Source of the DNA: Bryum argenteum
Taxonomy: Eukaryota > Streptophyta > Bryopsida > Bryales > Bryaceae
Direction of reading: 5' to 3'
Assembly (NCBI GenBank): GCA_037043015.1
Contig: CM073321.1
Span: 20,581,001 to 20,645,000 of the forward strand
Length of the DNA: 64,000 nucleotides
Both the position numbers and the translations under genes were made by a program. Positions 1-64,000 of this stretch are shown here, piece by piece (position 1 is the stretch's first letter; every line of letters starts with the position of its first letter). The notes beneath the pieces were generated by a model. It saw only the letters and a program-made list of their open reading frames with translations. It had not been told where the DNA came from and did no database searches.

Positions 1-1588
1 CCGGTTGTTCCATGATATGCACCATCATCGGCAGAACAAAGGCTGCAGTCTTTCCAGATCCTGTCTTTGCAATTCCTATCAAGTCTCGACCAGACAATAC
101 TACAGGACAAGACTGACATTGAATTGGAGTCGGTCTTTCATAACCTTGCTTTCTAATTGCACTCATCAGGGCGGAATTGAGGCCTAAATCTTCAAACGTC
201 TTCACAGGTCTGGAAACATCATATCCTGATACTCTAATTGCGAGTAATTTGCGGTAAGTTGCTACTCCCTCTTCAGTCATGCCTGCGATACAGACCAAAG
301 AATATATCAAAAGCGACGAGACAATTAGATTCCTCCTACAGCATTGTCTATTTCGTCTACTCGAATAACACCTCCTTTGTTAAACTAAAACCTGATTTTT
401 CCTGCTCAATAAATGTATATCGTAGGCCTTCAAGATCCGATGAAAAAGCAAAATCAATACGCAGCTCAGTGGCAAAGAGATGTAATACTTCAATGACGAG
501 GTCGATAAGAAATCAGCAACCTGAAATTCGATATTCTTACTACCAAGATAGTAACGACAACGTACCTGATAATGAAGCAGACTCTTCATAAAAGTTCTTG
601 TCGAATCTGTCATAATCGATACTCTTGTGATCCAACGGGACTAGTGACTCAATCCTCTTTTTCTCCACGGTGACTAATGCGTTATCATCCGAGTCATACT
701 CAATCTGTCCAATATCAACTGCCTTCGCAGTAGCGTAAACCTCTTCGTCGCTGTCATAGCCAGCATGCAAGGCCTCAGCAGCCAGTGTGAGCCTTGCATC
801 CCGCCGAGCCCTGAGAAAACTCTCCATTGGATTATCCTCGTAGTTCTCCAGCTCTTCGACTAGACCTCTGGCCATAACAGGTGCTTTCTTCACCTGCATA
901 TTTAAAAACGAAATTATGTTCAATCCTCCATTTCAGTTCATTCGACACGGAAGGTATGCACAAGAACGACAGACAGTGCGAAGTAGACTCAATCACTTGA
1001 CTGATACGAAACTTAGACAGCTTCGGAACCGATGATTTGAGCCACTAAATAGTAAAAAGCTGAGGAGCTGCAAGTCACAACGTGATGACGCAGTGAATAC
1101 TTCTATCAACATGATCAAATGCAAAATAAACATGCTTAAGCTTAGAACAATTTCCAAGGCAGACAAGGACAATTTAACCAAGTACTACGGAGGATAAAAA
1201 GGAAAAACCTTACCTCTTCATGAATGCCTTCCATGAACGCATCAAGAGGATCCACTTCATTGTCGTCCTTGCAAACTGAACTGCCTCCCCCATTCTTCGT
1301 CTCCTCGTCATTTCCACTAGTAGCAAACCACGTCTCATGCCTCTTCCCCTTGCTTGGCGATCCAGTTTGCTTCAACTGCGCGAGATTCATCTCCTCTGTA
1401 AAATTCGTCGAGTCGCACTCATCCTTTTCATATCGAATATTATCCAAATCATGGTCCTCAATGTTGTCAAGACGCCTTTCCCGGGGAGACGGTGGATACA
1501 ACCGCGAATTGGCAGGGTGAGCCTTAAACTCGTAAGTTGACTTCTTGTTCGTTCCGGATCCCTCGTTTGCAAACTTCCGCTTCGACAT
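1..1588 (-). CDS. RH24: DEAD-box ATP-dependent RNA helicase, RH24/DDX42 type (5' three exons, partial)
   Basis: This host gene encodes a DEAD-box RNA helicase whose animal relative DDX42 is spliceosome-associated. Exons I read on the minus strand: 1588-1214 (start MSKRKFANEGSG), 893-566 and 282-1, continuing past the left edge. Both introns (1213-894, 565-283) have GT..AG ends and the joins keep frame. Visible landmarks are the N-terminal DPLDAFMEGIHEE block, the acidic GYDSDEEVYATAKAVD block, SISG-like SLSG followed by MTEEGVATYRK, IRVSGYDVSRPVKTFEDLG, the Q motif (ERPTPIQCQ) and Walker A AKTGSGKT. Order and spacing match plant RH24 as I remember it. I chose the ATG at 1588 over the in-frame ATG at 1597 because plant homologues begin MSxRKF. 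The DEAD and later helicase motifs lie outside the window. Nothing looks broken in the visible part. Confidence 0.88.
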
Positions 1589-3393
1589 GTTCTTCAACTC
1601 CTTGAAGAAAGCCCCACATTAATTCAACACAAACCAGAACCCTCAAACTAAAAACCTCATCCAGAATGAAGGGAGAAATCCTCTTCTCAAAGTTGAAACG
1701 GTCACCAAAGCGAAAGAGTTTCAAGTGGTTCTGGAATATTTATAAGAAATTCCCAACCATCGAGAATTGGCTCGAAGCAACCCTTACGACTTTCCGAGCT
1801 CAGAGAGGACTGTATTCTGATTCACTCCCGCTCCTTAGAAAGAGCCGATCGCTTTCCTCCAAGCAACCCCAGGGCTTTGAAGAGAAACTTCCATGTGTTA
1901 TAAAATATGCATGTCAGACAGTGGACGAGGCATTGCTTCAAAGTCAATAACAAAACCTGAGTACTGTACTGTACTGAACATGAACATGGACACCAAACAT
2001 AAGAAACATAAACATGAATATGAACATGAACACAAATATAAAATGCTTAAACATGTAATTTTCAAAGAATTCAGAAAGTGAACTGACATTTATAAATAAA
2101 TCAAATCATGAAAACAAACAAAAATTACTCAAAATTTACATTTACAAAATTATAAAACAACTAAAATAGTTCTTAGAATCTTATGGAAAATGAAAAACAT
2201 GAATATAAACATAAACATGTAAATTTAAAAGTAGTCAAAAAGTGAACTAATTTTAATGAATCAAATCCACAAAACAAACAAAATTTACTCAAAATTCACA
2301 TTTACAAAATTATTGAACAACTCAAATTATTCTTAAAATCTTACATGCACGCGACATCTGAATTAGGTTATCTATCGTACTCTTTTTTCAAAAGAAATAC
2401 GAATCTGCCTTCATAAACAATTTTGTACATAAGAATGTTAAACAACCTCTAGTATAAGATTGTCCAAGTTTACAAGAAAAAATATTCCGTACGTCGTAGT
2501 CAGTTTCAACACGCGAGAGACGAAATGAATTATATTTAACTAGGCAAAGCTTTCCGCAATTGAAATAATCCAGAATATGAACTCTGCCAGCATGTTTATT
2601 CTTCTCTTTCAGCGTTTTGTGAGGTCACTATTAATGGTGGGGCCAGGCTTCAAAGAGTGACAAGAAATACGCTTCACATTATAGTTTAGGTATGCATTTG
2701 AAGATTTGATTTGCAAAATTAAAAATCATTTCTATGACCGATGAATTTTAATTATGTGTCTCATGTTTTGAATTATAGTGCAAAATGAAGACAAAACAAC
2801 ATATAGTGGTTATTGAGTAGGACCATTGTCATGCTTCATCAACATGTACTATGAAGAAACTTTAATATAGTATTTACCATTATCATAGTATTTGTACCGA
2901 TATAAGATTGAGACTTTTTAATTTGGTTTGAAAATGAGTTGTATTCTTAATTTGAAGCAATTTTTTTTCTATATCTCAAATTTTATATTTTTCCACTTTA
3001 GTTTTTGAATTTTGCAATTTCAAACAACTATAATTTTTTCAAAAATTAAGAAATAAGGATTTATGATTTCTACACTTTAAACAAATCCCAACATATAATT
3101 TTCCACAACATTCAAAATTCTTGGTTTGAATTAATTTATGTCGAAATTGACTACGAGGTAGGGTATGAGCTAAATTAGAAAAGGACTTACTTTTCTTTCT
3201 TTTATAAGGTAAACCTTTCTTGTGGTGAAAGCTATATTCCAATCGAGGATGTTGTACAATTATGGCATATATTTTTATGAAAATTTCAGTAGTTTCATTA
3301 GGTTCATTAATTTCATTGGTTTTAAAACATGTGGTATATTATACTATACCAATCATTTAATTTGAGTTAGGAACTTCTTTATAAGAGATTTCT
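1589..3393. other. A+T-rich intergenic region upstream of the helicase gene
   Basis: The first few hundred bases presumably hold the 5' UTR and promoter of the helicase gene. A 94-codon open frame on the plus strand (1666-1950) has no recognisable features, and I do not accept it as a gene. The rest is A+T-rich, with a local duplication listed separately and long T runs around 2960-3050. No RNA gene or terminal inverted repeat was seen. Confidence 0.5.
2000..2345. repeat. Imperfect tandem duplication, about 165 bp per unit
   Basis: Two adjacent copies share the order of ACATGAATATxAACAT, GTGAACT, AATCAAATC, AAACAAACAAA, TTTACTCAAAAT, CATTTACAAAATTAT, AACAACT and TTCTTA(G/A)AATCTTA. The first runs roughly 2000-2185 and the second 2190-2345, with small indels. 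The units are non-coding. Confidence 0.65.
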
Positions 3394-4480
3394 TCAATTT
3401 TTACAAAAGTGGTTCCCTACAAAACTATTAGCCGGGTAAAAATGGAAGTGCTTTGTGAGCCTACTCAAGTCGACCAATGTACGTATTTTCAGGCAGCATA
3501 GGGTGCCTTGGTGTAGTAGGAGAGGGAAGAGATACAAACTTAATGGAACAACGTTCATGAGAACAGTACAAGAACCGACCTTGGTCAGCGTTGACAACAA
3601 GGTTTACTTCGAGTGAACAGTCTGTTAACTCAATGGGGGCCTAGGGTGCTTTCGCAAGCCTTAAAAGTGGGCGTCATTGGCATCAACGCTCGCTTCGTAG
3701 TATCGAGGGAAAGTAAAGTTTGACCTCTTAGCCGGCGAAGACGTGAGAGAAGTAAGCGTGGTGAGACTGCTTAGACAACCATAGTTGCCTTATGTTGTCT
3801 ATTGAACAGGGAGCAAAGGGGGAGTTGTTCTCTCGGAGAATCGTCTAAGGCAGGTAACGACGTCAGATTAGTACAGTTAGCCAGGAAAGAGAGCAAGTGC
3901 AAGAATAGCGAGAAAGCAACACTTAGGAATCAGAGGAGCATAACGTAGAGACAAATAGATAGAAGAAAGATTGGCCTTTTGCCTTGTATTGATAATGGAA
4001 TAAGAGTACAAGATTTTGTAATCCCTAGTCTCACGTCTCAATGCACTAACGAAAAGGTCCTTACTGTGTGTTTGCTACGCTCTAAAGTACTGCTGATATC
4101 TCCGCAGTCTTCTGCTGCCAATAGGTGGCCCTATCCTCCCAACTTGATCGCGTCCCCTATTGTCAAGGTTGGCTCCAGTAACATTTTGCCTTCCTGGGAG
4201 AGCGCAATCCGTCCTCGGATTAATCAACGGCAGGAAGTTTGTTCTGTAGGTCGTCTGTTGGGTCGAGTGACTTTCCGAGGCATCTGATGTCCGCGTCGAG
4301 GTGGTACCTCCCCACCATAAAGGACTTTAATGGCCGCAACAATCCCTCGACAAGGAAGGGGTTTGTCACGGACATTGATAGCGTGTGTATAGATGTCGTG
4401 GACTGTCTTCTTTAACATCTTGTTACACCGTAGGCAATTGACATCGCTGGCTTCGGGGTCGGAGAATTTTCGTGCTAAGT
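3394..4480 (-). mobile_element. Decayed 3' end of an older retroelement, left of the nested chromovirus
   Basis: This stretch is richer in G+C than the DNA to its left and adjoins the left edge of the chromodomain Ty3 insertion at 4481. A minus-strand frame just left of the insertion (from about 4480 down) carries a CxxC pair (NCLRCNK) in an otherwise unrecognised protein. The DNA right of the insertion (9711 onward) looks like the other side of the same host element. Around 3980-4035 there is LTR-like sequence, but I found no partner LTR. It is a fossil with many breaks, and the family is uncertain beyond retroelement-like. Confidence 0.4.
4476..4480. repeat. Target-site duplication TAAGT (left)
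   Basis: The five bases TAAGT directly precede the left LTR and recur directly after the right LTR (9706-9710). Five bp is the usual duplication length for Ty3 integrases. Confidence 0.85.
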
Positions 4481-4738
4481 TGTCAAGGACACGGAAAGAC
4501 ACAAGAATACACTGAACAGAAACTAAGAAGAACTTGGATAAACAAAACGAGAACACGAACAACACCAAGAAAGGTGAGAACTACAAGAGATGTGTTGTCG
4601 AGACTGAAGAACCCTTCAACCTCGACTCCTATATATACTACTAGATGAGAAGTTCATTCCAAGACTTCTCTAGCAACTTCCGAGACGCTTCGAGACGCTT
4701 CTCCATCTTCTAGAAGTTTGTAATGTATGTCCGTGACA
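4481..4738 (-). repeat. 3' LTR of the chromovirus
   Basis: The 258-bp repeat starts TGTCAAGGACACGG and ends GTCCGTGACA, matching 9434-9705. The core block CTATATATACTACTAGATGA reads as a TATA-type promoter (TAGTATATATAG) on the element's strand. A repeated CTTCCGAGACGCTTC-like motif forms the U3 side. Confidence 0.9.
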
Positions 4739-4905
4739 TCACCTCCTCTTCTATCTTCGAGGTCTCCGGGAAGCAATATTGTGAATCATGGTGGTGTAAT
4801 GGCGTCAGAGAGAAGCTATCGTTGGGATGGCCTAAGCTTATGATGGTATCGTTGATGAAATTCCTATATTTTTTCCGGGGCGTTCGCATGATTTTTGGCA
4901 TTCTC

Positions 4906-5954
4906 CTACGTTTTTTCATTGATGTCATAGCCGCTACAGTGCACAAAATACTCCAATTTTCCCTTTCTGTGCCGTGAATCTAATACTGTTTCCACTGCAT
5001 ATTCCTCGTGGTTCTCAATTTCGATACTATTTGGCGGCCCTTGTTCACTTTTAGGAAACGTCAACGCGCGATAAGGTTCCAACAAAGACACATGGAAGAG
5101 TGGATGTACCTTCATAGCAGATGGTACTTCTAGCCGGTACGCCACTGGATTGATTTGCTTCTCGATGACAAACGGTCTCAATCTTCGATAGTCAAACTTA
5201 TCACACGGCCGCTTGGTCTTGATGTTCTGTCGAAGCAGCCATACCTTATCTCCAATCTTGAAACTAGGAGCCTCGTTCCAAAATTTATCTGCAGACGCCT
5301 TGTAAGACTCATGTGCAGCTTGCAATTGAAGTTTCAACGTGGCTTGAATCTGTGATAGTTGTTGTGTAAATTCCTTAGCTGCCGGATTGATGTTTGTTGA
5401 TGAACTCAACAAATTAAGCTTTAGATGATATCTATAGTTGGAAAAGAATGGTGTTTGTTGAGTTGACGCATGAAGAGTGTTGTTGTAAGCAAACTCGGCA
5501 AGTGGTGGATATGCAGTCCAATTGTCTTGTTGATAAATGATGCTACATCGTAGGTACTGCTCTAAAACTTGATTCACCCGCTCTGTTTGGCCGTCAGACT
5601 CGGGATGGAAAGCCAAAGAAACCTTGATATCCACCTTCAATGCTTCAACAAGAGATCTCCAAAACTTTGATACATACTGAGTTCCTCGATCCGAAACGAT
5701 ATCATGTCGTAGGCCATGATAACGATATATATTATCAAGAGTCTTGCAGTATCTTCACTTGAAGACGTCTTCTTGCAAGGGACAAAATGTGCCATCTTTG
5801 TAAGTCGATCCACCACAACAAAAATGCTAGCAAATGAACATGATAGTGGTAGGTCTATAATGAAGTCCATAGAAACTAAAGACCATTGTCGACGCGGAAT
5901 AGGCAATGGCTGTAGAAGTCCATAAGGGCGATGCCGAGGATTCTTGGATCTCAA
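4906..5954 (-). pseudogene. Integrase core and chromodomain of the chromovirus
   Basis: The minus-strand translation shows the integrase segment VSMDFIIDLP..VVVDRLTKMAHFVPC, then the typical third-acid region FHPESDGQTERVNQVLEQYLR, a C-terminal integrase tail (FKIGDKVWLLRQNI, then VHPLFHVSLLEPY) and finally a chromodomain-like end (VETVLDSRHRKGKLEYFVHC). In living relatives this chromodomain binds methylated histone H3 and directs integration into heterochromatin. Here it is part of a broken fossil. Confidence 0.88.
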
Positions 5955-6092
5955 ACAAATGTCACAAGAAAAGACAAAATCCTTTACATCTTTTCACATT
6001 TGAGGCCACCAAAAATCTCAGGAAATAAGTTCCAAAGTCTTATTGAACCCGAAATGTCCGGCAGCTGGAAAGTCATAACGAGATTGAAGAAC

Positions 6093-7630
6093 TCAGAGCC
6101 GTGTTGGTCCCTTTGGAATGTACAGCCGCTCTTCAAAGTATAAGAAATCTTCTTCCACCTTGAATTTGTCATTGTCCATGCGTTGCTTGATATGAACGGC
6201 CACAACATTATCAAGAGTCGCAACACGTATTTGGTTGAGAAAATCGGCTTCAATTGGCATAGAAGCAGCGCAAATTCTAAATTGTTCTGGTTCTAACAAT
6301 TTTGTACACTGTCGGTCGAAAACTGCATCTCCAACCTTTGGCGCAAGATACGATCTCCTCGATAATGCATCGGATAATCCTTGTTGCTTTCCACGCTGAT
6401 AAGTAATACTGAAGTCAAATCTGGAAAGCGACATATTCTATCGAGCTTGACGACGATTCAGAACTCGAGACGTCATGAAGTATTCCAAATTCTTGTGATT
6501 CGTGTATACGGTCACTGGATGTGCAGCTCCTTCGAGGAAATGACATCACTCTTGAAAAGAATCCTCTATTGCAAGGAGTTCTTTATCATGGATCTCATAG
6601 TTGATCTCGGCAGCTGGAAAACTTGTGGGAATAGAATGCAACTCGATGGAGCTTCTTGTCTGCGCCCATCTCTGAAAGCACCGCTTTCAAAGCAAATTCT
6701 GAAGCATTGGTCTCTAAATAGAAGGCTTTTGCAAAGTCAGGATAAACCAAGATTAGAGCCGTAGTTAATGCGGCCTTAAGATCTTGAAATGCTCTTTCCG
6801 CTTAAGCTCCCCATTCAAGCTTGTCCTTACATGTCAACCGAGTGAGGGGAGCAACAACGTGGGAGTAATTTTTGATGAAGATCCGATAGAAGTTAGCAAA
6901 GCCGACAAAGCATCGTACGTCACGAACTATCTTTGGAACTTCCCAAGACAAGATTGCCTCCACCTTCTTAGGATCCATCTTTAGTCCTTCTATCGTCGCA
7001 ATAAATCCCAACTTTTCCATCTCAGTATGGTGGAATAGGCATTTCTCCAATTTGGCGTAGAGCTCTCGTTCGCGTAGTTTATTCAAGACCAAACGAACGT
7101 GTTTCTCATATTCCTCCTTGTTCTTTGAAAATATAAGAATGTCATCTAAGTAGATGACAATGAAGTCGTCAACGTGCTCTTCAAAAGATGTCATTCATCA
7201 TGTGTTGGAAGACGGCGGGAGCATTGGTAAGGCCAACAGGCATGACATTGTACTCAAAATGGCCATACCTTGTACGGAAAGCTCTCTTCCATTCTTCTCG
7301 CTCTTTGATACGCACAAGATTGTAAGCGCCTGTTAGATCAATTTTTGTAAAGATCCTTGCATGTCCAAGTTATTCTAGTAGACCGGAGATCAACGATAAC
7401 GGATAACGATTCCTCTTAGTCACCTTGTTGAATCCTTGATAATCAACGCACATCTGCAACAATCCATCCTTCTTCTTCACAAACAAGATTGGTGCTCCAA
7501 CCGGCGACTTAGAATGACGAATGAAATTCTTGGCCAGATTCTGGTCGATGTACTTCCGCAACTCCGCCAACTTCTTTTGCGACAGATTGTAGATTGGACC
7601 AGACGGTGGTTGTACTCCTTCCTGTAAATC
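6093..7630 (-). pseudogene. Reverse transcriptase and RNase H of the chromovirus
   Basis: Recognisable on the minus strand are SPVGAPILFVKKKDG and CVDYQGFNKVTKRNRYPL (fingers), FIVIYLDDILIFSKN with the YLDD polymerase motif, LGFIATIEGLKMDPKKVEAI (thumb and connection), FVGFANFYRIFIKNYS, and the RNase H end FDFSITYQRGKQQGLSDALSRR. Order and spacing are those of Ty3 pol. It is a fossil broken in several places. Confidence 0.88.
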
Positions 7631-7859
7631 AATGGCGCAATTGTATGGCCGGTGCTCTTCAACATTCTTCTTTTGAAATACGTCTTGAAAATCCTTGTAT
7701 TGCTCCGGTATGCTTGCTGTTGAAATTGTTTTTGTGCTAATTGGGGCCGCGTAAATAACAAATGGTGTGCCTTCCCTAGATGTCCTTGCAAATGCTCTTG
7801 TTCCAATAAACAGGGGTTATTTTTAGACTCGAGATGTCTTATCAAGCTTATTTTCGGAG

Positions 7860-8300
7860 CAGACTCTAGGGAATGTTATCCTCCACAACCTCCAATCTAT
7901 AGACAAGTTATGTGCTTATAACCAAAAAGGCCAAAAACAAGAGGGTTTGACGGGGTTCTATTAATGTTGAAAATAATACAGCTACTATGGTCTTCAAAGG
8001 TTACTTTCATAGGTTCTGACTCATAGATAACACTTACTACCGGATAATAGAAGTCGTCCATCTATTACGTCTACATGTACTGGTTTGAATTAATGTACTA
8101 GAGGAATCTTATTATGCTTGGCCAATTCCTCATCTAAGAAACAAGCAGATGCTCCTGAATCTACTAATGCTAAGGTTTTTAGTTTTTTAGGGCCTAAAGA
8201 CAAATGAATTGTAAAACAGCGAGCAGGTTAGGCAGCAAAGAAGGAACCTGATTGAGGTATCGAATTGTCCAGCCGCACGGTTCCTACTCTGGCTCGGCAC
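7860..8300 (-). pseudogene. Retropepsin-type protease region of the chromovirus
   Basis: The minus strand reads LKTLALVDSGASACFLDEEL around 8128-8200. VDSGAS is the DSGA-type active-site motif of Ty3 aspartic protease. It sits between the gag zinc knuckle and reverse transcriptase, as expected. Confidence 0.75.
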
Positions 8301-8359
8301 CTTCGTTTTCCTGAATCACAAAGCTTCTGGTCTTTACAATGCATATGTTTAACTTCTTA

Positions 8360-9242
8360 GGACAATTTCCAACCTTATGGCCTTCTTCACCGCAGTACAA
8401 ACATAATCCATCTTCCATACGTCATTTCTTTTCTTCTAGAGTAAGAGACTTTAGACGTACCGTATCAATTTGCATGTCTTCGGCCTCCAATTGTGAATTT
8501 AGACCGCTTACTGGCATAGTTGCACTATGACGAGTTGTATATTGTCTTGGGCGTTGATCTTGGCGACGCTCGAATAATCGGTTATCACACTTCACAGCTT
8601 GGCTAATAGCCTCTTTTTGTGTTTGTGGATCAGGAAGAGATAATAACAAGTCCTTCACATCGTCCCTCAGACCGCAGTAAAATTGGGTCATCAATGCTTC
8701 TTCACCCCAATGATGTCGCAGGCCAATTGCCGGAAATCCAATGCCTAGGTCGATGCAGAGCGTATACCTTGTTGTAGCGACCAAATCTTTGTTGTGGCCC
8801 ATTGAGCTTTGTCATGTTCGCCAAATGCTACCGCAAGCACTTCTAAGAAAGTCTCAAAGTTTCTCGGAATTGGTGATCATTTCTCGAATAAAGCAACAAA
8901 CCACGATAACGCTTGTCCCGTGAGCAGAATCCTGACCAATCCAACACGTGACTCCTCCGTTGGATAGCGTTCAGGCTGTAGAACTGTTATCAACCTAATT
9001 TGGTTGACGAAACCTCAAAACTTGGAACGCGTACCATCGAATTTGTTCGGAAGGCTGACTCGGGGTTCTTTTTGTGGTTGAACCAACAGCTCTTGTCGAA
9101 CTAGAGGCAAAGCTGCTTCTTCAGGTGTCGAAGTATCGTTGTGTAATCTCGCCATGACTCCTTCAATCTTTGCACTTCCCTGAGACAACAAAGCTAGAGC
9201 ATTCATGGTGGCGTCTAGTTTGGACTCTGTATCTTCAGCCAT
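8360..9242 (-). pseudogene. gag with CCHC zinc knuckle of the chromovirus
   Basis: The frame starting at 9242 (MAEDTESKLDATMNALALLS) resembles a Ty3 gag N-terminus with a helical segment. The capsid-like block FYCGLRDDVKDLLLSLPDP follows. A zinc knuckle CLYCGEEGHKVGNC (spacing C-x2-C-x4-H-x4-C) lies near 8367-8411. It is part of the broken element. Confidence 0.8.
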
Positions 9243-9393
9243 ATGAATGTCTTAACCCCCAACCATACTAAGTAGGAGAAAAAAAAAGATGAATCTACTG
9301 AAGACAATATTGGTTTGGAGGAGGGTAATCCGCAAATTCTAACGCGCTGGTACGTCTTCAAGTAGGGGGTAATCTACACTCCAACGAGAAGGA

Positions 9394-9412
9394 ACTAGCT
9401 CTGATATCCAGG
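9394..9412 (-). promoter_or_regulatory. Primer-binding-site-like sequence (initiator tRNA-Met type)
   Basis: The minus strand reads TGGATATCAGAGCTAG, close to the TGGTATCAGAGC complement of plant initiator tRNA-Met. It lies about 22 bases inside the 5' LTR, slightly further than usual, so the assignment is likely but not certain. Confidence 0.6.
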
Positions 9413-9433
9413 ATGTGTATAGTCTCGACAAAC

Positions 9434-9705
9434 TGTCAGGGATACGGAAAGACACAAGGATATTCTGAACAGAAACTAACAAGAACTTGGATAAACAGAA
9501 CGAAAACACAAACACCAAGAAAGGTGAGAACTACAAGAGATGTGTTGTCGAGACTGAAGAACCCTTCAACCTCGACTCCTATATATACTACTAGATGAGA
9601 AGCTCCAAGACTTCTCAAGCAACTTCCGAGACTTCTCTAGCAACTTCCGAGACGCTTCGAGACGCTTCTCCATCTTCTAGAAGTTTCTACTGTATGTCCG
9701 TGACA
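9434..9705 (-). repeat. 5' LTR of the chromovirus
   Basis: The 272-bp repeat starts TGTCAGGGATACGG and ends GTCCGTGACA. It pairs with 4481-4738 and differs from it by scattered substitutions and a short internal duplication of the GACTTCTC block. Target duplication TAAGT follows at 9706. Confidence 0.9.
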
Positions 9706-11800
9706 TAAGTCTGGGTATTCGACGAAGTACTTGCAGACCTCCTCTTCAGCGTCGCCAATCTCCTCTTTGATGTCACTCGTGTCCCCTGTCGGTACATTCC
9801 ACGATGCATCGTCTGATAGTCCGATCCGGTGCTTCCTATGTTTAGCAAATGATCTAAGTGTGGAGTTTATTGATAGGCGTCATGCGCTTTGCGACGTAGG
9901 TTTGGGCGAGAGTTGGTGGATTGGGGCGGTCTCCTCTTGCAGTGGTGGTCGTGGGGACGTCAACGGCGTCACATTGGCATCGGTGAAGTGATCGAGTATG
10001 TGTACTTGGTCCGCATGTAGCTCTATCGGTACCACTTAAAATCTCTCCTCATGTACAGTTAGTTCAACAGTGGTAGGTTGGTCATTAGTAGAAGGCACCT
10101 CGGTGCCTTGCGCAAATGTCGGACAATTACTTATTTCGTCTTCCGCTAAGTTGCCGTTGGTAGCCGTATCAATGACTTCGAGACTGGTCGCGTTGTCGTA
10201 GGACCCTTGTAATCCGGCTCGTCAAATCCCAAATTCCGCAGTGCTTCGTCAACACACTGCGTCACAAAATCCTCTGGCAATGTTTGGCTGGCAAGGTATT
10301 TGTACATTGTATTTAACAATATTAACGCAGTTGTATTGGTAGCATTGTTCACCCATAGCCTCTTGTTGGCTTCAAAGTTGTCAATGTTGTTCTACAACTC
10401 TCTCTACTGCATGGCGTCTGCGGGGTTCCTTGTTGCCGTAGGTTGGCGTCCAGAGCTGTTGGAATTACTCCCGGAGTGCTGCCTGGTTAGCCTCCATGGC
10501 CTTAATGTAGCCCAATGCTACATCACGCTCCTGCTCAATTGTCCGTATACGATTGTTGGCTGTCTGTAGGCCTAGTTCTAGGATGCCAACTCTGGTGCTC
10601 TATAGTTGTTTGGCATCTTTTGCTTGGCTCAAGTCACGCTGAAGCTGCGACAGCTTGTCCTTGCTCTTGCGTACTTTGGCATTTGCGGCTCGCAACTTCC
10701 GAGCATTATCGACTTCTTATTTGCGCAAACAGATGTCTAGGGCACCTCTGTCGACTTCGGTGGCGTCAAAGTGTGCGAGTAGTGTTTATACGCACAGAGT
10801 TAGGGCATCGGCCTGTGCATGTAGCTGCTCTTGAGGCGATGCCTATGTTGCCTCTCCGGTGCCTGGGCTTCAAATTGGATTTGAGGGCGCTTGTTCAAAT
10901 TGGGCATTGTAGTGGTCGCTATAGCCAACGGTAGTGGTGGTGGGTTGCCACGCTGATGTTGCTGGATGTCGGTGAACGTCATCAGGGAGGCATCGACTGA
11001 TACTCCTTGTGGTAGGCCAACGTTCGATTGATGAAGGCAGAAAGGAAGGGGCTGATGGGGCTTGCGTTCCCGGGCTTGCGCTGGTAGCTTTTCAACTCCA
11101 GTTGCAGATTTTGCTCCATCCGAAGCCCCCAGTTGATCTTGGCTCTGGCTTCCATCAGCAGTAGCAATTCCATTGTCTGCGGTGCGATGTTGATGCAATT
11201 GATACGGAAGTAGATCTGGCTAAGTATACCACGAGGCCGCACGTACCAGGGCTCGGGAAGTTCGGCGCCTACCTACAACACATCGTATCCCTTGCTTTGG
11301 TCAAGGTTTACATTTGGCAACCTCGCCCGCAAGTCGAGTTTCTCATACCCGCAATCCTCCTTCTACCCGTGAGTCTTGTTCCATCCCACCCATACTGCTG
11401 GAACAAATAATAGGGCGAGAACTGCACCTCCACGCCGTCTACAATGCCCATTAGAAATGCATTCGCGTCGGCGTGCATCACCATGGTGTTGATAAACTGA
11501 CGACAACAACCGATGTCTAGCTGCTAAAGGTGCATGTCGTCTCAGTAGCGCTGAATGCCCGCCTCTGCTGCCTACATGGTGTCGATTCTAGAAATCCAAT
11601 CCATCATGTGTTTGGAAATGTGAAAAGGAGGCAAGTGAGGAGGTCGTTGTGTATCTCTTTGTCGTTGAGCCATAGTCACTGGAGGTAGGCGTAAAACGCA
11701 GAGAGGCAATGGTGTGAGTAAGTAACGCAACAACGGATGAGCACGAAGGTAGAGTGAGACAGTGAGTGAGGAGCAAGAGCATCGAGAGTCAGCTTGAGTT
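9706..11800 (-). mobile_element. Decayed gag-like ORF region of an older element (chromovirus insertion host)
   Basis: On the minus strand a leader around 11.78-11.68 kb is followed by a plausible start (MAQRQRDTQRPPHLPPF..) and then a heptad-rich coiled-coil segment (ANAKVRKSKDKLSQLQRDLS; TANNRIRTIEQERDVALGY). This style resembles plant gag-like ORFs. No catalytic domain is visible. The region is a fossil with many breaks, and it continues past the nested chromovirus into the sequence left of 4481. Its family is undetermined. Confidence 0.45.
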
Positions 11801-11823
11801 CGCTTGGCGCAGAAATATAGGCA

Positions 11824-13866
11824 TTAACTGCTAGTGCCTTTTCTTAAGTAGCCCCTGGTGCCTGAATCGATGGATGTCTGTGGCGGCGAGAAGTTGCCTG
11901 ATGGAATAGAAAATGAGTGTCTAGGGGTATGTTTGGCGGCATGGATAGGCTTTTGAGTGCCTACAATTATTGGCGGCAGGTTGTCAATTATGTGGTCATC
12001 ATCGTTGGCGATGATGGCCCAATCACCCGTGCATCTTTGTTGGCTATGATAGCTGTACCCATCATTAAATGGGGTATCATGGGCAACATGGATGTGGTTG
12101 ATGTGTATGACCATGGGGGCATCCCCACCCTCTTTGTTGCCCGGGGTTGGCGGTGCTGTATATGCAGGTTCTGTCTGCGTTGCCAACTGTTGCCTTTTGG
12201 TGATTAAGTTGTCATGTAGTTGCCCCAAAATAAGTGCTAGCTTTGTCTGGTTGTTTCGGCCGTGGTTGTGTTTGAGCTTGGCGGAGTTAACAATGGTTGC
12301 ATGTGTGTCAAAGTTGTCTTTGTTGACAAACAGCAGTGTGTTGTTTGCCAGTGTTAACTGTACTCTGTAAGGTTTGTGCTACACGGATTCAAACTTTGAT
12401 TTGCGCAACTTGGATCTCGTGGGCACCATAGGATTTGATTGCCTTTGTGAAACACGCAAGGAGGTTGAGACCCTTGAAAGTGTTTGGTACTAAGTGCGTG
12501 TTCGTGTAAGATGCTCTTGTGAGCGTCATCGCGGAGTTCTTCCAACTTATGGAGATCTTCCAATTTTGCTGCCAACACCCAATGAGGTGCAAAATCTTTT
12601 GGTTGAAACGACTTAGTGGGTACGCGATATGCCCATAAGGCCGCAGGTAAGCAGTTGTCCGAGTCGCCGAAGTTGGCTTCTGTAAACTTTCGCAACATGT
12701 TGATGGTCGCTTTGTTGGTTGATTCTGCTTGGCCTTTCCTCTGTAGGTTGTACACCGTGCTTGTCTTTTGTTTGATGAGGTGTTTGTCCATAAGTTCCTT
12801 GATAACAGCGTTGACGAAATGCGTTTCTTGGTCGAAAACAAATTCCAAGGGGCATCCGAATCTGGTAATGATGTTTTCATAGATGAATGTTGTCATTACA
12901 ATAGCAGTGTTGTTTCTCAAAGGTTTGGCTTCTACACATTTGGTTGTGTAATCAGTGGCAACGAGTATGTACGTGTATCCCTCTTTAGTCACCAGTCAAA
13001 TGGGGCCGACAAAATCCAAATCCCATCTCAAGAAGGGTCCCAACAGAGGTATGGGTTTTAGGGGCACCTTTCCTTGGTGTTGGACATTAGTGGCTGTTGT
13101 TTGACAGGCATGGCAATTTTTGATGTAAGCGAAGGTGTCTTTGTGCAATGTTAGCCACTAATATCTTGCTGCCAATATCTTCTTGATCGTTGAATTTGGT
13201 CGCTGATGCCCTCCTGCTGGCCCATCGTGTAAGTGAGAAATGATTGCTTGTTGCTGGTTGAGATGGCACGCACAAAAGAACCTCGTAGTCCGGTCCTTTG
13301 CGGTATAACTGCCCTTCAACGACCGTAAATGGCAACGTCGTGCGTACGTAGTTGATCTTTTGTTTTCATGTTACACCTTCACGAAGTCTTCTGTTGGTTA
13401 GATGTCCCATAATGTCTTGCGTCCAGTCGTTGTCTTCTGGTGACTCCGCTATCTGTATAGTCGCCGTTTGTATGTATGGTTCATTGAATGAGTCATCAAT
13501 GCCTTCTTCAATCGTGTTGGTCTCTCGAGACAAATAATCCTCCAGTATGTGTCTCTTGCTTAGAATGTATACTACTTCAAAATCGTACTCCATAAGAATC
13601 ATAATCCATCTCGCCACTCTCCCGGTAATCAATGGCTGATTCACGAGATAAGACAGACTGTGATGATCGACAATGAACCTAAATTTGTTCCCGAGCAAGT
13701 AGTGTCGAAATGTCTTTACGGCATATATCATGGCGAGCTCTTTCGTTTCTGTGAATGAGTAATTCCTTTCCCCCGGGTTAAATGGTCTGCTAGCGTAGGC
13801 GACAGGTTGATCATGTTTGCCATCCACATTTTGGGCTGACATGACCCCCCCAAAAAAGAATGGCGC
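11824..13866 (-). mobile_element. Ty3-type pol remnant: RNase H, integrase zinc finger, integrase core
   Basis: The minus-strand order is RNase H (VAYASRPFNPGERNYSFTETKELAM, then FIVDHHSLSYLVNQ) at 13842-13366; the integrase N-terminal region at 13335-13087; the integrase core at 12992-12354 (TDYTTKCVEAKPLRN; QAESTNKATINMLRKF; WAYRVPTKSFQP); and a hydrophilic tail to 11824. Reverse transcriptase is not found to the right of 13866, so only the distal part of pol survives. It is a broken fossil and a different family from the chromovirus at 4481-9705. No LTR was located. Confidence 0.85.
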
Positions 13867-14285
13867 CTTGCGTATCAGTGTAGACTTGTCGCCTTAGATT
13901 GGGGCTGCCGCCATTAGAATAAGACTCGGTTTACAATATAGCTTCAATCCGTTCCCAAATCCGGCCCCAGATTCATTCTTTAAATTCTTCCATCCAACCC
14001 CAAGAAATATAAAGCCTTGGGGCCGGATTGAAGTCCGGATTTCCAATTAAGCACTTTGGCCCCAAGTAATGTAAAGTCTGAGGGCCAAATTTTGGGGCCG
14101 GATTTGCAATTCATGTGCGCTCTTGGATTCTCAAAGCTTGATTGGAAATTACAAAAGACTTTAATCTCTTTCCTTTTCTCTTCTTCATTTTTCTTTTAAA
14201 AATAAGAAATTCTCTATTTAAAAAAAATATGATTTTTAACTTACTTGAATTTTAAAAAAATAAAATATAGTACTTTTCTTAATGA
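13867..14285. repeat. Non-coding stretch with a nested inverted and direct repeat (GGGGCCGGATTTG)
   Basis: CAAATCCGGCCCCA (13956-13969) is exactly inverted at 14093-14106 (TGGGGCCGGATTTG). Between them, two imperfect direct copies of a CCCCAAG(A/T)AATxTAAAG..GGGGCC block occur. This could be a small foldback or MITE remnant of about 150 bp. A+T-rich DNA follows to 14285. Confidence 0.5.
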
Positions 14286-16286
14286 CAGGATTAAGGCGAC
14301 CGGCGATCTACAGGACGGGCACCGCCGGTCGCCCCAGCGACCATGGATTGCCCTATCTGTACCCCTGATTGCCCCATATGCACCGCCGGTCTCCCTAAAA
14401 TGATCGCCAGTCGCCCTAAAATGATCTCTATTTGCCCTATGTGCACCGCCGGTCGCCCTATTTGCAACTATTTGCAATCAGGAATCGGGATTCAATGGGG
14501 GTTCATAGCAGCTCCGAGGAGGATGAGATGCGGATGAACATTGGATGGAAAAGGAGTAAAAGACCTCTATAGATTTTAATGTATTAGTATAAGTTAACAA
14601 GGAACTGGCACATGGTAGTAATTTCAGATTGTCAGTCCCATGAGTCCCATTTCATAGTCTCTTACTTCATAAAAATTGTACACAAGAGGTCTAAAACTCT
14701 AAATTGAAATTAATGAATGGGAGGGAGGATGGGGTGACACTCTCTCATCCTCTTAGTATGCATGACTTGGTATATACTTCATTAAATGGTGTATATTCGA
14801 GTCACTTATATTGTGTCCGAGTATTTGAAATAATCGAACGTGTATTAATTTATTGAGTCCGTGCCTCGTTTATGCATCAAACACTTTAATGCACCAAACT
14901 TTTTAATATCTACAATCTTAAAATTCAGTCATGTGCATCAATATCTAGGATTTAGATAAGATACTATCTTTGCACTAAAACTTCACCATATATTCTAACA
15001 TCACATTGAAGAACAACATTTAGCTTATTTTTATATTTCTAGAGCCTTTACTTATTATGACTTCTTCATATACAATGTCCAAGTATATATATGCTGATAG
15101 ATCGTTCTTGCAATTACTCTACTACCCAACGACATTATATTATTGGTCAAAACTCCAAAGTAGGGAGGGGAGGATTTTGAAAATATAAGTGGGTTATAAA
15201 ATAACGCATTCAAAAACAATTAAGAGTAAGGGATTAGTGCATATAGCCTAGTTACAAGTGAGAGAAGAAGTTGCTTGACAAATTAAAGGGTGATATATGA
15301 CATCACTCATGGTACTATTTAACCCATTATTTGTGAATTACGTGAATGTATTTCATATCCCTTGCCCTTATTATGATGAATACATCAAACCTAGATATCA
15401 CAAAGGTCAAAATTATTTGAACAATTTTATAGGCTATATCAAAGAGAACATAAGGCTCCAAAATCAATGATTGGCTAAAGTTATATCATTTAAAAAGAAT
15501 GGAGGAAAAAAGGTGAAGTTAAAAGATAGAATGATGAGAATTTTATTTTAAAATTGAGACTAAACTTATACCGGTCTAAAACTCTAAATCCATATTACAC
15601 CACAAGAGGATCCAAATCGCTTAAATTTCATTTTTCATTTATCATGGTCACGACTCTTGGCAAAATGCCATGACCATGAGAATCAGTATCATCTGGGAAT
15701 GAGTAATTAATCGAGATTGAAGGGGGAATGAGGGGGAATGGGGAAGATGCTTGAAGCAAGGAAATCAGACTTTGAATATTGTAAAAAGAAAATCCAAGAA
15801 TAAGAGCGGGAGCACTTGCGTACTCGCCCCTCCAGACTGCTCGTCGCCCTAGGCTCTCATGGCAGCTGGACCGCCGGTCGCCCCAGAGCGTCTGTTGCCA
15901 AAAATGCTAGATCGCCGATCGACCAAGTAGCATTGATCTTGTTTCGCTTATAAAGATATTTATATATTACATTGGTGTTCTATTTCTACCAATATATAAC
16001 TATCTTGACAGTTTTGGATTCGTGGACCATGAAGTCCAATTCCCGATTGCAAACAGGACGACTGGCGATTTTTTGGGGCGAATGGCGATCATTTCAGGGC
16101 GACTGGCGATCATTTTAGGGCGAATGGCGATCATTTTAAGGCTACTGGCGGTCTACACAGAAACGACCGACGATCGTCTCCCGCAGACCAGCGGTCGCCT
16201 AGGCGCAGTGGCCCAGGGCGACCGGCAATCGCCAGAAGCGACCGTTGGTCGCCCATCCGCGGTCGCCCACCTGTGGTCGCCTACTG
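14286..16286. mobile_element. ORF-less element with inverted G+C-rich terminal arrays
   Basis: The left end (14286-14495) carries repeated ACCGCCGGTCGCCC and CCTAAAATGATCGCCAGTCG motifs. The right end (16020-16286) carries the same motifs in reverse complement (GGCGACTGGCGATCATTTTAGG, three to four times). The innermost parts (TTTGCAATCAGGAATCGG versus its complement) also pair. The outermost bases CAGGATTAAGGCGACC and GGTCGCCTACTG are compatible with hAT-like ends, but no target duplication was found. The A+T-rich middle has no coding capacity, apart from a further G+C-rich patch at 15830-15925. It is probably a non-autonomous DNA transposon. Confidence 0.6.
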
Positions 16287-17017
16287 TGACGTGTATTTTA
16301 TTTTCCACGTCATTATCAAAGATTTGCCACGTATGTATATAGCTTTTACCTAAACGTCAAACAATAAAAACCTCAACAAGTTTTTACCATGCAATTTGAT
16401 TATGGTCGACATTCCTGTCGAATTGGACGTTAGACAAACATGTCGAATACAGACAATTCAGACAGAAATTTCGAAAAGTGTGTCTCATAAGAGAACCCTG
16501 GCACTAGCTGCTGCTCGATCAGTGAAGGAGGGGGAGCCGTTGTGGATCGAGGAGGCAGTGGTGTAGAGGGAACCACGGGCTCAGCAAGAGGAGGGGGGGA
16601 CAATGTAGATGGCAGAGGCACTGGTGTAGACAAGACCATGAACTCAGCAGGAGGAGGAGGAGACGATGTGCATGGAAGTGGCAGTGGCATAGACGGAACC
16701 ACGGCCTTAGTAGGAGGCGAGTGGGACGATGTAGACGTGGCAGGCACTGGTGTTATGGGGGACAATGTCGACGGAGGAAGAGCACTAGAGAAGAGAGAAC
16801 AACAGCATCAAGATTGAACCTGGTCATCTTCAACAACTACTCCATCTTTGCCATATCAGCTTGAAGTTGTTCCACTTTCTTCTCCGTCTTGGCTTGCTGC
16901 TAAGTTTGCCTCACGTTTGCGAGCCGGTTCTCCTCCTTCTCCGGAGCTCTCCTAATCCTCTTTGCCTTTCTTTCCTCCTCTTTGGCCCAGTATCCCTTCT
17001 CGACTTTGATCCGCTTG
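16287..17017 (-). other. Unclassified minus-strand ORF region with Pro/Ser/Thr repeats, interrupted by a CACTA element
   Basis: The minus-strand frame at 16765-16430 is a low-complexity Pro/Ser/Thr protein with about 25-residue repeats (SPPP..E.VV.STP.PLPST). Just left of the CACTA insertion (from 17017 down) the minus strand reads KRIKVEKGYWAKEEERKAKR, a basic helical segment. The other side of the insertion (18300-18191) reads an acidic segment ending VYKILTPFDG. The two sides are in the same frame, so the CACTA element probably landed in one coding exon. No family was recognised. Confidence 0.4.
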
Positions 17018-18190
17018 CACTACTAGAAAATTCAGCGTCCGAATCAACATGAAAACGTTGATATTTTCAGTTAATTCGGACGCGTTGATCTGGACATTGA
17101 TCAACACAAAAGTGTTGATATTATCTATTGATTTGGTCAAGGATATATATATATCTATAAATATAAATGTAAATATAAATATAAAACTGCTGTCCCAAGA
17201 ATCCGGGAAGCAAACTTTGCCATGAGAAGGAAATCACAATTTCCACGACAACCAGTGGGGCCCACCTCACACCCATCCAATGCACCAAGTGCTGGCAACC
17301 AAGCTTGAACCCAACACCTCCCAGCTCCCACTCCACGTCCTTCGCCACCACACCTCTTAAATCTATGCATGCTCACAAGAGTTTTAATTTTGTACTTATA
17401 ATTAAACTTAAGCATTGGCTATAAATTTGCCTTGTAAAAACTTTTTTTTTCAAATATTTTTTTTGCACTATTTCATGCAGGTATTTTTCTACATGTAGAA
17501 AAAATTTCGAAATTTTTTGAAGTTTTTTTTTTGAGGCTGGGGCGTCTTTTTATTGCCTAGCAGACTTTGAATGTTTTTCATGATGTAAAAACTTTTTTTT
17601 TTTCAAAATTTTTATTTGCACTATTTCATGCAGGTACTTTTCTACATGTAGAAAAAGTTTCAAAATAATTTGAATTTTTTTTTTCTGAGGTTGGGGCATT
17701 TTTTTACTGCCCAGTAGACTTTGAATATTTTTCGGGATGTAAAAAAAAAAAACTTTCAAATTTTTTTTATGCTCTATTTCATGCAGGTATTTTTCTATAT
17801 GTAGGAAAAATATCAAAATTTTTTGAATTTTTTCTTTTGAAGAAGTGATGATGCCCCAAAGCATCTTCGTTTTTTCATTTTGCATTTTAATCAATGTCAA
17901 AAATAGATTCAAAAGATTCAAAAGATTCCCAAAGATTCTAAAGATTCTGGAAGAGTCCAAAAAGATTCCAGAATTATTTCCTAATATTCCAAAAATATTC
18001 CAAAAAGATTCCATATTTGATGAAAATTTGTTGATTCGGTCAGTACACTACTCAAATCAACAAAATATATTCTAACAAACTGTTGACTTTTACAAAAAGC
18101 TCAAAAACTAGTGAATATGGTCAATGCAGTGCCCCAAACAACAAAAATTAGTTGATTTTATGTTGATTCGGTCATAGTTTTCTAGTAGTG
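17018..18190. mobile_element. Non-autonomous CACTA (CMC/EnSpm) DNA transposon
   Basis: The left end CACTACTAGAAAA (17018-17030) and right end TTTTCTAGTAGTG (18178-18190) are perfect 13-bp terminal inverted repeats of the plant CACTA superfamily. TTG immediately flanks both ends (17015-17017 and 18191-18193), the expected 3-bp duplication. Subterminal GTTGAT and ATCAAC motifs are repeated near both ends. The 1173-bp interior has no transposase. It contains a 200-bp G+C-richer patch (17200-17360) and three tandem copies of a 155-bp block. A 154-codon Phe/Leu/Lys-rich frame inside is a product of the T runs. Confidence 0.95.
17433..17855. repeat. Triplicated 155-bp block inside the CACTA element
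   Basis: Three tandem units (about 17433-17590, 17591-17750, 17751-17855, the last partial) share ATTTCATGCAGGTA, TTTTCTACATGTAGAAAAA (itself nearly palindromic), GGGGC(G/A)T..TTT..TGCC and AGACTTTGAAT. The copies differ by point changes and T-run length. Confidence 0.8.
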
Positions 18191-18193
18191 TTG

Positions 18194-19960
18194 CCGTCAA
18201 AGGGCGTGAGGATTTTGTACACCAAAGCGTATGGATCAACAAGTTCCCCCTCGTCATCATCACAGGAGTACGATCTATCGAACTCGTCATTGTCTGGAAG
18301 ATGTATAATCTTAGAGGGACTCTGTTAAGGGGGTTTTGCTAGACATGCTCCATAATGTAAATATGTTAGTTTCTCTGCTAGTCACAATCACGTGGGTAAT
18401 CTAAAACTGTAACTTGCTAGGAAAGGGGAAACTTTACTCAACCGACTAGTGAGTGGCTAGAGGTTATCCGATTGTTTTACATCGGTTCAACCAAATACTA
18501 GAGAGAGAGAAAATAAGAGCTTCTAACAAACAAATCAAAGACCCTGCAGAAAGAGGTCGACTCGTATAGAGACCTGACCAGATGTCGATGTGGCTGCTCG
18601 GACAAAATGGAGATATCTAATGTTGGGCTGTCCGGCAGTGCTGGCTAGTCGCGTGCCTTCTGTGCTGCCAAAGTTGGTGAGGATGGTAGAGCCTTCAAGA
18701 ACGCCGTGTGTGTCGCTGTACCAGGTGGAACACAATTCAGGGCGGTAGAGTCCTACAGCGGATGGACAAGTGAAAAGGCGAGCGCAATAGGCGTCCAGTC
18801 GGGTGCCTGCTGCAGCTGGTCTTGACTTGCGCTGGATGGCTGCTCCGCCGGTGCTGTCGGGTCAGGCCTTCGTCCTGCTATTCGTAGCTTGCGCTAGGTG
18901 GCTGCTCCTCCGGTGCTGTCAGGTCGGGTGCCTGGTCCTGCTAGTTGCCATCATGAGCTCCGCCGGGCCGCTCCTTTTGACCTCCCGTGTCGTGGTTGTC
19001 CTCTTTGTCCTTGTCGTCGCGCTTCTGCGTGGCGGGAGCCGGTGCTAGTGGGTCCGACGTCGGACTGTTCGCTGGTGTTACCTCGCCCTCAGTCACATAC
19101 TTGTCGCTATCGGACGACAAGTTCTCCAACAGTTTTGGATCGGGTGCTACTTCGTCCTCCTCATACTCGTCCAATATCGGAATGACAACCTCCGGGTAGG
19201 CCATTTGTATTGCGTTGAGCTATCGACCGTATCGGGTCGACTGTCAATTCTGGATGTCGAGAGTATGCTGTAAATTTTTAATCCTGGCACGCAGCTAAAC
19301 ACGAAGGGAATGCTACAACCTTTGCACACGAGCCAACATTCGGTCGCGTCGAGCCGACTCGTCCACCCACTGCTGGGTACGGTCGGTAAGCTTCTAATGC
19401 TTCATCTGGTATTGTTGGGCGCAATTCTTTGCATCTTGGGACTCACCATTGAGTACGATATGTCCGTTCTGGAGAGTCGTGTAGTCCCGGTCGACCTGTT
19501 GGCTGTGTGCCTTGATGTCGTCCAGAAGTGCTGCATTGGTCTAGTTCGTCGCTACCAATCGCTGGTTGTCGTCGAGGCTCTCTTGCAGTTGGCGCTAGAG
19601 GTCCAGCACTTGTTGTGGGGTATCCCATAGCTGCGTGACAATTGTCTAACTTGTGAGCGCAGATCAGTGAGGTCGAATGACAGACGCTGCCGTTCCAACT
19701 AGGTGTTGTCGAGCTACAGCTGCATACTCGTCAATTGCGCCAAAGTCTCCTGGAGGTATAGTAAGAGGTCGACCTCATAAGCTTCTGTTGCTGCTAAACT
19801 GCATCAGACTGCTTCTATACTCCCTTTGAAACCCTCGATGTTCATGGCGTACCACACCTGTCGGAGACCAGTCGACGAAGGTTGGTCGTTGTGAAAGTGG
19901 TATTCTTCCTACCCCTTCAATTATCTTATCCACTGACCTCGCTCTAGTCCTCGAACTGGT
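18194..19960 (-). other. Unclassified decayed ORFs, acidic and coiled-coil
   Basis: Minus-strand frames include an acidic, Pro/Thr-rich segment at 19204-18941 (MAYPEVVIPILDEYEEDEVA; LLENLSSDSDKYVTEGEV) and Gln/Leu-rich helical stretches between 19780 and 19440. They look like a gag-like or structural protein of a plant element, but I see no diagnostic domain. Frames are repeatedly interrupted. The part from 18194 to 18540 has no recognisable content beyond a short GA run near 18502. Confidence 0.3.
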
Positions 19961-20720
19961 CCCCGAACTGGTCCCCAAACTGGTCCCCGAACTAATTTCC
20001 AAACTTGTCCCTAAACTGGTCCCACAAACTTATCTGGACCCCAAACTGGACTCCAAACTGATTCCCAAACTGGACCCCAAACTGGTCCTCAAATTGGTCT
20101 CCAGACTGGTTCTATAAACTGGTTTGGACCCCAAACTAGACCTCAAACTAATCCCATTAAATGGTCTGGACCCCAAACTGGTCCCACAAACTGGTCTCCA
20201 AACTGGTCCCACAAACTGGTGTCCAAACTGGTCCTACAAACTAGTTAGGACCCCAAATTAGATCCCAAACTGGTCCTTGTTGAAATTGGAAATTGTCCTA
20301 GATTCAACAGGGATCCTACCTAAGACTCCAAACTGGTTCTGGCCTGATCCTCAAACTGGTCCTCGCCCGGACCCCAAACTAGTCCTAGTTTGGACCCTAA
20401 ACTGGTCTTGGCCTGGACTCCAAAACTGGTCATGGCCTGGTCCCAAAACTGGTTTTGGCCTGGTCCCAAAACTGGTTCTGGCCTGGTCCCAAAACTGGTT
20501 CTGGCCTGGTCCCAAAACTGGTCTTGGTCTAGACCCCACAATGGTCCTAGCCTGAACCCCAAACTGGTCCTGGCCTGGACCCTAAACTAGTCCTGGTCTA
20601 GACATGGAACTGGACTAGACTCAAATCTCGTCCTGCCTGGGATCACAAATTGGTCCTGGCCTGGACTCCAAACTGGTACTGAATTGACTTTGAATTTGGC
20701 CCTGAACCAACTTTGAAACT
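19945..20720. repeat. Minisatellite of CCAAACTGGTC units
   Basis: More than thirty degenerate copies of a short unit (CCCCAAACTGGTC with spacers such as CTGGCCTGGA or CTGGTCTAGA) run for about 775 bp. In the left part the period is 10-20 bp; in the right part a 24-bp higher-order unit (CCTGGTCCCAAAACTGGTTCTGG) dominates at 20430-20520. Long open frames on both strands follow from a unit length divisible by three and are not genes. Confidence 0.9.
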
Positions 20721-20983
20721 GGCTTGGATAATGCCCGTACAAGCCCTAGACAGTACCACAATGGTACTACAATTCTAACAATACTACTTATCAACCCCAC
20801 CTTCTAACCCTATTCCTCCAATACTCCAGTGTGGAAAACTTAGAATAACGCTCCAACACATTTACACACAAATCTAGACATACTTCATTGAAATCTCTTA
20901 ATAGTACAGATAACTTCTGCCCGTGGCAGTCCACTCTCTGGTCCCTCCAGATATATGACTAAAGCAGTAGTTGTCTCCTCTAT

Positions 20984-21071
20984 CCAACACACACACACAC
21001 TCACAAACACACTCACACACACACCTCCTCGCTCCAGCTCCAACTTCCTGAGAGAGAGAGAGAGAGAGAGA
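20984..21071. repeat. CA and GA microsatellites
   Basis: An ACACAC run with CTCACAAA interruptions (20990-21024) is followed about 30 bp later by an AGAGAG run (21052-21071). Confidence 0.9.
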
Positions 21072-21244
21072 TAGGGCCCTTGCTCCCCAAACTCCTTCCA
21101 AACCCTAGCCGCCACACTCGTCTTCAAAATCTAACTGATTTCATCCATCTACAAGATTTCATCCAAAATCTGACTTAGGGTAACCCAGAAAGTCTAGACT
21201 ACTGGTCCAGTAACTAAAGGATTACTGGCTAGGTAATTACCCGG

Positions 21245-22386
21245 TTAACAGTCGTATGTCGACCTGGAAGAAAGAGCTGCGGCCTGCGGGGGACCTGAAC
21301 TCCTGCGGTAGGGGACGACCTGCTGCGAACTGATTTCCATGGGGGCCGTGACACCGCTTGGAGAAGACGCTGTTGTAGGCAAAGGAGGCGAACCGTGAGG
21401 CTTGAGCAGTGTCAACTGGATATCACTGTCGGCTTGAGTCAACAGAAGATCGTTGTCGGATGAGACCGTTTTGAGGAGTGCTTGGTATTTCCTAGTTTGT
21501 CCGAACCTGTCCTTCGTCCCCACTTCTTACCTCGTGTCGACCGAGTCTCCATGCGTCGGCGTTCGGCTTGTGCACTGCTCGGCGACCGCAATTCTTGTGC
21601 TGTGCGAGCTGATCCGATGGCGGGTCGGCTTTTTTTCAACAGGTCGACAACGTCGGCTAGGTCGCTGGGACAGGCCTCATCCGGTTGAACGGTAGGGTCG
21701 ACTACTTTCTGTCTAGTGCTCTTTAGAGTTTGCAAAGTTGACGGCTGCTGTATGGCGCGGTAGACCTTTTCAGGTTGGTTGTTCGGTTTGAATCCTAATC
21801 CACCGTTCGCCAATAAGTAATCAGGGCCCATGAAAGTGTTGTCGACGTTCTCCTACATTCTCCGACGGTCTGCGGTCTGCTGTTGAGCGTCGGTTTTCGT
21901 TGTCGCTCCGTCCTCGGTCGTTGAGAAATAAGCCTCTAAAAGCTTGTCGAGTACCTTGCCTGATGGACACTGGAGAGTCTTCTTGCGCTGAATTGCGTGG
22001 ATGTCAAGGATGAGCGACTCCAACACCCACTCTGCGCAGTCCCACGACTCGTTGCCTAAGGTATCTAGGGCCTCTGCTGTGGCCAAAATTGCAAACGACT
22101 CGTTGCTGACGTACGTCGACGTGCGTTTAAAAGTGAGGCCTGGAACCATACCTGTCACCAGGGTTAGAAACGCTGGTAACACGTAATTCGTTATAATGGT
22201 AATATGCAAACTCTCAAAAACCAATCGACCTAAATTCCAACATATGTATCGAGTAAAACGCGCGTATTGTAGAGCTAAAGTGAATACAAAAGATGATGAA
22301 AGTAGCAAACGCAAAATGCACTCTGACAACAATTTGCAAAAAGAGCACAATAAAACAATAAACTCAATTAAACTGGGAATCGACAA
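21245..22386 (-). other. Unclassified decayed ORF cluster
   Basis: Three overlapping minus-strand frames: 22386-21853 (contains FKRTSTYVSNESFAILATAE and NESWDCAEWVLESLILDIHA), 21831-21439 (LANGGLGFKPNNQPEKVYRA, then a basic Arg-rich stretch) and 21523-21245 (Pro/Ser-rich tail). Together they suggest one older protein gene read right to left. I do not recognise the family; a mobile-element origin is likely given the surroundings. Confidence 0.35.
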
Positions 22387-22628
22387 TCAACGCCGAAAAG
22401 ATACAAACACTTGAATCGTTGACCTTTAAGGCACAACGACTGTACCAATACTTAACTACGGATATCAACCGCTAGCAATGATAATAGATAGGACTTCTAC
22501 ATGCATTTCTAAGATGACTCTATTGGCAAAAAGTCACGACACGATAAATTGATAGCTCAAATTGCACTGAGATCATTTAGCTCGACTAGAGCTAAATTGG
22601 CATGTCCAAATAAACTAGGGATGTCAGG
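22387..22628. other. Short non-coding spacer with a palindrome next to the transposase stop
   Basis: This holds the palindromic motif ATTTAGCTCGACTAGAGCTAAAT (22574-22596), which resembles the arrays at 26.8-27.9 kb. It may mark the 3' end of the adjacent element. Confidence 0.45.
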
Positions 22629-25568
22629 CTACTCCTCTCCACCGTCAAACCGCTCAATACTCTGTTTGATGATGTCGATTTGACGCTCCGATAATAGAAT
22701 AATCAGACGCCGAGAGCCAAGCTTTGCACTTGATTTCCATGACGTAAAAATAACATCAGCATGAAGCCATTCCGGCATGTGAGTGTCTTCAATTGTCCAT
22801 TTGAAAGTATTCTTCGTATCCCAACCAGCATAGGTTTCCTGAACAACACTACTTTTTGATGCAGGTTGAGAATATTGCATTTGAATACAGCCTGGATAGT
22901 TGTCATCAACATTGAAATCAGTTAAAGCCCTAGCAATCCAGAAAGGACAAGCATCCCCATTGACTGGACGTAGAGCTACAAAATATCCAGCAAAAACATC
23001 TCGACCAACCGGAAATGACTCCCTTGGTCTATCGCACAACTGTCCGATAAAATGCGGATCACGCCCATATTCCTCTCGCAATTCGCTCGTATTTAAGAAT
23101 TCTCGTGTCGCACGTACTCGAGTTAAAGGCCAACACCCATTCTTCAAAAATGAAGACATTTCTATAGGCTCAACCAACACAAGGTTCACAGCTCGCCAAT
23201 AGCGAATAACAAATTCATGACGCCGACAAAATTCTCCAGATATGTCCTCTGCACATGAAGTCTCCCACATCTTAATAAACCCTCCAATGCCTTTTACAAT
23301 GTCATCACGGTTCTTCATGGGAATGGGCGCCAAAGGTTTCATCTCACCTGTAGGTAACAATGGTTTTCCTGTACTTTGGTCCTCTTTCCACAATTTTATA
23401 CATCCATTAGTAGAAGGTAACCACTCATTGTCTGTGCATAACATCTTATACTGCATCATGGGCCATCCATTGTCATGCTTGTAAAACTTGAATTGATGAC
23501 CCTCCGAATGCCCAATGAGAATTTCATATCTAGAACCAACGTAGTCTTTGATATAACCCTTGAAGTCAGGTATTTCCTCTATTAAATGAGAAATAACCGG
23601 CAAAGACTCTGCGTCCATAAATGACTTCATCAACTGAGGAAGTGTGAGAAAGTCATTCTCTTTGAGATTCATGCTCCAACGTCCAAAGAGGGCGTCAACA
23701 TCTTCGTGGGTATGTCCAACTAACAAGAAATTGACATATACTTCACGGAACACACCCATGTGTACCAGAAGAGACCGAAAGCAAAACATTAATCTATTCT
23801 TGTTGTCAGAAGCTGCGTTGTCTAGTTACACACGCAGGACGGGAGGTAGAGGCTCCGCCACCCCAGAAACTTCACTTTCAAGAAGAAAAGAGTTTAAACA
23901 CCCTTCTTTTCCAAACAATACAGCTTCAAATAAAGGCAAAGACCCTGGATTTGCGAATAATGATTTTGAATACGAGATTGGAACTCCTTCTAGATCTCGT
24001 AGAAGCTTTAATATTGATCTAAGAGTGTGATTGCAATCACTTGGATAAATATCGAGCCCATAATGAGCATACCGGACATGGCTATGCCAGTGCGCAATCA
24101 TGCCAGTCACAACAATCGGAAGCTTCATCAATGCATCATTTTCCTTTATTTTATGTGGAAATACAGGGCACGCAGTCTTTGCATGATCCATTTCCTCATT
24201 ATCATACAAAATACATCTCTCGGCCTCTGAATAGAAAGAGAATGATATCTATAATAATACTTCCGATGCGTTTCTTGATGATGCAATGTTCCTCTAGCTT
24301 CTTGATCCACATATTCTCTCCACATGAATCGGGTACCATTGACTTGATCATTGTCTCCATTTTGTCACAGGTTGAGCAACGAGCAAAGTTGTTTGCTGGC
24401 GCCTTCTTCGAGTACTCAGAAAATTTTGACCTCCTAATCCTGCTAAGTGTGCTTTGAGAAATGGACTTCAAGCCCAACCTCTCATTGATGTCATTAATCC
24501 CGGGTATGGCATCCTTCCATCTAAAGGATGACGACAAGGACCGTGACACAACCTTCTCACCAGATGTCAACATCTTCGTCCTGTGAGGCATATGATCAGC
24601 AGCATTGTCAATGAATGTCTTCAGAGTAGCTACCATTTGCTTACCATGCAATCGTGGTTTCTTCATACCGACATTGCCATGGTGGCGAGCACGTAGTCCA
24701 ACTGCAGCTTTTGCCTTCCTCTTGTAGAATGTTGAAATCGGAACTCCACTTATATGTTGCCATGCACGCGCGCAAACGTCGATGCCTTCAGTGGTTACCA
24801 TCAGGTGTCTGATGAAAACAATTATGAACATCTATCTTGAAATGTGACTTAAATTTAAAACCCAACGCCTTGTACATCTGCTTTTGGAGAGCCATAATTT
24901 TGTCTCGAGGGATAGGTTGGCAACGGTTTTTGCAACCAAGTTGACTGAATCTAACGTCAGGAGCTCCTCTTCTCTCTTGGTCCTTAAGAATCGTGAGTTT
25001 TGTTGTCCCAACTCATACGATCGCACCTCCTTTCTCTCTAGATGATCGCGGACATAAACAACGACGTTAAATTGATCAACTCGTAAATGATCAAGTAGTG
25101 ACCAACCCTCATGGATAGCATGGCTAAGCTTCCAACTCCTACTTCCATATATGGTCTCAGTAGGTACAAAGTCAAAATTCAAGCACTTCACGATTTGCAC
25201 AACTACCTCATCTTCACATACGGGCTCGTCATTACTCTGTAACATTCTTTCAGCGTCTAGAGTCTCACAAATGCCTTCACCAACAATGTCCCCTCTATCG
25301 TTGAGAAGTGTTACAAATTTCGTAACCCATTTATTTCTGGGTAGTCCATGGCAATCTTTTATATGATCCGGAAGAACAAGCTGGGAAGGGACATCCAAGT
25401 CCTATACGACCACAAACAAAGAAGAATTAGTACGAATGGATAAACTAAAGATAAAAATATATTAAGCAAAATTAGTAAATCCACTACCTCAGAAAAAAGA
25501 CGTTGACAATCTCCGTCGCCATCGGATTCACTCAATTCCATGAATGCCAACAATAAACACACAATCAT
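22629..25568 (-). pseudogene. Transposase-like gene with GHTHEDVD motif (DUF7869-like), broken copy 1
   Basis: On the minus strand the gene starts near 25568 or at MELSESDGDGDCQRLFSE, has an 86-bp intron (25487-25402, GT..AG), then a segment with NKWVTKFVTLLNDRGDIVGEG. A Cys-rich middle follows (FARCSTCDKMETMI), then DHAKTACPVFPHK, LDNAASDNKNRLMFCF and FLLVGHTHEDVDALFGRWS. The Asp and His motifs resemble a family of transposase-like proteins common in plants and animals that I recall as DUF7869; that name needs checking. The last frame (23789-22629, 386 codons) is long and ends in a charged tail. An in-frame stop lies just before LDNAASDN (near 23828), and frame changes occur around 24.2 kb and 24.83 kb, so this copy is dead. 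A second copy lies immediately upstream. Confidence 0.75.
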
Positions 25569-25825
25569 GAGTAATCATTGGTAAATTAATATCCCTACAA
25601 TCAGAAATGTGTATGACCATTGAGGAAATTGTATGGCCATCTAGCTTGACTCGAGCTAAATGGTCATGAAGATATTTGTTCATCACGCTAACCTTGAAGC
25701 ATTTCTAAAAGGAAGACCATGTAGCTCGAGAGTTATCCTCGGGTTTCTTAGGATCAAATTTAGGAAAGTGTAACTTTCGAATTCTACTCAGACAAGATGG
25801 CGAGACCATCTTCAAACTAAAGCCT
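25569..25825. other. Spacer between the two transposase-like copies, with palindromes
   Basis: It contains CTAGCTTGACTCGAGCTAAATGG near 25641 and GTAGCTCGAGAG near 25720, which are relatives of the 27-kb palindromic motif. No coding sequence was seen. Confidence 0.5.
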
Positions 25826-26776
25826 TCATTTTGCGGCGTTGATCTCCGGGATGGCACTCTTCCATTTCCACGTAGCGGGAAGAATCATGGATACAACCTT
25901 CTCTCCAAATTTTAATGTCCTTGTTCGGTGCGGCATGTGATCCGCAGAGTTCTCCAGGATGCAACGCAGGGTTGCAGTTGCCTGCGACGTGTGCTTACGC
26001 GGCTTAAGCAAAGACGAATTTTCATGGAGATGCGTCATGACGCCATCGGCGACGTACGTTTGAAACCGATGGAAGGTTGCCTCGTACACTCTAGCAATAT
26101 GTCTCTACGCAGTCAAGCAAACATCAATTCCCTCAACCGTGACCACCCTCTTCCCGTCAACATTCCAATGAACCTGCCTGTAAACGTCAAACTTCATGTG
26201 AAACTTGAATTGGTAGGTTGTTCCACTATACATCCACCATATATACTGGTGCAGCAAACTTTGCTTGAGACAGAATTGATAGACTCCTGAGTTAATAATC
26301 CTTTGGATTTGACGGATGTTTCACAAGGCGGGTTCCGAGCTATATTGTTGTAACGTCCGCTACGAGATGACTGAGGTCTCGCAAGAAGTGCAACACGAGA
26401 GTCATAATCGTGTCTTATCTCATGGTCTCTGAGACTAGCTCCATTATAGAAGACTTTATTGAACGGCCAAGCCTTGACTGAGTATCTCCACTCATTTGGC
26501 ACCACTGTGGCATCAAGGGTCTTCGAGATTTGAACTACGACTCGGGAGTGCCCAAGTGGACCGTTGCTACCGAGGACAAGATCGTAACTGATGCTGTGAC
26601 ATAGGCCCTCTGCTACAGGCCGACTCTCGTCACCGTAAAGGGTAACGAATTTAGTAGCCCAAAGACGCCAGGGGGTTACCATCACTGTTTGGAACGTTTT
26701 CCAACTCCATCAGTTGTACGACAACATACTCATCAGAGGAGTAATCACCAAGCATTTGAACATCATGAGCAACCAT
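25826..26776 (-). pseudogene. Transposase-like gene, truncated and broken copy 2
   Basis: This is a diverged second copy of the N-terminal half of the gene at 22629-25568, same strand. A start at 26776 reads MVAHDVQMLGDYSSDEYVVV, then WRLWATKFVTLYGDESRPVA (compare NKWVTKFVTLLND in copy 1), then VVTVEGIDVCLTA and NSADHMPHRTRTLKFGEKVV (compare NAADHMPHRTKMLTSGEKVV). It stops at about the middle of the protein, at 25826, so the GHTHEDVD half is missing. At least one frame change and an in-frame stop occur. The divergence from copy 1 is large, so this is not a recent tandem duplicate. Confidence 0.72.
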
Positions 26777-26837
26777 GGTTGAGACTGAAAAACCATCACA
26801 AACGCTAGCTTAGAAACAAAAGAATCGGTTGCGGTTC

Positions 26838-27116
26838 AACTTGAGTCGAATCGAATACTGTAATAACTGAACCTCCCCAATTTTATATATTCGTTAATTC
26901 GATGCAAAAATCAGAAATAGAAGGAAATCATTATGAAAAAGAAAAGATGTATGAATAGATTCAACTCGACTTGAGTTGAAATCTACGGAATAGTAATCCT
27001 ACAATAATTAAAACAGTCATTACCGTAGAATCTGGTACTCAAGATACTTAAGGCATTTTAAGTGGCACAAGCGTCTCTATGTGTTAAGAAGTACTCATAA
27101 AATGACACCAATCAAA

Positions 27117-27169
<53 letters not shown>

Positions 27170-27945
27170 TATTTAGTATTTGAGTTTATTTAGAATTAAG
27201 AGGGTTTATTAAATTTGCTTCTAGGTCAAAAATATATTTTTGAATTTAACTTGAGTTGAGTTGAATATCCACAAACATTTAAAGCGAATACATTGCACGG
27301 TTGAGTATATCTCTAACTATGTGAGATTTCTAATTTATCTCGAATGGAGTTAAATATTACTGGGGTGTTTAAAATATCACGTGGCGCAGCCGGAAATCCG
27401 CTCCGTGAATTTCAACTTGACTCGAGTTGATGACTCGATTCCGGAAAGAGATCATCTCCTCACGGATAAACCAGAGGACTTGATGATGTCCAATTCAACT
27501 CAAGTCGAGTTGAATATTAACACCCAGGGACATAACATTCTTGATTCTGTAAATATTATTGATACTTTACAAATATCTCTCCAATTATGTGAAAATTTAT
27601 ATTTAACTCGATTCGAGATAAATATTATTGGGCTGATTACAATATCAAGTGTTCCGGACGAATATCCACAGTCACCGTGAATTTCAACTCGACTCGACTT
27701 GAAATTCCACACCTATACATGGAGCATCCCCTAACTAATAATCCAATTGAAACTAGAAGATTTCCCATTTCAACTCGACTCGAGTTGAATATCAACACCC
27801 ATGGATATATCATTCCTGATTCTGACACCATGTCTGATACTTGATGAATTACAATTTAACTCGACTCAAGTTGAAATTGAACAGTTGAAAACTGACATCT
27901 ATAGTACAGAGATATAATTTCTACTCGACTCGAGTTGAAATTGTA
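26838..27945. repeat. Field of near-palindromic TTCAACTCGACTCGAGTTGAA motifs
   Basis: About eleven copies of a 20-21-bp near-palindrome occur, for example near 26961, 27246, 27409, 27491, 27602, 27681, 27766, 27853 and 27918, at 60-120-bp intervals in A+T-rich DNA. Each has arms TTCAACTCG and CGAGTTGAA around a 2-3-base centre, and variants keep the pairing approximately. Related motifs flank the two transposase-like copies to the left, so the field may be the subterminal region of that element family. Confidence 0.8.
27119..27168. repeat. (TA)n microsatellite
   Basis: About 25 uninterrupted TA units. Confidence 0.98.
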
Positions 27946-27960
27946 CACAGAAGACCAGTA

Positions 27961-28583
27961 TGCTTAAACATTCTCCCGGAAATATCGGCGGTATTTACGG
28001 ACCTCAAAACCAGCTAACACTCGATATTATACAGTGACGTATACGGTGCGGCGTGGACATCTTCCAATGAATGAGCATATATACAAGATATAATCCCCAT
28101 AGACACAAAAAAGTTATCCGCAACCCGTGGATAACGTGCATGCTATTAATAGTAAGTGTTGAAATACAGAGGAATTGTGCCTTGCACTCAATTTGCAAAC
28201 CACGCTCACCTGTGATTTGCAGATTTCAAAAGGAAAAGTAGGGCTCCCAACTGAAGAGGCGTGCACTATCACTTTGTGTGCTAACCACATCGTGCGGCCT
28301 GGGATAAATTGGCAACATCCTCCCAAGCCACTTCAAAAATACTTGAGTGCGAACCCAAGCAAACAAACAATAAGAAGGTGGAACATATAAACATCCACCC
28401 TCCACCTAAACAAAAAATGGGTCGAACTTGAAAACACAGAGAGGTCTTAGCAAAGCTAGGGCCTGAAAGGCCTTCTTTACTCGCTCCCTGCACCTCCAAT
28501 GAAGTCCCATTCATGATGGTGCACTAGCTCCTCACAAACAATCTCAATAAATAAGATTGTAAGTGAGAAAATACCGCTTCCTA
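27961..28583. other. Non-coding stretch left of the methyltransferase-bearing Ty3 fossil
   Basis: No accepted gene. It could include the 3' untranslated part or LTR of the element whose coding region ends at 28584, but I found no matching repeat on the other side of that element. Confidence 0.35.
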
Positions 28584-29090
28584 TTAGCCTCCTCCAGGTC
28601 TCCTCTGGCATCGTGGGCAGAGCCATCGATCAGTAGGGATGTGATCTAGAGGTGGTGTTAAACACTGCGTGTGCCAACCTGTCGAACAAACGTCGCACAA
28701 AATCATTTTAGCAGCCCCTTGCGCTCTCCCACACAACATACATTTTAAGTTAGCGGAAATGATGCTTAAATTGGGATCCAGGTTGCCATCAATGTTAGGC
28801 AAATGACAAGGTGCACAATTTCTTGCATGATCCTTCCAGATTCGTCCGTCGCGGCCTTCTAACTCCAACACACCCCTTACAAGCACCTTCTTCACTCGCA
28901 AGATAATCCTGCCTGCCGTCACGTCTAATGTAGTTGGTGCCGTCTGTTGCAGATACACAGAATCACCGGGCAAAAATCTTCGTAACCGTGGTCTGAAGCC
29001 GCCTCCACGAATAGTGGCATATCTCAAGGTGTCGCGATGTTGTGCGATAGCAAGGTTTTCAAATGCCACAGGCATGATTCGTTGAAACAC
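28584..29090 (-). pseudogene. Post-integrase tail with PHD finger (Ty3 fossil)
   Basis: The tail begins with an integrase C-terminal, SH3-like segment (PRLRRFLPGDSVYLQQTAPT; RIILRVKKVLVRGVLELEGR) and ends with a Cys4-His-Cys3 finger: CMLCG, then ILCDVCSTGWHTQCLTPPLD, then WLCPRCQRR. Spacing C-x2-C, C-x2-C, H-x2-C, W-x-C-x2-C is that of a PHD finger. It sits where chromoviruses have their chromodomain. PHD fingers commonly read the histone H3 tail, so a targeting role is the natural inference. Confidence 0.85.
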
Positions 29091-29102
29091 TTGTGCACGT
29101 GT

Positions 29103-29855
29103 CTAACATACCTCCGCCCATGTATCCGGATCATCCATCTTGACCACTGTCTGGAAATCCCGCCAAATTGAAGCTGATAGGACTGGATCCCTTCCATATA
29201 ACAAGAAGTAGGGAGAAAAGGAGGCAAAGGAGGCTTGTTTGCTGAAACGATAGCTCATTGCCAACCACGACAATTGCAGGTCCCAATCTCTCGTATGTTC
29301 CCGTTGTAGCCCATATTTTGTGAGTGCCCTGTTGACAGTCTGCACCATACGTTCCGCCAGACCGTCTGCCTCAGGATGATCATGAGATGTTGTCCTATGA
29401 TCAATAAACGTTTGTTCCAACAAAAGTTGGAACTCTCCCAGAAATTCTCGGCCTTGGTCAGTCAATACTTCCGCAGGTGCTCCAAACCGCATGAATACTC
29501 GATCAAGAAACGAATAAGCAGCTCCCTCACTGAATTTGTCAGAGAGTGCTACCAACTCAATCCACTTAGAGAAATGTTTAATCATAACCAACACATATTT
29601 ATTATGTCTCTTGGTGATTGGTAATGGTCCCGCAAAATCCAAACTCCATCGATAGCCTAGACCCATAATCGGCAACGGTTGCAATATGGGTGTAGGTGCA
29701 TTAGACGAAGCACGGACCCTGTCACATGCTTGACACTTAGCAACTATACGTTGTACGTCTATTTGCATACCTACCCACCAATATTGAGTTTGTAAGAGAC
29801 TGTAAGTCCTCTTTACACCAAAATGCCCCAACTCTTCGTGAATGTGAAGCACCAA
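29103..29855 (-). pseudogene. Integrase of the Ty3 fossil
   Basis: The zinc-binding HHCC region reads HIHEELGHFGVKRTYSLLQ and CQACDRVRA. The catalytic core shows WSLDFAGPLP, VLTDQGREFLGEFQ and ADGLAERMVQTVNRAL, the D,D,E pattern of retroviral-type integrases. It lies immediately upstream of the PHD-bearing tail. Confidence 0.9.
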
Positions 29856-30016
29856 CTTTTCTCAATCTTGTGGTCTAGGAACCACACGTTTTCCTCCATC
29901 TGACAAATTCTTGAGCAGATGAGCCCCCTCCCACTCAAACCGTTTGGCTCGCTGCAGGATCCGGTCTCTCTTTTTAGAGGTGACAACATGTGTCAACACT
30001 TTATGCTTCAAATAAT

Positions 30017-30706
30017 CTAGAACTGCCACATCTTCAAAATATCTTGAGCGCCCCCAGACTCTTCTCTGTCTTCTGGTTGTTTAAAAAGATCATCAACTGA
30101 GTCTCCATTCTCCGCCAGTAAACTCAAGCACATGGACGCATGCCATCCCGAAACTTCTTCCTCATCTTCTCCAACGTGCCATCGTGCTCCAGTAGAATCC
30201 ACTTGGCTTGGACATGGATTTCTACTCAACCCATCCGCATCCATATTCACCAAACACAATCTATGCACCACCTTAAATTCGTATTCTTGAAGCATTAAGG
30301 CCCACCTCGCAAGTTTACCGGTTAACTTGTCAAATTCCATTAGCCGTTTTAGAAGTTGATGGTCCGTTACCAATAAGAATTCGCTCCCATATAAGTAACA
30401 CCAAAAATGGGCAATAGCCCATACTGCAGCCAAACATTCGCTTTCATATGAACTGTATTGTGCCTCTGCATTGTTGTTCGATCTGCTTGCATAAGCGACG
30501 ACAAACTCTTTTCCTTCATCGCCCATTTGAGTTAAAACAGCTCCAATGCCCAGAGTGCTCCAATCGGTGTGTAGTTGATACGATCTCTCCGGGATTGGCC
30601 TTCGTAATATAGGAGCAGATGCCAATCTTGCCTTTAACTCAACAAATGCTGCTTCTTGCCCGTCTCCCCACAACCATTCTTGATCATTTCGTGTAAGCAT
30701 TGTCAA
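30017..30706 (-). pseudogene. RNase H of the Ty3 fossil
   Basis: Typical Ty3 RNase H text: LHTDWSTLGIGAVLTQMGDE, VVAYASRSNNNAEAQYSSYE, CYLYGSEFLLVTDHQLLKRL, RWALMLQEYEFKVVHRLCLV and NMDADGLSRNP. Confidence 0.9.
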
Positions 30707-30722
30707 AGGTTTGGCTATACGA

Positions 30723-31625
30723 CTAAAGTTTGCAACAAACTTTCGATAATAGTTTGCTAATCTTGAAAAGCCCGTAATCGGCTAACATCTTTTGGTCTTG
30801 GAAAGCTTGCCAATGCCTCCACCTTGCTCTTCCACCAAGACCTCCTGGATAAATCATATGTCCCAAGTATTCAACTTGAGAATAAAAGAAGGTGCACTTA
30901 CTAGGGTGCAACTTTAACCCATGTTCTACCGAACAGTTAAAAACCATAGCAAGATGTCCCCGATGTTCTTGCGCATTGTCACAGAAGACAAGGATGTCAT
31001 CAATGTAACATTGCACAAATGGCAACCCAGCAAGTACTCGATCCATCACCCTCTGAAACTCGGCAGGTGCGTTTTTTAGTCCAAATGGTAGAAACTTCCA
31101 TTGATATAATTTATTCTTCCCAAATTCGTTTATACCCCAAAATGCCGTCTTACGTTTGTCTCCATCCCGTACTGGTAATTGGTGATAACTAGATCTCAAG
31201 TCAAGGGTACTGAACACTCTTGTATGCCCGATTGCGTCAAATATTTCTTCAGGTGTTGGCATTGCATATCAATCAGACTTAGTTGGCTTGTTGATCGGCC
31301 GATAATCTCCACACATTCGTTTTTCCGTCCAATTGCCAAATATATCTTTCTTGGAAGGCATCACGGTAGCAGATGCGTACTCCCCCTTAGATAACTCTAC
31401 CAACTGAGCATCAAACAATTCCTTAGTACGTGCCTTGATTAATTCTCTTTCCGCATCACTATACCGATAACGTTGGCGAAAAATAGGGGCATCATCCATC
31501 AAGTCAATTCGTACCTCTTGTCCTTTAAGGGCTCCCAAATCATTTAGTCCATATGCAAAACAATTCTTGAATTGCTTCAAGAATTGTTGCTCTTCGTGCC
31601 GTTCCACTCCCCCTTCAAGTCCCAC
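30723..31625 (-). pseudogene. Reverse transcriptase of the Ty3 fossil
   Basis: Visible blocks are VRIDLMDDAPIFRQRYRYSD, VMPSKKDIFGNWTEKRMCGD, VFSTLDLRSSYHQLPVRDGD, QWKFLPFGLKNAPAEFQRVM and FVQCYIDDILVFCDN with the YIDD polymerase motif, followed by YLGHMIYPGG. Order and spacing are those of Ty3 reverse transcriptase. Confidence 0.9.
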
Positions 31626-31787
31626 ATTAGGCTCTCAATTGTCGGGTGTCAATGGTGGCTTGTCCTCCTTTGGAGTGGAGGGCACTTTCCGTCGTTGCTA
31701 GGCAACCCCTCCGAGCACAGAGTCTTCTTCTGTGCCCATCATATGCGCCTCTAACGGTGTGATAAATTTTTCATTTCCCCATAATCT

Positions 31788-33277
31788 CTAAGGGTGTATT
31801 GCCTCTCTTCCTTCGCCCCCAGCTACCTCATTAGCCGCCCCCGGCTGAGGTAGATTTAAAAGAGAAGCTCTCATGGAAGCATATGAGTGTATAGATGGTG
31901 TAATTGTAGCTAAGCGACGCTGGTCCGCAGTTACAATAGCCAAAATCCAAGTCAAGCAATTCAAGTCCATCGCTCGACCAATGAGCATTCTTCTTTGATA
32001 CTCGAAGATAGAATTATCAAACAAGTGAGTTGTTCCTGAAAGAAAACCCATAACCCTTTCTCGTTTATCAGCATTTGGTTCTTCGGTAACATACTCAGTG
32101 CCACTCATGTCCAGGATGGTACCAGGTCCATCTCCACGAAATGCGTAAGACTTCGAAAAACCCACGAACGTCGGCAATGCTCTACGAGGCTCTCCAACTA
32201 TGTTGACCACCGCGTAAGGAGGTTTGTCGGCCCATCTCACATCCCGTGGGCGTCGGTGAGGATCCAAAATATCTTGGACAAACAACTCAGAAGGTCGTGA
32301 GGTGTTTTCATACACACTTTGCAAAATAATTGCCGGAATCAAGTTGGTCCACTATTGGCGTGCCCGATGGGCTCGGAAACCAATCTGAGCTGCATCCAAA
32401 GTAATAGAAGGTCCAAGTATTGCGTGGATTTCTCTTCAAATTTCTCTTCAAATTTCTCTTCAAATTTCAAATTTCAAATTTCAAATTTCTCTTCAAATCT
32501 CTTCAAATTTCTGCCTTTAGACTGTAAACTGACCGGCACATTCTCAATAATATAACCCGGACCAGTAGTCTGTATCCCTTGAAGAGTTTGTAGAATTTGG
32601 ATGAGCTCATGAAAACATGCACTGCGTGTGTCATGGAGTCCGTTTTGGTTGCCTGCCATTGAGAGTCCTTGATACGGCCATCCTGCAATGATCAAGTCCA
32701 TCGGCCCATGTGTACATAGTTGTTGGGCGTCTACCAATCGAACATCTTGTGCTAGTGCAGTAAATGAGTTGGTAGTGGCCTCCAATGATAATAAATTGGG
32801 GTAACGGCATTGGAGCTTGGCGACCCTCTGAGCCACATGATCATTGTCCACATATAAATATTTGCGGACTTTGATTCCGGCTTGTAATGTTGCAGCAAGG
32901 CCCGTGCCAATACCATCGAATAACTCCGATAAACATACTCCCGAATGTGGAAATTGCCAAATAAGAGGTGTAGTCACCAATGAAGAATGAATCGGTAATT
33001 GCTCAACGCCCGCAGCTTTTTGGACTGTGGAAGGTAAGACATTCGATACCTTAGTCAAAGTTTGGTTGGCGTGCTCCAACAGATCGGCCGTAGATTTCCA
33101 TATTGCGGTAGCATTATGGACTTGGTCCAAATGGCTGCTTCGAGAAAGAGTAACAAGCGAATGTGACGGAGATGTGTCGGGCTTGGTCGTCGCCTTGAGA
33201 TCGAAGTCGTTAGCACTACTAGCCATAGCAAATGCCACATAGTGACTATCGGAATCTCGTATAAACCGTGCAGGCAA
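31788..33277 (-). pseudogene. C5-cytosine DNA methyltransferase domain within the Ty3 fossil
   Basis: The minus-strand text contains the cofactor-binding block CLSELFDGIGTGLAATLQAG, KYLYVDNDHVAQRVAKL, the motif IV neighbourhood DLIIAGWPYQGLSMAGNQNG, and the motif VI block GYIIENVPV. C-terminal blocks follow (RERVMGFLSGTT; RRMLIGRAMDLNCLTWILA) that match motifs IX-X of eukaryotic DNA methyltransferases. It lies between the protease-like region and reverse transcriptase on the same strand. The family transfers methyl groups from S-adenosylmethionine to cytosine C5. An N-terminal extension (33277 to about 32950) has no domain I recognise. Confidence 0.85.
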
Positions 33278-33304
33278 GATAGCCTGACGACCATCACTAG
33301 CTTG

Positions 33305-34406
33305 CTACCCTAGCCGATATGAGGCTGTCTCATTCCAAAAATTGAGCGTAAAACCCATAGGGTACAGTACCATAGCTCCAACTAGTACGTCATATGATGT
33401 CACGGGAGTGATAATAGCCTTCACTTTAATTGCAGCTGAGTTCAGGACGTCTTCAGGTTGGAGTCGTAACAACAATGGTTGGGAAGTGATACCCGTAGCT
33501 TTCTCAGACCCGCCCATAGAGGTGTTAATAGTAAAGGGACATGGTTCTAAAGCTCCTCCATGTAAGTCCAACACCTCAATGGCCGCCTTGCCCAACATAA
33601 GCGGTTGGGCCTCGGAATCCAATAACACCCGTTGTGGTACAAATACTTGACCATTAAGGCCTATAATTTGCAAAACACTACGTTTATTATCCACCACAAC
33701 AACACCTGGTGTTACGGAAGCCCTCTCAATGGCCGGCCTATGTGGCATAGTTTGAATACGTGCGGCTGCTACAATACAAATTGTCTCCTTCCATAAGTCC
33801 ACTATTGGTATTGACTGTTGCAACGCTCCTACCCACCATAGGTGCAGGAGAGCGCATGCTAGAATTTTTGCACATTGCGGCTGCAGTCTCCAACACCGAG
33901 CTAATGTTAACTCCAAGTGCTTTGACGACTTCAGCAGAAAATAACGGAGTTTGACACACAATGGTTGCAGCTTCGGAAATATTGTCTTCTTGTGCACGTA
34001 TAACCCGAGGTCTATACTGTCCATGTGTTGGAACCAACTCCACGTCCTCTAGAACAAATGATGCTGGAAGTCTTACTTGTTGTTGTGCTTCTCCAACTTG
34101 TGGATCAAGGCCACTGGTAGCTCCACATGGTATCTCTTGGTGAGCTTGAGCCCGAGTTGTAACGTAGGCTGCCTCTGCGAGAGCACAAAACAACTCGTCC
34201 CAAGCTCCATAATACGATGGAGCTTGCCCTTGCTCAGCTTCAGACACCTCCTTAATCTTCAACGCTGCCACAATTGAAGCTCTACTAGTCATCGGCATGG
34301 CCGACCTTTCTCTCGCCAAGTTTACTGCAATTGAGTCAGTAGAAAGAAAAACGAACTCCAACGTAGGTGGAGTTGCAGATGGTAAACTCAAAACTCTCGC
34401 CCTCAC
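33305..34406 (-). pseudogene. Protease-like region of the Ty3 fossil
   Basis: The segment VFVPQRVLLDSEAQPLMLGK, followed by VTSYDVLVGAMVLYPMGFTL and FWNETASYRLG, resembles retropepsin-type proteases of Ty3 elements. The upstream part (34406-33750) is hydrophilic, with no recognised motif. The position between gag and pol supports the call. Confidence 0.65.
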
Positions 34407-34421
34407 GAGTTGCTTCAGCTT

Positions 34422-35173
34422 CTAATCAAGAATGTGGTACCAATAATTAATTGCTTGAGCAACCGTAACGCCTTCAGTGCTTTCTACTAATCGTCGCAAT
34501 CGATGATAAGCATCCCGAAAGGTCTCCTTGTCTTTGAGTTGAAATTGTTGCAGTTCCAACATCATGTCGAGTCTTTGACCTTGATAGTTTACTTGCAAAA
34601 CTTCAAAGAATGACATGATAGGATTAAACAAGGGCCCAGGTCCTGAAGTGACCTTGGCCTTACCTTTCTCTCCTCCAGAGCTTCCTTCACCCTCTTCTTT
34701 AGCTCCCATATCTGCAAGAGTGAGTGTGCCAGCACCCACTCGGCGATTTCCTATAAACATTTCTCCACCAAATAAGTTTTTGAAATCAGGTGCCCAATAT
34801 GCCCGAAAAATGTCAATCTCAGTCACATGCCTGACCTCAAACTCAGAATAGTCATGCATTGGAGCACCTTCCAAATGTTGAAAGAGTGCTTGCCATGTAC
34901 TATAGGAATTAAATCCCGGACGTCGTTCTGATTGCCCATGGTACCAGGCTCCAAACTCAATAATAAAGTCCTCCAACTCAATGGTGCCCAAATGAATCGA
35001 TGAAGGCCTTGGGAAGCTCCATAGACGCGAGCCATCTCGTCGTCACTATCGTAGCAGTAACTGTACTCTCCAACCTCTTCAGGTATCTCGCCGAATACGA
35101 TGAGATCGGGTTCCGACGCTTCAAACTCCTGCTCACTTTCAACTTCTTCCAACTCTTCTGGAAGAGGTGTCAA
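34422..35173 (-). pseudogene. gag-like region of the Ty3 fossil
   Basis: The acidic N-terminus (PLPEELEEVESEQEFEASEP) is followed by a capsid-like part (FFEVLQVNYQGQRLDMMLEL; LKDKETFRDAYHRLRRLVES), with the spacing of a Retrotrans_gag domain. It is the most 5' part recognised. Confidence 0.7.
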
Positions 35174-36493
35174 GTAAAGGCGCCCACTTCTAGTGACGCT
35201 GTGTGGAAAATCCAGATTGAATCAGGAAATTATAAGGCGTAATAATTCCACATGGACTGCTTACCCGGTTCGGCTGGATAACATATGTTATCCAGCCGAT
35301 TTAAAATTGAGAATTTTGCGAGTTTGTTGCGCTACCACAGTGGTGGCTCTCTCAATCCACCCGGTCTCTTCTTTGTGCGAAATCGTGTGGAATGAATAGT
35401 TGTCCTTCCAATATTCACTAAAGATAAGAGAATACAAGGGTAGTGAATCAACTTCACTCCTCCGAATCCACTCTGTTTGGGATCGAAGTCCTTGGTTTTT
35501 CACCACAATCACGTCCGCCTTGACCACAAAATCTGCAAATCGCACGAACCCACGATTGAGTGCTTGTGGTGAAATTTACTCGCGACGTTGGGTCTTCAAG
35601 GCTTGTACTGCGTTGAAGCCGCCCCCTCGTCCCCAATATTCAATTGATCTCGGTCCCAACACCTTGGTTCCGGGCGCTCCCAACCGTTGAGTGCCCAACC
35701 TCGATGCTGCTTCTGGTGATAATGTGAATGGCAGAGGCTGCACAGACAGAGAAGTACTAACTCCTACGGTGCTTCTAGTAATTCTTCCTACAACAGTTAA
35801 GTCTACACTTCGTCCTACCAACTCACTACAATCTCTTTCTACTATTTTGCCACAAATACAAAGACGTTGTGGGTTAGTAGTAACACTATCGGAATCATGT
35901 CCCTCCATAAACTATTGTCACTCTTATCTTACCTAAGTGTTAGTACAATACATAGATGGTGCACACCCAGGCATCTGCGCAAAAAACTAAAGGAAGAATT
36001 ACGGGGGAAGGCATAGTCTAAACAGTAGTCATGAAGTTATATCCAAAGTGGGTTATCAAGTATTGAATTAGATGATGTTTTGCAACACAGCATATAGAAA
36101 TAGAGAAGTTAGAAGATGGCATAAGAAGCGGTGCAGGATAGAACCCCCGATCCATGTACTCAAATTAACTAGTACTTAAGTATTCCTAATTATTATTAAA
36201 CTGTTCTCTAGTTAACTATTTATGAGTGCTTAACGATCATCCTAGTATCCCCTTATGCGCATCGCTCAATGCCTCAATGCCTCTCCTTCATGACCCATGC
36301 TCATATAATATATGCGCTTAACGATCATCACAGTATCCCCTCATGCGCATTGCTCATAAAATATAATTATATAGGGCGTATAGGGCCAACTACAAAATAT
36401 TAAAATCGGTATGTAACACCATAAAATTAAGATAAGTAGGCCCAGTTGAAGTACAGTAGACCTGCTTCACCACCACAATTAACCAAGGTGGAT
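35174..36493. other. Region upstream of the Ty3 fossil; 5' leader or LTR not resolved
   Basis: A hairpin (GGCTGGATAACATATGTTATCCAGCC, 35271-35296) is a near-perfect 26-bp palindrome. Minus-strand frames at 35908-35454 (including GRITRSTVGVSTSLSVQPLP) are unassigned; they may be leader or part of the element. From 35950 to 36493 I see only A+T-rich DNA with a diverged repeat of TTAACGATCATC(C/A)(T/C)AGTATCCCC at about 36230 and 36320. Confidence 0.4.
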
Positions 36494-36684
36494 GCCACGT
36501 CGGCAATATATTCAATAACGCCACGTCAGTAATATATTCAATAACGCCATGTCAGCATTATACTTGACCCGCCACGTCAGCAGTATATTGGCCCCGCCAC
36601 GTCAGCAGTATATTGGCCCCGCCATGTCAGCAGTATAATGGCCCCGCCACGTCAGCAATATACTGACCCTGCGCACGTCAGCAA
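36494..36684. repeat. Tandem array of 25-26-bp units containing CCACGTCAGC
   Basis: About eight head-to-tail units of the form GCCACGTCAGCAxTATATTGGCCCC occur, with early units ending TTCAATAAC. Nearly all keep the ACGTCA core, the consensus of plant bZIP (C/G-box hybrid) sites. The array is followed by a poly-T run (36685-36700). Confidence 0.88.
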
Positions 36685-36699
36685 TTTTTTTTTTTTTTT

Positions 36700-37610
36700 A
36701 ATTTTTTAAAAAGAAAAAAATCTCCTCAGTGCTTTTGACAGCACCTCCTTCAAATTCGGCACTGCAGCTTCCGATTCGGTATTGCAGCTTCAGTACCCCT
36801 TTTCAGTACCTTATCGCAGGTACTACTGAATGCGCAGTGGGCGGGCTTGTGTGGACCTCCGACAAGCACGCTGATGCAGGAAGCTTGGTCGTCGTTGAGC
36901 ACTAGAGAATCCACCGCCTTCACGGCAGAACCCACCGCGTCCACCCCAAAACTCGAGTTTGTACTCTCCCAGCGCTCCGCCTTGTCTCCTCCGAAGCTGG
37001 AACGAGTATCGCCGAGTCCCCTTCACGCATCGCGGCTTCCCGTCGTTCAGCTCTTCACATTCGTGTAAACTGACAAAACAAGCTCGCCTTCGACAGGCAA
37101 ACCATCCGGACAGAAAGTCCTCACCGTCAAATGAAGCTACTACAATTCCTACATGCATGTACTCAAAAGCAGGAGGAGCACCATGCGGAAACAAGAACCA
37201 TGAAACCTATACAAGCCAGACTGCTACTATCATGTGACGTCACCCCGACTCTCGTCGTCCGTCCACCTAGGTGCTTCGGCCGTTCACCGGCTGGAGCTGC
37301 TCCTTCCGAACAGGTTCATTATGCTAAGAAGTCCCAGCCTTAAACTACTACATAGGTCCAAGATTTCGTTGCAGAACGCATCAGTTGCTAGCCAAACACC
37401 ACCACCTGACCAATCAACAGATGGCAGCCACCATGTTCCAATACACGTAATGTCACGCAACAAAACTGGCTCTCCTCTCTCTACATCACTCGCTCCACTA
37501 ACAACCACTCTCTCAGTAAGAAATCTATCAGCTTTTCAGAATCTCCTTCGAACTCCAGACCACCAAGCCCCTATTCCTCGCGGCAGCTGCTCGCTAGCTC
37601 GTCTTCCAGC
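36700..37610. other. G+C-rich stretch without accepted genes
   Basis: Open frames occur on both strands, but none shows a recognisable domain. The sequence adjoins the S3 pseudogene and could be carried DNA of a transposon. A frame at 37194-36823 (minus) is Arg/Gly-rich and probably spurious. Confidence 0.35.
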
Positions 37611-37920
37611 ATCGCTACCCAACTGAGCAAGAAACGCAAGTTCGTTGCTGACGGTGTGTCTTTCGCCGAGCTTAACGAGCTCCTCACCTGCGAGCTCGTC
37701 GAGGATGGCTACTCCGGCGTGGAGGTCCGCGTCACATGCGAACCAAGTTCATCATCCGGCTACCCGCACCCAGATTCCCAGAACGTCTTGGACGAGAAGG
37801 GACGGAGGATCAGAGAATTAACTTCTATGGTTCAGAAGCGATTCCAGTTCCCCGAGAGTACCATGGAGTTGTATGCGGAGAAGTTGAACAAGGGTTCGTG
37901 CGCTGTCTCCACCAGTCAAG
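37611..37920 (+). pseudogene. RPS3: Ribosomal protein S3 (uS3) fragment, intronless and broken
   Basis: The plus strand reads [20 protein letters not shown], then [28 protein letters not shown] in a shifted frame, [28 protein letters not shown] and [11 protein letters not shown]. This matches the first 95 or so residues of plant cytosolic uS3 ([15 protein letters not shown].., [20 protein letters not shown]..). The start codon is ATC instead of ATG, small indels shift the frame around the MRT block, and similarity ends at about 37920 inside the KH region. No intron interrupts it. It is either a retrocopy fragment or a host fragment captured by a transposon. Confidence 0.85.
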
Positions 37921-39745
37921 CCCCGTCCGCCGGCATCTCCTCCGCTCAAATCCCACAGCTTCACCTTCTCGACGTCTCCTCCGCTCAACTCCCATAGCTT
38001 CTCGGCGTCATGCAGCGCCACCGCCTATACGTTTGCCAGAATGAAGCTCTTCGCCGTTACTTGATGTTGCTTGCGCCGCCGCGGCGTCTCTGCTCTCCGC
38101 AGCTCCTTGTTCTACAGCGCCACGCCGCAAACCCCGAGTGCCTTACTCCCCGTCAAGTCCTACTGTCACTGATCCTCGCAAACAATATTTTCTCGCCAAC
38201 TTTGCCAAGAGCTTACAAACTCACTTAGGGCAAAATTTAGACACGTGAAAGAAAAAGAAGAGAGACGAATGACATGTCAGAATGAAATGTCAAGATGAAA
38301 GATATCAAATATGGATGAAAAGACGTCACGCATCCCATACAAGACAAAGTCTTGATGCTTTCATCCGCTATTGCCTTGGATGAAAGCTATGGTGACAATC
38401 TCATCTCCTCTTTTGCAAAATCAGCACACGAGAGTGTCCATAAAACACCTCTAAACACTAAACTTTGGGATTTTTAAGTGTCCTAACTACCTCATGTACA
38501 CTTATAAGTGAAATAGGATCTTTCTAAAGTCATGATAAAGCGTAGAGAAAACCCAGTATGGGTGCAAAAACTCTACTAGTTAACATTAGAAAGATGAGCC
38601 TTCTAGGGTTTGGTTCCCTTAAGTACTAAGGGCCTCCCAAAGTACTTAATAAGAGCCTCCTTTCTATCCTACTCTTTCCTATCCTGTCTCACCCTCCCGT
38701 GGCGGCAACAAGCCCCACGACATTATTTGGAGGATCGCTACACTATTCCTTACAGATGAAACCACGGACAACAATCAGTAGCTAATACAGAAGTCGAAAA
38801 ATACATGACGGACAACTGTCATAACTTGAAATAGAATCAAACTAATACATCATGCGCCTTTTCCACAACACTAAAACCTCTAAAAGAGAAACTACATCGG
38901 ACGCAGTCAGCACCAACTGGAACTCCTTCTACACAAACACGCAACCTTGAACACACACACCGGAACAGAATATCAAACTAAGCGCACCTTGAGAGCACGA
39001 TCGAGAGTGAGAAAATGAAAGAAAAGGTTAGTAGACTGACTAGCCCGACCCCAGCCCGACCTCAACGACTACATCGTGAGAGTATCCTCAACGCCCGATA
39101 TCGTGCAAAAAGCCGACGCATTTAGTCACACCATGAACTTTGTCTTCATTAGGCTCCGAAATAGGATTCCACTATTTATAACGGGATTTTCAAAATATTA
39201 GGCGGCAAAGATGTTTCGGCGGGAAACTGATTTTGGAGGGAAACTCATTTCAAAATATGGATTCTTTATATTTTACAAACAATTGTGTCTTAAAATTTTC
39301 TCCATAAATTTAGTTATTTCATAAATAACTATGACTTGTGGAAAAAAAATCCAAATTCGTATTTATATATTTATTGAATAAAATATAATTATCGGACCCT
39401 GTTTTTTTGATTGTGTGCCAATATGTTTAAATGCGCATTAAGAATAAGTATAGTGTCTAGAATCCGACCTAAGTATGTGATAGGCCGTATACTATAAGGC
39501 AAATAAGTTTAAACAAATACGTGTTAACTTTAGAATGTAGTTTTTAATAAAAAGGACGGGTTCGTGAATCCGTACTTTGCACTCGAATGGCGAGGACGTA
39601 CAGTCTGAAGCCGGAAATGGGTTAAAGACGGCAGCTAAAGGCCGGAGTGGGTGGAAGGACAATCATGACGTGGAGTGCCAAAGACGGCTCCGTATGAGGT
39701 CATGATGGCGGACGTACAGGTTATGATGGTCGGATACCAATCCGA
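37921..39745. other. Non-coding stretch between the S3 fragment and repeat R
   Basis: Just after the S3 fragment, a CTCCTCCGCTCAA(A/C)TCCCA(C/T)AGCTTC block is duplicated (37936 and 37976). The remainder to about 39700 is mixed to A+T-rich, without genes I can support. A left boundary of repeat R could not be set; it may begin near 39500. Confidence 0.4.
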
Positions 39746-42700
39746 CCCTCTCTATAAAACGCGACCCGTCCGCTCTTGTCATCACCTGCCTTCTCGCTTT
39801 CCTTCTTTCTCGCCCTCTCGCGCTCTTGCCTTTCGCTTTCTTGCTTTCCGTCCTTCTTTCCCGATCCGGCCCCCTGGCCGATCTCAGCCCGGCTACTCGT
39901 TACTTTTTGTCGCTTTTCTTCCCGATGGCAGGATCGGCTTCCGCTTCCGCTTCTGCTCCGACGCAGGAGGAGCACAAGATCTCGATCAAGTTGGTGCTCC
40001 CTTTCATTCCGGCCGATGAAGAAGAGAAGACGATGTTGATGGAGGACCTCGATCGGATGGGCCTGTCCGGCTTGCTCGAGACCCCGTGGGGACTACGTGA
40101 CGCGGGAATGGTGTGCAAAATAAAGACCAGCACGCCAAACCAGTTTGAAGGGACAATTAGAGGGAAACCGGCCTCCGGGACGGCCAATCATTAGAGAACA
40201 GTTTATGGCCTAATCGGAAACAACGGGGTAGGGTTGTGCGGCCGGAAACATAAATGGGCGAAGATGGCCTTCCACGGGAAGCCGCACAAAAACAACGGCT
40301 ACACAGTGGAAGATTGCAAGGAGCCGAGGGAGCGTGCGGTAATCATGTTTCTAGAGCCGATCATTCACGCGGAGAAAGCATCGAATCACCGCCCGGCTTG
40401 CCAACACCGTCCTCGGGTCCGTGCGAGGAGAGCGAGAAGTCGACTGGGGCATCATCATCCGCGACTTAGTCGCCCGGCTCGCGGAGAATGTGGGTAAGAA
40501 TCGACCGAGCCCGATCACTCCTTTTATTTATCATTTGTATAAAAAGGAGGAGGTCCTGATGGAAGAGGAGGAATCGAATTACGAGATCGCGTTGTCGTCC
40601 CAAAACAACGGCATTTTCGAATCCGAGGAGGACGCGGACAACAAAGCCGTCTACTCGGATGACGAAGAGGACGAGGCCGGATCCGATGAAGAGGACATAC
40701 AGCCGGATGCGCCTCAAGAGCCGGCTCGCGAGGAAACACCGCCGCGAGCCGCACCCGAGGTAATCGTACTTTTGTCCTCATCCCCTCCTGAGAAGCCGGC
40801 TTCGGCCGGAGTTCAGACCGAGCGCGGCCAAGCTTCGACGGCCGTGGACGATGACGAGGTTACGGCCAATTGGGAAAATCCGATGCAGCCCAACGACCCC
40901 CGACTTCCTCCACCTAGCAGTCCGTCCGCAAACCATTGAGATCCGATGAGGAGGGCGTGGTACCACTTCACGGAGGCTCGTACCAGGTATTTCTATTACG
41001 AGAGACTACTTGCTAGATTATGTAAGGAGTTTGGAGTGCACACTTTGCTCAAGGTGAAGCAGAAGTGGGATTCCAAGCTGACCGAGGAGGAGTACCATCA
41101 GCTGGAGCGACAGATTACAAAGCTCACGATGGATAAACGACGCTTGGGGAGATGGTCAGGCAAAGGAAGGAAGAGCTCGTGATTGGCCGACAAGCCGTTC
41201 AAACCGCTCACGAGCAGGTGGTGAAGTTGGTAGAAATCTGTGAGACTCTGGCCGAGGTACTTCAGAAGGCCAACCTGTACGAGGCCGGAATCCTGCAGTC
41301 GGAAGTTTTCAAGGCGGAGACCTTCCGCAAATTCCTACTTGCGGCGAAGATGTACTCGATGAAGATAGAGAAAAGCAACGCCAAAGTAAAGGTGGTGCTG
41401 GACTCCGTTCGTGAGCGGATTACAGAGATGGCATTGGTTCCGGCCTTTGTAGCTACCCCAACATAGACCCCGACCCCGAGGCAAAACCCGGCCGACTTCG
41501 AGAGGACGGATGCTGTACCCTCGAGTCCGGCCGACACCAAGGGCAAGAGTAAGGTGAAGACGGAAGAAGGCGCAGCCGACCCGGCAGATTCTCCGGCCAA
41601 GAAAACCCGCATAGCGAAAAGGAAGCTTACGACCGAGGAGTACGAGAAGTCCCCAAGTGCCAAGAAGCTTCACAATATCGGCCTCGAACACTTAGAGGAG
41701 GAGGAGTTGAAAAGCGGAGAGGACACAGAAGAGGGCGCAAGCGATGACGAGTACATGATCACGGACACGGGCAAGAGGGTCAAGACAGGTCGGATTCAGC
41801 CTCGCCACGGAAACGGCCAAAGCACGGGGTGAGCTCAAGGAAGAAGAGGTAGGATGTATTCAGAGGCCGGAAGCTAGAAGTCGACCGAGGTTAGGAAGCC
41901 GGATTAGAATCCGGCCTAGGACAGTTAGTAAGATCTTTCTTGGGATGCGAGCCGCTCTTTGCGGAGTAGGCCGTGTAGGTCGGCGCCGCAATCCAGCTAG
42001 GGTTCTAAGTCATTGACTTAGAAGTACTTATAGGTGAATATTTGATCATCTAAGACATTCCTTCCTTACTTGTTAATAAAAACCATCTTATGCGCATATT
42101 CAGTGTGATCCTTAGTTTGTCTGCCTTTGAGTTTGAGTGCTTAGAAGTCGTATCTACTGTATCTAGGTTGTGATTGGAAGTTAGGAATCCGGATTCCTTG
42201 CTAGATTGTTTCAGTGGAGTTGAGGTCGAGTGGCCGTATTCTTGAGTGCCTTGTGTCTAGAGTTGGTCTAGGTGTTTGAGAGAGGGAAACTACTGTGGTA
42301 AACACTTTACGGTCTGGGAGGGTCTGGGAGTAGAGTATGTGAGGCCGGATTCCAATCCGACCTCCAACTGCTGCAGACTTAGGTTCCTCTGTAGTCTCAG
42401 TAGACGGATCAAGCACAGTATGTGACCGGAATACATGTAGATGTCCCCTAGCCGGATTCAGAGCTCTTGGAGTCTGTCATTGTAGTAAGTGTGATAGGGT
42501 AACCCGGACGGCTTGCGTGACTTGCTAATTCGGACGGCCACGACGGATTAGTTGTGAGGATGTAATGTTTGCCTCAGTGTGTGTGTGTTTGTATGAGAAG
42601 AGTCTAGATGTGGAAGTTTCCGCCTCGGTAAACATAAGGGAAAGAGTCTTTGTGCATCCCCTCTTGCAAAGGGATACCCTTGCCCTGCAAGGCTAAAACA

Positions 42701-42858
42701 TAAGTTGGGACTAGAAAGGTTTGGTGGTTGGGTGTTTTAGCACTACTTTGTCTTGGTCACTTAACAGAATCCCTGGAACGATACACGAGTCACCTAAATA
42801 CGGGTATTAAACTAATAAACGTGTAAGGGAAGACAACGTGAATACATGGCATCCGACA
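39746..42858 (+). mobile_element. Repeat family R, forward copy
   Basis: A TATA box (TCTATAAAAC, 39751-39760) precedes a decayed ORF region (39925-41834). A 1-kb non-coding tail follows, ending GGCATCCGACA at 42858. The tail and the ORF 3' half recur in reverse orientation at 59733-61375, including AACATAAGGGAAAGAGTC, GGCTAAAACATAAGTTGGGA and AACGATACACGAGTCACC, so this is a mobile repeat. The terminal TGTCGG/CCGACA would suit an LTR-type element, but no second LTR was found. It is an unclassified fossil with several breaks. Confidence 0.7.
39925..41834 (+). pseudogene. Unclassified ORF region of repeat R
   Basis: The region starts MAGSASASASAPTQEEHKIS. Parts in order: a globular N-terminal segment (MDLDRMGLSG-like; ETPWGLRDAGMVCKIKTS), a segment around 40430-40530 (DWGIIIRDLVARLAENVGKN, then FIYHLYKKEEVL) that recalls the putative plant transposon protein domain seen in plant gag-like ORFs, a strongly acidic stretch, a helical part (EQVVKLVEICETLAEVLQKA; FRKFLLAAKMYSMKIEKSNA) and a basic nuclear-signal-like tail (AKKTRIAKRKLTTEEYEKSP). 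No catalytic domain was seen. It is interrupted in several places. Confidence 0.5.
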
Positions 42859-42979
42859 ATAATAAGTACAAAATTAGAGTAACTAGTGTAATTAAGAACA
42901 TTCCATTGATAAATCTTTACTTAAATAGGCACAATCAATTGAATCAAATATGTGGTACACTACTTATAATAAATACCTT

Positions 42980-43048
42980 AAAAAAACATAGAATACTAAC
43001 ATAGAATAAAAATAGCACAAATAAATGGGCATATGAAAAATATAAATA

Positions 43049-43087
<39 letters not shown>

Positions 43088-43860
43088 ATGTATATATATA
43101 CCTAATAATGAAATTTAAGTATAATTGTTTTTGATATAAATTTGATAACAAATTAAGCATTTATTGTGCTAAACTAATATAGAATGAAAAAAGCGCAATT
43201 ACATGCACATTAAGAACATTAGGAATAAATTATATATATATATAGATATATATATATATATACAAATATAGATGTTAAATACATTATATCTGAACTCAAT
43301 TATAATTGTTTATAACTTAAATTTGAATACAATCTAAGCATTTATTGTGCTATCTTGATATAGAATAAAAAAGCACAATTACATGTCCATGAGAGTACAA
43401 ATAAATATAGGAATAAATAATTATATATATATATGTATATATAGATATATATACGAGTACAAATGTATATGAACAAATAAATAAATAAGTACGTTTATAT
43501 ACATAGATACTAGTATAGAAGTTACATTCATACAATTTTAATTCAATTATATTTGATCATTACATAAATTTGAATATATATATGTTGAGCATTTATTGTG
43601 CTATCTGATTATAGAGTAAGGAAAGCGCAACTATATGCTCATACGAGTTCAAATATGTATGTATATAAATAGATAAATAAATAAATATACGTATATATAG
43701 ATATATATATATATATATACGAGTACAAGTTTATATGAATAAATAAATAAGTACGTATATATATACATAGATACTTATGTAGAACATAAATTCATAAAAT
43801 CTCAATTCAATTATATTAGTTTTAAGATAAAGTTGAATACAAATTAAGAAACGAGCCTGA
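42980..43860. repeat. Tandem A+T-rich repeats of about 180-250 bp with (TA)n
   Basis: The block AAGCATTTATTGTGCTA..ATAGAATAAAAAAGC(A/G)CAATTACATG recurs near 43154, 43335 and 43586, with a partial copy near 42990. Each is followed by ATATAT runs and AATAAATAAATA. Copies differ mainly in microsatellite length. Confidence 0.8.
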
Positions 43861-44795
43861 TCCTCTCTAAATTTACTCTAGTTCGTTTTGTCATGTGTTT
43901 TTTGTTTTTAACGAAACATCACATTTTAATAATATATAAGCTATATTATTAGTATTTTAATGTTATATTCCTAGTATAGAAGTTATAACAATTGTGCAAG
44001 ATCAAAATTTACATATCATTTGAGTGTTGATAATTTAAAGTTATATTTCATCTTTATATAGGTTCAATATAACTAAATTGACTCTCATTCTATTTGAAGT
44101 GACTTGTCGAAGTCTATTAGTAAAATATTGTGCTAGTCTTTGTAAGGCGGTTTGTAGCCAATAATCTTCTTTTATAACATAATATTGTTGGACGATCTTT
44201 TGGTATGTATGATGTATGGCTATAGTATGAATGATGTATGGCGATGATATGTGTGATGTATGGCTATGATATGTATGATGTATGGCCATGATATGTGTGA
44301 TGCATGTCTATAGTATACATGATGTTTCTCAAAGATATCTTCTATCTATATACTCTCACTGTCTTATTTATATTGTCTAATACGTTCTCTCAAACCTTCC
44401 TACCCACTCACATATCTATCCAAAATATTATTAATATGTAGCCAATAATATCATTAATAAAATTTTATGCTGTAATAATTTTAATGTAATACTCATAATT
44501 TGATGATGATTTGATGTAAGAGAAATAATATAGTAGTTATAGTAATAGTACAATACAAGCCAAATAAAATTTGCAAAAAAGTTATTTTAATTACAGTACC
44601 TAGGTCCAAGGGTTTAAAACAAAACTTGGTATCAATAGAACAAACAAGTGATATCATAGATAGTGGTGGACGTGATATTAGAGTGATTTTCCATCTTCAG
44701 GTAATCGATCGATGTAATTGATGTTCCCCATCGTGGGAGGCCACGTCTACATGTATCCATTATAGCAATGGTGACTTTACTAGTATATATATTGT
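43861..44795. other. A+T-rich intergenic DNA
   Basis: Apart from a short run of ATG(A/T)TGTATGGC(T/C)ATGATATG units (44212-44300, unit about 26 bp), I see nothing here. Confidence 0.5.
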
Positions 44796-44906
44796 TACGG
44801 CTATACATTAGAAACTTCTAAAAGATTGAGAAGCGTCTCGGAGCGTCTCGGAAGGCGCTTGAGAAGTCTCGGAAGAAGCTTCCTATCTAGTAGTATATAT
44901 AGGAGT
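44796..44906 (+). repeat. LTR fragment of the 4481-9705 chromovirus family
   Basis: The plus strand reads TTAGAAACTTCTAAAAGATTGAGAAGCGTCTCGG..CTAGTAGTATATATAGGAGTCGA, the reverse complement of the U3 and TATA part of the LTRs at 4481-4738 and 9434-9705. It is a lone fragment with no internal sequence beside it. Confidence 0.8.
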
Positions 44907-44979
44907 CGACATAAATAAATAAAAAGCAACAAGAAAATAAACATGCACACATAAAAATAATAAGCTTCATAATCTTTTA

Positions 44980-45915
44980 AAAGTTGGTAGATAGGAGATA
45001 CGTTTTTAGCTTCAGCGTCAAGAGGACAACGAGGACCTTACCAATTTAGGGTTAATTAATAAATAAGTACTGAGAGATGAGCATTATCAATGTTGAATTA
45101 ATACTTGAGTGTTGACAATGAAATAATGTTTATTTATTATTGTTTGTATCTAACTTATATAAAAACCTACAGACAATTACTTTGTAATTATCCGTTAACC
45201 CCTAAAGATCTAAGATCACCAAATCAGGCTTTTGCTATTTTGGGTACTGTAGATGAATAGGTTGAAAGTAGTATTTTAGTTTAATTTTTTTGATAGATGC
45301 TCCCTCTACTCCAAAGTTTATATGGTTAATTTTGCAAAGCAAATTTCCAATTTGTGAGTTTCGTCTTGTTTTTGAATTACGTATACTCGAGTAAAAAACA
45401 AATACATACATAATTATAATAAACATAGTATTGTTTGATAGAGTTGTAGACACATGATACTTTTTTAGCTTCTTCGTCTTGTTGATAAGGACATTTCTAG
45501 GACAAAAGAGTTGGATTATTGGTGAAAGATCTGGCGATCCTTCCTATCAACCTACGTACCTTTCTCGTACAAACATTCCTACCCATCTAGCTACCTATCT
45601 ACCAACATACAAACGTACTTACCTACTCACCTACTTTTTATGCATTTTGGATTACATAAATACAAAATGTCAACGAATCAAAAAGACCAAAAAAAAAAAA
45701 AAAAAACACGTACGGATAAAAGTAATGAGCATGACAACATCTTAGAAATTGGTAGAGAGGGGATAATTTTTTGGCTTCCATCTCCAGACAACGATGACCT
45801 TATTGGTTTAGAGAACGTCAACTGATGGGTAGTGGGATATGAGCATTATCAAAGTTAAATTAGTGCTTCAGTGTTGACAATTAAGTAATGTTTGTTTTTT
45901 CTTGTTTGTATCTAA
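44980..45915. repeat. Pair of diverged direct repeats, about 170 bp each
   Basis: The left copy (about 44980-45150) and right copy (about 45745-45915) share TTGGTAGA(T/G)AG, GACCTTA, ATGAGCATTATCAA(T/A)GTT, AGTGTTGACAAT and AATGTTT..TTGTTTGTATCTAA. A long A run (45691-45706) lies just before the right copy. No coding signal. Confidence 0.65.
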
Positions 45916-47690
45916 TATCAATATATACCTACAAACAACATTTTAGTAATTAATTGGTCCTATTTTCGCTAACACGATTTATCTGATACTACAAGTACTA
46001 TTGTAAAGTGTTGTGGAGCCTAAATTTTTACGATACAACTAATATAGTGTTAGAACTGGCATTTACTGAACTAATCTTATTTTCAGAAAAATAAACTAGA
46101 AAAAATTGTTAGAAATTAGTGTATCCAATTGTAATCTCAAAATTTAGTGTCGTGTTATGATGAGCAATAAGATTTGTACAGTGATGCAACATAATTTTCA
46201 TATAGTTGGAGAAGTAAATTATTTATAAAAGTTTGGGCACACACTCAAATAAGGACGGGCAGACATGAAAGGGGCTAGAAAAAGCTGTCCGGGACAATAT
46301 TTGGCGGGAGCAGCGTCCAAGGCGGCCCGGGTAGGCAAGGGCAGTGTGAAAGGCAACCCGGGCAGGATTTGGGGCAGCCTGCCCGAATTTAGGCCAGGAA
46401 GAGAGAGTCGGGGGGCTAGGGTTTGGCCCCCATTCAATTCCTCGTCTTGCTCAATTTTATGTCGCCGTCGTGCTCGCTTCTTTCGCAGCATGCTGTTGTT
46501 GCTCGTTTTTGTCATTCGATTCCTCATCTTCCTCCTCTCCGCACTGCCGCCGCTTGTTTCTGTTCTCGTCAGTTTCGCGGCGACATTGTTTTTGTTGTCA
46601 AGCAAGTTGCTCACCCTCTTTTCGAGTTTATGCGCGCCCTATCTTCTGGCCTCGTAGGTCGTGCTACTCGTTTGTTTATATATTTTTTGCTTGTAGCGCT
46701 TTGACTCAGTTAGCTGTGCTCATCATTGCTTCTTTCTCTGCTTTTCGACCCTGATAGCCTCTGTAGGTGTAGACTTCTTTTGCGAGACGCTGTTGGCTTT
46801 TGGAGCTGTTTTCCGCGCGTCTGGTAATTGCGTTTCTTGCTGCATCACGTGGGTGGTTTGTAATCGACGGCGCTTTTGCGGCTTGGGCGGTGCTCACCCA
46901 AGTTTCTAGAATTCCCAACTTCCTGTAAGTTATTTGCCACTGTTTGTAGCTTTTGTTTTGAATTTTCATTCTCTGGTTGTTGCCTTTTTTGTTCATTTCT
47001 GTAAGTTTTCCACACTTCGATATTAGAATTTGAATAGCTGTAAGGATACTTGAAATTTGAGTGACTAGTTTGGAAAAGATGAGGAGCAACTTTGAGTGTA
47101 GATGTCTGATTTAGAAAAAAAGATGAAACTGGCTTGTTGGAGCTGGTTGATCAAATTTTTAGAACCCTAATGTTGACGAGCAGCTGTGGAAATTGAATTT
47201 TGAAACATAGTGCGTGGATTTTTTTGATTTGTTTAGGGTTAGTTCGGACTAGTTCAGAAATCCGTTCAATTGCCAATTTATGAGAGTTGTCAATCAGATT
47301 GTACTTAGTAATTTTAAATATTCAGGATGTGTGTGTTCACTTCCAGATCATTGATTTCTCAATCATTTGCAATTGAATGTAATTAGTATGTGATTTTTCC
47401 GCTTGAATCTGCGTTACTTTTGAGAATTTCCTTATGAATCATTCATTGTAGAATTCAATTGTTCTAAAACAGGGCATTCAGGATTGCATTGAATTTTGTA
47501 CAGAGTGACATAATGATATTATAAAACTGATCAAATTTGAATGCAATACCGGTTGCTTCAGGATAAGGACAAAGCAGAGGCTTGTTCGATTGTTTGCGGT
47601 ATCCACATACTAGAAGGGAAGTAGACATGACAATGGGTGAGTATACACTATTTTTATCTCGTTCAATCTGAAGATGCTTTAGCAAAATAG
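45916..47690. other. Intergenic DNA with a G+C-rich, promoter-like island
   Basis: From 46260 to 46960 the sequence is G+C-rich, with GGGGCTAGGGTTTGG and pyrimidine-rich tracts like a plant 5' leader, then AACTTCCTGTAAGTTATTTG, which resembles a splice donor. No downstream coding exon could be found, so I call no gene. The rest is A+T-rich with no recognisable content. Confidence 0.35.
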
Positions 47691-47697
47691 TATGGCA

Positions 47698-48290
47698 GTT
47701 CAACTCGACCGGAGTTAAATTAGAAACACATGTACTACCTATACATACCAACGCCAGTATAGAATACAATCAGATTCAACTCAGGCCGAGTTGAATTCTC
47801 CATTCAAGTTTGATTGCATACGTTAATGTCCACCAAAAACACCAAGCAAAGCCGACAGGAGCCAGAAGTTCTCCTCGCTGGACGCCGACCAGTTCACAGA
47901 CCAGGTCGAATTCAACTCGACCCGAGTTGAATCTCTAATACAATAACCTCTTAATGGTTAAAATAGCATTATAAGTAGCGATGTATAACGCATACATTCT
48001 GGAATAGAATAAATATAAGATATAGATAACCGCGCCCGAAATATTTTAACTCGACTCGAGCTGAATCGATATATTACTAGCTATAGTCTCAATGTACATA
48101 TTCAACTCGATACGAGTTGAATCAGAGATGCGCATGTGAGCAACTAGAATAATAGTTCAACTCGAATCAAGTTGAATCGAAAAATTACGAGCGATGGAAT
48201 CAGTGTACATATTCAACTCAATTCAAGTTGAATCAGGGAAGCACATGTGAGAAACTAGAAAAAATCCAACTCGACTCGAGTTCAAATGGA
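47698..48290. repeat. Second field of TTCAACTCGACTCGAGTTGAA near-palindromes, partly periodic
   Basis: Copies lie near 47698, 47773, 47908, 48049, 48102, 48157, 48212 and 48266. The last five are spaced 53-55 bp with related spacers (for example GAGCAACTAGAATAATAG versus GAGAAACTAGAAAAAATC). Most keep TTCAACTC..GAGTTGAA arms. The field ends about 60 bp before the hAT terminus at 48353. Confidence 0.85.
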
Positions 48291-48352
48291 AAGATTATGT
48301 TCATTTTTTCAAGCGGTTGTTTTAATCTGTTGCTTTCTAAGTTCGTTGTATT

Positions 48353-51300
48353 CGGGGATGTCATGGCGTCCGGACGTCCGGCGGACGTCCGCCAGGGGTC
48401 CGAGGACCGTCCGTGACTTAGAGATTTTGGTCTTTTTACTAAGGATAAATGACCATTGGCGTGCATTCATTGGTTGACCCACCCCGTCGATCGGTCCTCC
48501 AGCTCGTCGTCGGCCCGGGTGACCAGCCGTCGGCCTCGGCGACCGGCCCTTGCCTCCGGTGGCCAGATGGACCGCTTCAGCATCCATCGGTTATTTTCAA
48601 ATTCCGACGGTCATATTCAGAGTTGGATAGTATATAAGAGGAGAGACATAGAGTCTCATTTCACTTCCGAATTTTGAACACTTTCTAAGGGCTTTGAGTT
48701 GCACATTGCTTGGTAGATATTGAATTCGGAAGTGAGGATTTCCGTAAGGATCTCTTGCCAATTCCTTTCACGTCCCGGTTCCACCATTGTTCTGACTTCG
48801 AGGCGTCCTATTTATCAAAATAGGCCTCGTTCCACATGAGCCTTGGTTTTAAGACATCGAGAAGAAAGGCAAAGCGTCTGATTCCTTCTTACACTGCTCC
48901 CTATGTCACGTAATAGTTTCCAAGAAGAAGAGTCGGAATCAGAGTCATTATGGGTACGAGAAGATTCCTCAACATAGGGATTCGAGTTCTGCCCTTTGCC
49001 CAAAGCTGCCTAGGGAAATTAGGCAGTTATTTTTAAGATGTGGCGGGGAGTTCCCTCTATATAACGGAGAATTGGACGGATTTCTTGGTGAATGTTCTCT
49101 CACTCCATCCACGGACGTTCCAGGTGCTTCAAAACATGACATTCCTGAAACCCCTAGGAGTGACTCTTGTGTAGGATCCTCTGTAGGCACCCCCATGAAT
49201 TCAACAAATCTTTTGGTTGGATCAACCTCTGCTTCTTCCATGCATATGAGGGGAATAAGGGATACTCGCCCGATGTTTGGATCTATGAAGCAAACCAAGC
49301 AATCTTCAATTGAAGCTACTTTTGCAGAAGCGGATAGGCGGGAGTTGGATAAACTCTGGGCGAAATTTTTTTACGAAGCAAATATACCATTCTCAGTAGC
49401 CCGCAATGATGCGTTCAAAGCTGCTATGATGAAGACTGCTGGATTTCGAAAATCCTATGCTCCACCATCTTACCATGACATTCGGACAAGGTTGTTGGGA
49501 GAAGTAAAGACGGAGTTACAAAAGAAACTAGATAGTAGACTCTCGGAGAGCCTTCAGAAGTTTGGAGGAACTTTGACCATGGATGGATGGTCATCTGTGA
49601 CTAGTCGCCCTTTGGTGAATGCGATGCTCGTGACTCAAGCTAGAGAGCTTTTTCTTGGAGTTGTGGATACTACTGGCATAGGAAAAACAGCGGTGTATAT
49701 TTCAACTCTCATGTTGGAGTACATAGAACAAGTTGGACCAGAGAACATTGTTCAAGTATGCACAGATAATGCTTCTGTAATGCTCAATGCCTCAAGAATA
49801 GTCCTTGAGAAATATCCGCTCATTTTCATGCAAAGACGTGCAACACATGCAATGGACTTGTTGTTGGAGGATTGGGGAAAGGCTGGATGGATGGCGTATA
49901 CTTTGGTCATGGCGAAGAAAATGGTCAAGTTTATCAAGAGGCGACAAATGCCCCTAGCTGTGTTTCGTAAACACGAGGCGAAATTCAGCCTCCTGATGCC
50001 CGGGAAAACAAGATTTGCTAGTCAATTCATAATGATAGATCGCTTGTTGGAGGTCAAGGAATCATTGGAGCAAGTTGTTGTCGACCCTATGTTCACAGCC
50101 TATGCCTCGAAGAAGACGGTATCTGCTAGAGAGAAGCTTATATTCTCTCGTAACGTCAAGAAGGTAGTGTTGAGCGATGACTTTTGGGAGCAATGCAAAA
50201 GATTACGGGATATGGTGGCCCCTATAGTCTACGCTTTGAGAGAATTCGACGGCAAGGCTCCTAGTACGGGCAAGGCTTGGCATATCATGCGTGATCTTGA
50301 GAGACATGTCCATACTTTGCATGCAGCGCCAATCTCTTTGGAACCACTTGAGGTGGCCACCGCAAAAGAGGAGTTTTACCATCGGAAACGGCTCATGACA
50401 ACTAATTTACATGGCGCGGCTGCACTTTTAAATCCTTATTTACTACATGACCAAGAGTTAGCTGACGATCCCGATCTTACAATAGCTTGCAAGCGTGTTT
50501 TACAAAAACTATGTCCCGCGGAAGATTATGCAGACGTGGTGAGTGAATTTCTTGTGTTTCAAGTAAGAGGTCCACCATTCCATGACATGCTGGAGCCTAA
50601 ACCTGAAAAACTAGCTCGACATGCATGGTGGGAGTTTGAAGGTGCTTGTGCTAAGCTCCTCTCTCCAATTGCAAAGCAAATACTAGCACAGACCGTGTCC
50701 TCGTCGGCTTGCAAACGCAACTGTAGTAGCTATTCTTATGTTCACGACAAGAAACAGAATCAGTTACTTCCAAGGAGAGCTAATGACTTGGTCTACATAT
50801 ATTCCAACTCGAAATTGCTTGCGAATGATAAGTTGAGTTACGATGGGCGGTGGTATAGAGAGAACTTGGATATAGAGGAAGACCAAGTACATGAAAACGA
50901 TGAGGAAGCTGTCGAGGACAAATCAGAGTCTGTAACAATGATATTTTTGAGTTTGGAGATAAAGACGATGATATGACTTTCTTCCCCGCTTCAAATGATA
51001 AAAATGCTCCAAACGTTCAGGTCTTCAGGATGCTTAGGGTGATTTTATCGCTAATGGTGTTTCGGCGGATGATCTAGAGGATGAGCAGCTCTTAACACGG
51101 TTAATGACACAAGGCGGCATGGACAAATCGAATAACATCCTACCTGTTATTGCTAGTGGTTTACGATTGGAAAAGGAGGCGATAGATGTGAAGACCACTG
51201 CGTGCAATACTACTGCGGGCACTGTTAGCGTTGATCCGGTCGCGGGGAATATCGCATCCGGTAGTAAGGATCAAGTATCTTTACAATGTGCTACTCCCCG

Positions 51301-51740
51301 CGCTTTATTTCAACCCTCTACTGCAAGGATTACGACAACCTTGGAGAAATCCTCTATGGGTTTAGTATCCCTTTCAAGAGCCAAATATGGCAGCATCTCT
51401 AGTGACTCTGATGTACCGTTGGGCAGGTGTTTAAAAAATGCCAATTTTCCTCGTACTGCCACGGGGTTACAGCACATGCTTGGCACTTCTAAGTCGCATA
51501 AACGAAAATCTGCAACGGTTCCAATTGTTCCGCCTAAAAAACCAAAGATCCTTGTGAATCTCACGGAATTTGATACTTGGCATAAATATTGGAATATACA
51601 ATGTCCAGAGAATAAACCCAAGATCAAAGAAGAGGTTCCAAGCGATTATGAATATGATCCTATGGTGTCTAGTGGAGCTGAAGTGAAGGGAGATAGCTAT
51701 TATGAGCAATCCTCTGATCCTGATGAGTAGTTGAATTTTG
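48353..51740 (+). mobile_element. hAT transposon copy 1, dead (left end present, right end not found)
   Basis: The left end GGGATGTCATGGCGTCCGGA at about 48353 matches the second copy (CAGGGATGTCACAGCGTCCG at 61376). A G+C-rich subterminal zone, a TATA box (48631, TATATAAG) and the transposase frame follow. No matching right terminus was found before the next gene block at 52104, so the right side is probably lost. Confidence 0.82.
48820..51730 (+). pseudogene. hAT transposase, inactivated copy 1
   Basis: Homologous to the open frame at 61932. Differences that matter: the start codon is ATA (48820) where copy 2 has ATG; an in-frame TAA follows about ten codons later; the conserved SACERNWSSYSYVHDKKRNR block reads SACKRNCSSYSYVHDKKQNQ, changing the Glu that serves as the third catalytic acid in hAT enzymes. 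Later the frame changes near 50935, leaving a separate C-terminal frame at 51104-51730. The long open part (49072-50976, 634 codons) has the DUF659 region (TLTMDGWSSVTSRPLVNAML), VCTDNASVMLNASRIVLEKY and the C-terminal dimerisation region. Nucleotide identity with copy 2 looks about 95% or higher over the core. Confidence 0.9.
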
Positions 51741-52103
51741 CATCTTTATGTAGTATAGGTTCATAGAACTTATCCTTATTATAGAAATTGTAGCTATAGT
51801 TTATAGTAGTACTTTATTGTTTTACTCTAAATGCATTTGAAGATTCTATTGTCTACCTGACTACATTTAATGTGTTAGAAAAAAATACATTTATCTTTAC
51901 ATACTTGTCACACAATGGTCTTCAATCTCAGGCATAATTTAGAAATGCACAGTAGATCAAAAAGACTGCAACCCTTTACTTCAAAATTAAGACCCCATGG
52001 ATCAATGGTGGCATTTTCATCATTCTTAAAACAACATCCATACAACCTAGAAAATGCATATATATTTATACGGCAAACTTAAGGTCCAACATCCGTTCAA
52101 ACC
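51741..52103. other. A+T-rich spacer
   Basis: No terminal repeat, RNA gene or coding sequence was recognised. The lost right end of hAT copy 1 would be expected about here. Confidence 0.5.
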
Positions 52104-52850
52104 TCAAACTGAAGATCCATCCGTTTGATCGATCTGAGCTATACTACGAGTACGCGGTCTTTGACTTGGATGGACAATTCTACCGCCCTCTTCATATTCT
52201 CGATCCACGGCTGCAATTTTGCCTCTCATCTCCGCCTGCCAACTATCCTCCCCATCTTCGCCCGATTGCCTCTTCCGCTTTTTGCTCCGATCCACTTGTT
52301 TGTTACGTAAGATTTCGATGGCCTTGACGATGTGTGCAACGACATCGTGTACAACACCTTTGAACTCATCCAATACTAGAAGTTGTGTGTCTTTTGGGTT
52401 TAAAAGACATTCTCTACAAAACGAAATGGCGTCATCGATACGCATATCAAACTTCTTCACCGCATCCCAATAAGAGACCTCCACATCTTTAAAAGAATTT
52501 TCCAGTATGGAAGTCCGGTATATTGCGGCCTCCTCCAATTTTGCAAGGACCATATCTCTTCCAATTGGAGTATGATCGTACTTCTTGTACTCCTCACCAA
52601 AGCTGGTTGAATCGGTTATTTTGTGCCACGAACCATCTTCTCTCTTTTCCACTCTCTTTGGAGGAGATTGAAACAAACGGTTGTGTTGGACGCTCCAATG
52701 CTCTCCGAAATTACGACAAAACAACTCTCGTTGCTCTTCACCTTCAATATTCCTCGCCCTTATCTTTATTTCGTAATCTCGTGTCATCCAAAATAACTGA
52801 TCATGATCCCCATCATATTGAATGGCTGGTTGGTGTTCTGATTCGGATGT
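52104..52850 (-). CDS. Unclassified helical protein block, downstream part of the RING cassette
   Basis: Minus-strand frame of 227 codons (52787-52104). It contains WHKITDSTSFGEEYKKYDHT, RDMVLAKLEEAAIYRTSILE, SYWDAVKKFDMRIDDAISFC and a basic tail VDRSKKRKRQSGEDGEDSWQ. The frame reads open a little upstream of its first Met (text such as HQPAIQYDGDHDQLFWMTRD), so it may be continuous with the RING block to its right rather than an independent gene. No known domain was recognised. The SKKRKR run could be a nuclear localisation signal. Confidence 0.45.
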   Translation of the reverse strand, partial: TSESEHQPAIQYDGDHDQLFWMTRDYEIKIRARNIEGEEQRELFCRNFGEHWSVQHNRLFQSPPKRVEKREDGSWHKITDSTSFGEEYKKYDHTPIGRDMVLAKLEEAAIYRTSILENSFKDVEVSYWDAVKKFDMRIDDAISFCRECLLNPKDTQLLVLDEFKGVVHDVVAHIVKAIEILRNKQVDRSKKRKRQSGEDGEDSWQAEMRGKIAAVDREYEEGGRIVHPSQRPRTRSIAQIDQTDGSSV

Positions 52851-52885
52851 ACTCCAGTCAAGTGCATTTCCTCAATCAGAGTAGT

Positions 52886-53962
52886 TTAGAAATTTCTTTG
52901 GTATTGATTCACTGGAAGATTCCATCGGTTGAACTCGTCCCCTGGTGGCATAAGATCTCGTATGCCCATCATCTTGTAGAATCTCGTGCTAAATGGGGAG
53001 TGACATACCGGACATACCGATTTTGTCATGGCATATCGGCATATGCAAGTAACATGGAAGTTATGGCCACATTGGCCCAACGTGTATGCGCCCTCTGGAC
53101 CAAATGATTTAGGCACACCGCACATTTGTCCTTAAGTATTGCGGGAGGAGGGTCGCATGTGTTGATTACAATGCGAGCTGACTCTTGTAGGTGCAATGAG
53201 AATCTACTATACGGCGCCCATCCTTCCTCTATCTCCAAAGTCCAATCAACATCATTGTTTCGTCCCATCTTAGAGTAGTTTGTACGCTCCATCATCTCTT
53301 CAATATCCCCCCAAAAAGTGACCTCTATGGGGTCATATCGTTTTTTCGATCTGTTCGTACAGAACTTCTCCAATGAAGCATCTACAACTTCACGCGAATC
53401 TTCTGATGTAGTTGCAATGGATTTGAGATCTTCTTTTGCCCTCGAAACCAATCTCCACCTATCTTGAAGTCGATGAACCCATCCCAACCATGGTAGTATG
53501 CGTAGGTGAAGGTGGATTGCTGCCTCTGTAGAATCTACCGTTTTGAAGGTTTTCCGTAATGCCTCCAATTCAGCGACTGCCTCATCTCTCTCTTTATTTG
53601 TAGCCTCCAACTTCATTGAGCATGCTTTTGCTTCCTCCTCCAATTTTGCAACTGCAACATCTCTCTTCTTATTCGCAGCCTCGAACTTCATCGCCCATGC
53701 TCGTGCACCTGCGAGTGCATCATCTCTCTCTTTTTGTGATATCTCCAACTTGGATTCCCACAAACTTTCATCATCGTCTATTTCGATAATGATCTTTCCC
53801 TCATCTTCTTTACCATCCTCTCCGCCATCCTCTTTACCACCCGCATCATATTGTGAAAGAAAAAGACTACATGAAGTCCCAATAATGGTCTTCCCCTTAT
53901 CTTCTTTACCATCCTCTTCTCCATCCTCTTGACCAACCGCATCACATTCTGGAACAAAAAGA
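52886..53962 (-). CDS. Coiled-coil and RING-H2 protein block (probably interrupted)
   Basis: The minus-strand frame runs from an acidic repeat region (53960-53760, two copies of GKEDxGKxII) into a coiled coil (WESKLEISQKERDDALAGAR; AMKFEAANKKRDVAVAKLEE, repeated), a middle part (EAAIHLHLRILPWLGWVHRL; RSKKRYDPIEVTFWGDIEEM) and the start of a RING finger (KDKCAVCLNHL). The rest of the finger (LGQCGHNFHVTCICRYAMTK, then SVCPVCHSPF) is in a neighbouring frame at 53125-52886. One frame change or a short intron therefore falls inside the finger near 53100. The pattern C-x2-C..C-x-H-x2-H-x2-C..C-x2-C fits RING-H2, typical of ubiquitin ligases. Confidence 0.6.
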
Positions 53963-53976
53963 CTAGATAAAGCCCC

Positions 53977-55371
53977 CTAAGTGTCATTCTGTGATGGAAC
54001 AAACTTGTCACCTTCTTCTGAGTCTTCTAACGCATCCCTTTGGCGAATTGCTTGTCTATACTTTCCCTGGTACTCGCTAGAAGGACCTTGGCCAAACAAC
54101 CGCAATTCCTTGTAAAACTGGTCAAGGAGACGTTGCGTAATTTGGTGTTGTTTCTGCAGTTTCACAATGACCTTATTATCTTTCACTTGGTCGTTCAGTA
54201 GAGGACAATATTGATCTATGATTGCCTCATAATTTATGACAGCCTTTAGAACGTTGGGCAGGATATCTGCAAAAGTGTGACTCATCTCCACAAAACGAGG
54301 AGCCATACGAGCAAGTATTACTGACCCCAGCTTCAAGTTGATCCCTACAGCAGCTATCTCTTTAGCGGAGGTAACTCCCCAATCATTCCGTGGCAAACCT
54401 TGCTCTTTATCTACCTCATTGCACCAATCTGCCATTCCTTGTGCGGTTTTCAGCCACTCCTCCAATTTCTTATTGCTTGGTACCATACGCAGATACTCCT
54501 CGAAATTTCCCACCATACTCGAATCGGGATCTATGGCATCCATGGCATCCGTTGGTGATCTGGTTTCCCGTGGTTCACTTGGCCCTGCCTCCTCTGATGT
54601 TGGTACCGGGGTTACATGAGGTTCTTCAACTACGTTTGCATCTTCGAGCCTATCAGTTATAGTTGGTTCTACAATTGGGGCATCCGTAGCAACCATATTC
54701 CTTCCATCCTCCTGTTGTGTCGTGGTTGTTGGAGGAGAATCCTTCACCGCCGTCTCATGAGTTTTCCTCCTCAAGTGCTGCAATAAGGCCTTTGTAGAGT
54801 TTGATTCTGGATAAAACATATCTGGGATATCCTTCTGATTTCTCCCAATTCGAAGAGGAAGTGCACTACTCGCCGTGAATGTGCTCCAGTTCACCTTCCG
54901 CTTCAATATTAGCTCAGCATACACCATGCTCAAAAGCGTATAGGAAAAATAACTTTTGCTCTTGGGACGAGTTCCAAACAATGCCACCCAAACTTCTTCA
55001 GCACGATGAAGAAAGTGATCATCCTTGCATGTTTGTGGGTTGCAAGTAAAATTATTGGTATTGACTTTGTGACATTCTCGAGGCCAAAGTTTCCCAATGT
55101 CATACATCTTCACATATTTCTTGCACGTCGCCAATCTCCAGTATTCCTCCATTTCATTGGCCCAACTGCTCTCAACTTTGATGGCCTCATTATCCAAGAT
55201 CTTGTAGTGCAACTCATGTCTCGCTCCTTTTGGTTTCACTCTCTTTGACGGTGTCTCCTGTAAAACCAACTCAGTCCCCACCAATCCTGCGTTTGTGTTT
55301 TCTGTCGCAGTTGACCTAAAGGTTTCTTCTGAATCAGCCTCCATGTTCGTGTTATCAGTATCCGTCGCCAT
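53977..55371 (-). CDS. Protein with CKKYVKMY / LWPR / DHFxHR domain, cassette member 1
   Basis: Minus-strand frame open from 55500; I take the Met at 55371 (MATDTDNTNMEADSEETFRS). Residues of roughly 90-200 hold the domain WANEMEEYWRLATCKKYVKM, YDIGKLWPRECHKV, NPQTCKDDHFLHRAEEVWVA, SYFSYTLLSMVYAELILKRK and VNWSTF. The same arrangement recurs in the gene at 58767 (CTMCKKYVKMYHIMKLWPR; CKSDHFAHRYYK), so it is a real conserved domain with Cys and His residues that could bind zinc. The second half is helical (MADWCNEVDKEQGLPRNDWG; VIVKLQKQHQITQRLLDQFY). No known family was recognised. The G+C-rich zone upstream (55590-55840) is like that of the other elements here, suggesting a mobile-element gene. 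Confidence 0.65.
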   Translation of the reverse strand: MATDTDNTNMEADSEETFRSTATENTNAGLVGTELVLQETPSKRVKPKGARHELHYKILDNEAIKVESSWANEMEEYWRLATCKKYVKMYDIGKLWPRECHKVNTNNFTCNPQTCKDDHFLHRAEEVWVALFGTRPKSKSYFSYTLLSMVYAELILKRKVNWSTFTASSALPLRIGRNQKDIPDMFYPESNSTKALLQHLRRKTHETAVKDSPPTTTTQQEDGRNMVATDAPIVEPTITDRLEDANVVEEPHVTPVPTSEEAGPSEPRETRSPTDAMDAIDPDSSMVGNFEEYLRMVPSNKKLEEWLKTAQGMADWCNEVDKEQGLPRNDWGVTSAKEIAAVGINLKLGSVILARMAPRFVEMSHTFADILPNVLKAVINYEAIIDQYCPLLNDQVKDNKVIVKLQKQHQITQRLLDQFYKELRLFGQGPSSEYQGKYRQAIRQRDALEDSEEGDKFVPSQNDT

Positions 55372-55589
55372 GAAGAATAGGGAGTATTTAAAATACCCCG
55401 AAGATATCCCAAGTATGCAAAATTCGATGCAGCAGCCGCAAGTATCGTGCTCACTTCTCCCCGCCACCACAAGTGCAGCACACGGGAAGCTAATGCCCAC
55501 GATTACAGCCCAATTGAGGTGGATGGATTCGAAAAGAAGTGAGGGGAAATGAGGCCCAAGGGCCTTTTATCCCCTTATTTTTCTAATTC

Positions 55590-55840
55590 TAGAGACCGGT
55601 CGCTCGGCCAATCACGGCCGCGACCGATGCTGGCCGGCCGGTCCGGCCGACGGATCCTGGCCGGTCGATCCGGGCTACCGATCGTGGCCGCTTGATCTCG
55701 CCGATCAATGGCGGCCGACCGATGACGGCTGACCGATCTGGCCGGCCGATCCTGGCCGCTCGATGTCGGCCGACCAATGACGGCTGACCGATGACGGCCG
55801 ACCGATCTGGGCGACCGCTCTGGCGGGCCGCTCCGGGTTT
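55590..55840. repeat. G+C-rich array of GGCCGACCGATC-type motifs
   Basis: About fifteen degenerate copies of (T/C)GGCCG(A/G)(C/T)CGATC(C)TGGCC occur in both orientations, upstream of the gene at 53977-55371. They probably form the subterminal region of its element. A T run and an AAAT run follow. Confidence 0.8.
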
Positions 55841-55884
55841 TTTTAATTTTTTTTTTAGAATATTTTTTTTAATTTCGAAAAATA

Positions 55885-55887
55885 AAA

Positions 55888-55926
<39 letters not shown>

Positions 55927-55950
55927 ATATATATATATATATATATATAT
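55885..55950. repeat. (AAAT)n followed by (AT)n microsatellite
   Basis: About ten AAAT units (TAAATAAATAAA..) run directly into about twelve AT units. Confidence 0.95.
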
Positions 55951-56586
55951 TACTGAAATCTTACAAAATTTCAACTATAATATTGAGATAAATTTAAAAG
56001 GCTTTGTAGTTGGAGATTTCATATTTGCATTAGCTTTGTTATATGAATTTCCACTTCAATCTGAAAATGATGAATTTTTGTACATTCTATTCTGTACTGA
56101 TACATTATGATCTCGCAATCTATGAGGCTTTATGAATCAAACTTTGAGCCACATGACCTACAACCGTAACTCTATTCCAATATTGCATGGTTGAGAATGT
56201 CAATTGGAGAATCCTCATTTTAATATAGGACCCTTATTTTGTAAACGCGTCATTCGGTTAAAACTAGGCTATGAGATTGAAGAGTCTAGAATCTTAAATC
56301 CTATGTTGAATGTTGAATATTGTACCAATATATTCTTTGCAATAAACGTGTGATTTATTCCATGTCAATAACATCTTCATCAAAAATGATAAATACAAAA
56401 CAAATTATTTTGCACATAATAACTATGCAATGTAGAGAAGTGCAATTGTTATCCATTTAAAATATAATTGAGAACTACACCATACATACACGAATCCATT
56501 ATTTTCCTTCCACACACAATTGTGTTTGCAAAGCTTTGCAACACCGAAACTAGAATTAAAATGAAATCTATCCCATATCCCCAAGA

Positions 56587-56626
56587 CCCTAAACCTTAAG
56601 CCCTAAACCCTAAACCCTAAACCCTA
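56587..56626. repeat. Interstitial plant-type telomere repeats (CCCTAAA)
   Basis: Reads CCCTAAACCTTAAGCCCTAAACCCTAAA and so on: about five units of CCCTAAA, the first one degenerate. This is the Arabidopsis-type telomere unit, shared by land plants and many green algae. Confidence 0.85.
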
Positions 56627-58309
56627 GAGGCCTAGATAGTAATTCATACATCTTAAACTAGAAACTTAAATCCTATCCACAAGTGATTTTATCCATAAGA
56701 TACTGTAAATGAAGAAGTGATGGCTCTTCAAAATATTCTATTCCCAAATCAATCAATCGAAGTTTCTAATATACGAATAATCACTTTTATTTAACATTAA
56801 ATCTTAGTACTATACGTGTACAAGATCAAATATGATTAAAAATTTATAAGTTGATGCTATAATTGCCATATGTTAAAAACTTATAAGGTGGGATATTTTC
56901 ATAAATTTATTTGTCTCCCTATTTATTTCTCTTATTTTATGATCGCAAAATAGTAACAATATAAACTTATTTCTATTACCTTTGTAAGAGGGAAATAAAT
57001 AATTATTCAAATACATAAATAAGAATAATGCTACAATTAATTATTTAAAAAGAATATGTGCAAATTAGTTACAATCATATGTACTAGATTATAAATATAC
57101 TCCTAGCTTAGTTGAAGGGTGTCAGACAAAAAATAGCCAATAATAGAATTAATTGTTTAAGCACAATGTTTTTTTATAATAAGTACTACTAAATTAGATA
57201 CACAACGATGGAGTAATTTCCAAATGCACATCAAATAATATAGACCACAAGTTAAGGCCTAAATAGAAAGTCTAAATATTGACAAACACAGTAATACCAA
57301 AGTTAAGAAAAGTAAATGCTCACACATGCTCACCTACATTTCATATATACTTAGATCTCTCCAATGTTAGACATAAGTATACTCTCATCAATGAATAGTT
57401 AAAATTTATGGAATGTGATATGAGAGGATTTAAGGCCACCTCAAAGTACACACTAGGGGCCAAGCCATGAATGGAGGCCAATACATGGCAAAATTTCCTT
57501 GTGAGAATGGATAAATTTTTGACAAAAGTTGGGAGATACAAGAAATGAATGTCAATCCAGGGGAGCTTGAAATACTAGCACTCACCACTATGAACTAAAG
57601 GGGCTACATACAATATTTTTGGAAATTTTTTATAATTTCAACCGTGGGATCTTGAGTAGACTACCATCAGTGGTAGTGTGAAATTTTCAACGGTTGGATC
57701 ATCACTAGATGCGAGATCATAACATTTGAAGTTGACTATAAAACATTTTTTGGCCGTGACGGTAAAAGCCGAATCGGTGGCGGTGGTTGTTAAGGGGTTA
57801 ATAAAGAATATTTAAAAATAAACAAAAAAATAATTAATGTGTACAAATAAAAAACATGGACTCTAGCTAATAATAATAATTGGCCCCATGACCTTGGCTC
57901 TCCTTCTAGAGATGGGCATCAACTCCCAAGGACTTTACAAATGGGAAAATTGGCCCCACTATATTGATTGTTAAATGTCTTGTCCAATTCAAGGCAATTG
58001 GGCATAATAACTCAAAAAGTGAGTGAATTGGCTTGGAGATTTGCACGCCTTCACTCCCCTTGTAAAGAGTCCCTTATTATAGATTTATTTAAAGTCGAGA
58101 GTATCTTTGTCATAAAACATTCTCATTTCAGACAAAAAGATATTCCCGACATTCCCTTGTCAGAACATTCCCTGTCCATATTTAAACGCCACGTGGACTA
58201 TACAAGCTAAAAATAGTACTTTTGAAATTGCAGTTATGTAATGCAGGGAAGTCATTGAAGTTGTGCAAACACTGAGTTTTGGAGAGAGGCAAGAAGAGGA
58301 GGGGGAAGG

Positions 58310-58625
58310 AGGTACGCGGAACGACCAACCGGTCGGTCGCCCGTCGTCGGGTTGGTCGCCAGGCCGGTAGCCGGGCGCTGGGCCGGTCGCCGAATCGGTC
58401 GGCAGACCGGTCCCCGGTCGCTCGAATCGGTCGAACGGCATCGGCGACCCCAATCGACCGATCGGCCGCGCCATCGGGTGGCCAAGATTGGCCGATCAGT
58501 CGTGCGACCCCAATTAGTCGTACACATCGATCGAGGCCGCTCGATCGCTGATTTGACCGCTGTCGTCTGGGATCGGACGGCTCGTGCCAGCTGGCCAATG
58601 GCATCCGATCCCCGGTCGGCATAAA
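58310..58625. repeat. G+C-rich array of GGTCG(G/C)CCGATCGG-type motifs
   Basis: Dense degenerate repeats (CCGGTCGGTCGCCCG, GGCCGGTCGCCGAATCGGTCG, CCGATCGGCCGCGCC) lie immediately upstream of a TATA-like CATAAATAGG (58620) and the gene at 58767. Same style as 55590-55840, in the opposite arrangement. Confidence 0.8.
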
Positions 58626-58766
58626 TAGGAGGGGAGGGGCTCATTCTCCCTCACTCTGGTGAACGGGCTGTACGTTGTGGCTTTTCTTAAAGCTGCATCG
58701 ATTGCGCTGCTCAGGGTCCTCGTGGGTCACCCACGCCCACACTGTGCCTACTTGTCGCTGCTGAGA

Positions 58767-59801
58767 ATGGCACCAAAGTTTTCACGTTTGAGGGGCAAGG
58801 CCAAGTCTCCACGACCAAAAAGCGACCCTCCAAAAATAGATTGGGAAGCATGGAGTGACCCAAACTGCGTTGCAGAGCCGGGTTGGAGAGAGGTGAGGGC
58901 GGACATTTGGAATTGCACCATGTGCAAAAAGTACGTGAAGATGTATCACATCATGAAGTTATGGCCGCGTCACGAAGCAGAGAAATATGGTCCTTGTCTT
59001 AAAGACCCAGTGAAGAGTTGCAAGAGCGACCATTTTGCGCACAGATATTATAAAGTCACAATTGCGGTTGGAATCAAGAACACAAGGCGAGAACTGATGT
59101 TGTATTCTACCATGGCCATGGTTTGGGCTGAAATAGTTCTTCACAAGGATATTGACTGGACCACTGTGATAGGTTTGAACGTGCATTTATTGGATCGCAG
59201 CAACCGATTCATTCCCACAAATTGGATGGGACCAAGCGATTGTTATACTACTTATTCAGAACGTTCAGCTGATATGGATGCCAAACTTCAACAACATGGA
59301 ACTCCAAGGGCACATGGCGGCACTAACCAAGACTCAAACCATGACGATCGTCAAGCACCAGTATCCTTTGGCACAGGAAGTGAGGGGTATTACCATGGTA
59401 ACCACCAATTCAGTACTCCTCTGAGTTATATGCCACCCCATCAGCAAAACACGTACGGAGTCGAACGCGAATACGGTAGAGGTGGATCTAGTTCAAACTA
59501 CCCATCACCAATGTATACTGGAGGTACACATGGTTTAGGAGGTGAGCAGGGTAACGGATCCAATGCTCAATGCAACTCAAGCCCAACTCATCCTATAAAC
59601 CCATACAATCGTGGGAACCAATACGGTACAACATTCGGAAGTCCCGAGTACCGTAGGCCATCACACCCGAAGGAAACATACGAGTATGGAGGTCAATATG
59701 ATGGAAGATCAGACATTGTTGGCTACACAAATTGTCGGATGCCATGTATTCACTTTATCTTCCCTTACACGTTTATTGGTGTAAAACCCGTGTTAAGGTG
59801 A
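58767..59801 (+). pseudogene. Second CKKYVKMY-domain gene, 3' end replaced by repeat R
   Basis: The plus-strand frame is open from 58659. I prefer the Met at 58767 (MAPKFSRLRGKAKSPRPKSD) after the TATA-like box. The domain WNCTMCKKYVKMYHIMKLWP, CKSDHFAHRYYKVTIAVG, LYSTMAMVWAEIVLHKDIDW parallels 53977-55371. A Gly/Tyr/Asn/His-rich low-complexity tail follows (YNRGNQYGTTFGSPEYRRPS). At 59733 the sequence switches to the inverted end of repeat R, so the last 20 or so codons are not original and the true C-terminus is lost. The basic N-terminus suggests nucleic-acid binding or nuclear import. Function unknown. Confidence 0.65.
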
Positions 59802-61375
59802 CTCGTGTATCGTTCCAGGGATTCTGTGAAGTGACCAGGACAAGTAGTGCTAAAACAACCAAACCCACAAACGTTTCTAGTCCCAACTTATGTTTTAGCC
59901 TTGCATGGCAAGGGTATCCCTTTAGAAGAGGGGATGCACAAAGACTCTTTCCCTTATGTTTATCGTGGCGGAAACTTCCACACTTAGACTCTTTACACAC
60001 ACACACACACTAAGGCACACATTACGTCCTCACAACTAATCCGTCCTAGCCGTCCGAACTAGCACGTCACGCACGCCGTCCTGGTTACCCTATCACACTT
60101 ACTACAATGACAGACTCCATGAGCTCCGAATCCGGCTAGAAGACGTCTACACGTATTCTGGTTACATACTGCGCTTGATCCGTCCTCTGAGACTACAAAG
60201 GAACCCAAGTCTGTGGCAGCCGGAGGCCGGATTGGAATCCGTCCTCACACACTATACTCCCAGACCCTCCCAGACCGTAAGTGTTTACCACAGCAGTTTC
60301 CCTCTCTCAGACACCTAGACCAGTTCAAGACACAAGGCACTCAAGAATACGCCTAACCCGACTTCAACTCCACAGAAACGATCTAACAAAGAATCCGGAT
60401 TCCTAACTCCCAACTCATAACCCAACAAGGTAGATCCGACTTTCCAAGCACTCAACTGAAAAGGAGACAGGGAAATGATCACACCAAATATGCGGATAAG
60501 AAGGTTCGATTAACACTCAAGCAAGGAATGTTTTAGGTGGCCAAACTACCACCTATAAGTACTTCTAAGTCAACGACTTAGATACCTAACTGGATTGCGG
60601 CGCCGGCCTACAAGGCCTACTCCTCAAAAAGCGGCACGCATTCCCAAAAAGAAAATACTATACTGGCCTAGGACAAATACCAATCCGACCTCCTAACCCT
60701 GGCCGTCCTCTGACTGCCGACCTCAAAACCGTCCTACCTCCTCCTTCGCGAACTAACCCCGTGCTTCGGCCGCTTCAGTGGCGTCGCTGCGATACGTCCT
60801 GCCTTCACTCTCTTGCCTGTATCGGTTATCACGTACTCGTCCTCGTTGGATTTGGTCTCATCCCCGCTCTTCAACTCTTCTTCTTCGGAGTGCTCGAGGC
60901 CGATGTCATGAAGCTTCTAGGCTCCAGGAGACTTCTCGTATTCTTCAGCCGTGAGCTTCCTCTTCGCGGTGCGAGTATTCATGGCCGGAGAGTCTGCTGG
61001 GACGGGTGCGTCTCCCTCCGTCTTCACCTTCGCCTTGCCCTTCGTGTCGGTCGGACAGGAGGGTCCAGCATCCGTCCTCTCCATCTTGATCGGATTCGGC
61101 CTAGGAGTCTTGGCCGGAGTAGAAGTGAAAGCCGGCATGACTACCTCCTTCATCTGCTCCCGGACGGCGTCGAGGAGCACCTTGACCTCGGCGTTGCTCT
61201 TCCCAACCTTCGTGGCGTACATCTTCGCCGCCAAGAGAAACTTTTTGAAGGTTTCCGCCTTGAATTCTTCCGACTCCAGGATTCCGGCCTCGAACAGGTT
61301 CCCCTTCTGCAATAGCTCGGCCGGAGTCTCGCAGATTTCGACGAGCTTTACGACCTGCTCGTTTGCCGTGATTAC
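59733..61375 (-). mobile_element. Repeat family R, inverted copy, cut by hAT copy 2
   Basis: Starts TGTCGGATGCCATGTATTCAC, the reverse complement of the forward copy's end at 42858, and follows that copy's tail closely for about 1 kb. It then covers the 3' part of the R ORF (61375-60770, minus: EQVVKLVEICETPAELLQKG; FKKFLLAAKMYATKVGKSNA; TAKRKLTAEEYEKSPGA). It is interrupted at 61376 by a hAT terminus. It also interrupts the gene at 58767. A fossil; the remainder would lie beyond the window. Confidence 0.85.
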
Positions 61376-61499
61376 CAGGGATGTCACAGCGTCCGGACGT
61401 CCAGACGTCCGTCGGACGTCCGGCAGGGGTCCGGGGACCGTCCGTGACTTAGAAAATCTGGTCGTTTTACCAAGGGTAAATGACCAACGGGTGCGTTCA

Positions 61500-61640
61500 T
61501 TGATCGAACCACCCCGTCGACCGGTCCCCGACCTCTCCGTCAGCCCGACCGACCGGTCGGTTGGCGAGGGCGACCGGCCGTCGGCCCGGGCGACCGGCCG
61601 TCGGCCACTGCGACCGGCCCTCGCATCCTGCGACTGCCAA
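61500..61640. repeat. G+C-rich subterminal array of hAT copy 2
   Basis: Contains GGCGACCGGCCGTCGGCC three times with small changes. The equivalent zone of copy 1 (48480-48560) has CGTCGGCC..GGCGACCGGCCC. It probably provides transposase-binding sites, by analogy with hAT subterminal repeats. Confidence 0.75.
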
Positions 61641-61931
61641 CGGCCAGATGGCCCTTTTGAGCATCCAACGGTTTAGGAGCATTTCAACTTCAAATTGCAA
61701 CGGTCATATTCGGAGTTGGATGGTATATAAGAGAAGACACATTGAGTCTCATTTCACTTCCGAATTTTGAACACTTTCCAAGAGCTATGAGCCACATAAT
61801 TCATTTTATGTGTACATTGCTTGGTAGGTATTGAGTTCGGAAGTGAGGATTTCCGTAAGGAACTCTTGCCATTTTTTTCCCCGTCACGGTCCCACCATTG
61901 TTTAAGACTTTGAGGCGTCCTATTTATCAAA

Positions 61932-63986
61932 ATGGGCCCTGCTCCACATGAGCCTTGGTTTAGAGACATCGAGAAGGAAGGCAAAGCGTCTGATTCCTTC
62001 TTACACTGCTCCCTATGTCACGTAATAGTTTCCAAGAAGAAGAGTCGGAATCAGAGTCATTATGGGTACGAGAAGATTCCTCAACATAGGGATTCGAGTT
62101 CTGCCCTTTGCCCAAAGCTGCCTAGGGAAATTAGACAGTTATTTTTAAGATGTGGTGGGGAGTTCCCTCCATATAACGGAGAATTGGAACTATTTCCCGG
62201 TGAATGTTCTCTCACTCCATCCACGGACGTTCCAGGTGCTTCAAAACATGACATTCCTGAAACCCCTAGGAGTGACTCTTGTGTAGGGTCCTCACTAGGC
62301 ACCCCCATGAATTCAACAAATCTTTTGGTAGGGTCAACCTCTGCTTCTTCCATGCATATGAGGGGAATAAGGGATACTCGCCCGATGTTTGGATCTATGA
62401 AGCAAACCAAGCAATCTTCAATTGAAGCTACTTTTGCAGAAGCGGATAGGCGGGAGTTGGATAAACTCTGGGCGAAATTTTTTTACGAAGCAAATATACC
62501 ATTCTCAGTAGCCCGCAATGATGCGTTCAAAGCTGCCGTGATGAAGACTGCTGGATTTCGAAAATCCTATGCTCCACCATCCTACCATGACATTCGGACA
62601 AGGTTGTTAGGAGAAGTAAAGACGGAGTTACAAAAGAAACTAGATAGTAGACTCTCTGAGAGCCTTCAGAAGTTTGGAGGAACTTTGACTATGGATGGAT
62701 GGTCATCTGTGACTAGTCGCCCTTTGGTGAATGCGATGCTCGTGACTCAAGCCGGAGAGCTTTTTCTTGGTGCTGTCGATACTACTGGCCAAGAAAAAAC
62801 AACGGTGTACATGTCAACTCTCATGTTGAAGTACATAGAAGAAGTTGGACCAGAGAACATTGTTCAAGTATGCACAGACAATGCTTCTGTAATGCTCAAT
62901 GCCTCAAGAATAGTCCTTGAGAAATATCCGCACATTTTCATGCAAGGGTGTGCGACACATGCAATGGACTTGTTGTTGGAGGATTGGGGAAAGGCTGGAT
63001 GGATGGCGAATACTTTGGTCATGGCGAAGAAAATGGTCAAGTTTATCAAGAGGCGACAAATGCCCCTAGCTGTGTTTCGTAAACACGAGGCGAAATTCAG
63101 CCTCCTGATGCCCAGGAAAACAAGATTTGCTAGTCAATTCATAATGATAGATCGCTTGTTGGAGGTCAAGGAATCATTGGAGCAAGTTGTTGTCGACCCT
63201 ATGTTCACAGCCTATGCCTCGAAGAAGACGGTATCTGCTAGAGATAAGCTTATATTCTCACGTAAGGTCAAGAAGGTGGTGTTGAGCGATGAGTTTTGGA
63301 AGCAATGCAAAAGACTACGGGATATGGTTGCCCCCGTGGTGTACGCTCTGAGAGAATTCGACGGCAAGGCTCCTAGTACGGGCAAGGCATGGCATATTAT
63401 GCGTGATCTTGAGAGACATGTCCATACATTGCACGCACCGCCCATCTCATTGGAACCACTTGAGGTGGCCACCGCAAAAGAGGAGTTTTACCATCGGAAA
63501 CGGCTCATGACAACGGATTTACATGGCGCGGCTGCACTTTTAAATCCTTATTTACTACACGACCAAGAGTTAGCTGACGATCCCGACCTTACAATCGCTT
63601 GCAAGCGTGTTTTACAAAAATTATGTCCCGCGGAAGATTACGCAGACGTGGTGAGTGAATTTCTTGCGTTTCGAGTAAGGGGTCTACCATTCCATGACAT
63701 GCTGGAGCCTAATACTCAAAAACTAGCTCGACATGCATGGTGGGAGTTTGAAGGTGCTTGTGCTAAGCTCCTCTCTCCAATTGCAAAGCGAATACTAGCA
63801 CAGACCGTGTCCTCGTCAGCTTGCGAACGCAACTGGAGTAGCTACTCTTATGTTCACGACAAGAAACGGAATCGGTTACTACCAGGCAGAGCTGATGACT
63901 TGGTCTACATATATTCCAACTCGAAATTGCTCGCGAATGATAAGTTGAGTGATAATGGGCGATGGTATAGAGAGAACTTGGATTAA
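61932..63986 (+). CDS. hAT-family transposase, open frame (684 aa)
   Basis: Cut-and-paste DNA transposase. The N-terminal finger-like region (about residues 25-60: FLHCSLCHVIVSKKKSRN with a downstream His) is a likely DNA-binding domain. The DUF659-type region holds TLTMDGWSSV, with the first catalytic Asp, and VCTDNASVMLNA, with the second. The C-terminal dimerisation region WWEFEGACAKLLSP leads to SACERNWSSYSYVHDKKRNR, where the Glu is the expected third acid, and LPGRADDLVYIYSN. The ATG at 61932 was chosen because the protein then includes the Cys region and lies 200 bp after a TATA box. The stop TAA comes right after RENLD; copy 1 reads on past this point (TAT in place of TTA), so this copy may be shortened at the C-terminus. 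No other defect is visible. Confidence 0.9.
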   Translation: MGPAPHEPWFRDIEKEGKASDSFLHCSLCHVIVSKKKSRNQSHYGYEKIPQHRDSSSALCPKLPREIRQLFLRCGGEFPPYNGELELFPGECSLTPSTDVPGASKHDIPETPRSDSCVGSSLGTPMNSTNLLVGSTSASSMHMRGIRDTRPMFGSMKQTKQSSIEATFAEADRRELDKLWAKFFYEANIPFSVARNDAFKAAVMKTAGFRKSYAPPSYHDIRTRLLGEVKTELQKKLDSRLSESLQKFGGTLTMDGWSSVTSRPLVNAMLVTQAGELFLGAVDTTGQEKTTVYMSTLMLKYIEEVGPENIVQVCTDNASVMLNASRIVLEKYPHIFMQGCATHAMDLLLEDWGKAGWMANTLVMAKKMVKFIKRRQMPLAVFRKHEAKFSLLMPRKTRFASQFIMIDRLLEVKESLEQVVVDPMFTAYASKKTVSARDKLIFSRKVKKVVLSDEFWKQCKRLRDMVAPVVYALREFDGKAPSTGKAWHIMRDLERHVHTLHAPPISLEPLEVATAKEEFYHRKRLMTTDLHGAAALLNPYLLHDQELADDPDLTIACKRVLQKLCPAEDYADVVSEFLAFRVRGLPFHDMLEPNTQKLARHAWWEFEGACAKLLSPIAKRILAQTVSSSACERNWSSYSYVHDKKRNRLLPGRADDLVYIYSNSKLLANDKLSDNGRWYRENLD

Positions 63987-64000
63987 GAGGAAGACCAAGT

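What the first reader, a model, noticed from the sequence alone, without database searches (positions are those of the whole stretch)
28584..35173. Ty3-type fossil carrying both a DNA cytosine methyltransferase and a PHD finger
Seen: on one strand, in order, gag, protease-like region, a domain with C5 methyltransferase motifs I, IV neighbourhood, VI and IX-X, then reverse transcriptase, RNase H, integrase and a Cys4-His-Cys3 PHD finger. Known: DNA methyltransferases captured by retroelements have been reported from charophytes and dinoflagellates, with the proposal that the element methylates its own DNA. Inference: pairing a methylation writer with a histone-tail reader would let an element choose its chromatin and mark its own copies. 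I do not know of a described element with both modules. This copy is a broken fossil, so the claim concerns the family.
Basis: partly seen in the sequence, partly recalled or inferred. Interest (0 to 1): 0.92.

Follow-up and report, generated by a model that had tools for sequence, protein, structure and literature searches.

The report
Jumping gene that writes and reads chromatin
A decayed virus-like jumping gene, in a genome that is probably a moss or liverwort, carries a DNA-methylating enzyme and a histone-reading finger, and its relatives in green algae and bryophytes carry the same pair, so the pairing is a family trait and not an accident.

Summary
Minus-strand window 28260-38754 is a broken Ty3/Gypsy element: A repeat, leader, gag, protease, DNMT3-class methyltransferase, UAG, RT, RNase H, integrase, PHD, B repeat. 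This copy's catalytic Cys is Tyr; the 7 other copies read there keep Cys. In the genome, 11 of 11 places of this pol lineage have the methyltransferase and 8 of 11 the PHD module within 10 kb; none of 138 other scored Ty3 places lies within 50 kb of the 13 methyltransferase loci. Elsewhere 76 of 86 proteins running from RT to PHD also hold a methyltransferase, mostly from green algae and metagenomes; bryophytes have both modules, once in one gene model. The methyltransferase precedes RT in bryophyte-type elements and follows RNase H in most algal ones. Two copies have the A-coding-B-A-B repeats reported for KnitGypsy-Dnmt3 (de Mendoza 2018), yet 4 of 4 copies with both ends resolved have 4-bp target duplications. 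So: the KnitGypsy-Dnmt3 kind, with a PHD partner and range that I found in no paper. The writer-reader function is inferred, not shown. Host species and a comparison with cellular DNMT3 genes could not be obtained.

The parts
38531..38754 (-). A repeat (5' terminal repeat; single copy here, with an internal deletion)
   Evidence: blastn to A of the C3 copy, 96% and 92% over two pieces
36545..36683 (-). 25-bp tandem array in the 5' leader, 5.5 copies; 9.5 copies in the L010 copy
34274..35221 (-). gag remnants (frames 34823-35221, 34422-35042 and the 5' part of 33738-34421); the stretch with the zinc knuckle of the C3 copy is missing at about 34274-34280
   Evidence: homology to the 1278-codon frame of the C3 copy
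33305..34048 (-). protease-like region; active-site motif at 33599-33625, altered (DSE)
31788..32926 (-). DNMT3-class cytosine methyltransferase in two frames: motif I 32900-32926, IV 32666-32683 (catalytic Cys replaced by Tyr), VI 32534-32551, X 31959-31979
   Evidence: Pfam PF00145 1.3e-9 for the first frame; PDB best match DNMT3A 4e-11 with the C3 copy's domain; coordinates
32430..32498 (-). microsatellite-like stretch inside the methyltransferase, about 69 bases where other aligned copies have about 10
31698..31700 (-). UAG stop (TAG CAA) between the gag-PR-DNMT frame and pol, same in 7 of 7 alignable copies
30723..31634 (-). reverse transcriptase (two frames; YIDD within 30984-31010)
   Evidence: RVT_1 1.1e-30 for 30723-31268; C3 copy RT-RNase H best PDB match Ty3 RT 2.6e-76
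30017..30781 (-). RNase H
   Evidence: RT_RNaseH 4.5e-33
29103..30080 (-). integrase: H2C2 zinc domain and DDE core (motifs at 29619-29642, 29442-29465, 29343-29366)
   Evidence: Integrase_H2C2 6e-16, rve 4.2e-13 for 29103-29861; coordinates
28608..28742 (-). Cys4-His-Cys3 PHD finger at the integrase C-terminus
   Evidence: PF00628 7.4e-11; PDB matches
28260..28481 (-). B repeat (3' terminal repeat; single copy here)
   Evidence: 90.6% to B of the C3 copy

Best explanation
The window holds a dead copy of a Ty3/Gypsy retrotransposon family whose members carry a DNMT3-class cytosine methyltransferase fused behind gag-protease and a PHD finger fused to the integrase tail. SHOWN: architecture, family-wide recurrence, purifying selection on the methyltransferase, retained catalytic residues in most members, a UAG shared by all alignable copies between gag-PR-DNMT and pol, A-coding-B-A-B repeats in two copies, TGTC...GACA ends with 4-bp target duplications. 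INFERRED: because the methyltransferase precedes the UAG it is made at Gag-like levels and sits in the particle, where it methylates the new double-stranded cDNA; a readthrough fraction makes RT-RNase H-integrase-PHD; the PHD, akin to fingers that read the unmethylated H3K4 tail, biases integration to H3K4-unmethylated, mostly silent chromatin, much as chromodomains are thought to do in chromoviruses. The new copy would thus arrive already marked like its surroundings. The inner B-A junction (GACA-GC-TGTC) looks like two element ends joined, which suggests that a two-end circle, or a template copied across that junction, takes part in replication, with a DDE integrase rather than a tyrosine recombinase doing the insertion.
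For: Census: 13 methyltransferase loci; 11 of 11 RNase H places of the lineage lie within 5.2 kb of one; 8 of 11 have the PHD module within 10 kb; 0 of 138 other Ty3 places scored lie within 50 kb of one. Selection: pooled dN/dS against the C3 copy 0.34 for methyltransferase (7 copies), 0.34 for RT-RNase H (6), 0.50 for gag-PR (7). Catalytic Cys in 136 of 141 rows with a letter there, of 161 aligned, and in the 7 other genomic copies read. UAG in 7 of 7 alignable copies. Ends and TSDs TAGT, CTAT, CATC, CGAT in 4 of 4 copies with both ends resolved; for one of them, L010/L023, the 8.7 kb between the fetched stretches was not read. PHD kinship. 71 of 73 relatives that reach far enough past the integrase tail have the PHD.
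Against: No activity, expression, methylome or integration-site data. In yeast the KnitGypsy-Dnmt3 enzyme gave no detectable methylation, called inconclusive by its authors (PMC5890265, passages). Volvocine members lack the catalytic Cys, and 10 of 86 RT-to-PHD proteins lack a detectable methyltransferase, so the enzyme is dispensable in some lineages. The PHD ligand is inferred from kinship, and the nearest solved fingers include PHF12, MLL3/KMT2D and ATXR5 as well as KDM5 and UHRF1. Readthrough is inferred from a stop shared by related copies, which could also be descent from one copy; several Marchantia and Sphagnum gene models run on from the methyltransferase into RT (P0007, P0014, P0020, P0035, P0054), though those are predicted models. 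No tRNA-type primer site was recognised after A. 12 of 20 integrase-tail/PHD loci stand alone, with no RNase H or methyltransferase match within 10 kb; the one read, L022, is a decayed fragment.
Confidence: 0.55

Rival explanations
1. The methyltransferase domain serves the element mainly as a non-catalytic or RNA-directed part (DNA or RNA binding, packaging, RNA methylation), not as a writer of DNA methylation.
For: Volvocine members (Chlamydomonas P0122, Volvox P0097, Tetrabaena P0080 and P0105) and P0146 keep a recognisable domain without the catalytic Cys; KnitGypsy-Dnmt3 showed no activity in yeast (PMC5890265).
Against: 136 of 141 rows keep the Cys and 142 of 148 the motif VI Glu; dN/dS equals that of RT-RNase H; catalytic residues would drift if only binding mattered.
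Confidence: 0.25
2. The PHD finger reads something other than unmethylated H3K4, or only stabilises the integrase tail, so it does not steer integration.
For: PHD fingers read several marks; the best solved matches include PHF12, MLL3/KMT2D and ATXR5; no binding data exist here.
Against: CHD4, KDM5A PHD1, Lid, KDM5B, UHRF1 and PHF21A are among the best matches; that these read unmodified H3 tails is general knowledge. Full C4HC3 spacing is kept in 191 of 211 PHD domains of at least 40 aa.
Confidence: 0.3
3. Two separate captures: the bryophyte-type and the chlorophyte-type elements, sharing an ancestral integrase-PHD, each took a DNMT3 gene, since the domain sits in different places.
For: Different position (before RT, or between RNase H and integrase); the two types lie on opposite sides of one branch of the unrooted DNMT tree (34 rows, SH-aLRT 84). 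De Mendoza et al. inferred two acquisitions for two Symbiodinium DIRS forms.
Against: Both domain sets form one searchable family and the integrase tree also groups Klebsormidium and bryophyte rows (92/98), so one capture with one relocation fits as well. P0049 and P0055 (domain before RT) sit among chlorophyte-type rows in the integrase trees, on long branches, which neither scheme explains simply.
Confidence: 0.4
4. Local accident: a host DNMT3 retrocopy and a host PHD gene happened to insert in or next to a Gypsy element.
For: None beyond the single window copy.
Against: 11 of 11 pol copies carry the domain; 85 single-frame proteins of 290 held here have RT, methyltransferase, RNase H, integrase and PHD.
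Confidence: 0.01

Closest known systems
KnitGypsy-Dnmt3 of Klebsormidium nitens (de Mendoza et al. 2018, PMC5890265)
   Same: LTR Gypsy element with a non-rearranged Dnmt3-type domain in its polyprotein, several copies, purifying selection, repeats arranged as in DIRS elements (outline, passages, Discussion and one Methods section seen). K. nitens has integrase-PHD proteins (P0176, P0200) that group with bryophyte rows in the integrase tree.
   Different: PHD has 0 occurrences in its main text (figures and supplements not seen). Seen here: bryophyte members, the domain between protease and a UAG, 4-bp TSDs with TGTC/GACA ends, a second position of the domain in chlorophytes, volvocine members without the catalytic Cys.
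SymbioDIRS-Dnmt3 and SymbioLINE-Dnmt of Symbiodinium (same paper)
   Same: Retroelements that carry cytosine methyltransferases; the DIRS form has the same repeat layout.
   Different: Tyrosine-recombinase DIRS or LINE machinery; this family has a Ty3-type RT and a DDE integrase with TSDs.
Methylase-encoding Ty3/Gypsy and DIRS elements mentioned for green algae and charophytes in a 2019 review (PMC6338049, passages)
   Same: Cytosine or adenine methylases in retroelements of green algae are already mentioned there, citing older work not seen here.
   Different: 0 mentions of PHD in that text; it says such elements are not present in land plants, such as tracheophytes.
Chromoviruses (chromodomain Ty3/Gypsy elements)
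   Same: Ty3/Gypsy pol with a histone-reading module at the integrase C-terminus; similar suggested role in site choice (general knowledge; only the listing was seen).
   Different: The module is a PHD finger, not a chromodomain, and a methyltransferase is added.
Cellular DNMT3 enzymes
   Same: Class of the catalytic domain; in animals their ADD domain also reads unmethylated H3K4 (general knowledge).
   Different: Writer and reader sit on different parts of a retrotransposon polyprotein.

Membership tests
Ty3/Gypsy LTR retrotransposon | RT-RNase H-integrase order and Ty3-type RT | tested here: met
   Order; best PDB match of the C3 copy's RT-RNase H is Ty3 RT, 2.6e-76
Ty3/Gypsy LTR retrotransposon | DDE integrase with a short (4-6 bp) target-site duplication and TG...CA ends | tested here: met
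   4-bp TSD in 4 of 4 copies with both ends resolved; not found for the window copy
Ty3/Gypsy LTR retrotransposon | Two full LTRs flanking the coding part | tested here: not met
   Repeats are split: A-coding-B-A-B in 2 copies, A-coding-B in the 2 others with both ends and in the window
KnitGypsy-Dnmt3 group | Gypsy polyprotein with a Dnmt3-type, non-rearranged domain | tested here: met
KnitGypsy-Dnmt3 group | DIRS-like repeat layout A-coding-B-A-B | tested here: met
   C3 copy and L010/L023; Fig. 4 legend and Fig. 1 legend of PMC5890265
KnitGypsy-Dnmt3 group | Sequence kinship with the published K. nitens elements | tested here: inconclusive
   Three K. nitens integrase proteins, two with PHD, group with bryophyte rows; the published DNMT-bearing entries did not appear among the rows listed by the searches
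DIRS elements | Tyrosine recombinase, no target-site duplication | tested here: not met
   DDE integrase and TSDs
Chromoviruses | Chromodomain at the integrase C-terminus | tested here: not met
   PHD, no chromodomain among Pfam hits at E up to 1
DNMT3 class | Closer to DNMT3 than to other C5 methyltransferases, motifs not rearranged as in DRM | tested here: met
   DNMT3A 4e-11, DRM-type 8e-6 to 1e-3, HhaI 5e-4, DNMT2 0.27, no DNMT1 or CMT among 54 listed; the P0032 domain is weaker (DNMT3A 0.0016) in the same order
DNMT3 class | Place in a tree with cellular DNMT3 genes | not tested
   The genome search for PF00145 did not complete (17 tries)

The most novel reading that the evidence does not exclude
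An ancient writer-reader retrotransposon lineage, older than the split of chlorophyte and streptophyte green plants, methylates its own cDNA and steers integration by an H3K4me0-reading PHD, and combines a DIRS-like split-repeat, circle-type replication with a DDE integrase; in volvocine hosts the writer died but the domain was kept as a binding part.
Probability: 0.3. Interest if true: 0.88.

Novelty: new variant of a known kind. Interest (0 to 1): 0.72.

Why it matters
Transposons are usually thought of as targets of DNA methylation. A lineage whose members mostly carry both a methylation writer and a histone reader makes it testable whether a transposon can gain from being methylated. [quoted passage not shown] the Calypogeia, Marchantia and Sphagnum proteins found here show that bryophytes do have them. 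The volvocine members without the catalytic Cys give a natural contrast for asking what the domain does.

Tried and rejected
Ordinary LTRs: self-comparison of the window part and of twelve 10-kb stretches gave none; the reason is the split-repeat layout and an element length of about 11 kb. Programmed frameshift between RNase H and integrase: considered for the C3 copy, rejected because the three copies that align across the stretch differ from it there. Insertion of the methyltransferase as a separate unit: not looked for as flanking duplications of its own, but the census makes it unneeded. Host identity: no host gene was recognised by eye among the window ORFs of 180 codons or more (no search run), and no named eukaryote DNA collection is held; a bryophyte host is inferred only from the nearest named relatives (Riccia, Calypogeia, Sphagnum, Marchantia). 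A comparison with cellular DNMT3 genes and a structure model were wanted but the machines did not answer.

Limits of the counts. One search listed 120 of 192 hits and one search listed 120 of 437; unlisted rows were not examined. One search selects for the methyltransferase, so the fraction 76 of 86 is taken from the 120 listed rows only; that search was itself seeded on a protein with the domain. Some rows marked noDNMT in the trees are only truncated frames. The DNMT tree used 84 of 146 domains and the first integrase tree 78 of 141, by sub-sampling plus named rows; the last integrase tree used 51 chosen rows. One search scored 149 of 2110 candidates. The coordinate lists were typed.
Full report
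Observation. The window ORFs between 28584 and 35221 on the minus strand carry, from 5' to 3' of the element, gag remnants, a protease-like region, a C5 methyltransferase, RT, RNase H, integrase and a PHD finger (Pfam values, motif positions). Homology to other copies shows that the element runs from about 38754 to 28260, with a long 5' leader that holds a 25-bp tandem array. The copy is dead: broken frames, a missing stretch in gag, extra microsatellite-like bases in the methyltransferase, and the catalytic Cys replaced by Tyr.

Family test in the genome. The window lies in a 259-Mb assembly of 25 contigs. The methyltransferase query finds 13 loci in 16 rows. The RNase H query scored 149 places of 2110 candidates; 11 are 52% or more identical and the next best is 43%. 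All 11 lie within 5.2 kb of a methyltransferase locus; of the other 138, none lies nearer than 53 kb. Of the two methyltransferase loci outside the 11, L011 keeps part of RT and L015 aligns to the window over the protease-to-methyltransferase stretch only. The integrase-tail/PHD query gives 20 loci of the family; 8 lie within 10 kb of the 11 copies, 12 stand alone. The one of these that was read, L022, is a decayed fragment without a long RT frame. Three of the 11 copies (near C1:5.35 Mb, C1:22.12 Mb and C3:4.64 Mb) have no PHD match near by.

Anatomy from other copies. The copy on contig C3 (L009 with L021) has an open gag-protease-methyltransferase frame of 1278 codons, then UAG, then an RT-RNase H frame of 561 codons; its pol is frameshifted further on, a defect not shared by the three copies that align there. 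UAG followed by CAA is present in 7 of 7 alignable copies. I infer stop-codon readthrough of the kind used by some retroviruses (general knowledge); the methyltransferase then belongs to the Gag-Pro product and the PHD to the Pol product. Against this, several Marchantia and Sphagnum gene models run from the methyltransferase into RT. The C3 copy and L010/L023 have repeats A-coding-B-A-B; in C3 A1/A2 match at 306 of 309 and B1/B2 at 225 of 226 positions, in L010/L023 at 297 of 301 and 211 of 225. L012 and L014 have A-coding-B. All four begin TGTC and end GACA with 4-bp duplications TAGT, CTAT, CATC and CGAT. In both copies with B-A-B the inner junction reads GACA-GC-TGTC, as if two ends had been joined. 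A purine-rich stretch precedes B1; no tRNA-like primer site was recognised after A.

Selection. Against the C3 copy, pooled dN/dS is 0.34 for the methyltransferase, 0.34 for RT-RNase H and 0.50 for gag-protease; decay after insertion raises these values. The catalytic Cys is kept in 136 of 141 rows with a letter in that column (161 aligned). The five exceptions are P0080, P0097, P0105 and P0122, which are volvocine, and P0146. The window copy differs from C3 by a transition at 59 of 707 CpG positions and at 306 of 8399 other positions, a moderate excess that fits methylated CpGs but was not compared with other elements.

Distribution. A search with the methyltransferase part returned 55 proteins, including Calypogeia fissa, many from Marchantia polymorpha, Sphagnum fallax, a eukprot entry labelled Chrzof1 (recalled as Chromochloris zofingiensis) and metagenomes. 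A search seeded on the integrase tail and PHD of P0032 returned 192 proteins, 120 listed, including Haematococcus lacustris, Tetrabaena socialis, Volvox reticuliferus and Chlamydomonas reinhardtii. Of the 115 listed that were new, 98 contain a methyltransferase domain by a profile made here. Of 86 listed rows that run from RT to PHD, 76 have it. A third search with the C3 integrase-PHD returned 437 proteins, 120 listed, with Klebsormidium nitens, Calypogeia, Marchantia, Riccia sorocarpa and Sphagnum; 71 of 73 that extend at least 55 residues past the integrase tail carry the PHD. In bryophytes the two modules are mostly on separate gene models; one Marchantia model, P0207 (Mp_7g09570), has methyltransferase pieces, an integrase remnant and the PHD together. 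For Klebsormidium the PHD comes and the methyltransferase from the paper.

Two layouts. Of 85 proteins with RT, RNase H, methyltransferase, integrase and PHD in one frame, 83 have the methyltransferase between RNase H and integrase, 27 of them with a G-patch behind it, and 2 (P0049, P0055) have it before RT. In bryophyte-type elements it precedes RT. In the unrooted DNMT tree the before-RT and gag-PR-DNMT rows are 34 rows on one side of a branch (SH-aLRT 84; 95 for 32 of them). In the integrase tree Klebsormidium and bryophyte rows group (92/98) and the window family sits with Riccia, Calypogeia and Sphagnum rows (99/97). P0049 and P0055 are placed differently in the two kinds of tree, on long branches. 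Whether this is one capture and a relocation, or two captures, stays open.

Module types. Against solved structures the C3 methyltransferase matches DNMT3A best (4e-11), then DNMT3B and DRM-type, weakly HhaI; no DNMT1 or CMT is among the 54 listed. The best matches of the window PHD are CHD4, KDM5A PHD1, Lid, PHF12, an MLL3 homolog, KDM5B, KMT2D, Cph2, ATXR5, UHRF1 and PHF21A; that CHD4, KDM5, UHRF1 and PHF21A read unmodified H3 tails is general knowledge.

Known work. KnitGypsy-Dnmt3 is the closest described element (PMC5890265; outline, passages, Discussion and one Methods section seen). It has the same repeat layout by its Fig. 4 legend and 0 mentions of PHD in the main text; figures and supplements were not seen. 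A 2019 review (PMC6338049; passages seen) already mentions methylase-encoding Ty3/Gypsy and DIRS elements in green algae and charophytes, so methylases in green-algal elements are not new as such. Searches for a paper on the pair returned nothing that I judged relevant from titles and abstract starts. The library lacks most subscription papers and preprints, so this is weak evidence of absence.

Other note. The family is concentrated on contig C1: 8 of 11 RNase H copies against 32 of 138 other Ty3 places (Fisher p 0.0013). This could reflect site choice or retention on a poorly recombining chromosome.

Verdict. The pairing is real, family-wide and broadly distributed; its mechanism is an untested inference. 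It is a new variant of a known kind.

Noticed in passing
G000 contig C1: 8 of 11 RNase H copies of the family lie on C1 (44 of 259 Mb) against 32 of 138 other Ty3 places.
   Followed up: partly
P0080, P0097, P0105, P0122: Volvocine relatives (Tetrabaena, Volvox, Chlamydomonas) keep the methyltransferase-like domain without the catalytic Cys.
   Followed up: partly
window 36545-36683; L010 3065-3304: 25-bp tandem array with an ACGT core in the element's leader; copy number differs between copies. A bZIP-site reading is recalled, not tested.
   Followed up: partly
P0034, P0048, P0052 and others: A G-patch domain follows the methyltransferase in many chlorophyte-type elements.
   Followed up: partly
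L018, L019 and the loci at C10:7389783 and C1:22116943: A second subfamily in the same genome, about 43-45% identical in the methyltransferase. L018 and L019 group with P0175 in the integrase tree; P0175's contig length (36,659) equals that of the methyltransferase protein P0027.
   Followed up: partly
P0207 (Mp_7g09570): A Marchantia gene model that joins methyltransferase pieces, an integrase remnant and the PHD; could be a decayed copy or a candidate for domestication.
   Followed up: no
window 35288-35911; L009 3666-4346: An upstream frame of about 226 codons overlapping the start of the gag frame, open in L009 (226) and L011 (225), split in the window; nature unknown.
   Followed up: no
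window 48853-50976 and 61914-63986: Two very similar long ORFs that look like hAT-type transposases; by eye, no search run.
   Followed up: no
window 27243-27966: Seven spaced copies of a palindrome-rich repeat 3' of the element.
   Followed up: no
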